A stretch of DNA of 33,380 bases. Source: a virus. This document shows, in pieces, positions 1 to 33,380 of this stretch (positions are counted from its first letter, which is position 1; every line of letters starts with the position of its first letter). Both the position numbers and the translations under genes were made by a program. The DNA is taken from the IMG/VR virus record IMGVR_UViG_3300025030_000309, positions 1 through 33,380 of that record. One strand, given 5' to 3'. The notes under the pieces are model-generated. The model was not told the origin of the DNA and did no database searches. It saw only the letters and a program-made list of their open reading frames with translations.

Positions 1-1
1 C

Positions 2-2191
2 ACCGTCGCCACGAGCATCGCGAACGTGAACGCGGTGGGCGACAACATCGCCGGCGTGAATACCGTCGCAGGGATTTCCGCCGATGTCAGCACCGTGGCC
101 GGCATCGCCGCCGACGTGACGGCAGTCGCCGACATTGCAGGTGAGGTCACCAACTTCGCCGACGTCTATCAGGGTGCCAAGGCCACCGACCCGACGCTGC
201 GCAACGATGGTAGCGCGCTGCAAGCGGGCGACCTCTACTTCAACACGACCGAGAACGCGCTGCGCGCCTACAGTGGCACCCTCTGGGTGGCCGGCACCTC
301 GGGCACGATCAGCGTCACCACGTTCAGCGGCGACGGCGTCGAGACCGAGTTCGCCCTGCCCACCGCACCGGCGAGCGAAAACAACACGCAGGTCTACATC
401 GACGGTGTCTATCAGCAGAAAGACCAATACAGCGTCGCCGGCCCTGACATCACGTTCTCAGCGGCGCCGCCCGCCGGCACCGACAACATCGAGGTTGTGA
501 CGATCGCGACGCTCGCCTTGGGCGAGACCGATGCGGTGTTGGTGAGCTACTCGACCTCCGGCGGCACCGTCGAAGACGCCCTAGACGAGCGCCTGCCCGA
601 GATCGGCACCTATGCGCTGCTGCGCCTCTACAGCGGCAGCTACACGTCCTACTACGTGCGCGGCGTGGCAAGCATTTTTGACGGCGGCGGGGGCGTCTTT
701 CGCGTGGATAGCGCGGACACTACGAGCACAGACAACGGCGGGACGATACTGGTCGATGCGGCTGGCCGACGCTGGAAGCGAGAGTTTACCGGGTCGCTCA
801 ATGTGCTGTGGTTCGGCGCGGATCGGTCGGGGGTGGCGGATTCGACGACGGCGATTCAGGCCGCGCTCACGCTGGCCGCGACCTCTGTGCTGTCGATCCT
901 CGCCGCAAAAGTCGATGCGGTGACGGCGGCAGTATTTGCCCCGGCTGGCAGCTACAAGACCAGCGCCACGCTGATGGTCGGAGAGGGGACAGAGTTCTTC
1001 GGGGAAAGCTCGAGCACGTCACTCATCAGGCCGACGCATACCGGCGTCGCCATTCAGATGGGAGGCCCAGACCGTGAATACTCCCAAGTCAAGCTCCGCA
1101 AGCTCGGCATCATCGGCAACCGCAGCGGCACGCTTTCTTACGGCGCCTGGACGACCACGACCAGCATTGGCGTGTATGTCGAGGACTGCATTCGGGAATG
1201 CTCGATTGAGGATTGCTGGATTACGCAATGCCAGGCCTCGATCAAGGCTGAAAACTCCTACGCCTTCGAGGTCAATCGTAACTACCTCGTGTACGCGCTG
1301 GATTATCACATCGAGTCCGACAACGCGGTCAATTGGACGATTGCCGGGAATCGTATCGACTGGTCTGAAAAGCACGGCATTTACCTGAATGGCACGAACG
1401 CCGGAGACGAGACGCTGGCCGTCAATATCACCGGGAACGCAATTCAAATCTGCTGGCGAAATGCGGTGTGGCTGTACGACTGCGCTTCTGCAAACGTATC
1501 GGGAAACTTCTTCGAATCGAATTACCGAGAAGCGGTCGATGCAACGACTCATGTCTATGCAGACGTAAACATCGAAACCGGCCCGAACTCGCGCGGCTAC
1601 TCCTTCACGGTCAATAACAACTTTTTCACGCATGGCAGTTCGCCCACTGTGGACGCCTACACCGCGATACGCTGCAACAAGGCGTCGGGTGGTCTTGTCG
1701 CCATGGGCAACGTCTGTCGGGACAGCTCCTACTGGCGACTTATCGACGCCGGAGACGCAGCCGTCGAGCGGCTTGTTGTGCTGGGGAATGCCTACGCAGG
1801 CACCTTCACGAAAGTCGTCTACAACACGGCATGCAGCGGGCTCATAGAGGAGCAAGACGAGGCCGGATCGATCACGATGAAAGAAGTCCGCCTTGGCGGG
1901 CTGCAAATCATCCCGACCACATCCAGCAGCAACGTCACCTCGAGCGACAAGATTTCAGGCGCGCTGATCAGTACGGCAGGCGGAAACCGCCAGTTCTTCC
2001 TGCGGGATGTCGATTGCGTTGCGGGCCGCATGTACTTCATCAAGAAGACGACAGGCGATACAAATAATCTAGTCGTGACACGTGAGGGAGGAAGCACCAA
2101 GACTATCGACGGAGCCACTTCGGTCATCGACGGAACCGCCTATGCGAAGGTCCGTGTAATTTCTGACGGCTCCAACTGGTTCACGGTGTAA
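2..2191 (+). CDS. Tailspike / tail fiber protein with pectate-lyase-like beta-helix (5' end missing)
   Basis: The frame is open from the first bases of the window, so the true start lies upstream; about 729 codons are visible. The N-terminal part is a run of short Val/Ala/Ile/Asp repeats (VAGI-ADV type), as in trimeric phage fiber stalks. A segment near visible residue 265 (LNVLWFGADRSGVADS, then AIQAAL) matches the entry motif of Pectate_lyase_3 right-handed beta-helix tailspikes. About 300 residues of beta-helix-like sequence rich in Asn, Gly and Ile follow. The last 110 residues look like a beta-sandwich tip ending SDGSNWFTV. The protein should bind and possibly cleave a surface polysaccharide of the host. 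The next gene begins 4 bases after its stop. The fold is fairly certain; the substrate cannot be read from the sequence. Confidence 0.85.
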   Translation, partial: TVATSIANVNAVGDNIAGVNTVAGISADVSTVAGIAADVTAVADIAGEVTNFADVYQGAKATDPTLRNDGSALQAGDLYFNTTENALRAYSGTLWVAGTSGTISVTTFSGDGVETEFALPTAPASENNTQVYIDGVYQQKDQYSVAGPDITFSAAPPAGTDNIEVVTIATLALGETDAVLVSYSTSGGTVEDALDERLPEIGTYALLRLYSGSYTSYYVRGVASIFDGGGGVFRVDSADTTSTDNGGTILVDAAGRRWKREFTGSLNVLWFGADRSGVADSTTAIQAALTLAATSVLSILAAKVDAVTAAVFAPAGSYKTSATLMVGEGTEFFGESSSTSLIRPTHTGVAIQMGGPDREYSQVKLRKLGIIGNRSGTLSYGAWTTTTSIGVYVEDCIRECSIEDCWITQCQASIKAENSYAFEVNRNYLVYALDYHIESDNAVNWTIAGNRIDWSEKHGIYLNGTNAGDETLAVNITGNAIQICWRNAVWLYDCASANVSGNFFESNYREAVDATTHVYADVNIETGPNSRGYSFTVNNNFFTHGSSPTVDAYTAIRCNKASGGLVAMGNVCRDSSYWRLIDAGDAAVERLVVLGNAYAGTFTKVVYNTACSGLIEEQDEAGSITMKEVRLGGLQIIPTTSSSNVTSSDKISGALISTAGGNRQFFLRDVDCVAGRMYFIKKTTGDTNNLVVTREGGSTKTIDGATSVIDGTAYAKVRVISDGSNWFTV

Positions 2192-2195
2192 CCCC

Positions 2196-2666
2196 ATGGT
2201 TCTCGACAGCTTCGGTATTCCCCCTGAACGGTGCGTCACCCCAGGGCGTCGGCTGGCCGCCCAGCTCGAGCGCGAAGAAGGCCGCAAACACCACGCCTAC
2301 CAGGACCATTTGGGTTTCTGGACGATCGGTATCGGCCGTCTGATCGACGCGCGCAAAGGTGGGGGCCTCGACGACGAGGAGATCGACTACCTGCTCGCGC
2401 GCGACATCGCGAAGAAAACCACCGAGGTCGAGCGCGCACTGCCCTGGGTGAAAGACCTCGACGAGGTGCGCCGCTCGGTGCTGATCGCGATGGCGTTCCA
2501 GATGGGCACCGAGGGGCTGCTGCAATTCAAAAACACCCTGGCCCGCGTGCGCGCCGGCAACTACGCCGGTGCCGCCTCGGGGATGCTGCAGAGCAAGTGG
2601 GCGACGCAGACGCCAGAGCGCGCGAAGCGCATGGCTAAACAGATGGAGACCGGAACATGGCAGTGA
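2196..2666 (+). CDS. Endolysin, T4-type lysozyme (GH24 muramidase)
   Basis: This 156-residue protein cleaves the glycan strands of peptidoglycan at the end of infection. The catalytic triad of T4 lysozyme is present with the same spacing: E28 (in EEG), D37 (in YQD) and T43 (in WTIGIG); T4 has E11, D20 and T26. The length is normal for the family. There is no N-terminal signal or anchor segment, so export should depend on the holin encoded next. The ATG lies 4 bases after the tailspike stop with no clear ribosome site, which suggests translational coupling. Its end overlaps the holin start by 10 bases. No Rz/Rz1 spanin pair is visible near it. Confidence 0.93.
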   Translation: MVLDSFGIPPERCVTPGRRLAAQLEREEGRKHHAYQDHLGFWTIGIGRLIDARKGGGLDDEEIDYLLARDIAKKTTEVERALPWVKDLDEVRRSVLIAMAFQMGTEGLLQFKNTLARVRAGNYAGAASGMLQSKWATQTPERAKRMAKQMETGTWQ

Positions 2667-3196
2667 CCTGGAATGACGTGGGCCAATGGCTCAAGGGCAA
2701 CGCCGGCAACGGCGCGGCCCTGGTCGGCGCGCTCCTCACCGGCAACGTGCCGGGTGCGGTCGCGGCCGGCGTGGCCCTGGCCACGGGAGCCACGGGCGAA
2801 GGGGCACCGGGTAAGGTGCTCGAGCGCCTGCAGACCGACCCCGCCACGGTCGTGCGCCTGCGCGAACTGGCGCTGCAGGACGAGGCCAACATCCGCGAGC
2901 ACATCCGCGCAATGACCGAGCTCGAACTCACCGACCTGCAGGCCGAGCACAAGGAAACTCAGGACACGATCCGCTCGGGCGACAACTCGGCCGACCCGTT
3001 CGTGCGCCGCACGCGCCCCGGCCAGAGTTGGCTGTCGCTGTTCGCCGCGATCGCCTACGTGTTCATGACCTCTACCCCTGACGTCTATGTGCTGGGCTTG
3101 CTGCTGACGCTGCCGTGGGCGTATGCGGGCCTGCGCCAGATCGGCAAGGGGATTGATACGTTTGCCGCCAAGGCGGTACTGAAAGGGAGTAAATGA
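2657..3196 (+). CDS. Holin, 3TM gene-transfer-agent type
   Basis: The 179-residue protein resembles the GTA_holin_3TM family. An Ala/Gly-rich hydrophobic stretch lies near residues 18-45. A charged helical middle part (about 55-105) follows, and then a second hydrophobic pair introduced by RRTRPGQSWLSLFAAIAYVF, with a final membrane segment near LLLTLPWAYAGLRQIGKG. Such proteins make the inner-membrane holes that let endolysin reach the wall. It overlaps the endolysin gene by 10 bases and the next gene by 4 bases (ATGA), so the genes form one translational unit. The family call rests on the C-terminal signature and the position in a lysis cassette; the number of spanning helices is inferred. 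Confidence 0.82.
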   Translation: MAVTWNDVGQWLKGNAGNGAALVGALLTGNVPGAVAAGVALATGATGEGAPGKVLERLQTDPATVVRLRELALQDEANIREHIRAMTELELTDLQAEHKETQDTIRSGDNSADPFVRRTRPGQSWLSLFAAIAYVFMTSTPDVYVLGLLLTLPWAYAGLRQIGKGIDTFAAKAVLKGSK

Positions 3197-3621
3197 CGAC
3201 CAAAGTACCTGGAGCAATGCTCGCCGCCGGCGCCGCCGTCGCCAACTTAGGCTTCACCCCACCGAACCCTGCCTCCCCCGTCTCGCTGGTGCAGGCCTAC
3301 ACCCCCGCGGTCGCGGTCGCCTTCCACGCCACAGAGATGGTGCTCAACTGCGACCTGTCGAACGTGTTCACGACGACGATCGGCGCGAACGTGACCGTGG
3401 CGCCGACGCTTTCCAACCCGGGCGACGGCCAGACGATCAACTGGTTTCTGACGCAGGACGGGACGGGAGCGAAGACGATGACCTGGCCCGCATCCTTCAA
3501 GTGGTCGGGCGGCACGCCGGGCGTGCTCTCGACCGGGGCGAACGCCGTGGACCTGCTGGTCGCCACCTACCGTGCAGCGACCGGGCACTGGTACGTGAGC
3601 TTGACGAAAGCCTTCGCGTGA
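3193..3621 (+). CDS. Small fiber-like virion protein
   Basis: This 142-residue protein starts with a stretch (MTTKVPGAMLAAGAAVANLGF) like the segments found in tail-fiber proteins. The remainder is predicted beta-rich: DGQTINWFLTQDGTGAKTMTW, then FKWSGG and a final TGHWYVSLTKAF. That pattern recurs in phage fiber and decoration domains. There is no signal peptide or membrane segment. The ATG overlaps the holin stop (ATGA) and its own stop overlaps the next start (GTGA). It is most likely a virion accessory or a detached fiber domain. No enzymatic motif is seen and no specific function is claimed. Confidence 0.55.
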   Translation: MTTKVPGAMLAAGAAVANLGFTPPNPASPVSLVQAYTPAVAVAFHATEMVLNCDLSNVFTTTIGANVTVAPTLSNPGDGQTINWFLTQDGTGAKTMTWPASFKWSGGTPGVLSTGANAVDLLVATYRAATGHWYVSLTKAFA

Positions 3622-4067
3622 CGTTCGCCGCGCGCCCACACGGGACGAACGAGGGGGGTGGTTTCCTGCCGCTCGGGACGCTGCTCCTGGTGGGGGACTC
3701 CTACGACAACGTGGGCTCTACCGGGACGGTCTCGCTCACGCTCAACACCGACGGCACCTTCAGCCACGCCAATTCGTTCGAGGACCCGGCCAACGTCGTG
3801 CCGTCGAACTGGTTCTCGCCGACCACAGTCGCGGTGGGGAACGGGTATCAGGTGCGGTTCACCCTGCAGTCGGGCGACCCCTGGGACGGCACGCCCACGA
3901 GCGGGGTGCTCTACGCGCTCTCAAGTGCCCGCACGCTCACCTGGTCGCTCGACTACGCGCCGAGCGCCAGCAAGGCCGCGACCGTGCTGGTGGAGATCCT
4001 GACCTCGGGGAGTGCACCCTACAAGTCGGGCACCCTGACCGTGAGCCTGAGCAACGGCGAGATTTAA
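3618..4067 (+). CDS. Small beta-rich protein, probably virion-associated
   Basis: The chosen start is the GTG at 3618, which overlaps the previous stop as GTGA and gives 149 residues; a longer upstream reading would run inside the previous gene. The sequence is rich in Thr, Ser, Gly and Val, with alternating beta-type segments (TGTVSLTLNTDGTFSH, GYQVRFTLQSGDPWDG, KSGTLTVSLSNGEI) and few charged residues. This composition is typical of phage surface or fiber-associated domains. I do not recognise the family. It is the last gene of the plus-strand late block. Its TAA overlaps the TAA of the convergent minus-strand gene by 3 bases, so no terminator separates the two transcription units. Confidence 0.6.
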   Translation: MTFAARPHGTNEGGGFLPLGTLLLVGDSYDNVGSTGTVSLTLNTDGTFSHANSFEDPANVVPSNWFSPTTVAVGNGYQVRFTLQSGDPWDGTPTSGVLYALSSARTLTWSLDYAPSASKAATVLVEILTSGSAPYKSGTLTVSLSNGEI

Positions 4068-4606
4068 CCCGCGGCCCGGGCGTCGTTCGCGGCGGCGGCG
4101 TCCGGGGCTCGCGCGAGCGCCTGCTCGGCCATCGCCAGCTGCACCTTCAACGCCAGCACCTCGCGGTCACGCGCGGCGAGCTGCTGCTTCAAGAGGATCA
4201 GGCTCAACACCTGGCCCGGGTCGAACTTGTCCCCCGACGGCGAAATCAGCACCCCCTCCCAGAACCGCCAGCCCTGCCACTGCCCCGCAGTGCCGGGCAG
4301 GTCACCTAAGAGCATGCGGATCACCTGGTGCTGGTGGCCGGGGATCTTGACCTTGCCCTCGAGCCAGCGCAGCACCGTGGTGCGGTGGACGTTCAACTGC
4401 CGCTCGACCGCGGCGCGCCCGACGCGCTCGATGAGCGTGCGCAGGTCGCGCAGCGGGCGGGCGTTGGTCTTGAGCTTGGGCGCCGCGCGAGGTGCGGGCG
4501 GAGGCATCGCGAGCACCTGCGCCGCCGGGCCGGTGGTGCGCCAGTCGCCCGCTGGCGCCGCGGCATCGTTCTCGGGCCGGAGCGGGGGTGGGGTGACGGG
4601 CGTCAC
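4064..4606 (-). CDS. Putative HTH regulator, DUF3653-like
   Basis: The start is the GTG at 4606, overlapping the stop of the upstream gene (GTGA); this yields 180 residues. The first 50 residues are Pro/Ala-rich and probably disordered. Residues about 50-85 form a helix-turn-helix (AAVERQLNVHRTTVLRWLEG). A segment GWRFWEGVLISPSGDKFDPGQ follows, which resembles the W-GWR-G-L-SP-G signature of small phage DUF3653 regulators. The C-terminal 45 residues are a Leu/Ala/Gln coiled coil. It may bind DNA as a dimer. It is the last gene of the leftward early block, so it may act on late expression, but that is inference. The HTH is visible; the family name is tentative. Confidence 0.6.
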   Translation of the reverse strand: MTPVTPPPLRPENDAAAPAGDWRTTGPAAQVLAMPPPAPRAAPKLKTNARPLRDLRTLIERVGRAAVERQLNVHRTTVLRWLEGKVKIPGHQHQVIRMLLGDLPGTAGQWQGWRFWEGVLISPSGDKFDPGQVLSLILLKQQLAARDREVLALKVQLAMAEQALARAPDAAAANDARAAG

Positions 4607-5112
4607 GCAGCTTTCGCCAGCTTTCCACCCTTCGGCCAGCCGGCTTTCATGAAATCGGTCACGACGTTGGCGACCACCGGCAGGGTGCGGATCGCGGCTT
4701 TCTCGTACGCCGGCAGGTACTTCTCGAACTCGGGCAGCAGGTCGACCAGTTGCTTGCGCGTGGACGCGGCGTAGGCCACCGAGCGCAGGCGCGAGCGCAG
4801 CTCCTTGCGGGACTCTTGCTCGGCGCTCATCGCGGCAACGAGCTCGTCGTACTTCTTGGCGGCGGTCTCGGACAGCTTGAATTCTTCGTCCAGGGCCGGG
4901 ATGTAGGTGTTGCTCTTGAGCCGGTACGGGTTGTGCGTCTTGACGTACGGGCGCAGTTCGCTCGACGACCACAGCGCGCGGACCTTCGGCGGGAGCTGGG
5001 CGACGGCGTCGTCCATGACGAGCTTGTTCAGTTGGTCCTGGAAGTTGCCGTTCGGCACGTCGTCCATAGCGGCGCGGACGAAGGCGTCGCGGATGGTGTT
5101 GGTCAGTTTCAT
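4603..5112 (-). CDS. Nmad5-like putative nucleotide-modification protein
   Basis: The start is the ATG at 5112, preceded by a GAAAG ribosome site 9 bases upstream. It gives 169 residues beginning MKLTNTIRDAFVRAAMDDVP. The opening motif, the middle PPKVRALWSS segment and the ending LPEFEKYLP ... TLPVVANVVTDFMKAGWPKG match my recollection of the Nmad5 (nucleotide modification associated domain 5) family of proteobacterial phages. That family was defined by genome context with DNA-modifying enzymes; its biochemical role is unproven. Here it lies downstream of a cluster of DNA methyltransferase genes, which fits a role in modified phage DNA. The central part (about 85-125) is helical and charged. 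Its stop overlaps the GTG of the next gene. Confidence 0.65.
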   Translation of the reverse strand: MKLTNTIRDAFVRAAMDDVPNGNFQDQLNKLVMDDAVAQLPPKVRALWSSSELRPYVKTHNPYRLKSNTYIPALDEEFKLSETAAKKYDELVAAMSAEQESRKELRSRLRSVAYAASTRKQLVDLLPEFEKYLPAYEKAAIRTLPVVANVVTDFMKAGWPKGGKLAKAA

Positions 5113-5123
5113 GGTCAGGTCTT

Positions 5124-5237
5124 TCAAAGATTGCCGGAAGGTCCAGTCCGGCGTTCTGGTTCTTGAATCTCGGTTCGCATAACGGCGCTTACGTTCAGGG
5201 GTGATCTGCCGGCGGGGCAGGGGGTTGGGGTGTGCAT
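5124..5237 (-). CDS. Possible 37-codon gene between membrane protein and Nmad5 genes
   Basis: An ATG at 5237 overlaps the stop of the upstream membrane-protein gene by one base (TGATG) and opens a 37-codon frame that ends 11 bases before the Nmad5 start. The peptide is polar (begins MHTPTPCPAG, ends RRTGPSGNL) and shows no domain or membrane segment. Support comes only from the coupling geometry and from filling the gap. It may be an untranslated spacer that carries the ribosome site of the next gene. Confidence 0.25.
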   Translation of the reverse strand: MHTPTPCPAGRSPLNVSAVMRTEIQEPERRTGPSGNL

Positions 5238-5620
5238 CACGCAACCACGAACATGACGCCGACGGCCCCCAGCCAGAGCAGCGCGAAGCCCAGGACGGAG
5301 ACGAGCAGGCCGCACAGTCCGTACATGAAGGCGCCTTCAACACCGTCTTCTCGCGCTCCGTAAACCGTGCCGGCGACCGTCGCCAGCATGATCAGGACGA
5401 TGACGACCTTCAAAACGATCACGCCGCCAGCGGGGATAGGCTCGGGGTAAACCGTCTCTACGCAACTCGCGTAGTTACGCATTTCGGCAACCGTCGCCCC
5501 CTGCGGCGTGTAGCTCTTGAGGAGCGATTTGCAGGCAGTCTTTCTAGCCTCGGCGGCTACCGCTGCAGCAGCGGCGGCCTGTGCATTTGCGGCTGCGGCA
5601 ATGGCTACGGATGTACTCAT
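5237..5620 (-). CDS. Two-helix membrane protein of unknown function
   Basis: The start is the ATG at 5620 with a good ribosome site (GAAAGG) 8 bases upstream; the product has 127 residues. The N-terminal 30 residues are almost all Ala with Val and Gln. A polar middle carries two Cys (ACKSLL and ASCVET). Two strong hydrophobic helices follow (GVIVLKVVIVLIMLATVAGTV and MYGLCGLLVSVLGFALLWLGA) with a short charged loop between them. An inner-membrane location is likely. The same frame stays open upstream back to a GTG at 5716 except for one TAA at 5678-5680, so the gene may once have been longer. It follows the methylase stump and is driven by the consensus promoter at 5850-5879. I do not recognise the family. 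Confidence 0.7.
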   Translation of the reverse strand: MSTSVAIAAAANAQAAAAAAVAAEARKTACKSLLKSYTPQGATVAEMRNYASCVETVYPEPIPAGGVIVLKVVIVLIMLATVAGTVYGAREDGVEGAFMYGLCGLLVSVLGFALLWLGAVGVMFVVA

Positions 5621-5712
5621 CTCAATCCCTTTCAAGTGTTGCGTCCGCGCAACGAGTGCGCGATCCACCAGATATTGTTAAACGAACTTCTCTTCGGGTG
5701 TTGCTAAAGGCT

Positions 5713-5820
5713 TCACGCTAGATCACCGAACACCTGCGCCGCGATGCGCCAGCCGAGCGGATGCCAGGCCACCGAAGCGGCCTCGATTCCGCTGCACACC
5801 GAGCCAAAAGTGAAGGACAT
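5713..5820 (-). pseudogene. Stump of a C5-cytosine DNA methyltransferase
   Basis: An ATG at 5820 opens a 35-codon frame whose first 24 residues (MSFTFGSVCSGIEAASVAWH then PLGW) are the start of phage C5-cytosine methyltransferases, including motif I (SVCSGIEAA, the SAM-binding segment). After residue 24 the frame jumps to RIAAQVFGDLA and stops. The catalytic PCQ motif and the target-recognition region are absent. The ending FGDLA is shared with the frameshifted methylase at 6047, so the stump looks like the two ends of one or two methylase genes joined by an internal deletion. It still has a ribosome site (GAAAG) and sits just after a consensus promoter. A GTGA overlap leads into a 12-codon frame (5678-5716). 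Confidence 0.7.
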
Positions 5821-5836
5821 TTATGGGGCTTTCGTT

Positions 5837-5870
5837 TAGTAGTTGCTACATTATATTTTAGCACTTGCTA
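5837..5870. promoter_or_regulatory. Operator pair TAGCA-N2-TGCTA
   Basis: One perfect 12-bp palindrome lies at 5859-5870 and one imperfect copy (TAGTAGTTGCTA on the plus strand) at 5837-5848. Their centres are 22 bp apart, close to two helical turns. The first lies between the -35 and -10 boxes and the second at the expected transcription start, a typical arrangement for cooperative repression. Confidence 0.65.
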
Positions 5871-5879
5871 CGCTGTCAA
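5850..5879 (-). promoter_or_regulatory. Consensus sigma-70 promoter carrying an operator
   Basis: On the minus strand TTGACA (5879-5874) and TATAAT (5855-5850) are perfect consensus hexamers with an 18-base spacer. The spacer contains the palindrome TAGCAAGTGCTA. It should drive leftward transcription of the methylase stump, the membrane protein, the Nmad5-like gene and the DUF3653-like gene. The operator inside it suggests repression in the lysogen. Confidence 0.8.
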
Positions 5880-5891
5880 CCCCTACTTTGA

Positions 5892-6050
5892 GACGCATAA
5901 TGTATATTCTCAATGCGTACTATATCGAACGTTTTCAATAACTTGTGTGATGAATCTCGCACAATTTCGATACGTTTTCGATTCATTATGTTCAACGACT
6001 TTGGCACGCCGGGTGCAGCTAAAGTTTGGCTGAATCGCTTTAGCGGTCAT
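5892..6050 (-). repeat. 159-bp dispersed repeat, copy 1
   Basis: This stretch aligns end to end without gaps to 6832-6990. It starts at the methylase stop/ATGA junction, covers the tiny gene, and ends with the conserved block AATATACATTATGCGTC (minus strand). A short third copy of that last block lies at 7497-7513. Each copy follows a DNA methyltransferase gene. Confidence 0.8.
5910..6050 (-). CDS. Tiny gene, degenerate paralogue of the zinc-ribbon gene at 6883-6990
   Basis: An ATG at 6050 overlaps the stop of the methylase gene as ATGA and opens a 46-codon frame. Its first 35 residues align without gaps to the tiny gene at 6883-6990 (shared AKVVEHNE and KTYRNCA). Two of the four cysteines of the presumed zinc ribbon are replaced: C15 by R and C33 by F. 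The frame continues 11 residues past the point where the other copy stops, because a TAA there is CAA here. This copy has probably lost metal binding, or it is an earlier longer form. The surrounding DNA is AT-rich compared with the rest of the phage. Confidence 0.5.
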   Translation of the reverse strand: MTAKAIQPNFSCTRRAKVVEHNESKTYRNCARFITQVIENVRYSTH

Positions 6051-6765
6051 GCCAGGTCACCGAACGCTGTCTCGTAGACGCGCTGCTGGGCGATCTCGAA
6101 GTACGTCGGGTCTTTCTCCATCCCGATGAAGCGCCGGCCGTTCTTCACCGCGGCCACGCCGGTGGTGCCGGAACCCATAGTGTTATCCAGCACCACGTCG
6201 CCCTCATTGGTGTAGGTGAGGATCAGGTACTCCATCAACGCGACGGGTTTCTGCGTGGGGTGCTTTCCCGTCTCACGCTTTGCGTAGACGACGCTACGCG
6301 GATACCTGGTGCCCGTGTTCTCAGTCTGAACTTTGACCACGTTGCCGCTCACGTCACCGCTTGTTCCTTTGCCGCTCTTGTATGGCTTGCCGGCTGTCAT
6401 TTGCGGGTTGTATGTCGGTTGCTGCCGGTAGAAGACGTTGATGTCCTCGTGAACCTTCAGAGGTTGCTTCTTAGCCAGCAAAAAATTCACGCCTTGTTCT
6501 TTCTCCCACACCAGGCTGTACCGGTAGTCCGCCATGTTCGACGCGACCAGCTTCGTAGTGAACGGCTGGCGGTGAGAACGATCGCGGCGTTCGGTTTCGT
6601 CACGCGCCGGTACTCGGCCCATAGCTGGTCGAACGGGATCACAGAGTCCCAGGCGCACGCCGTCGTCCCGTAAGGCAGATCACAGAGCACCAGGTCGACG
6701 GACCCGTCCGGGATTTCGCGCAGCAGCTCGAGGCAGTCGCCCATGAATAAATCGAGTTGTTTCAT
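6047..6765 (-). pseudogene. Beta-class DNA methyltransferase (N6-adenine type), frameshifted
   Basis: The 5' part from the ATG at 6765 encodes MKQLDLFMGDCLELLREIPD and motif IV as DLPYGTTACAWD, up to AIVLTAS. The 3' part in another frame continues with QPFTTKLVASNMADYRYSLVW, then HPTQKPVALMEYL and the SAM-binding motif NTMGSGTTGVAA. The family normally reads TASQPF in one frame. The break lies near 6573, where AGCC occurs once but the family sequence would need it twice, so the cause is a 4-base loss. Everything else is intact, including a good ribosome site, so the change may be recent, phase-variable, or a sequencing error. The complete enzyme would methylate phage or host DNA. Its stop overlaps the tiny gene at 5910-6050 (ATGA). 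Confidence 0.85.
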
Positions 6766-6772
6766 CTCTCAG

Positions 6773-6810
6773 CTTTCACAAATCAGTAAAGAAACCTGTA
6801 GCAACTGCTA
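6773..6810 (-). repeat. 38-bp perfect repeat (operator plus ribosome-site leader), copy A
   Basis: These 38 bases are identical to 7438-7475. Each copy runs from the TAGCAGTTGCTA palindrome to the GAAAG ribosome site just before a methyltransferase start codon (6765 and 7424). The copy at 6799-6810 is the operator palindrome. The -35 and -10 boxes that flank the operator at other sites are degenerate here (GCTTTT and TACAGG). Confidence 0.75.
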
Positions 6811-6831
6811 AACCGCAAAAGCCCCATTTGG

Positions 6832-6990
6832 GACGCATAATGTATATTCCCAACGCGCATCATATCTAACGTTTTCAAACAGTTACGTGATGCATTTCGC
6901 ACAATTTCGATACGTTTTTGTTTCGTTATGTTCAACTACTTTGGCACACTCGATGCAGCTAAAGTTTGATCGGATTGCTTTAGCACTCAT
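6832..6990 (-). repeat. 159-bp dispersed repeat, copy 2
   Basis: This is the partner of 5892-6050, with equal length and no gaps. It begins at the end of the Dam gene, contains the intact tiny zinc-ribbon gene, and ends in the conserved AATATACATTATGCGTC block. The two copies flank the frameshifted methylase gene, so recombination between them would delete that gene. Confidence 0.8.
6883..6990 (-). CDS. Tiny zinc-ribbon protein (35 residues) coupled to Dam
   Basis: An ATG at 6990 overlaps the stop of the Dam gene as ATGA and opens a 35-codon frame. The product carries two CxxC knuckles, C12-IE-C15 and C30-AK-C33, separated by 14 residues, as in a minimal zinc ribbon. It also has basic residues and AKVVEHNET between the knuckles. 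A diverged second copy follows the next methyltransferase gene at the same ATGA junction. Relative to that copy, many differences outside the cysteines are silent, which argues that at least this copy was translated. It may bind nucleic acid or partner with the methylase. I know no described family for it. Confidence 0.6.
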   Translation of the reverse strand: MSAKAIRSNFSCIECAKVVEHNETKTYRNCAKCIT

Positions 6991-7424
6991 GCGATCGCCT
7001 GGAATACCACGACAGCCGACGGGAACGGGGCGCTGTGCTTGGCGTCGCCGAACTTCAGCCTTCCGCGTAGGAAGCGAATCTCTCCCTTCATCGCGTAGTC
7101 ATGCCACCAAGCCACATCCGTTCGCGCAGGCACTAGGCAGACCACTGTTGCGCCTTTGAATGACTCCTCGTAAGCCTTGCGCATCCAGTCCTTGTTAGCG
7201 CTATACGGCGGATTCATGAACACGACGTGCTGACCCCAGTCCTGCGCGAGGCCGTCGTCGTCCGGCGTGAAGAACAACGAACACTTGGCGTTCGTTCCGT
7301 CACTGCACGGGTCGAGCGTGAAGCTGAACTCGCTATGCAGTTCGTTGAAGACCTTCTGCGGCGTCGCCCAGACGTCGGTCTGAGTCTTTCTGCCAGGGGG
7401 TAGTAGCGCACCCAAATCAGCCAT
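6987..7424 (-). CDS. dam: Phage N6-adenine DNA methyltransferase (Dam family)
   Basis: The 145-residue protein matches the phage Dam family: DVWATPQKVFNELHSEF, LDPCSDGTNAKC, and the catalytic NPPY motif in VFMNPPYS. The C-terminal RGRLKFGDAKHSAPFPSAVVVF, typical of the family, is also present. It transfers a methyl group from SAM to adenine in DNA, usually in GATC, and may protect phage DNA or mimic host marking. The length is normal and the frame intact. The start has an AGGAAC ribosome site 7 bases upstream. A 38-bp operator/leader repeat precedes it. It is the only undamaged methyltransferase gene in this island. Confidence 0.9.
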   Translation of the reverse strand: MADLGALLPPGRKTQTDVWATPQKVFNELHSEFSFTLDPCSDGTNAKCSLFFTPDDDGLAQDWGQHVVFMNPPYSANKDWMRKAYEESFKGATVVCLVPARTDVAWWHDYAMKGEIRFLRGRLKFGDAKHSAPFPSAVVVFQAIA

Positions 7425-7437
7425 TTATCGTTCCTGT

Positions 7438-7475
7438 CTTTCACAAATCAGTAAAGAAACCTGTAGCAACTGCTA
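7438..7475 (-). repeat. 38-bp perfect repeat (operator plus leader), copy B
   Basis: Identical to 6773-6810. It contains the operator palindrome at 7464-7475 and ends in the ribosome-site region of dam. Upstream on the minus strand, TTTACA and TATACA lie 17 bases apart around 7535-7507, a possible promoter for dam. Confidence 0.7.
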
Positions 7476-7579
7476 GTGTCATAAACGCCGTTTTAGGACG
7501 CATAATGTATATTAGTACATTAGCATACTGTAAAGGGCGACAAGGACTTAGCCGAAACATCGTGCTCGCCTGCGCCCTA

Positions 7580-7765
7580 TCAGTCGCTAGGCTTTTGTGC
7601 AGGATGCACAAGGCTCGATCGCCCGTCAATGGCTTGGCGGGCATCTTCATCGTACCAACCGCGCCACCACGATGCCGTCTGCCCGAAGGCGGGCGGCATG
7701 TGGTCCACGGCTTTGCGCACGGCTACGCCGTTTTCGTAGCCGTCAAAAATAGGCAGCAGTTTCAC
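7580..7765 (-). CDS. Small Rmf/CrpP-like protein
   Basis: The start is the GTG at 7765, overlapping the previous stop (GTGA); the product has 61 residues. The pattern FDGYENGVAVRK followed by WWRGWYDEDARQ recalls ribosome modulation factor and related small phage proteins (GY-x2-G, then W-x2-GW-x-D/E). RMF itself dimerises ribosomes in stationary phase. Whether this protein binds ribosomes is not shown. There is no Cys and no membrane segment. It is the last gene of the operon from the helicase gene before the methylase island. The family assignment is tentative; the gene itself is well supported by the coupling. Confidence 0.5.
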   Translation of the reverse strand: MKLLPIFDGYENGVAVRKAVDHMPPAFGQTASWWRGWYDEDARQAIDGRSSLVHPAQKPSD

Positions 7766-7941
7766 GGCAGTTTGTGCTTGTCGCGGCAGCGGGCGCAGTT
7801 GCCCCCGATCAGCCGCCCGCACCACTCCCCGCACAGGTCGCACTCCCCTGGCTCCCCGGGCGGGATGGGCTTGCGGGCTGCGGCGATGGCACGCTGCGTG
7901 TCTTCAAGGACGCGCTGCTGGGCGAAGTCAATCTCGTCCAT
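7762..7941 (-). CDS. TraR/DksA-type C4 zinc-finger protein
   Basis: A 59-residue frame starts at the ATG at 7941, inside the end of the DUF3310 gene (14-base overlap), and ends with a GTGA overlap into the next gene. It begins MDEIDFAQQRVLEDTQRAI, a helix typical of phage TraR/DksA proteins. It ends with a C4 finger: C34-x2-C37 and C49-x2-C52 in ECDLCGEWCGRLIGGNCARC. Short family members bind the secondary channel of RNA polymerase and change promoter choice. The N-terminal acidic DEIDFAQ region fits the part that enters the channel. The size equals that of other phage TraR-like proteins. Confidence 0.8.
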   Translation of the reverse strand: MDEIDFAQQRVLEDTQRAIAAARKPIPPGEPGECDLCGEWCGRLIGGNCARCRDKHKLP

Positions 7942-8377
7942 GTTTGCTCTCCATCTCGATCAGCAGGTCGACCTCGTGCTTGATCTTCTCGAGGTCTTGG
8001 AATCGGTCTGCGGCCGGTTTGTCGCGCCAGCGTGTGATGCGCTTGACGATGCAGCCTTCCAGGAAGTTGAGCCCGTTGGCGTGGATAAACTCGACCGGCT
8101 GGATCTTCTTGCCCTTGTAGTGGCTGCCGGCGACCTGCACATCGAGTGCGCTGGGTGCGGGAAGCCCGTGCACGATAGCGAGCATCTCCGCCGCACCCTT
8201 GTCCATACGATCAAGAGTGGTGTCTGCGTCGAACTCGCCAAGGGGGCGGACGGGAGACTCCGAACACCGGATGTCTTCGCGCCCACGCTTGGCCTCACCG
8301 ACGTGGGGGTGCAGGCACTCGCCCGAACATTTACTCTCCAGGTAGTTGCAGCCGGACATCTTGCACAACGCGCTCAT
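7928..8377 (-). CDS. DUF3310 protein with N-terminal cysteine cluster
   Basis: The start is the ATG at 8377, overlapping the previous stop (ATGA), with an AAAGG ribosome site. The product has 149 residues. The C-terminal half is the DUF3310 domain: VAGSHYKGKKIQPVEFIHAN, then NFLEGCIVKRITRWRDK and DLEKIKHEVDLLIE. This domain is common in phage early regions and of unproven function; it is often annotated as nucleotide-kinase-like. The first 25 residues contain Cys at positions 5, 10, 17 and 21, an addition that could bind a metal ion. A polar linker joins the two parts. Confidence 0.8.
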   Translation of the reverse strand: MSALCKMSGCNYLESKCSGECLHPHVGEAKRGREDIRCSESPVRPLGEFDADTTLDRMDKGAAEMLAIVHGLPAPSALDVQVAGSHYKGKKIQPVEFIHANGLNFLEGCIVKRITRWRDKPAADRFQDLEKIKHEVDLLIEMESKHGRD

Positions 8378-8529
8378 AACTTGCCTTTCAAAACAGAACA
8401 CCGGCACCGCCCGGCAGCGATCAGGGCGGGTAGCCGCACACCCTTTGTCTCTTTGTCGAAGGCACACCAATCCGGAGCGACGCCCAGCCCCCGGAAGGCG
8501 CGCCACGCCTTCTTGAACTCCTGCTTCAC
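8374..8529 (-). CDS. Small basic protein of unknown function
   Basis: A 51-codon frame begins at the GTG at 8529, overlapping the helicase stop (GTGA), and ends overlapping the ATG of the DUF3310 gene (ATGA). Coupling at both ends makes it very likely real. The product begins MKQEFKKAWRAFRGLGVAPDW and is rich in Lys and Arg, with a CRC motif near its end. No domain is recognised. Confidence 0.65.
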   Translation of the reverse strand: MKQEFKKAWRAFRGLGVAPDWCAFDKETKGVRLPALIAAGRCRCSVLKGKL

Positions 8530-9938
8530 AGCTTGCCTTTCATATAGTCCATCAAAGAATCCTGCACCGTCCGTTTGCCGTCTCGTCGGGCGAGGACGAC
8601 CTCGTCGACGGTGCCGCGGGCGATGATGTAGTGGATGAAAACCGCACGGTCCTTGCCGGCCTGCATCTGGCGCATCGGGCCGACGCGCTCGATCACCTGG
8701 TCGTGGAGGTCAAGGCGCCAGGTCTGGCCGAAGAACACGACGGTGTTGCACCATTCCTGCAGGCCGTCGATGCCCTCGCCGATGCTGGCCGGGTGGCCGA
8801 TCCAGAGCTTGCCCTTGCCGGCCTGCGCGAGCTTGAGGTCGCGGTCGACGGCAAGGTCCAGTGCGTCAGGCCATTCCTTCTTGATCCGCTCGCGGTCGCT
8901 CTTGAACTCATAGACCACCAGCAGCGGGTCGTCGCCGGTCTCGTCGATCAGTTCGCACAGTGCGTCGAGCTTCTCGCGATGGACTTCGACCCACGCGCCG
9001 GGCGCGTAGCGCTCGGGGTCAAGGTACGCCGCGCCATTGGCCAGCTGGAGGCACTTGTTTGACAGCGCCGCAGCGTTGAACACCTCAACCTCGGCCTCGC
9101 CGATCATGGTGAACAGTTCGCGCTCGAGCTCGCGGTATTTTGCGCGCGCCTTCGGTGGCAGCTCGACGTCGATCACGTTGACGATCGGCTCTTTGAGGTC
9201 GAACCAGTCGCGCGGGTCAAGCGACAGGCAGAGGTCGGCGATGCGCTCGTGGATCTCCTCGTCGGCGCCGGGCAGGATCACCGGCAGGATGCCGGGCTTC
9301 TTCGTGATCGCGTCTTGGATGCGCTTGTAGGCAAACCACCGCTGCTCGAACGCCGAATAGGTGCGCCCCAGCCGGCGGCCGGCGTCGAGGAACCACGTTT
9401 GGCCCCATAAGTCTTTCAGGCCGTTGGGGGATGGCGTGCCGGTCAGGTTGACCCACTCCTTGACCTTTGTGTGGGCGACCGTGGCGAGTGCCTGGGCACG
9501 CTGCGTGCCTTGCTTGCTGCGGAATCCCTTGAGGCGCACGGCCTCGTCGGCCACCACCCGGCGAAAGGGCCAGCGATCGCCGAGATGGTCGATCAACCAC
9601 ACGAGCTGGTCGTAGTTGATCGTGAAGACAGGGGCGTCGCGCCGCAGGGCGGCAGCCCGCTGCTCTGGCGTACCGATCACCGGCACGACGTCGAAGCCGG
9701 CCAGGTGCTGCCACTTCGCCGATTCCTTGGCCCAGCCGTCGCGCGCCACGCGCAGCGGGGCCAGCACCAGCGTCGGCTCGGTGTCGCCCCAGACGCGGTA
9801 GGCGATATCCAGGTGGGTGAGGGTGAATATGGTCTTGCCGACGCCGGGCTTGCCGAAGATGGCGCACCGCGGCTTGTCGGCCATGTGTTGGGCGACCATC
9901 GGCGCGAAGGCGCGGGGGACGTAGGTGCGGCGGGTCAT
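8526..9938 (-). CDS. SNF2-family DEAD-like helicase
   Basis: The 470-residue protein is a superfamily 2 ATPase of the phage SNF2 type. Walker A is GKPGVGKT (residues 29-36), motif Ia lies in LVLAPLRVARDGW, and motif II is VVADEAVRLK. Motif III is LTGTPSPNGLKDLWGQ. The C-terminal half has the helicase motifs GEGIDGLQ, FFGQTW and QVIERVGPMRQ, close to the family's Q-x2-x-R-x-R-x-GQ. It probably remodels or unwinds DNA during phage replication or recombination. The ATG overlaps the upstream stop (ATGA). The Walker B reads DEAV rather than DEAH, common in this subgroup. Confidence 0.9.
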   Translation of the reverse strand: MTRRTYVPRAFAPMVAQHMADKPRCAIFGKPGVGKTIFTLTHLDIAYRVWGDTEPTLVLAPLRVARDGWAKESAKWQHLAGFDVVPVIGTPEQRAAALRRDAPVFTINYDQLVWLIDHLGDRWPFRRVVADEAVRLKGFRSKQGTQRAQALATVAHTKVKEWVNLTGTPSPNGLKDLWGQTWFLDAGRRLGRTYSAFEQRWFAYKRIQDAITKKPGILPVILPGADEEIHERIADLCLSLDPRDWFDLKEPIVNVIDVELPPKARAKYRELERELFTMIGEAEVEVFNAAALSNKCLQLANGAAYLDPERYAPGAWVEVHREKLDALCELIDETGDDPLLVVYEFKSDRERIKKEWPDALDLAVDRDLKLAQAGKGKLWIGHPASIGEGIDGLQEWCNTVVFFGQTWRLDLHDQVIERVGPMRQMQAGKDRAVFIHYIIARGTVDEVVLARRDGKRTVQDSLMDYMKGKL

Positions 9939-10129
9939 GTGACCTTGCCCTGCACGAGCGAGTAGAGATCCTGCACCACCTCGGCGGCCGGCACGCCGGC
10001 CTTGCTGGCGATCTGCTCGACGATCAGTGCCAAGGCTTCGAGCATGAACAGGGCGCCACCCTCGCTGGTGATCGTGCCCCGTATCTCGTCGCCTTTCTGG
10101 ACGAGCGACACGCGCATGCGCTCGTTCAC
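9935..10129 (-). CDS. Small conserved-looking phage protein
   Basis: The product has 64 residues from the GTG at 10129; an ATG 12 bases further in is also possible. GTGA and ATGA overlaps tie it to the deaminase gene upstream and the helicase gene downstream. The sequence is mainly helical after a short beta hairpin (RVSLVQKGDEIRGTITSE) and ends with AGVPAAEVVQDLYSLVQGK. No Cys, signal peptide or membrane helix is seen. The function is unknown; the position suggests a partner of the helicase. Confidence 0.65.
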   Translation of the reverse strand: MNERMRVSLVQKGDEIRGTITSEGGALFMLEALALIVEQIASKAGVPAAEVVQDLYSLVQGKVT

Positions 10130-10566
10130 TCGCTAACCCCGAGGTAATCGAACACCGTCCCGGCTTCAGTGAACATGTCGGCGGCGCTGCGCATGTCGTC
10201 AGCCCAGCGTTCGGTGAACGCGTTCCAGGGCGGCCGGGACACGACGCGGGTGATGCCGGCCTGGATGATCTTCGCGGCGCACCGTGCGCAGGGCGGGTGG
10301 GTGACGAGGATCGTGCAGCCCTCGACCGAGCGCCCCGCGAACAGCAGTGCGTTCTCCTCGGCGTGGATCATGCGGCGTAGCTTCTCGTCGCGGTTCTCGA
10401 GCACGGCGTCGTCATCCCGCACCGCGCGGGGGAAACCGTTGAAACCCACCGACACGATGCGGTTCTTCGGGTCGACGATCACGGCGCCGACACCAGTGGA
10501 GGGGTCTTTGCTCCAGGTGGCGACGAGGTTGGCGAGGCCGATGAAACGGCGGTCCCACTTATTCAT
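10126..10566 (-). CDS. dCMP/deoxycytidylate deaminase
   Basis: The ATG at 10566 overlaps the upstream stop (ATGA), giving 146 residues; a longer upstream reading is not needed. The zinc-dependent deaminase motifs are intact: H68-A-E70 (HAEENAL) and P92-C93-x2-C96 (PPCARCAAK). The enzyme turns dCMP into dUMP, feeding dTMP synthesis for phage DNA. The N-terminal WSKDPSTGVGAVIVDPKNRI stretch and the GFNGFPRAV segment are typical of the dCMP deaminase family. No thymidylate synthase gene is seen in the window. Confidence 0.9.
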   Translation of the reverse strand: MNKWDRRFIGLANLVATWSKDPSTGVGAVIVDPKNRIVSVGFNGFPRAVRDDDAVLENRDEKLRRMIHAEENALLFAGRSVEGCTILVTHPPCARCAAKIIQAGITRVVSRPPWNAFTERWADDMRSAADMFTEAGTVFDYLGVSE

Positions 10567-11036
10567 GGCAGGTACTTCTTCCATTCGCCGGAGCGGATGG
10601 CTTCGGATATGTTCTCTCCATCGTCGAATCCTTCCAACTCGTTCAAAACAACCTTCGCGCAAGCCTCCGCCACCCGCTGATCGCGCTCGGCGAGGATGGC
10701 GGTGGGGTCGGTGGTGGATTCGAGAATGCTTTTAGATTCGGCCAGCGACTCGGAAACAGAGATTCCTGTGCGCCACATAGGCTCCCCATCTTCGTCTAGC
10801 GTCTTCGTCATTTGCTGGTCGCAGTAGAACAGTTCGACATACGACTTTCGCAGCGCCTCTTTCATCTTCTCGATCTGCGCGGCTTGTGCGGCGAGTTGCT
10901 GGCGTAGTTCGGTTATCTCACTCGCTGCGTTTCGCATCGACTGAGAGCAGTCTTTTCCATAGTCGCCAAACGCGGGGATTTTGTCTGCCAGCCAGCCTAG
11001 TTTTTCAATTAGTTCCATCTCTGTTGTCCATTTCAT
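10563..11036 (-). CDS. Coiled-coil phage protein
   Basis: The start is probably the ATG at 11036 (MKWTTEMELIEKLGW); the ATG at 11018 is an alternative. It gives 157 residues. The middle (ITELRQQLAAQAAQIEKMKEAL) is a coiled coil. The C-terminal part has an acidic helix and ends SGEWKKYLP. Such proteins are common in accessory parts of phage early operons and have no assigned function. It overlaps the previous gene by 32 bases and the deaminase gene by ATGA. Codon use is less GC-rich than in the neighbouring replication genes, which suggests a younger insertion. Confidence 0.6.
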   Translation of the reverse strand: MKWTTEMELIEKLGWLADKIPAFGDYGKDCSQSMRNAASEITELRQQLAAQAAQIEKMKEALRKSYVELFYCDQQMTKTLDEDGEPMWRTGISVSESLAESKSILESTTDPTAILAERDQRVAEACAKVVLNELEGFDDGENISEAIRSGEWKKYLP

Positions 11037-11373
11037 AAAGCATCTGGCAAAGAACAGCACACAAGTCTTCGAAGTTGTGTCGGTGTATTGCATCTGGCGT
11101 GTAAGGCTGCATTACTCCGGATAGGCGCAAGCACCATCTGGCTTGATCCGCCTTCAGCCGCTCGATCTCCTTACGAAACGCCAAGTCAGTTTCGAGAATG
11201 CATTTGTCTCGGAAATGCAGTTCCTTGCGCAACCTTTCGATCTCCGCATCCTTCTCGGCTGTGAGCAGGTCGGCTTCTGGCATTTCCCAGTTGCAATTGT
11301 TTTCGCAGTCACAGCAAGGCTTCGCCCAATAGTAGCGGCTACTGAAGTTACATGTCTCGCAATTTCGTTCCAT
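11005..11373 (-). CDS. Cys-rich N-terminal, coiled-coil protein
   Basis: The start is taken as the ATG at 11373, which has a GGAG site 7 bases upstream; a GTG at 11379 is the alternative. The product has 122 residues. The N-terminal 30 residues hold seven cysteines (NCETCNFSS, CCDCENNCNW), suggesting a zinc-binding knuckle. A long charged coiled coil follows (AEKDAEIERLRKELHFR). The C-terminal YTPDAIHRHNFEDLCAVLCQ is helical. It is not a family I recognise. It overlaps its neighbours on both sides. Confidence 0.55.
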   Translation of the reverse strand: MERNCETCNFSSRYYWAKPCCDCENNCNWEMPEADLLTAEKDAEIERLRKELHFRDKCILETDLAFRKEIERLKADQARWCLRLSGVMQPYTPDAIHRHNFEDLCAVLCQMLYEMDNRDGTN

Positions 11374-11572
11374 CTTCACTCTCCCATGCTTTGTTGATTT
11401 CTGCGAGGGCTTCCATCGCTGCGACTTTGGCCTGATGCCTACAAGTGCTGTGGATTACGGAATGCAGCTCGCCCTTCGCCACCTTCAGCGCCTTCTCCAG
11501 TTCCTCGATCCGCTTCTTCATCGCGGAAATTTCTGCAAGCGTCTTGTCGTCTGCGTATCGCGTTCCGTCCAT
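11348..11572 (-). CDS. Small coiled-coil protein
   Basis: The 74-residue protein starts at the ATG at 11572, overlapping the previous TAA by one base (TAATG) behind a strong GGAGGTGA ribosome site. It is mostly one amphipathic helix (SAMKKRIEELEKALKVAKGEL) with a single Cys. It lies in a run of three overlapping small genes with similar coiled coils. The function is unknown. Confidence 0.65.
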   Translation of the reverse strand: MDGTRYADDKTLAEISAMKKRIEELEKALKVAKGELHSVIHSTCRHQAKVAAMEALAEINKAWESEDGTKLRDM

Positions 11573-12060
11573 TACTTCACCTCCGGTTTCGGCGCTGCGG
11601 GGAGCGGCATCCAGTGGGTGAAACGCCAGTTCATAAGGACGCCGAAAATATCTATGAACTGCGCCGGGAGCCTATCCGTAGCTGGCTGGTAGCAGACAAC
11701 CATGCCGCCGTTGCTCGAACTCGCAGCGCCGAGAGATTCATGAGCCTCCTTGCAATACGCCCAGACGAATTGGAAATGCGGAATAGTCTCAATCGGCTGC
11801 CACCCTTCCGGCACTGGTGCGGGGTGGGTGAATAGCTTGGTGCCCATCAGCGGCGAATAGCCTGCCGGCAACGGATGCCACATGAAAATATGGGGCATCT
11901 CCTGGTAGTGCGGCATCAGGTATCCAACCGGCTTCGCGCTCTCCGTCAGCTTGGCGATCAGGCGGCGGGAGAATTCCGGCAGGTTCTCGACACAGATTGC
12001 GTCGTCGGCCATGTATCCGAGCGATTCCGCTACGTCCTTTGTTGCTTGTTCGATGTTCAT
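11572..12060 (-). CDS. DUF551-containing protein
   Basis: The start is the ATG at 12060 (MNIEQATKDVAESLGY); the product has 162 residues. The C-terminal part is a DUF551 domain: it opens with GWQPIETIPHFQFVWAY and closes with FTHWMPLPAAP, the usual W-P-E-P ... HW-PLP-P frame of this phage family. DUF551 is widespread in phage accessory operons and has no known activity. The N-terminal 60 residues are helical and acidic. The central segment PVGYLMPHYQEMPHIF links the two parts. A perfect 14-bp GC palindrome (12074-12087) lies just upstream and might affect translation. Confidence 0.7.
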   Translation of the reverse strand: MNIEQATKDVAESLGYMADDAICVENLPEFSRRLIAKLTESAKPVGYLMPHYQEMPHIFMWHPLPAGYSPLMGTKLFTHPAPVPEGWQPIETIPHFQFVWAYCKEAHESLGAASSSNGGMVVCYQPATDRLPAQFIDIFGVLMNWRFTHWMPLPAAPKPEVK

Positions 12061-12113
12061 CTTATTGGCCCGGCCTGCCCGGGCAGGTGTTGATATAGGT
12101 GCCGCCAGCGTGG

Positions 12114-12224
12114 TTATGAATTTTTCCAAGAACCGATAACCCAACTCCGTTGCTGATGCTTGCTGGCGGCGATAGCTTGCTCTGTTGCTGATTTAGTTTC
12201 ATTCAGCACAGTTCTTCCTTTCAT
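12114..12224 (-). CDS. Possible 36-codon gene after VRR-NUC
   Basis: An ATG at 12224 overlaps the VRR-NUC stop (ATGA), and an in-frame GTG further in has its own GGAAG site. The frame runs 36 codons (MKGRTVLNETKSATEQAIAA, ending WKNS). The peptide is polar with no recognisable domain. Support comes from coupling geometry only. Confidence 0.4.
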   Translation of the reverse strand: MKGRTVLNETKSATEQAIAASKHQQRSWVIGSWKNS

Positions 12225-12550
12225 CGCAAAACGTCATCCACGCCATCGAGCGTGCCGATCACCTCGACCCGCTGGCCCATCGCCCGCATGCGCTGGTGCT
12301 CGCGGTGCTGGGCGCGTTCGTGCGCGTTGGCGGGGAAGGTCTTGACGGTGTCGGGGTTCTTGAGCTCGACCCAGATTGTCTCGGCGCCGTAGTTGTGGAA
12401 CGGATGTGGCTTCCCCGGGTTCGTGCGCTCGGGCAACATCACCAGCCGATCCGGCGCGCTCTTGCGCCCCTGCCAGGTCACCTTCCGCACCTCGCCGCCG
12501 AGCGCCTTGACGCGCTTGACGAGGTACTTCTCGATGTCGCGCTCTTTCAC
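12221..12550 (-). CDS. VRR-NUC domain nuclease
   Basis: The GTG at 12550 overlaps the upstream stop (GTGA), giving 109 residues. This is a stand-alone VRR-NUC, a PD-(D/E)xK nuclease of phage replication modules. The signature is complete: an N-terminal helix with ERDIEKYLVKRVKALGG, then the catalytic SAPDRLVML and the E-x-K strand in WVELKNPDTVKTFP, followed by a helix HERAQHREHQRMRAMGQRVEV. The residues D (in APD), E and K (in VELK) should bind metal. It probably trims branched DNA during phage replication or recombination together with the SNF2-type helicase. Confidence 0.88.
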   Translation of the reverse strand: MKERDIEKYLVKRVKALGGEVRKVTWQGRKSAPDRLVMLPERTNPGKPHPFHNYGAETIWVELKNPDTVKTFPANAHERAQHREHQRMRAMGQRVEVIGTLDGVDDVLR

Positions 12551-12699
12551 ACCGACACCCACAGCAGCACGACGACGGCAAACATTAGGGCGCCGGCTAC
12601 GGCGACATCGCCCGGCACGGTCGTCTCGTCGAGCGCCCATGGCGTGGCGCGCAGTGTGGGGGGTTGGGTCCGTTCGTACTTCTGGCAGCGCTTCAGCAT
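12547..12699 (-). CDS. Small single-pass membrane protein
   Basis: The ATG at 12699 has an AAGGA site 7 bases upstream; the product has 50 residues. The N-terminal 30 residues are polar and basic at the start (MLKRCQKYERTQ). The C-terminal 20 residues are a membrane helix (VAVAGALMFAVVVLLWVSV). It is the first gene behind the internal operator-promoter at 12731-12758. The function is unknown. A longer upstream frame overlaps that promoter and is not favoured. Confidence 0.55.
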   Translation of the reverse strand: MLKRCQKYERTQPPTLRATPWALDETTVPGDVAVAGALMFAVVVLLWVSV

Positions 12700-12730
12700 G
12701 GTGACATCCTTGTTTGTTATTGACGTGCGG

Positions 12731-12758
12731 ATTGTAGCAACTGCTAAAGCGTTGTCAA
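12731..12758 (-). promoter_or_regulatory. Promoter with operator inside the early block
   Basis: On the minus strand TTGACA (12758-12753) and TACAAT (12736-12731) are separated by 16 bases. The operator palindrome TAGCAGTTGCTA (12735-12746) fills the spacer and touches the -10 box. The -35 box overlaps the last codons of the DNA polymerase gene. It should start transcription of the small membrane-protein gene and the VRR-NUC operon. Confidence 0.75.
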
Positions 12759-14833
12759 TCTTTTCTATACCGAAGGGTCTCAAAGCCGGCAGCAGCGAGC
12801 GGGATGCCTTCAGCCCACGGCGGCGGGGTCGCCATCATGGCGCTCAGGGTGTCGACGCTGAACTCGCCGCTGTCGGGGGTCTCGGTGAGCAGCTCGTCAT
12901 GGACTGACAGCACGATCTCGTAGCCGGCGCGCTCGATGGCCGGCATGTTGTAAGCGAGGATGTCGCGGGCGAACGCCTGGGTGGCGTTCTCGACCAGCTT
13001 GCCGCCGTAGGTCTTGATCGGTCCCCACTGGCGCGTGTACTGGTTGACGCCGAAATATGTGATTTGCCCGTCGTCCTCGACCTTCGGGTTGATGTAGCAG
13101 AGATAGCGTCCAGAGGGCAGGCGGATGCGCAACCACGCGCCGTCGCGGCGGGCCTTCAGGTGCTGGCCGATCGGGAAGGTCTCGCCCGGGTTCTGGATCG
13201 CTGCGCGCACGCTGTCGCCGGCGGCTTTCCACAACGCTTTGGTGTTGGCGTGCGCCTCGCGCCAGCCGAGCACGAGCACCTCGCACGCGACCCACACCCG
13301 TTCGGGCAGGCCGAGCGTGCTGCGCTTCTGCTTCTTGAACCACTCGTACATGCCCTTCGCCTGGGCGAGCGCCTCTTCGCTTGCGGCGGCCCACACTGCG
13401 TCGGCGAGTTCCTCAAGGTCCATGCCGTAGACGGCGGCGAACGTCAGGAACGCGGCGACGCCGCCTTCATAGCCGAGGCCGAGCTCCATCACCTTGCCGA
13501 TCTGGCGCTGCTTCTTGGTGACCTCCTCGGGCGAGATGCCAAAGGCGGCGGCATAGGCGCGGATGTAGAGGTCGGCGCCGATGCCCTGGTCGAACTCGGC
13601 GAACGCCTTGAGCTTCCACCGCTCGCCGGCCAGGAACGCGAGCCCGCGACCTTCAATGTTCGACAGGTCGGAGATGACCAGCTTCTTGCCGGGCGGGGCG
13701 ATGATGCAGCCGCGCACGGTGTTGGCCGTCAGGCGCATGGTGTTCTCGAAGAACAACTCGGCGCAGCCGGCCTTCAAGGTGTCGATGCCTTCATCGATCT
13801 CGTCCTGCTTCATGTCAGGGCGCGGCATGTTGCCTGGCTGGAAGAGGCGGTGCGCCCAGCGTGCGGTGCGCGAGGCGCCGGCGAACTGCATGGTGTTGCG
13901 CAGCCGACCATCGCTGCTCACAGCGTTGATCAGCGCCTTATATTTGGCCGTCGAGGTCTTCGTAGCCTCCAGGCGGATCGACAGCAGCAGCTTGACGCCT
14001 TCCGGCAGGTCAGGGTCTTCGAGCCGGCGGCGAACGGTGTCGGCCTTGAGGTCGGGCAGCGTCACGCCGTACTCGGCGCAGATGAAGGAGAGCAGGTTGT
14101 CGCGCTGGCTGGCGTTGGTGACGAGGCCGTCGGTGTGTTGAGTGACTTCGTGCTTCAGCCGTTTTTGCTCTCGGGCCACAGCGTCAATTGCTGCCACTGC
14201 GAGCTCGGTGTCGACGGCGATGCCCCGCTCGTTGATTCGACGGTCGAGGTGCCAGAGGGCGAGCTCGGCGCCGCCGGGTTTGTAGTTCCAGCTGGGCAGC
14301 CGCTGGTGGATGGCGCGCATGGCGACAATGTCCTGGCGCGAGTATTCGAGAAATTCAGCCCACTGTTCCGGGTGCGTTTCACGGGTGGCTCTCCTGAGCG
14401 TCGAGTTCTTCGGTCTGGGTTTTGCGAAAAGCTGAATCAGTTCGCGGCCGCGCTTGTCCTTGGCGAGATCCGCTTCGAGACCGACGATCTGGCCGATCTT
14501 GTCGAGCGAGCCGGGGAGGCCGTGGGCCAAACCCTTGACCATCGTGTCGAGGAACTTCTCAGGCGGCAGGTCCAGCCCCCAGCAATGGCGCATCACCGCC
14601 ATATCGAATGACACGTTATGGAATACCAGCAGCGTGTCGGGCGCCTTCAGCAGTTCGATGAAGGCGTGCGGCTTGCCGCGCGCTGTGCAATCCCAGACGG
14701 TCGGCTCGTCATCGTCGAGAGCCCATTGCGCGATCGTGATCTCGGTGCTCGGGTCTTCGGCATAGCGAGCGCTCCCGCACTTGATGAGGTCGCATTCGCT
14801 GAAGGTCTCGGTGTCACCGTAGAGGAGCCTCAT
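12755..14833 (-). CDS. DNA polymerase, family A, with 3'-5' exonuclease
   Basis: The 692-residue protein replicates phage DNA. The exonuclease domain has D7 and E9 (GDTETF), motif II FHNVSFDMAV (D77), and motif III Y164-x3-D168 (YSRQDIV). The polymerase domain has motif A as VISDLSNIEGR (D389, E394), motif B as KKQRQIGKVMELGLGYEGG, and motif C as SVHDELL (H645-D646-E647). All catalytic residues are present and the length is typical of phage family A polymerases with fused exonuclease. The 5'-3' exonuclease domain of bacterial Pol I is absent, as usual in phages. The start overlaps the upstream stop (ATGA). It acts with the primase-helicase encoded at 20128-22764. Confidence 0.95.
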   Translation of the reverse strand: MRLLYGDTETFSECDLIKCGSARYAEDPSTEITIAQWALDDDEPTVWDCTARGKPHAFIELLKAPDTLLVFHNVSFDMAVMRHCWGLDLPPEKFLDTMVKGLAHGLPGSLDKIGQIVGLEADLAKDKRGRELIQLFAKPRPKNSTLRRATRETHPEQWAEFLEYSRQDIVAMRAIHQRLPSWNYKPGGAELALWHLDRRINERGIAVDTELAVAAIDAVAREQKRLKHEVTQHTDGLVTNASQRDNLLSFICAEYGVTLPDLKADTVRRRLEDPDLPEGVKLLLSIRLEATKTSTAKYKALINAVSSDGRLRNTMQFAGASRTARWAHRLFQPGNMPRPDMKQDEIDEGIDTLKAGCAELFFENTMRLTANTVRGCIIAPPGKKLVISDLSNIEGRGLAFLAGERWKLKAFAEFDQGIGADLYIRAYAAAFGISPEEVTKKQRQIGKVMELGLGYEGGVAAFLTFAAVYGMDLEELADAVWAAASEEALAQAKGMYEWFKKQKRSTLGLPERVWVACEVLVLGWREAHANTKALWKAAGDSVRAAIQNPGETFPIGQHLKARRDGAWLRIRLPSGRYLCYINPKVEDDGQITYFGVNQYTRQWGPIKTYGGKLVENATQAFARDILAYNMPAIERAGYEIVLSVHDELLTETPDSGEFSVDTLSAMMATPPPWAEGIPLAAAGFETLRYRKD

Positions 14834-15108
14834 GCCAAGTCTTTCAGACTGTCCAGTTCGTCCTGCAAGTCCTGGCTTTCACGGTGCGCAGCTGAAAGGT
14901 CATCCTCGAGCGAGGCGATCTGTTCGTTGAGCTTTTCGACTTCCTCCTCAAGGTTTTTTTTTACGCCCTGCTCAAGGTCCGCGATCTCGGTGTTCGTGCG
15001 CTCAACCTCTGCAGCCAGGCGGCTCACGAGCTCCGCTTCGAGCGGGGTCAGGGTCAACGTGTCGGCGTAGCGCAGCAGCTCGTCGTTGGTGAGTGTCGGC
15101 AAATACAT
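14830..15108 (-). CDS. Coiled-coil protein upstream of DNA polymerase
   Basis: The ATG at 15108 has a GAAAGGAT ribosome site, giving 92 residues. The first 35 residues (YLPTLTNDELLRYADTLTLT) are a short helical domain. The rest is a long acidic coiled coil (IADLEQGVKKNLEEEVEKL). Its stop overlaps the polymerase ATG. The function is unknown; the tight coupling suggests a polymerase partner or simple co-translation. Confidence 0.7.
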   Translation of the reverse strand: MYLPTLTNDELLRYADTLTLTPLEAELVSRLAAEVERTNTEIADLEQGVKKNLEEEVEKLNEQIASLEDDLSAAHRESQDLQDELDSLKDLA

Positions 15109-15282
15109 GGCGATCCTTTCAAAGTTAAAAAGCCCTTTCCTCAGCATTCCCCGTGCATCGTTGCCGCTTCGGCGGGGCTTGCGCTGCTGCCACCCGGTGA
15201 ATGCAACGTGCGGGCCAGGGGGTGCGGCGTGCTGAGGCTGTGCGGCCGGTGGGCGAACCCGACCTGGGGATATCCGAAGCCC

Positions 15283-15349
15283 GCTGTTTGGTGAGGGTCG
15301 GTGTGCGCTCCTCCGGGAGCCCCCAGAGGCACCGCCCTCACCAAACAGC
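15283..15349 (-). ncRNA. Long structured hairpin in the 265-bp gap before the coiled-coil gene
   Basis: A perfect 15-bp inverted repeat (15283-15297 with 15335-15349) is extended inside by a second CGGTG/CACCG stem with one bulged base. A GCTCC/GGAGC stem sits at the tip, so the whole 67 nt can fold into one long rod. No T-run follows on either strand, so it is not a simple terminator. It lies between the DUF2815 gene and the DNA polymerase pair. It could be an RNase III processing site, a small RNA, or part of a replication signal; none of these is shown. Confidence 0.5.
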
Positions 15350-15364
15350 CCTCTTGCGAGGGCT
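15347..15364 (-). terminator. Possible weak terminator or attenuator hairpin after DUF2815 gene
   Basis: On the minus strand AGCCCTC and GAGGGCT form a 7-bp stem with a 4-base loop 10 bases after the DUF2815 stop. It is followed by GTTTGG rather than a clear T-run. Its second arm shares three bases with the first arm of the 67-nt hairpin, so the two structures compete. Termination is therefore uncertain. Confidence 0.35.
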
Positions 15365-15373
15365 GACTGGTTG

Positions 15374-15949
15374 TTACGCGAACTCGTCGGCGTCGGCGCC
15401 TTCGGTCACTTCCTCGAACTCATCCGCATCGGCCGGGCGGCCGGCGCTGAACGAGTCGCCGTCGGCGTAGAACTGAATGCCGCGCAGCTGGGCATTGATG
15501 CGCTGGCCGTAGTTGTTGTCCTGCGCCCAGAACTCGATCGACGCGTTGACGAAGCAACCAGCGTAGGGGCGGCCGGACTTCGCCGACAGCGGCGAGCGGT
15601 CGCGGTCGATCACGGTCGGGGCGGCGTTCTCCTGCGCGGCGGCGCTGATGAAGAAGTTGCCCGGGAAGCCGTCGTACTTCACCTTGGTGTCGCCGTCGTG
15701 CAGGGCCAGCTTGTCCTGCTTGTCGAGGCCCTTGACGATCGCGGCGGCCTTGTCGCGCCACTTCTCCTTGGCGACGGCCTCCTGCTTGGCGCGGATCTCG
15801 GCGATCTGCGGGTGGTCGGCCGGGATGATCAGCGTGGCGCTGTAGCGCGGCTTGCCTTCACCGGCGACGGTGGTCGGCTCGAACAGGTTGGGGAACGCCA
15901 GGCGGACGTTCTTCAGGAGGATTCGGCCGATCGGTTGGTTGGTGCTCAT
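15374..15949 (-). CDS. DUF2815 protein, single-strand DNA-binding-like
   Basis: The 191-residue protein begins GRILLKNVRLAFPNLFEPT and has the family's central ADHPQIAEIRAKQEAVAKEKW and FISAAAQENAAPTVIDRDRSPL segments. DUF2815 has been predicted to adopt an OB-type fold and replaces SSB in many phage replication modules. The very acidic C-terminus (DADEFEEVTEGADADEFA) resembles the partner-binding tail of SSB proteins. A good AAGGAA ribosome site precedes the ATG. It pairs with the DUF2800 gene immediately upstream, a common phage combination. Confidence 0.85.
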   Translation of the reverse strand: MSTNQPIGRILLKNVRLAFPNLFEPTTVAGEGKPRYSATLIIPADHPQIAEIRAKQEAVAKEKWRDKAAAIVKGLDKQDKLALHDGDTKVKYDGFPGNFFISAAAQENAAPTVIDRDRSPLSAKSGRPYAGCFVNASIEFWAQDNNYGQRINAQLRGIQFYADGDSFSAGRPADADEFEEVTEGADADEFA

Positions 15950-15973
15950 GGTGTGTTTCCTTTTCGTTGAGAA

Positions 15974-17233
15974 TTAAGCGAGGGCTTCGAGGTCGGCGAA
16001 ATCGTCGATCACCGGCTTGACCTCAAGCGCCGGGCGAGAATCAGATTCAGGTGCGACGTGCGGCTTGCCGTCCTTCTGGATGATCATTTCCTTCAGCTTC
16101 GGCCACTGCCTGGGGCCGATCGTGCCGGCCTTGGCGAGCTTCTCGGCGCTGGTCGGGCTGATCAGCTTGAAGTCGTACATCTCGGCTTCCTTGAGGCGCA
16201 TCGACTTCAGCGTCTGTTCGGCTTCCTCGGCGTTCGACCACTGGCGAGCACCACGCTTGCCCTGCACCAGCTTGAACTGCGGCACGGCTTCGCCGGCCAG
16301 CAGACGGCGTTCAACCTCAGCGCGCACGGCCTTACACCATTCCTCGATCAGATCGACCTTGGACATGGCACGCGACAGGTCGGACGTGACGAACGTCTTC
16401 GGGTCCGTGATGCTCTCGAACTCCTCGGCGGCAGCCGGCGCGCTGACATGCACGACGACCTCGTTGCGCAGTGCCGGGCAGGTGGCCTTGGCGCGGCAGA
16501 ACTTGCAGCCTTTCTCCGATGGGCGCAGGTACTGCTTCACCCACGTAGGTTCGGCTAGGTTCGGGTTCAGCGCGGCGATGTTGCAGCGGCCGACCGTCGG
16601 CTTTGCCGTCTCGGCGGCCCACGTTTCGAGGTCGGCAACCGACAGGTCGTATTCGCTGGGCGCCGTGCAGATGCGGGGCTGACTGATGGCCAGGCGCACC
16701 GTGTCGAAGTCGCCGAGCAGACCCTGCGCAGCGTCGAGCATACCCAGCGCGTAGAGAGCGAGCTGTGGGTTCGGGCCGTTCTCGCCGCCGGCGCTAACCT
16801 CGACGCCCATGCCATACTTGAGATCGACGCCGGTGATCACGTTGTCGCGCAGCACGGCAACGTCGAGCGTGCCCCATGCATCGTCCTTCGGGACGCCGAG
16901 ATAGCCGGAGTAGGTGACGCGCTGGTCGACCAGGATCACACCGTCGTCGCCGGCGAGGCCGAGCACGTAGTCAATGCAGACCTGGACGTGGCCGGCCATC
17001 TCCTCGTCGACTTCGAAGGACCACTCCTCAACCATGATGATCCGGCCGATGTAGGCGCTGGCGGGGCGGGACTCCTGCAGCGCCCAGGTCAGCACCTGGT
17101 GAGCCGCGGTCCCTTCCGCTGCGTACTTGCTGGATGTGTTCGGCAGGTCGCGCTCGAGGACGTGCTTGCCCGGGCAGAGCATGTCTGCCTCGAACTTGCT
17201 CGCACCCCATTTGCTGTGGGCGGGTTCAGTCAT
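15974..17233 (-). CDS. DUF2800 RecB-like nuclease with Fe-S type cysteines
   Basis: The 419-residue protein is a DUF2800 member of the PD-(D/E)xK superfamily. Nuclease motifs are G41-T-A-A-H (helix), W120-G-T-L-D124, D137-L-K139 and Q157 in GENGPNPQLALYALG, the RecB/Cas4 pattern. C20 near the N-terminus and C243, C246 and C252 form the cysteine set that holds a 4Fe-4S cluster in AddB and Cas4 nucleases. It probably processes DNA ends during phage recombination together with the DUF2815 SSB-like protein. The ATG has an AAGGAC site and lies 8 bases inside the end of the upstream gene. The length is normal. Confidence 0.88.
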   Translation of the reverse strand: MTEPAHSKWGASKFEADMLCPGKHVLERDLPNTSSKYAAEGTAAHQVLTWALQESRPASAYIGRIIMVEEWSFEVDEEMAGHVQVCIDYVLGLAGDDGVILVDQRVTYSGYLGVPKDDAWGTLDVAVLRDNVITGVDLKYGMGVEVSAGGENGPNPQLALYALGMLDAAQGLLGDFDTVRLAISQPRICTAPSEYDLSVADLETWAAETAKPTVGRCNIAALNPNLAEPTWVKQYLRPSEKGCKFCRAKATCPALRNEVVVHVSAPAAAEEFESITDPKTFVTSDLSRAMSKVDLIEEWCKAVRAEVERRLLAGEAVPQFKLVQGKRGARQWSNAEEAEQTLKSMRLKEAEMYDFKLISPTSAEKLAKAGTIGPRQWPKLKEMIIQKDGKPHVAPESDSRPALEVKPVIDDFADLEALA

Positions 17234-17528
17234 GGTTTTTGTCCTTGAGTTCGCGCACCGCGTCGATCACAGCCTGATGTTCGTGGCTGTACTCAACGTA
17301 GTTACTCCCGGGGCGCCCGAGCATCGCGTTGATCTGCGCAACGGTGTCGGTGCTCTGGCTGAACACGCGCGCCGTATTAGCGAACGTCCAAATGCAGAAC
17401 GCGACGACGCCCGCCCACATGGCGCTCTCGAGCGCCCCGATCGCGAACCAGGTAATCACTACCAACTTCGCGTCGCCGGAGACGGTCTGCACGGTGTCCA
17501 AGATGAGCTTGAGTTCATCGACGTTCAT
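17226..17528 (-). CDS. Membrane-anchored small protein
   Basis: The 100-residue protein starts at the ATG at 17528, one base after the upstream TGA, with a GAGG site. It has a membrane region at about residues 22-50 (LVVITWFAIGALESAMWAGVVAFCIWTF), possibly one long or two short helices. A soluble C-terminal part (STDTVAQINAML ... YSHEHQAVIDAVRELKDK) follows. The role is unknown; the gene sits between the first early gene and the DUF2800 gene. Confidence 0.65.
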   Translation of the reverse strand: MNVDELKLILDTVQTVSGDAKLVVITWFAIGALESAMWAGVVAFCIWTFANTARVFSQSTDTVAQINAMLGRPGSNYVEYSHEHQAVIDAVRELKDKNHD

Positions 17529-17529
17529 C

Positions 17530-17937
17530 TCACGCCTCAGCCAGCTTGGCGTTCACCGCGGCCAGCGCCTCGGCCCACTTCTCGGCCGGCAGTTCCTTGA
17601 ACGTCTTGACGCCGAACGTGGCGACGAGGGCGGTGGCGGCTTCGCGGGACTTGGCGGCCAGGGCGAACACGGCCTTTTGCAGGACCGGGTATTCAATCGC
17701 GGCCGGCGCGGAGCTCTCGACCTTCGGCTCGGGCGCAGCGGTGGTCTCCGCAGTAGTGGGGGTAGCGGCAGCTGCCGGCTTCGCAGCTTCCTTTTTTGCC
17801 GGGGCTTCCTTCTTCGGTTCGGCCGGCAGGCGGTCTTCCTGGGCGACCGAGGCGCCGGCAAGCAGGGACTCCGGCAGCTCGAGCATCGCCTTGCGGGCGG
17901 CGCTGATGTTGTCGAAGGAGAGGGTGATCTGGATCAT
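17530..17937 (-). CDS. First gene of the leftward early operon, two small domains with Ala/Pro linker
   Basis: The 135-residue protein starts at the ATG at 17937 behind an AAAGGA ribosome site. A beta-alpha N-terminal part (MIQITLSFDNISAARKAMLEL) is joined by a Lys/Pro/Ala/Thr linker (about residues 38-80) to a compact helical C-terminal domain (LQKAVFALAAKSREAATAL, then FGVKTFKELPAEKWAEALAAV). A similar C-terminal domain is found in other phage early proteins, without known function. As the first gene behind the operator-controlled promoter it should be among the earliest made. Confidence 0.7.
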   Translation of the reverse strand: MIQITLSFDNISAARKAMLELPESLLAGASVAQEDRLPAEPKKEAPAKKEAAKPAAAATPTTAETTAAPEPKVESSAPAAIEYPVLQKAVFALAAKSREAATALVATFGVKTFKELPAEKWAEALAAVNAKLAEA

Positions 17938-17970
17938 GGTTGGTTCCTTTCGCAGTAGGGAAACATACGG

Positions 17971-17982
17971 TAGCAGATGCTA
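17971..17982. promoter_or_regulatory. Operator palindrome in the leader of the leftward operon
   Basis: TAGCAGATGCTA is a perfect TAGCA-N2-TGCTA site 34 bases before the first start codon. A weak second promoter (TTGCCT-17-TACCGT on the minus strand) would have this site between its boxes. Confidence 0.6.
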
Positions 17983-17993
17983 CAACTTGAGGC

Positions 17994-18017
17994 AAATAAA
18001 AAAGCGCATCGGCTTTT
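17994..18017 (-). terminator. Weak leader terminator or attenuator
   Basis: Downstream of the leftward promoter the minus strand reads AAAAGC-CGATGC-GCTTTT followed by TTATTT. The 6-bp stem overlaps its own U-tract, so termination would be inefficient. It could be a site for antitermination control. Confidence 0.3.
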
Positions 18018-18032
18018 CGTTGGCACGGCCGT

Positions 18033-18060
18033 ATCGTAGCACTTGCTAAACCGCTGTCAA
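18033..18060 (-). promoter_or_regulatory. Main leftward early promoter
   Basis: TTGACA (18060-18055) and TACGAT (18038-18033) on the minus strand have a 16-base spacer. The operator TAGCAAGTGCTA occupies 18037-18048, and an imperfect copy (TAACAGATGCTG, plus strand) lies at 18069-18080 just upstream of the -35 box. The promoter drives the early genes from 17937 leftward. Its boxes and operator have the same geometry as those at 12731-12758. Confidence 0.8.
18037..18048. promoter_or_regulatory. Operator palindrome in the leftward promoter
   Basis: TAGCACTTGCTA (plus strand) is a perfect TAGCA-N2-TGCTA site placed between the -35 and -10 boxes of the main leftward promoter. The GCGGTTTAGCA sequence around it is repeated exactly at 6806-6816 on the minus strand. 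Confidence 0.7.
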
Positions 18061-18081
18061 GAAAACCTTAACAGATGCTGC

Positions 18082-18106
18082 AAAAGAAACCCGCTTCCGT
18101 GCGGGT
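18082..18106 (-). terminator. Rho-independent terminator of the repressor operon
   Basis: On the minus strand a 6-bp stem ACCCGC/GCGGGT with a 6-base loop is followed by TTCTTTT. It lies 7 bases after the stop of the small membrane-protein gene, closing the repressor transcript before the leftward promoter begins. Confidence 0.85.
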
Positions 18107-18112
18107 CAGTCT

Positions 18113-18277
18113 TCACACAAACAGGACGACCGCTTCGACGGCGTGGAATACCAGGGCGGCGGCCAGCATTGCGTAGAGCAGTCGTAGGTGCCGGCGGATG
18201 TCGGCGATCGGGTCATCCCAGATTCCGCCGTGCTCGACCAGGTACTTTATCCGCTGCTTAATCTCCTCGTCGTTCAT
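18113..18277 (-). CDS. Small membrane protein co-transcribed with the repressor
   Basis: An ATG at 18277 overlaps the repressor stop (ATGA) and opens a 54-codon frame that ends 7 bases before a clear terminator. The product has a charged N-terminal part (MNDEEIKQRIKYLVEHGG), then WDDPIADIRRHLRLL and a C-terminal membrane helix (AMLAAALVFHAVEAVVLFV). Being in the repressor transcript it should be made in the lysogen. That fits a role in superinfection exclusion or host membrane change, although no known family is recognised. Confidence 0.7.
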   Translation of the reverse strand: MNDEEIKQRIKYLVEHGGIWDDPIADIRRHLRLLYAMLAAALVFHAVEAVVLFV

Positions 18278-18762
18278 GACTTTGTGAGCCTCACTAGTTT
18301 CGTAATGAAGGATTCGTCGACCCTTCCGATGAGCCGGGTGTGCTCATAGGCGAGTGCCGTCAAGTCTGCGAGCTGATCGGGCGTAGCTCTGTGACCGGCG
18401 TCACGAAGGGCGGCGGCCACAGCCCTGACACATGTACCTAGTGCCTCGTCGTCGACTGTTCTGGTATCGCCGTGCTCGCTGTCGAGCCAGCCTACGGGCA
18501 GGCCGAGGGTCTGCTCCATCTCCCGGGCGACCTTCTCGCTGACCTCGCGCGACGGGTTGGGGCCGGCGAGCTGGGCGACGTAGCTGCCGTTGGTGTGGCC
18601 GAGCTTCTTGGCGAGCGAGGTTGGCCCGCCCCAGGTCTTGATCAAACTGCGCAGGTTGTCCCGGCGCTGGTCATAGACGGACTTCATAGGCCGGGAGCGT
18701 AACAAAACGACATTAGCGTTTGCAACATCAGTTGCGCGGCGTCCGAACGGGTGGATCGACAT
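18274..18762 (-). CDS. CI-like lysogeny repressor (XRE-type HTH, no peptidase domain)
   Basis: The ATG at 18762 is chosen because a GAAAGGGCG ribosome site precedes it, giving 162 residues. An inner ATG at 18687 (MKSVYDQRRDNLR) starts closer to the conserved domain but lacks such a site. The HTH lies in LIKTWGGPTSLAKKLGHTNGSYVAQLAGPNP, typical of short phage repressors, followed by EKVAREMEQTLGLPVGWLD. The C-terminal 80 residues are helical and have no LexA-type Ser/Lys cleavage motifs, so RecA-driven self-cleavage is unlikely. It is divergent from the Cro-like gene. It is the best candidate to bind the TAGCA-N2-TGCTA operators, but binding is inferred. Confidence 0.85.
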   Translation of the reverse strand: MSIHPFGRRATDVANANVVLLRSRPMKSVYDQRRDNLRSLIKTWGGPTSLAKKLGHTNGSYVAQLAGPNPSREVSEKVAREMEQTLGLPVGWLDSEHGDTRTVDDEALGTCVRAVAAALRDAGHRATPDQLADLTALAYEHTRLIGRVDESFITKLVRLTKS

Positions 18763-18868
18763 CAATACGCCCTTTCTGTGCGGGTTGGCGAGGTAAGTGT
18801 GCTTATCGATTGTTAAATTTTTTCCATGATCCCTGCACAACTACGGTTTATCTGTGCGGTAGCTAACA

Positions 18869-18897
18869 TTGCGCGGAACAGTACAGTTTGCTAAAGT
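18869..18897 (+). promoter_or_regulatory. Putative rightward promoter of the Cro-like gene
   Basis: TTGCGC (18869-18874) and TAAAGT (18892-18897) are 17 bases apart, and TGC directly before the -10 box makes it an extended -10 promoter. TGCTA at the junction is one half of the operator sequence. It would start transcription about 27 bases before the ATG at 18931. Confidence 0.5.
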
Positions 18898-18930
18898 CAG
18901 CGCACGTTTGTAGCCAATTGAAAGAACAGC

Positions 18931-19251
18931 ATGAAAACGATTACCGCCATCAAGGCATGGATGCGGGCGGCGACGCCCTTGGAACGGGAGGCCCTTGCTG
19001 ATGGGGTCGGCACCTCGGTGGCGATGCTCCACCAGTATTCGGGCGGCCACCGCCAGGCGAGCGCCGAGACGGCCGGAAAGATCGAGATGGTCACCGCGGC
19101 GATGCACAAGGCGAGCAAGGGCCGGCTGCCGAAGATCGTTCGCACGGACGTCTGCGAAGCCTGCCGCCAGTGCCAATACGCCGCGAAGTGCCTCGGCGAG
19201 CGCGCCGTGGTCAGCGACTTCCCGATCGTTGCCGAGCAGGTGGCGTCGTGA
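18931..19251 (+). CDS. Cro-like HTH regulator with C-terminal four-cysteine cluster
   Basis: The 106-residue protein starts behind a GAAAG site. Residues about 18-52 (LEREALADGVGTSVAMLHQYSGGH, then SAETAGKIE) form an HTH of the kind used by Cro/YdaS-type phage regulators. The C-terminal part has C75-x2-C78-x2-C81-x5-C87 (CEACRQCQYAAKC), an arrangement that can hold zinc or an iron-sulphur cluster. The location opposite the repressor marks it as the lytic-side regulator. The metal-type cluster is uncommon for Cro proteins. A GTGA overlap joins it to the next gene. Confidence 0.75.
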   Translation: MKTITAIKAWMRAATPLEREALADGVGTSVAMLHQYSGGHRQASAETAGKIEMVTAAMHKASKGRLPKIVRTDVCEACRQCQYAAKCLGERAVVSDFPIVAEQVAS

Positions 19252-19499
19252 CTGAGTTTGTCCTGTACCTGCTCGGGGTTTTCACCGGCGTGTTCGTCGG
19301 CATTTCCCTCGCCGCCCTGATGTCGGCCAGCGGGGGCGACCTGCCGGCGGCCGGCAACGTCGAAAAGACGCTCGCGGCGTACCGCGCTTGCGAGGCCGCC
19401 GCCATCCGGAGCCTGCTGCGCAAGTCGGACGACGAGATCCGCGAGCACCTGCGCGGGCGCCTCGCCACCTTTGAGCAGGCTGAAAGGAACCGGGCGTGA
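19248..19499 (+). CDS. Small protein with N-terminal membrane anchor
   Basis: The GTG at 19248 overlaps the Cro-like stop, giving 83 residues. Residues 3-27 (EFVLYLLGVFTGVFVGISLAALM) are a membrane helix. The soluble part is a helical, charged domain (EKTLAAYRACEAAAIRSLLRK, then DDEIREHLRGRL). Upstream in-frame codons belong to the previous gene. The function is unknown. Confidence 0.7.
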   Translation: MTEFVLYLLGVFTGVFVGISLAALMSASGGDLPAAGNVEKTLAAYRACEAAAIRSLLRKSDDEIREHLRGRLATFEQAERNRA

Positions 19500-19669
19500 T
19501 CGCGATGCTGCGGGCGGGGATGCGTGTCCGCTTGCCCAGCGGCAACATCGTCGTGCTCCTGCAGCGCGACGGCACCCACTGGATCTGCCAATACGCGCCG
19601 AGCGCGAAGGAGCGCGGGGAGGTCGAGCTGTCGATGGCCTACCTGCGCAAGTTCGGCACGGCGGCTTGA
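19496..19669 (+). CDS. Small beta-rich protein
   Basis: A 57-codon frame starts at the GTG at 19496, overlapping the previous stop (GTGA) behind a strong AAAGGA site. The product (MIAMLRAGMRVRLPSGNIVV, ending YLRKFGTAA) looks like a small SH3-like beta barrel with THWICQYAP in the middle. No family is recognised. Ribosome site and coupling together make it likely real. Confidence 0.65.
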   Translation: MIAMLRAGMRVRLPSGNIVVLLQRDGTHWICQYAPSAKERGEVELSMAYLRKFGTAA

Positions 19670-19681
19670 GGCTTTACAACG

Positions 19682-19690
19682 TGCTAAAAT
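19682..19690 (+). promoter_or_regulatory. Possible extended -10 promoter before the primase operon
   Basis: TGCTAAAAT combines an extended -10 motif with a TGCTA half-operator. The same GTGCTAAAAT occurs in the consensus promoter at 5850-5879. No good -35 box is seen, so confidence is low. Confidence 0.3.
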
Positions 19691-19695
19691 GAATA

Positions 19696-19816
19696 CGCCA
19701 AACCTTTTTTAATCGAGTTACCTTTGGCGGACCTCACGACCCTGTTACTCGGCAGGGGAAGGTTTGGCGACTTTCCGTGGGGTCCGCCAAAGGTACGTTT
19801 TTTGAAAGTCGCCAAA
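19696..19816. other. Cluster of five CGCCAAA repeats with interlocking inverted repeats; possible replication origin or RNA switch
   Basis: CGCCAAA occurs at 19696, 19785 and 19810 on the plus strand and at 19723 and 19763 on the minus strand. They build three inverted repeats: 19696-19706 with 19759-19769 (11 bp), 19719-19733 with 19781-19795 (15 bp, perfect), and 19766-19775 with 19804-19813 (10 bp). The first and second interlock, as do the second and third; the first and third exclude each other. The last arm ends just before the start codon at 19817. P4-type primases bind short repeated motifs at their origin, so an origin is one reading; a folded leader RNA is another. Confidence 0.5.
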
Positions 19817-20131
19817 ATGTCTAAGACCGTAATACCGGCACAGCGGGGTTTCCAGTTTGTCTACGCCGAAGTAGAGGACGGCGCCCCGTTCATCATATCC
19901 GAACCGGTTATCGCCTGGGTCGTTGACCTCTCGGCCGGCAAACACGACATCACGCCAGTGACACCGAGCGGGATGGACGACGGCCGATTCATCGTCTACC
20001 CGGACTGCTCAGTGTTTGACGTCATCTCCGAGACTTGGTTTGAAAGTCTCAATGCGGCGATAAGTGATCTCCAGTCGAGCGTCAGATGTGAAGCCGAAAC
20101 AGAACCCAGCGCCGCGGAGGAGCTGGCATGA
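19817..20131 (+). CDS. Small protein upstream of the primase gene
   Basis: The start is the ATG at 19817 (MSKTVIPAQRGFQF), giving 104 residues. A longer frame starts inside the repeat cluster and is not preferred. The protein is mostly beta-type: FVYAEVEDGAPFIISEPVIAWVV in the centre, then RFIVYPDCSVFDVISETWFESL. Its GAAAG ribosome site lies in the right arm of the third inverted repeat, so folding could hide it. An ATGA overlap joins it to the primase gene. No family is recognised. Confidence 0.65.
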   Translation: MSKTVIPAQRGFQFVYAEVEDGAPFIISEPVIAWVVDLSAGKHDITPVTPSGMDDGRFIVYPDCSVFDVISETWFESLNAAISDLQSSVRCEAETEPSAAEELA

Positions 20132-22764
20132 ACTTCTTCCGCAACCAGGGGAGGGAACTGCTTGCCAACGGCTACCTGATCGTCCCCATCAAACCCGGGC
20201 ACAAACGTCCCGCCATCAAAGGGTGGCAGAACTCCAGGCTCGGCGCCGCCGACCTCGGCAAGCACGCCGATCACGGGGTGGGTGTCCTGTGCGGGCAAGG
20301 GGCGGTGCCATTGGTCGCGATCGACGTCGACTCCTACAACGCTGAGTTGTCTGAGCGGTTCGCGACGTGGTGCCTGGATAACCTCGGATACGCCCCCCAC
20401 CGCGTCGGGATGGCGCCTAAGACGCTGCTGGTCTATCGCGCAGAGCACGAGGGGTGGGACAAGCTCATCAGCCCGGTTTATGTCGGTGGAGGGTGCGAGC
20501 ACCGTCTCGAGGTGTTGGGCAACGGCCAGCAGTTCGTGGCCTACGCAATCCATCCCGACACCAAAGCCCCCTACGAGTGGCTCGACCTTGTGGGGGGTCT
20601 GGTTGGCATCAAAGCATTGGACCTACCGATGGTCACTGCGGCGCAGGTTGAGAAAGCCGCCGAAGTATTCAACGCAATGGCGCTGCAGATGGGGCTTGAG
20701 CGCAAAACCCCGGCGCAAAAGCAGGTCGCTGTCCCAGAGGCGCCGAAAGATCGCACACCGAAGGCAGACGACGACTTCTTCGGTCGCGTGAATGAAGCCG
20801 CGATGGCTGACCTCGCAGCGTGGGTGCCGTCGCTTTTCCCCACCGCGAGAGAGCAGCAAAACGGATATCGCGTTGCCTCTGTCGACCTCGGGCGCGACCT
20901 TCAGGAAGACATCTCGGTCGTCACTGAGGGTATCGTCGATTTCGGCGTGGCGGATCAAGGCGACGCACGGCAAGGGAAACGGACACCGATCGACCTGGTG
21001 CTTGAATGGGCGCCGGCAATGCTAGACGACCCGTTCGCCGTAACCACACCGCGCGACGCGGCGGATTGGCTGTGCGCATGCCTTGACCGCCCGCGCGAAG
21101 CCTTTGGATGGGGGCTGCGTTTCCGCAAGGAGCTGGCAGCGGACCACCAGGCGGTCAATGAGTTGCGCCAACAGGTCAAGCGGCTGATCGAGCAGTGCGA
21201 CAACGACATTGAACTGCTCGATCGGCGCTCGGACGTCGGCAAGGCGATCAGCGAGGGGTTGCGCAACACCGCGTTGGCGCCGCTTGTCCTGCGCAGCGTG
21301 CAGGCGCGCTACAAAGAGATCACCGGCAGTGGATTGACCGTCGCGGAGGTGCGCAAGAATCTGGCAGATACCTCGGCTCCGACAGTTCGTGCGCGGCGCC
21401 CATTGACTGAGTTCGGTAACGCCGAGCGCATGCTCGACAAGTTCGGGCGCGGCCTCATGTACGTGCCGGATCTGGGCCAGTGGTACCGCTGGACGGGCAT
21501 CTATTGGCAGAAGGCGAACGACGTTGAGATCGAGTTCTACGCCAAGGAGACGGTCAAGGCGCTGGTACAGGAAATGGACGACCACCCCGACTCGGCGGAG
21601 TTCTTCAAGTTCGCCGCGCTCAGTCAGCAAGCGAAGATGGTGCGCAGCATGGTGTCCCTGGCCGCCAGCGATCCGAGGGTGATGGTCCCGTTCAGCGAAC
21701 TCGACCAGCGGAGCCATTTGCTTGGGGTGGCGAACGGGGTTGTTGACCTGCGTACTGGCCAACTCCTGGACCCAGACCCCGAACTACGTATCACCAAATG
21801 CACCGGGGGCGAGTTCCACCCGGGGGCGAAAGCGGATCTGTTCCGACAAACAGTGCTTGACGTCTTCAAAGGGGATCAAGGGCAGGCGGATTTCTTCCAG
21901 CGCCTGATCGGCTACTCCGCGATGGGGAACCCCGTGCAGCAGATCATGGTTATTCCGTTTGGTAATGGGGCGAACGGGAAGTCGACCGTGCTCGGGGCCG
22001 TGCGAAAGGCCTTCGGCAGCTACGCAAAGACGGCCGACCCCTCGACCTTCGTATCGGAGAGCCGTGGGGCCAGCGGCGCCGGCGCGGCGCGCGAGGACTT
22101 GATCCGGTTGATGGGTTTGCGTTTCGTCTACGTGAGTGAACCGGATGAGAACGGCGAGCTCCGCGAGGGTTCGATCAAGAGCATGACAGGAGACGAGGCC
22201 ATGACCGCGCGAGGCCCCTACGCCAAGGCGTCGGTGGACTTCCAACCAACTTTTACAGTGTTCATGCCGACCAACCACAAACCGATCGTCAAAGGTAACG
22301 ACGACGGCATCTGGCGCCGCTTGGTGATGGTGCCGTTCACCAGGAACTTTGAGAAAGACGCCACCGTTCAGCGCGACGTCAACAGGGCGGAGAAGTTGGC
22401 CGCGGAACTTGATGGGGTGTTGGCGTGGATTATCGAGGGGGCGCTGGCTTACCAAGAGCACGGTCTGGTGCTGCCGGAAACCGTTAAAGAGGCGCGCAAC
22501 GAGTACCGCGCGCAGATGGATTTGCTCGCGGACTGGGTAGAGGAGTGCTGCGAAGTGCACGCCGACCTCACCGAAGCGCCACGTGCGCTTTGGCGCTCGT
22601 GGGAGGAGTACGCAAAAAATCGCGGACTCCTTCGGTACGTTCCGACCATTGTCGCGCTTGGGCGCAAGTTGGAACAGCAGTTCCCGATGGTCCGAAACTC
22701 AAAAGGGCAGCGAGTGCGCTGTGGATTGCGTGTTCGCGACGATTTTGACGAGGCGCTGGCCTAG
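20128..22764 (+). CDS. Primase-polymerase / SF3 helicase (P4 alpha-like)
   Basis: The 878-residue protein combines primer synthesis and origin unwinding. The N-terminal AEP prim-pol domain has LLANGYLIVPIKPGHKRPAI, the metal-binding VAIDVDSY (D66, D68) and the later LEVLGNGQQFVAYAIHPDT. A long helical middle (about 200-420) leads to a D5_N-like region (RMLDKFGRGLMYVPDLGQWY). The C-terminal SF3 helicase has Walker A GNGANGKST (residues 612-620), Walker B RFVYVSEPDENG and motif C FMPTNHKP, with the arginine-containing IWRRLVMVPF. All key motifs are present. It works with the family A polymerase. The start overlaps the previous stop (ATGA). Upstream CGCCAAA repeats may be its binding sites. Confidence 0.95.
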   Translation: MNFFRNQGRELLANGYLIVPIKPGHKRPAIKGWQNSRLGAADLGKHADHGVGVLCGQGAVPLVAIDVDSYNAELSERFATWCLDNLGYAPHRVGMAPKTLLVYRAEHEGWDKLISPVYVGGGCEHRLEVLGNGQQFVAYAIHPDTKAPYEWLDLVGGLVGIKALDLPMVTAAQVEKAAEVFNAMALQMGLERKTPAQKQVAVPEAPKDRTPKADDDFFGRVNEAAMADLAAWVPSLFPTAREQQNGYRVASVDLGRDLQEDISVVTEGIVDFGVADQGDARQGKRTPIDLVLEWAPAMLDDPFAVTTPRDAADWLCACLDRPREAFGWGLRFRKELAADHQAVNELRQQVKRLIEQCDNDIELLDRRSDVGKAISEGLRNTALAPLVLRSVQARYKEITGSGLTVAEVRKNLADTSAPTVRARRPLTEFGNAERMLDKFGRGLMYVPDLGQWYRWTGIYWQKANDVEIEFYAKETVKALVQEMDDHPDSAEFFKFAALSQQAKMVRSMVSLAASDPRVMVPFSELDQRSHLLGVANGVVDLRTGQLLDPDPELRITKCTGGEFHPGAKADLFRQTVLDVFKGDQGQADFFQRLIGYSAMGNPVQQIMVIPFGNGANGKSTVLGAVRKAFGSYAKTADPSTFVSESRGASGAGAAREDLIRLMGLRFVYVSEPDENGELREGSIKSMTGDEAMTARGPYAKASVDFQPTFTVFMPTNHKPIVKGNDDGIWRRLVMVPFTRNFEKDATVQRDVNRAEKLAAELDGVLAWIIEGALAYQEHGLVLPETVKEARNEYRAQMDLLADWVEECCEVHADLTEAPRALWRSWEEYAKNRGLLRYVPTIVALGRKLEQQFPMVRNSKGQRVRCGLRVRDDFDEALA

Positions 22765-22766
22765 TC

Positions 22767-22863
22767 TTGACAAGTTTGACAAGTTCGACCTCTGTTTTGA
22801 AGAAGTCTTTATACGTATACGAAAAGTCTTAGAAAAAGGGCCTGAACTTGTCAAACCTGTCAA
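22767..22863. repeat. 20-bp inverted repeat with TTGACAAG direct repeats, in the 149-bp gap before the packaging genes
   Basis: 22767-22786 (TTGACAAGTTTGACAAGTTC) pairs with 22844-22863 with one mismatch. Each arm holds two copies of a TTGACA/TGTCAA unit. The AT-rich loop contains the palindrome TATACGTATA (22810-22819). The element starts 3 bases after the primase stop. It could be a binding region for a late regulator, a terminator-like barrier, or a replication element; no promoter with good spacing is evident. Confidence 0.6.
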
Positions 22864-22913
22864 AAGGTTGAACGTGCAGTTTGTTGCAGACACGACTTTG
22901 AAAGGGGCTGGAA

Positions 22914-23150
22914 ATGAAAAAGCTGGTCGCGTTGAACAGTGCGGGGCGAGTCATCGGACAAAACCACCCGCGCGCCAAACTGCTGGACCGGGAAGTTGAC
23001 CAGGTGCTGGAGTTGATCGAGGACGGCTTCAGCTATTCGCAGGTGGCCGAGAAGATGCAACTGTCGAAGTCGGGCGTTGCGCACATCGCGACAGGCCGAC
23101 GCCGATGCCAAACCCCGGAGCGGCTGGTTGAAGTATCCGTGCCGGACTGA
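22914..23150 (+). CDS. Small HTH protein upstream of terminase genes
   Basis: The 78-residue protein starts behind an AAAGGGG site. The HTH is LIEDGFSYSQVAEKMQLSKSGVAHIATGRRR, followed by the short tail CQTPERLVEV. Similar small proteins lie just before terminase genes in several proteobacterial phages. It may regulate late genes or help DNA recognition in packaging; neither is proven. Confidence 0.75.
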   Translation: MKKLVALNSAGRVIGQNHPRAKLLDREVDQVLELIEDGFSYSQVAEKMQLSKSGVAHIATGRRRCQTPERLVEVSVPD

Positions 23151-23159
23151 ATTGATTGG

Positions 23160-23768
23160 ATGATGAGCAACATGAAACTGACACCTGAAAAGCTAACCGC
23201 TTTTTGCGCAGCCCTGGCAGAGACGGGAATCGTCGCCAAAGCGTGCAAAGCGGTGGATGTGTCCCGGCAGACCGCCTATGGCTGGCGGGACGAGATCCCG
23301 TCCTTTGCCGAGGCTTGGGACAAGGCGCTGAAGATCGGCATCACCGCACTGGAAGACGAGGCGCACCGGCGCGCGTTCTCCGGCACGGACAAGCCCCTGG
23401 TGCATCAGGGGCAGTTCACCTACGAATACGCCAGGGATGAGCAGGGCAGGGTGATCTACGACGACATCGACCTGGGCGCGACGAACGACAAGGGCGAGCC
23501 GATCACCTCGAAGGTGCCGCGGCTATTGCTCGACGAGTCTGGCAAACCGATGGTCGCTTCGATGAAGGAATACAGCGACACGCTGGCGATCTTCCTGCTC
23601 AAGGCCCACGCCCCTGAGAAGTACCGCGAGCGCCAGCAGGTTGACCTGTCCAACAGCGATGGCACCCTGGTGGTCGACGAGGCCGCCCGCAGTGCGCGCG
23701 TGGCCCAGCTCCTCGCGCTCGCGGCCAAGCGCAAGGACGAGCAGGACGCGTTTGGGGACCTGGCATGA
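23160..23768 (+). CDS. Terminase small subunit
   Basis: The 202-residue protein starts at the ATG at 23160; ATGs at 23163 and 23172 are alternatives. The N-terminal HTH (FCAALAETGIVAKACKAVDVSRQTAYGWRDE) matches the DNA-binding part of terminase small subunits. The oligomerisation region holds KALKIGITALEDEAHRRAFSG, with an acidic middle and MKEYSDTLAIFLLKAHAPEKYRER near residue 150. It binds the packaging site and loads the large subunit. It ends AFGDLA, like the methylase at 6047, and its stop overlaps the next ATG (ATGA). Confidence 0.85.
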   Translation: MMSNMKLTPEKLTAFCAALAETGIVAKACKAVDVSRQTAYGWRDEIPSFAEAWDKALKIGITALEDEAHRRAFSGTDKPLVHQGQFTYEYARDEQGRVIYDDIDLGATNDKGEPITSKVPRLLLDESGKPMVASMKEYSDTLAIFLLKAHAPEKYRERQQVDLSNSDGTLVVDEAARSARVAQLLALAAKRKDEQDAFGDLA

Positions 23769-23851
23769 ACGGGGATTGGTTCTTGCTCATCAATGGTGCG
23801 CTGAATATCGTGCTGTGGGTTGGGTATTTCTTCGGGTGGTGGGGGTTGTGA
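23765..23851 (+). CDS. 28-residue hydrophobic protein between the terminase genes
   Basis: An ATG overlaps the small-terminase stop (ATGA), and the frame ends with a GTGA overlap into the large-terminase start. The product (MNGDWFLLINGALNIVLWVG, ending GWWGL) is one membrane helix flanked by Trp residues. Exact coupling on both sides suggests real translation. It may be only a coupling peptide, or a small membrane protein made late in infection. Confidence 0.5.
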   Translation: MNGDWFLLINGALNIVLWVGYFFGWWGL

Positions 23852-25446
23852 CCCCACAAGAGGCGCGCGACCTCGAGCGCTACCTGACCCCTGCCGAGCG
23901 CGAAGAACTCGCCGCCCTGGTCGCTGCAGACATTGCGGCGACGCCGTGGATGCCATTGCCCGGCCCTCAGCGGATGGCGTACGACTCGAAGGCCGATGTG
24001 ATCGGCTTTGGGGGCGCTGCCGGTGGCGGCAAGACCGACCTCGCGATCGGCTTGGCGCTCACCCAGCACTACCGCTCGCAGGTGTTTCGTCGCGAAGGCC
24101 CGCAGCTCACCGGCATCACCGATCGCCTGGCCGAGATCGTCGGTTCGCGCGACCTGATCAACGGCAAGCCTGCGGTCTATCGCGACAGCGACGACCGGCA
24201 GATCGAGTTCAACTCGATGCCGAACCTGGGCGACGAGACCAAATACCAGGGCCGCCCGAAAGACCTGCTGGTGATCGACGAGGCCGCGAACTTCCTCGAG
24301 CAGCAGGTGCGCTTCGTCAAGGGCTGGGTGCGCACGACGCGCCCCGGCCAGCGCACGCGCACGCTCTTGACGTTCAACCCGCCGACCAATGCCGAAGGGC
24401 GCTGGGTGATCGACTTCTTCGGCCCGTGGCTCGACAAGAAGCACGACCTCTACCCGACCGATCCGGGCGCGCTGCGCTACGTCTATGTCGACCCCGAGAG
24501 CGGCAAGGACGTGTGGATCAAGGACAACGACGGTCGCTCGTTCGTGCTGATCGGGGGCGAGCGCGTCTACGACTTCAACCCCAGCGCGTACCGCCCCGAG
24601 GAGATCGTGCGCCCCGAGTCGCGCACCTTCATCCCCTCGCGCATCACCGACAACCCGTTTCTCGTCTCGACCGGCTACATGGCGCAGCTGCAGGCGCTGC
24701 CCGAACCGCTGCGCAGCCAGATGCTGCTCGGCGACTTCGAGGCCGGCATGGAAGACGACCCGTGGCAGGTGATCCCGACCGCCTGGGTCGACATCGCCAT
24801 GGCTCGCTGGAAAGAGCGCACGCCGCGCGGTGAGATGCTGTCGATGGGTGTCGACGTGGCGCGCGGCGGCAAGGACTCGACGACGATCTCGACGCGCCAC
24901 AAGACGCCCGAGACCGACCTCTGGTTCGACAAGCTCAAGCTCTACCCGGGCAGCGAGACACCGAACGGCAACATCGTCGCAGGTCTCGTGATCGGGGAAG
25001 CGCGCAACAACACGCCGATCCACCTCGATGTGATCGGCGTCGGCGCCTCGCCCTACGACGTGCTCAATTCCGCCGGCCAGCCGGTCTATGGCGTCAACGT
25101 CTCGGAGCGCGCGAACTCGCTCGACAAGTCAGGGCGCTTGTCGTTCCTCAACCTGCGCTCACAGCTCTGGTGGCAGTTCCGCGAACTGCTCGACCCGCAG
25201 GCCGACAACGGCATCGCCTTGCCTCCCGACCCCGAGCTTGCCAAGGAACTCTGCGCGCCGAAGTGGGAGATGTCGGGCATGACGATCAAGGTCGAATCGC
25301 GCGACGACATCGTCAAGCGCGTTGGCCGATCGCCCGACCGCGCGAGTGCGGTGATCCTGGCCCAGATCGACACGCCGAAGATCCACATCCTGCGGGCGAT
25401 CGAGCAGGGCCAGGACAACGTTCTGGACTACGACCCCTACAGCTAG
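23848..25446 (+). CDS. Terminase large subunit
   Basis: The start is the GTG at 23848, coupled as GTGA; a longer reading would overlap the small-subunit gene. The product has 532 residues. The ATPase has Walker A GAAGGGKT (ending at T63), Walker B LLVIDEAANF near residue 142 and the coupling motif TFNPP. The RNase H-like nuclease begins at MGVDVARGGKDSTT near residue 335, with the later LDVIGVGASPYDVLN and a final acidic segment NVLDYDPYS. It pumps DNA into the prohead and cuts it. The family matches the terminases of BPP-1-like podoviruses, but the packaging type (cos or headful) cannot be told from this alone. Confidence 0.93.
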   Translation: MTPQEARDLERYLTPAEREELAALVAADIAATPWMPLPGPQRMAYDSKADVIGFGGAAGGGKTDLAIGLALTQHYRSQVFRREGPQLTGITDRLAEIVGSRDLINGKPAVYRDSDDRQIEFNSMPNLGDETKYQGRPKDLLVIDEAANFLEQQVRFVKGWVRTTRPGQRTRTLLTFNPPTNAEGRWVIDFFGPWLDKKHDLYPTDPGALRYVYVDPESGKDVWIKDNDGRSFVLIGGERVYDFNPSAYRPEEIVRPESRTFIPSRITDNPFLVSTGYMAQLQALPEPLRSQMLLGDFEAGMEDDPWQVIPTAWVDIAMARWKERTPRGEMLSMGVDVARGGKDSTTISTRHKTPETDLWFDKLKLYPGSETPNGNIVAGLVIGEARNNTPIHLDVIGVGASPYDVLNSAGQPVYGVNVSERANSLDKSGRLSFLNLRSQLWWQFRELLDPQADNGIALPPDPELAKELCAPKWEMSGMTIKVESRDDIVKRVGRSPDRASAVILAQIDTPKIHILRAIEQGQDNVLDYDPYS

Positions 25447-25453
25447 CCCGCGG

Positions 25454-25485
25454 GTGTCCGTGTCGGCGCGAGCGCCCGACACAAT
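25454..25485 (+). promoter_or_regulatory. Putative late promoter, copy 1
   Basis: GTGTCCGTGT (25454-25463), 16 bases, then CACAAT (25480-25485). Two other copies with the same spacing lie at 27825 and 30566; all share a GCGCCC block inside the spacer. It precedes the small Pro-rich gene by 30 bases. Confidence 0.6.
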
Positions 25486-25515
25486 GCGAGCCATCCCAAC
25501 CAGAGGACTCGCACC

Positions 25516-25701
25516 ATGTGCTCTTCCCCGAAGATTCCGCCCCCGCCGCCCCCGCCGCAGGAGACCAAACAGCCTGACATGGGTCCGATGGCGGACAAGG
25601 CCAAGAAGAACCGGGCGGGCATCACCGGCGCCACGTTGCTGACCGGCCCCTCCGGTGTCGACAGCGCCCCCACCGGCAAGGCCACCCTGCTCGGGCAGTA
25701 A
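25516..25701 (+). CDS. Small proline-rich phage protein before the portal gene
   Basis: The 61-residue protein (MCSSPKIPPPPPPPQETKQP, later ITGATLLTGPSG) starts behind a GAGGA site. A short protein with an N-terminal polyproline run and a TGATLLTGP-type motif is common directly before the portal gene in podoviruses. It is likely a minor virion or assembly protein, but its role is unknown. It lacks a hydrophobic signal segment, so Cys2 is not a lipobox. Confidence 0.75.
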   Translation: MCSSPKIPPPPPPPQETKQPDMGPMADKAKKNRAGITGATLLTGPSGVDSAPTGKATLLGQ

Positions 25702-25704
25702 GCA

Positions 25705-27390
25705 GTGGACCAACCGACCAACCGCAGGCAGCGCACCCTCGCACGCAAAGCCGCGCTCTGGACCGAGCGCGCGAGCTGGGTTTCGCATTGGCGCGAGATC
25801 AGCGAGAACCAGCAGCCGCGGGCCGGTCGGTTTATCGTCACCGACCGCAACCGAGGCGACAAGCGCGCCAACAAGATCCTCGACAACACCGCCGTGTTCG
25901 GCGCCCGCACGCTGGCCGCCGGCCTCATGTCGGGCATCACGAGCCCGGCGCGCCCGTGGTTTCGACTTGAGATCCGCGACAAGGACCTGATGGAGTCCCC
26001 CGCCGTCAAGACCTGGCTGCACGAGACGAGCGAGTTGATCCGTGCGATCTTTTCCAGTTCCAACACCTACCGCGCACTGCACACGATCTACGAGGAACTC
26101 GGCCTCTTTGGCACGGCGGCCTCGGTCGTCCTGCCCGACTTCGACAACGTCATCCACCACCACCCGCTGACGGTGGGCGAGTTCGCCCTGGGCACCAACC
26201 ACAAGGGCGAGGTCGACACGCTCTGCCGCGAGTTCCAGATGACCGTCGCCCAGATGGTCGAGCAATTCGGGCGCGAGAACTGCAGCACCACGGTGCAGGA
26301 CCTGTACGCCAAGTGCGCTTACGACACCTGGGTGGACGTGGTGCATCTGATCGAGCCGCGGCGCAACCGTGACATCACCAAGCGCGACAACCGCAACATG
26401 CGCTTCGCCTCGCTCTACCTGGAGCCCGGTAAGGACCAGTACGACAAATACCTGAGCGAGTCGGGCTTCGAACGCTTCCCGGTGTTGGCCCCTCGCTGGG
26501 TGGTTACGGGCAACGACGTCTATGGCACCAGCCCCGGCATGGAGTGCCTTGGCGATGTGAAGCAGCTGCAGCATCAGCAGCTACGCAAGGGGCAGGCAAT
26601 CGACTACCAGGTCAACCCGCCCCTGCAAGTGCCGACCAAGTACAAGGAAGCCACCAAGGCCCGCCTGCCGGGCGGCGTGTTCTACGTCGACAGCGTCTCG
26701 CCCGGCGCCGGCGTGCGCAGCGCGTTCGAGGTCAATCTGAACCTGCAGCACCTCGGCCTCGACATCGCCGATGTGCGCGAGCGCATCCGCAGCGCCTACT
26801 ACGCCGACCTGTTCCTGATGATGCAGGGCGACACCCGCTCGGGCATCACGGCGACCGAAGTGGCCGAACGCCACGAAGAGAAATTGCTGATGCTCGGCCC
26901 CGTGCTCGAGCGGCTGCACAACGAGCTCTTGAGCCCACTCATCGACATCACGTTCGACATGGCAGCCAAGGCCAACATCCTGCCGCCGATTCCGCCCGAA
27001 CTCGAAGGGGTGGATCTGAACGTCGAATTCATCAGCGTGCTGGCCCAGGCACAGCGCGCCGTGGCGACCCAGGGCGTCGACCGCCTGATGGGCACCGTCG
27101 CCAACCTCGCCACACTCAAGCCAGATGTGCTGGACAAGATCAATTTCGACCAAGTGGTCGACGACCTCGGCAACGCCTACGGAGTTAACCCCAAGATCAT
27201 CGTCCCCGACGACCAGGTCATGGCACTGCGCGAGCAGCGCGCACAGGCCATGCAAGCCAAGGAAACCGCGGCGGCAATGCCCATGTTGGTCGAATCGGCC
27301 AAGACGGCCGGCGAGGTCAATGTGGAAGGCGTGCAGGACGTCATGCAAAGCCTGCAAGGCTACGGCACCGTCAACGGGGCGACGGTATGA
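25705..27390 (+). CDS. Portal / head-tail connector protein
   Basis: The 561-residue protein starts at the GTG at 25705, 3 bases after the previous stop. It matches the podoviral head-tail connector family (T7 gp8-like): LARKAALWTERASWVSHWREI, then NTAVFGARTLAAGLMSGITSPARPWF. The central DLFLMMQGDTRSGITATEVAERHEEK segment is a hallmark of the family. Twelve copies form the ring at the capsid vertex through which DNA enters. The C-terminal part is helical with Gln/Ala (ALREQRAQAMQAKETAAA), as usual for the barrel. Confidence 0.93.
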   Translation: MDQPTNRRQRTLARKAALWTERASWVSHWREISENQQPRAGRFIVTDRNRGDKRANKILDNTAVFGARTLAAGLMSGITSPARPWFRLEIRDKDLMESPAVKTWLHETSELIRAIFSSSNTYRALHTIYEELGLFGTAASVVLPDFDNVIHHHPLTVGEFALGTNHKGEVDTLCREFQMTVAQMVEQFGRENCSTTVQDLYAKCAYDTWVDVVHLIEPRRNRDITKRDNRNMRFASLYLEPGKDQYDKYLSESGFERFPVLAPRWVVTGNDVYGTSPGMECLGDVKQLQHQQLRKGQAIDYQVNPPLQVPTKYKEATKARLPGGVFYVDSVSPGAGVRSAFEVNLNLQHLGLDIADVRERIRSAYYADLFLMMQGDTRSGITATEVAERHEEKLLMLGPVLERLHNELLSPLIDITFDMAAKANILPPIPPELEGVDLNVEFISVLAQAQRAVATQGVDRLMGTVANLATLKPDVLDKINFDQVVDDLGNAYGVNPKIIVPDDQVMALREQRAQAMQAKETAAAMPMLVESAKTAGEVNVEGVQDVMQSLQGYGTVNGATV

Positions 27391-27412
27391 CAAACATCAC
27401 GATTGGAAGGCG

Positions 27413-27820
27413 ATGCCCAACTCGCTTATGAGCCACTTACTGCAACAGTCGATCGACAACTCAGGGGACCAGGCAACCATCCCGCTCGTCGTGCAGCTGG
27501 TGAAACGCAGTATCGAGCAGAACGACCGCATCCTGCAGGAGCATGGCGAACTCAAGGCGGCGCTCTCGGCCCACACGCTCGACGAGGCCAACCTGGTCAA
27601 GGGGCTGATGCGCGCGTTCCCGACCAAGCACGACGGCACGCCCGACTTCGAAGGGCATGAGGCTTTCCACACGGCGCTGATCGAGGAGTCGCGCGCGCGG
27701 ACGGTGTTCTACCGCGACCTGCGCCACGAGCTGGTCAAGAAAGGGCTGTGGGGGCTGGTAATGATCCTCTGCGCGCTCATCACCTACTGGTGGACCGGGC
27801 AGACGCGCGGCGGCCATTAG
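27413..27820 (+). CDS. Small protein with C-terminal membrane helix after the portal gene
   Basis: The ATG at 27413 follows a GGAAGG site; the ATG at 27428 is an alternative. The product has about 135 residues. A helical N-terminal part (QATIPLVVQLVKRSIEQNDRI) is followed by the polar segment LMRAFPTKHDGTPDFEGHEA and a C-terminal membrane helix (KKGLWGLVMILCALITYWWTG). A membrane protein among head genes is unusual; it may act in lysis or DNA ejection. No family is recognised. Confidence 0.65.
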   Translation: MPNSLMSHLLQQSIDNSGDQATIPLVVQLVKRSIEQNDRILQEHGELKAALSAHTLDEANLVKGLMRAFPTKHDGTPDFEGHEAFHTALIEESRARTVFYRDLRHELVKKGLWGLVMILCALITYWWTGQTRGGH

Positions 27821-27824
27821 CTCC

Positions 27825-27856
27825 GTGTCCGTGTGCCGGTGCGTGCGCCCTACGAT
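27825..27856 (+). promoter_or_regulatory. Putative late promoter, copy 2
   Basis: GTGTCCGTGT (27825-27834), 16 bases, TACGAT (27851-27856). If transcription begins about 7 bases after this box, the next ATG at 27866 lies only a few bases from the RNA start, so that mRNA would be almost leaderless. Confidence 0.6.
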
Positions 27857-27865
27857 GCACGCACG

Positions 27866-28189
27866 ATGGGAGCCCACAACGATCCGACAGACCTGAAGCG
27901 CCAGGAGCGCGACGCCGAAGCCGACGAGGCCAAGGCGCGCGAACGCCGGCGCAAAGAGCTTGACGATCTGCGATGGCTCCTCGGCCACCCGCAAGGGCGG
28001 CGCATCGTGAGCCGCTTGTTGGATCAGGCCGGCGTGTTCCGCAGTTCGTTCAATACGTCGGGGTCAGTGATGGCCTTCAACGAAGGGCGGCGGGACCTCG
28101 GACTGTTCCTGACGGGCGAACTCCTCGAAGCGTCGGCCGACGGGTACTTGAAAATCCTGAAGGAATTTAAGGCCAATAGCGATGACTGA
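27866..28189 (+). CDS. Bbp19-family phage protein
   Basis: The start is the ATG at 27866 (MGAHNDPTDLKRQERDAE), giving 107 residues. The sequence, with RWLLGHPQGRRIVSRLLDQAG and VFRSSFNTSGSVMAFNEGRRD, matches the family named after Bbp19 of Bordetella phage BPP-1. The same family lies upstream of the scaffold gene in related phages. The function is unknown; the position suggests head assembly. It overlaps the scaffold gene by 8 bases. Confidence 0.82.
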   Translation: MGAHNDPTDLKRQERDAEADEAKARERRRKELDDLRWLLGHPQGRRIVSRLLDQAGVFRSSFNTSGSVMAFNEGRRDLGLFLTGELLEASADGYLKILKEFKANSDD

Positions 28190-28772
28190 TACGACTGCGG
28201 AAGCCGGCACAACTCAACCTGACGCCGGGGAACCGACCACGACCGATAGCCAAGCCGCCGAGACAACGGTCAACACCGAGGCGCAAGCCCCGGCCACCGA
28301 GAGCACGCAGACCGCCGCACCGCAGGTGCCCGAGGTCTACACGTTCGACGTGCCCGAGGGCGTCACCCTCGACAAGACCGCGACCGATGACTTCAGCGCT
28401 CTCGCCAAGGAGCTCAAGCTCGACCAGGCGACCGCGCAGAAGGTGGCCGACGTAGGCATCAAGATGGCACAACGCCAGCAAGAGGTCTTCGAGAACACCA
28501 AGGCCGCATGGGCCGAGCAGACGCGCGCCGACAAGGAGTTCGGTGGCGACAAGTTCGACCAGAACATGGCCGTGGCGCTCAAGGCGATTGACGCCTTCGG
28601 CACCCCTGAACTGAAGGAACTGCTCAATGTGAGCGGGCTGGGCAATCACCCGGCCGTGATCAAGTTCTGTTTCAAGGCGGGCAAGGCTATCAGCCCCGAC
28701 GGCTTCGTCGCCGGCACCCCCGCAAGTGCGGGCACCGACCCGGCGAAGACGATGTTCCCCTCCATGAATTGA
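28182..28772 (+). CDS. Capsid assembly scaffold protein
   Basis: The 196-residue acidic protein begins with about 48 disordered Thr/Ala/Pro residues. A helical region follows (DFSALAKELKLDQATAQKVAD, KMAQRQQEVFENTKAAW), and then ALKAIDAFGTPELKELLNVSG and a C-terminal part ending AKTMFPSMN. This composition and the place directly before the major capsid gene are typical of podoviral scaffolds. It should line the inside of the prohead and leave before DNA packaging. There is no protease motif. Confidence 0.82.
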   Translation: MTDTTAEAGTTQPDAGEPTTTDSQAAETTVNTEAQAPATESTQTAAPQVPEVYTFDVPEGVTLDKTATDDFSALAKELKLDQATAQKVADVGIKMAQRQQEVFENTKAAWAEQTRADKEFGGDKFDQNMAVALKAIDAFGTPELKELLNVSGLGNHPAVIKFCFKAGKAISPDGFVAGTPASAGTDPAKTMFPSMN

Positions 28773-28785
28773 CGAAAGGCAGACC

Positions 28786-29790
28786 ATGACCACTCTCGCA
28801 GCAAACAACCCGACGCTGTTGGACGTTGCCAAGCGCACCGACCCCGACGGCAAGATCGCGACCATCGCCGAAATCCTCGCGCAGGACAACGCAATCGTCG
28901 AAGACTTGACCATGAAGGAGGGCAACCTCCCGACCGGCAACAAGACGACCGTCCGCACCGGCATCCCTGACCCGACCTGGCGCAAGATGTACGGCGGCGT
29001 CCAGCCGACCAAGAGCACCACGGCGCAAATCACCGACTCGTGCGGCATGCTCGAAGCCTACGCCGAAGTCGACAAGGCGCTGGCCGACCTGAACGGCAAC
29101 ACCGCCGCCTTCCGCCTGTCGGAAGACCGCGCGCACATCGAAGGCATGTCGCAGGAAGTTGCTTCCGCGCTGTTCTACGAAAGCGAGAGCACCAACCCCG
29201 AGCGCATCACGGGCCTCGCGCCGCGTTACAACTCGCTGTCGGCCGAGAACGCCGACAACATCATCGACTTCGGCGGCACGGGCTCCGACAACATGTCGAT
29301 CTGGCTCTGCGCCTGGGGCGACCAGTCGGGCTTCGGCATCTACCCGAAGGGCTCGAAGGCGGGCCTGCAGATGACCGACAAGGGCCAGGTCACCATCGAG
29401 AACGTCGACGGCAGCGGCGGCCGGATGGAAGGCTACCGCACGCACTACCGCTGGGACCTCGGCCTGACCATCAAGGATTGGCGCTACTTCGGCCGGATCT
29501 GCAACATCGACTACAGCGTGCTGAACGCCGGCGATGCCGCAGCCGTCACGGCCCAGAAGGCGCTCATCACCGCGATGATCAAGCTCTCCGAGCGTGTCAA
29601 GACGACCGGCGCCAAGGCGAGCTGGTACGTGCCGCGCAACATCCGCGAAAACCTGCGCCTCGGCATCCTCGAGAAGATCAGCAACAACTTGTCCTGGGAA
29701 ACCGTCTCCGGCAAGCGGGTGATGACTTTCGACGACATCCCGGTCAAGCGCGTCGATGCGCTGCTGAAGACCGAAGCCCGCGTGGTCTAA
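28786..29790 (+). CDS. Major capsid protein
   Basis: The 334-residue protein starts behind a GAAAGG site. It matches the major capsid protein of BPP-1-like podoviruses, with segments DPTWRKMYGGVQPTKSTTAQ, YAEVDKALADLNGNTAAFRL and IWLCAWGDQSGFGIYPKGSK. The fold is expected to be HK97-like. It forms the icosahedral shell together with the cement protein encoded next. No prohead-protease cleavage site is obvious. Confidence 0.9.
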   Translation: MTTLAANNPTLLDVAKRTDPDGKIATIAEILAQDNAIVEDLTMKEGNLPTGNKTTVRTGIPDPTWRKMYGGVQPTKSTTAQITDSCGMLEAYAEVDKALADLNGNTAAFRLSEDRAHIEGMSQEVASALFYESESTNPERITGLAPRYNSLSAENADNIIDFGGTGSDNMSIWLCAWGDQSGFGIYPKGSKAGLQMTDKGQVTIENVDGSGGRMEGYRTHYRWDLGLTIKDWRYFGRICNIDYSVLNAGDAAAVTAQKALITAMIKLSERVKTTGAKASWYVPRNIRENLRLGILEKISNNLSWETVSGKRVMTFDDIPVKRVDALLKTEARVV

Positions 29791-29821
29791 CCCTCCGAAC
29801 AGACAGACGAAAGGACACACT

Positions 29822-30268
29822 ATGATCCTCGATGAACGCAACGAATTCGCCGACGCGGTCGCGTTGAGCACCGCAGCCACCGGCCTCGCGCTGGTCGGCG
29901 ATGTGATTGACCTCGGCACCGACGGCATCAACGCCGTCGACGACATGTACCTGGTCGTCCAGATCGACACGGACGTCACTTCGGCCGGCGCCGCGACGGT
30001 CGAGTTCCAGCTCGCATCCGACGCCCAGGCGGCGATCGCGGTCGACGGCACGGCCACCGTGCACTACAAGTCGGCGGCGATTCCGAAAGCCACCCTGGTC
30101 GCCGGCTACACGGTCGCCGCGGTGCAGTTGCCGCGCGGCACCTACGAGCGCTACCTCGGCATCATCCAGAACGTCGGCACGGCGGCTCTCACGGCGGGCA
30201 AGTTCAACGCCTTCCTGACGAACGAGCCCGGCAGCTGGAAGGCCTTCGACTCGCCGAGCCACCTGTAA
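29822..30268 (+). CDS. Bbp16-family capsid cement protein
   Basis: The 148-residue protein starts behind a GAAAGGA site. The beta-rich sequence (MYLVVQIDTDVTSAGAATVEF, AVQLPRGTYERYLGIIQNVG) matches the Bbp16 family. In BPP-1 this family has been described as a jelly-roll cement protein that stabilises the capsid. The position right after the capsid gene agrees. A short N-terminal arm (MILDERNEFADAVAL) may reach a neighbouring subunit. Confidence 0.85.
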   Translation: MILDERNEFADAVALSTAATGLALVGDVIDLGTDGINAVDDMYLVVQIDTDVTSAGAATVEFQLASDAQAAIAVDGTATVHYKSAAIPKATLVAGYTVAAVQLPRGTYERYLGIIQNVGTAALTAGKFNAFLTNEPGSWKAFDSPSHL

Positions 30269-30280
30269 CGAGGGCCTGAC

Positions 30281-30511
30281 GTGAAAGTCATCGCACTCGC
30301 CAAGGGGTTCTACGGCGGCGGGCCGATCGCCAAGGGCACCACGTTCGACGTGCCCGAGGGTGCCAAGGCCTCCTGGTTCGTCCCGGTCGCCGCCCACAAG
30401 GCGGCGCCGGAGAAGGTCGCCGAGAAACCGAAAGCCGACACCCTCTCCAAACTCGGCAAGGAGAAGCCGCAAAGCTTCAACGCCGTGCACGTCAAGTCCG
30501 ACCTGGCCTGA
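30281..30511 (+). CDS. Small protein after the cement gene
   Basis: The 76-residue protein starts at the GTG at 30281 behind a GAGGG site. It has a short beta fold (VIALAKGFYGGGPIAKGTTF, then VPEGAKASWFVPV) and a Lys-rich tail. Proteins of this sort sit in phage structural operons without assigned function. It is the last gene before a strong terminator. Confidence 0.65.
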   Translation: MKVIALAKGFYGGGPIAKGTTFDVPEGAKASWFVPVAAHKAAPEKVAEKPKADTLSKLGKEKPQSFNAVHVKSDLA

Positions 30512-30536
30512 CCGCCGACGGTTCGACTGCGCTGAG

Positions 30537-30563
30537 AGCCCGCCCCGTGCGGGCTTTCTTTTT
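30537..30563 (+). terminator. Rho-independent terminator of the head gene operon
   Basis: AGCCCGC/GCGGGCT form a 7-bp stem with a 5-base loop, followed by TTCTTTTT. It separates the head genes from the tail genes. A putative late promoter starts 3 bases later. Confidence 0.9.
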
Positions 30564-30565
30564 GG

Positions 30566-30597
30566 GTGTCCGTGTTGCGGGGCGCCCCTCCTACACT
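30566..30597 (+). promoter_or_regulatory. Putative late promoter, copy 3
   Basis: GTGTCCGTGT (30566-30575), 16 bases, TACACT (30592-30597). It sits immediately after a terminator and 25 bases before the tail gene at 30622, the expected place for a fresh promoter. This context is the best support for the motif being a promoter. Confidence 0.7.
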
Positions 30598-30621
30598 CGC
30601 GGGCATAGGAGATCCCCCTGA

Positions 30622-31254
30622 ATGGCCTCTGTCGTCAAACTCTGCAATATGGCCTTGAGCCACATCGGCGCGGATGCCCGCGTCGCCAGTATCGCGCCGC
30701 CCGACGGCAGCGTCGAAGCCGGGCACTGTGCCGACTTCTACGACACGGCCCGCACCGAGTTGATCGAGCCGGGTGCCTGGCGCTTCGCCCTGAAACGCGC
30801 CCCGCTCGCCCAAGCCGAGAACCTGAGCGCGGCTTGGGCATACGCCTACGCGCTGCCCTCCGATTGCCTGCGCCCGTTGCGCATCTTGCGCGCCGGCACC
30901 GGAGCCACCGTTTTCACGCAGGACGACGTGCAGTATTCCCCCAATGACCACGACTCAGCCGACTTCGGTGTTGAAGGTGACGTGCTCTTCACCAACGAAG
31001 CCGAGGCCACCCTGGTCTATGTGCGCGACGTCACCGACAGCGCCAAGTTCCCGGCCAGCTTTACCAGTGCACTCTCCTACCTGCTCGCCAGCTACCTGGC
31101 CGGGCCGATCGTCAAGGGCAACGAGGGCGCCCGCCTGGCCGACGCGATGCGCGCCAAGGCGATGGAACTCGCCAACATGGCCGCCACGGCGTCCGCCAAC
31201 GCCAGCAGCTCGACCAGCGACTTCAACCCCTCAAGCATTACCGCGCGGCGATGA
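30622..31254 (+). CDS. Tail tubular protein A-like (adaptor)
   Basis: The 210-residue protein starts behind an AGGAGAT site. It has the gatekeeper/adaptor pattern of podoviruses: VVKLCNMALSHIGADARVAS, then HCADFYDTARTELIEPGAWRFAL and ALPSDCLRPLRILR. The C-terminal part is helical (MRAKAMELANMAATAS) with a Ser-rich tail. Twelve copies would bind below the portal and connect it to the nozzle. An ATGA overlap joins it to the nozzle gene. Confidence 0.88.
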   Translation: MASVVKLCNMALSHIGADARVASIAPPDGSVEAGHCADFYDTARTELIEPGAWRFALKRAPLAQAENLSAAWAYAYALPSDCLRPLRILRAGTGATVFTQDDVQYSPNDHDSADFGVEGDVLFTNEAEATLVYVRDVTDSAKFPASFTSALSYLLASYLAGPIVKGNEGARLADAMRAKAMELANMAATASANASSSTSDFNPSSITARR

Positions 31255-33380
31255 GCAGCAAGTTCCTGCACCGCAGCTTCGCCGGCGGCGAAATCACCAG
31301 CGAACTGGCCGGGCGCGTTGACCTGACCAAGTTCCAGACCGGCATGAGCCTGTGCCGCAATTTCATCGTGCTGCCCCATGGGCCGATCGCCCGCCGCCCG
31401 GGCTTTGAGTTCATCAACGAGGCAAAGGACAGCACCAACGCCGTGCGCCTGATGCCGTTCAGCTTCAACGCCGAACAGACCGTGGTGTTGGAGTTTGGTC
31501 ACCTGTACGTGCGCTTTCACATCGATGGCGGCACGCTGCTCGAGCCCGCCGTCGCCATCGCTTCGATCGCCGGCAGCACCGTCAACACCACCGGCGCGCA
31601 CGGCTATTCGACCGGCGACTGGGTCTACATCGGCAACCGCTATCACAAAGTCACCGTGGTCGACGCCGACACGTTCACGACCACCGACCTGTGGGGCTTG
31701 GCAACCACGGCGTCAGGGGCAACGGCCGCGCGCGTCTACACGCTCGTCACCCCCTACGACTCGACCGACGTGTTCGATCTGCACTTTGCGCAGAGCTCGG
31801 ACGTGGTCACCATCGTGCACCCCAACTACCCCGCCAAAGAACTGGCCCGCTTGGGGGCCACCAGTTGGACGCTGACCGACATCTCCTTTGCTCCCCCCAC
31901 CGGCGCCCCCACCGGCGTGACGGCCACACCTGTCACGCCATCAGCTTCGGGAAATTACACGACCTCTGTGTATGTCGTGACCGCAGTGCAACCCGACGGG
32001 GTAACCGAATCGCTCCCCTCGGCACAGGCGAGCGCGTCGAACAACCTGACCCTTCAGGGGAACTACAACCAAGTGACCTGGACCGGGGTCAACGGCGCCA
32101 GCCGCTACAACGTCTACAAGCAGCGTAGCGGCGTCTTCGGCTACATAGGGCAGGCCGCGCCGATGCCGAGCACTTCGGTCGACATCGTATCGACCAGTCG
32201 CACAGACGGTCTCGACAAGACCAAGATCGTCACGGTCAACACATCCGGCCCCCACGGTCGCTCGGTCGGCGATTTCGTGATGATCGAGGGCACGGGCGTG
32301 CCCACGTTCGACGGCTACTGGGGCGTGTCCGAGGTGGTCGACAGCGACACGTTTCGCTACGTCTCGAACACCGCGTCAAAGCTGACCTTCGGCACCGGCG
32401 GTACGGTGCGCACGGCCTCGCTATCCCTTACCGACGACAACGTCCTGCCCGACAACAGCCAGTCGCCACCCGAGGACATCATCGCGCTCAACAGCGGGGC
32501 AGGGGACTACCCGGCCACCGTCATGTACCACGAACAGCGCCGATGGTTCGCCGGCACTGACGAGAAGCCGCAAGTGCTGTGGGCCACCCGCACCGGCACC
32601 GAGTCGAACCTGACGAGCTCCATCCCCTCGCGCGACGCCGACGGCATGGAACTGCGCGTAGCAGCCTCGCAGAACAACCAGATTCGCCATCTTGTCGCGC
32701 TCACGGAGTTGATCGCGCTGACGGCGGGCGGGGAATTCCGTATCGGTGCAGGGGATGACGCCGCCATCACGCCGAGCACGGTCTCTGTCAAACCGCAGGG
32801 CTACTCCGGGGCGAGCAACGTGCAGCCGGTGGTCACCGCCGGGTCGCTGCTCTACGTGCAAGCACAGGGCTCGCGCATCCGCGAGCTCGGCTATAACTGG
32901 GAATCGAACAGCTACCGCACGCTCGACGTCTCGATCATGGTGCCGCACCGCTTCAACGGTTACACCGTGCGCCAGATCGCCTACACCCGCGCCCCCGACC
33001 AGATCATGTGGGCGGTACGCAACGACGGTGTGCTGCTCGGCCTGACCTACGTGCCCGATCAGCAGGTCTTCGGCTGGCATGCGCACGACACCGACGGTGT
33101 CATCGAGTCGGCGTGCGTTGTCGCCGAAGGCAACGAGGACGTGCTCTATGTCGTCGCCATGCGCACGGTGAACGGGCGCACGGTGCGCTATGTCGAGCGC
33201 TTGCGCACGCGCGTCTTGACACAGCAGGCCGACGCGTTCTTCGTCGATTCCGGCCTGAGCTACAGCGGCGCGCCGATCAGCAGCCTGTCGGGCCTGTGGC
33301 ATCTCGAAGGGGAGACGGTCGATATCCTGACCGACGGCGCTGTGCACCCGCGCCGCGTCGTCTCGGGCGGTGCGATCGCA
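31251..33380 (+). CDS. Tail nozzle (tail tubular protein B-like), 3' end missing
   Basis: The frame is open from the ATG at 31251 to the end of the window (710 codons visible), so the gene is cut off. The N-terminal part HRSFAGGEITSELAGRVDLT and CRNFIVLPHGPIARRPGFEF is the hallmark of podoviral nozzle proteins. Residues about 215-302 look like a fibronectin III-type insert (GVTATPVTPSASGNYTTSVY, ending RYNVYKQRSGVFGYIG). Two similar small domains (HGYSTGDWVYI ... DADTF and HGRSVGDFVMI ... DSDTF) flank this insert. Later parts (DYPATVMYHEQRRWFAG, TAGGEFRI) are the beta-propeller. It forms the end of the tail tube. Confidence 0.9.
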   Translation, partial: MSSKFLHRSFAGGEITSELAGRVDLTKFQTGMSLCRNFIVLPHGPIARRPGFEFINEAKDSTNAVRLMPFSFNAEQTVVLEFGHLYVRFHIDGGTLLEPAVAIASIAGSTVNTTGAHGYSTGDWVYIGNRYHKVTVVDADTFTTTDLWGLATTASGATAARVYTLVTPYDSTDVFDLHFAQSSDVVTIVHPNYPAKELARLGATSWTLTDISFAPPTGAPTGVTATPVTPSASGNYTTSVYVVTAVQPDGVTESLPSAQASASNNLTLQGNYNQVTWTGVNGASRYNVYKQRSGVFGYIGQAAPMPSTSVDIVSTSRTDGLDKTKIVTVNTSGPHGRSVGDFVMIEGTGVPTFDGYWGVSEVVDSDTFRYVSNTASKLTFGTGGTVRTASLSLTDDNVLPDNSQSPPEDIIALNSGAGDYPATVMYHEQRRWFAGTDEKPQVLWATRTGTESNLTSSIPSRDADGMELRVAASQNNQIRHLVALTELIALTAGGEFRIGAGDDAAITPSTVSVKPQGYSGASNVQPVVTAGSLLYVQAQGSRIRELGYNWESNSYRTLDVSIMVPHRFNGYTVRQIAYTRAPDQIMWAVRNDGVLLGLTYVPDQQVFGWHAHDTDGVIESACVVAEGNEDVLYVVAMRTVNGRTVRYVERLRTRVLTQQADAFFVDSGLSYSGAPISSLSGLWHLEGETVDILTDGAVHPRRVVSGGAIA

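Follow-up and report, generated by a model that had tools for sequence, protein, structure and literature searches.

A leader RNA with interlocked arms upstream of a phage primase operon is probably a C4/CI-type antisense system

We analysed a 33,380-base virus record (the window, to which coordinates without a prefix refer) and found that the leader of its primase operon, at 19696–19816, probably encodes an antisense RNA system of the C4/CI type, through which the phage replication operon is controlled and kept off in lysogens. The arms of the leader are kept complementary by paired mutations among relatives, which marks it as a new analogue of the P1 and P4 antisense immunity RNAs. Good documentation of superinfection immunity based on RNA is limited to a few phages, namely P1, P7 and P4. 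We infer that a free RNA arises by processing or termination, acts in trans and has a role in lysogeny.

An earlier note on this DNA had described five CGCCAAA heptamers in both orientations, building three inverted repeats with interleaved arms. The heptamers are present, at 19696 (+), 19723 (−), 19763 (−), 19785 (+) and 19810 (+), and the repeats do interleave, two of them being longer than had been given: repeat 1 joins 19696–19706 to 19759–19769 (11 bp, perfect), repeat 2 joins 19719–19738 to 19776–19795 (20 nt, 95%, 19 paired, instead of 15) and repeat 3 joins 19763–19775 to 19804–19816 (13 bp, perfect, instead of 10). The last arm had been placed at the ribosome site of the next gene, and it does end at the ATG at 19817, where the ribosome site is weak. 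The number of CGCCAAA copies in the window is unremarkable (10 versus 6.7 ± 2.6 expected). When the whole window was shuffled 300 times with dinucleotides preserved, no shuffle contained a 14-bp stem interlocked with so much as one 10-bp complement, whereas in the unshuffled window the 14-bp stem interlocks with complements on both sides; the interlocked arrangement is not due to chance. The plus-strand RNA folds at −58.7 kcal/mol, 5.5 standard deviations below shuffled sequences (z = −5.5). Heptamers 2 and 4 form part of the closing stem, and the stems of relatives have unrelated sequences; the repetition of five units is therefore coincidental in part, and conservation as a set is limited to heptamers 1, 3 and 5. 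Elsewhere in the window, further complementary 10-mers (10961, 23888) were near the chance level. Apart from the closing stem, a single stem in the window reaches 14 bp or more with a loop of 30–100 nt, at 15283–15350.

The elements of the leader, all on the plus strand, follow one another from 5′ to 3′ as a −10 element, a1, b1, a closing stem that encloses a hairpin with b′ in its loop and then a′, and, in many phages, a2. An extended −10 element, TGC-TAAAAT (TGCTAAAAT, 19682–19690), predicts a transcript start at about 19696–19698, at a1. The upstream target a1 (CGCCAAACCTT, 19696–19706) is thus the predicted 5′ end of the transcript and pairs with a′ over 11 perfect bp. The second target, b1 (TCGAGT, 19713–19718), adjoins the 5′ side of the closing stem, whose arms, an inverted repeat with covariation, occupy 19719–19738 and 19776–19795. 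Between them are the hairpin CCCTG/TTACTCGG/CAGGG (19740–19757), with an 8-nt loop (19745–19752) containing b′ (ACTCGG, 19747–19752), which is complementary to b1, and the antisense segment a′ (AAGGTTTGGCGACTTTC, 19759–19775), which pairs with a1 (11 bp) and with a2 (13 bp). In the window, the b1/b′ pair has only 6 bp, five Watson–Crick pairs and one GU pair. A T6 tract (19798–19803) after the closing stem gives a terminator-like end, and the downstream target a2 (GAAAGTCGCCAAA, 19804–19816) covers the weak ribosome site and adjoins the ATG. The C4-like segment from 19719 to 19795, supported by its fold z score of −5.5 and by our covariance models R1 and R2, is the predicted 77-nt antisense RNA core, presumably a stable free RNA.

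The leader is followed by a 104-aa leader ORF (19817–20131, +), for which there was no family match and whose stop overlaps the start, at 20128, of an 878-aa primase-helicase (20128–22764, +) with domain matches to Prim-Pol and D5_N. This primase shares about 50% identity with its counterpart in Bordetella phage BPP-1. DNA and protein searches returned no close copy of the leader or of the 104-aa ORF. Upstream lie a divergent CI-like HTH regulator (18274–18840, −), recognised by sequence inspection and without a family assignment above the curated cut-off, and a Cro/YdaS-like small protein (18931–19251, +; weak match only), the first gene of the rightward operon. A similar HTH protein is also encoded upstream in L112 and L113, and the HTH motif RRxNLRxxxxxWGGPTSLxxKLGHxNGSYxAQL is conserved, and divergently encoded upstream, in several RNA-carrying phages.

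The same anatomy was found in 13 other leaders, representing nine complementarity types: L014, L051, the L077 group, L039, L105, Acidovorax phage ACF1, L112, L121, L113, L118, L141, L149 and L156. A layout scan of primase-relative loci gave L077–L080, L091 and L039, upstream of the primase; the hairpin common to these led to L105, and BLAST to ACF1. R1, our covariance model of the core, was trained on trimmed cores, so that the E-values of its training members are not independent; L051 (E 0.0023) and L014 (E 0.13), neither of which was in the training set, were retrieved with it. Both leaders lie directly upstream of their primases and possess a and b pairs of their own, and L014 was accepted despite its E-value on account of its position and these independent pairs. 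Pattern scans yielded L112, L113, L118, L121, L125, L141, L149 and L156. Their matches fell into two classes, with a long closing stem (14 to 25 pairs, score at least 12.5) or without one (score at most 9); L163 and the weaker L154 were left out as apparent chance matches in coding sequence. Since L112, L113, L118 and L141 were retrieved by an a1..a′ pattern, the a1:a′ pairing in these four is there by selection; their b pairs, stem and promoter were unselected. Searching 398 Pseudomonadota genomes with R2 gave no match, a result of little weight, since few candidates were scored per genome.

The earlier note had proposed covariation of the arms in relatives as a check, and the arms do vary with compensation. 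The closing stem has no common sequence among the leaders, yet 98% of its cells are paired, compared with 38–54% in slid controls, and double changes occur at 13 of 14 pairs, a count to be read with each stem trimmed to its own best register. In every type, the full closing stem begins directly after b1, and b1 can pair with the hairpin loop. From one phage to another, b1 and b′ have entirely different sequences but remain complementary: besides TCGAGT/ACTCGG in the window, the pairs are TATGAGT/ACTCATA (L014), ATGAATG/TATTCGT (L051), CTGTCC/GGACAG (L112), CGTGTA/TACACG (L113), CCAGTA/TACTGG (L118), CCAACA/TGTTGG (L141), CGCAAAG/TTTTGCG (L156) and CCGCAGAA/TTTTGCGG (L077). The b pair played no part in finding the loci, apart from the TTTTGCGG hairpin that is constant in one group. 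A comparison of fold energies for the whole upstream and inner segments was uninformative, as the hairpin stems cross-pair, and was replaced by runs on the loop only combined with permutation. The pairing of each b1 with its own b′ exceeded all 5040 permutations for seven types; with nine types, 20000 random permutations all fell short of it. Two forms of the a box occur, CGCCAAAC in one group (CGCCAAA in the window) and CGCCAGCC in the other (CGCCAGC), each shared by a1, a′ and, where present, a2, which have changed in step. Each of the 13 leaders has 7–12 Watson–Crick pairs between a1 and a′. The downstream target a2 is present in 9 of the 13, next to the start codon in L112, L113, L077, L039, L105, ACF1, L149 and L156, and is absent from L014, L051, L118 and L141. 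Beside a2, a clear b2 was not found in the window or in the 13 leaders.

Wherever the downstream operon was readable, it encoded a replication primase-helicase, of at least three kinds. The Prim-Pol/D5_N kind follows the leader in the window (a Prim-Pol domain, on a truncated contig, follows it in L118), AAA_25 with a TOTE-type primase or PriCT in L112 and L113, and a VapE-like protein in L141, L156 and ACF1. The leader ORFs between the RNA and the primase have 11 or 12 aa in L112, L014 and L051, 65 aa in L113 and 104 aa in the window. The stops of the 11–12-codon ORFs (L014:2680–2712, L051:3950–3995, L112:5494–5530) overlap or abut the primase start, suggesting translational coupling.

In all 13 leaders, a TANNNT hexamer ends 4–7 nt upstream of a1, compared with a background of 1.9%; from this fixed position, a1 is where transcripts should start. 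In the CGCCAGC group, the −35 region of this promoter is overlain by the short palindromes TCGCAAATGCGA, TCGCAATTGCGA and TTAGCGATCGCTAA (L077:2725–2750; L039:2325–2345; upstream of a1 in L149 and L156). These are probably phage repressor operators, in which case RNA and protein control would share one promoter. The earlier note had also predicted that the arms would form pseudoknots or alternative folds as RNA, and the energies describe two mutually exclusive folds: the nascent RNA up to a′ adopts an a1b1:b′a′ fold (−32.4 kcal/mol), and the full-length RNA adopts the closing stem (−58.7 kcal/mol) once its 3′ arm has been made. The a1:a′ pairing is within the nascent minimum-free-energy fold in 14 of 14 leaders, and the closing stem is within the full-length optimum in 12 of 14. 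The covariation of the closing stem, b1/b′ and the a box supports the half of the earlier note that read the repeats as an RNA switch.

We propose the following mechanism. The transcript would begin at a1, and its 77-nt segment 19719–19795 would fold so that the closed stem displays b′ in the hairpin loop and leaves a′ accessible; the antisense RNA would be the leader itself, terminated or processed. In a lysogen, this RNA would bind new leader transcripts through b′–b1 and a′–a1. With its a1b1 occupied, a new transcript could not use its own a′b′ for the competing a1b1:b′a′ helix, and the closing stem, followed by T6, would form early, ending transcription before the primase, while pairing of a′ with a2 would cover the start of the leader ORF and block its translation. 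With too little antisense RNA, the a1b1:b′a′ helix would form first and delay the closing stem, allowing expression of the leader ORF and the primase. The b pair would be the specificity (immunity) key and the a box a general key. Some observations count against this model: four leaders are without a2, the b pair of the window is short, and the CGCCAGC group has no T-rich tail after the stem, so that one termination mechanism does not fit all leaders.

A purely cis-acting attenuator, which would flip between the a1b1:b′a′ helix and the closing-stem terminator in response to a ribosome on an upstream ORF, a phage protein or transcription speed, with no free antisense RNA acting, is an unlikely but more serious alternative. 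It predicts the same covariation as action in trans, both folds lie in one molecule and are ordered in transcription, and a T-rich tail follows the stem in five of the seven CGCCAAAC types (L014, L113, L118 and L141 besides the window). An attenuator, however, would do without a distinct complement such as a2 at the start codon, found in nine of the 13 leaders; the fast turnover of the b pair beside a constant a box is the pattern of immunity specificity, and both known counterparts, C4 and CI, are trans-acting.

The C4 antisense RNA is a trans-acting RNA of about 77 nt that is processed by RNase P. The P1 C4 RNA acts through a′/b′ and the ribosome site (PMC5320573), and in the P4 CI RNA the replication genes are controlled by termination through seqA/seqC (PMC4825925). 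As in P1/P7 C4 (RF01695), the leader has a1–b1 upstream, a closing stem, a b′-loop hairpin followed by a′, and, where a2 is present, a second target before the first ORF, and the C4 length of about 77 nt (PMC5320573) corresponds to the 77-nt core predicted here. Unlike C4, it is without the tetraloop hairpin P2, the core having only one conserved hairpin; its b1 lies directly against the closing stem; a2, at the start codon, takes the place of a2 plus b2 as the downstream target; and it precedes, and would control, a primase instead of an antirepressor. Membership of RF01695 was taken as a covariance model match of at least 45 bits. The positive controls P1 and P4 scored 68.8 and 74.9 bits, whereas the window was unmatched even at E 10 and its relatives likewise; because the C4 model was unmatched and the tetraloop hairpin is missing, we do not file the leader as a member. 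The P4 CI RNA (seqA-seqB-seqC) is similarly a leader-encoded antisense RNA, with complementary sites on its two sides and a replication (primase) operon downstream, but it is a full member of the Rfam C4 family, which the leader here is not; compared with CI, leaders of the CGCCAAAC group have a T tract directly after the stem. IsrK and c4-a1b1 (RF01394, RF03163) are likewise short leader RNAs with a1/b1, there upstream of C4, and their models had no match in the leaders. Rfam scans of the window and its relatives gave no known family, and the leader RNA is undescribed in the literature searched, a search whose coverage excluded subscription journals.

The earlier note had offered a replication origin, with the CGCCAAA units as iterons bound by the primase-helicase, as the other reading of the repeats. 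Five heptamers next to a P4-like primase gave it some appeal; we now regard it as very improbable, since heptamers 2 and 4, those of the closing stem, are unconserved, the element precedes unrelated proteins of the D5_N, AAA_25/TOTE-AEP and VapE types, and a better candidate lies downstream. The GC-skew check suggested in the note gave no clear origin signal at the leader locus. We also rejected the class of iteron-type origins for the leader, as the units are not conserved together and the type of initiator differs between carriers. The better and widespread candidate occupies 22767–22863, from the primase stop to the next gene, where two tandem 9-mers TTGACAAGT and their inverted copies flank an AT-rich centre of about 60 bp. 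The same layout, with other unit sequences, follows the primase in 17 of 29 relatives, compared with 1 of 529 control windows, and also occurs in BPP-1 and Acinetobacter phage 4316; judged from the sequence, this is likely the replication origin of this phage group. The leader RNA model had no match in BPP-1 or in Acinetobacter phage 4316. Operators of a phage repressor or Cro protein around a second promoter would account for the promoter at the leader and for the −35 palindromes of some relatives, but the long-distance 20-bp arms, the stem covariation and the variable complementary b loops are unlike operator variation, and a1 to a2 lie inside the transcript, making this reading highly unlikely as well.

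It is possible, though we advance it tentatively, that the leaders form a new family of phage immunity RNAs in which the terminated leader itself enforces the next termination, giving a self-sustaining switch, in which a constant a box and an exchangeable loop/target of 6–8 nt provide modular specificity, and in which the module has moved between phages with unrelated primase-helicases. The family, which in this reading is distinct in sequence from Rfam C4, is missed by the Rfam C4 model and stands before several replication operons that are unrelated to one another, in phages from the environment and in one Acidovorax isolate. Its naturally occurring loop/target pairs form a series that can be interpreted as immunity groups and that offers a direct test of how the loop sets phage incompatibility. 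The leader also suggests that, in BPP-1-like podoviruses, replication may be controlled by RNA besides CI/Cro-like proteins.
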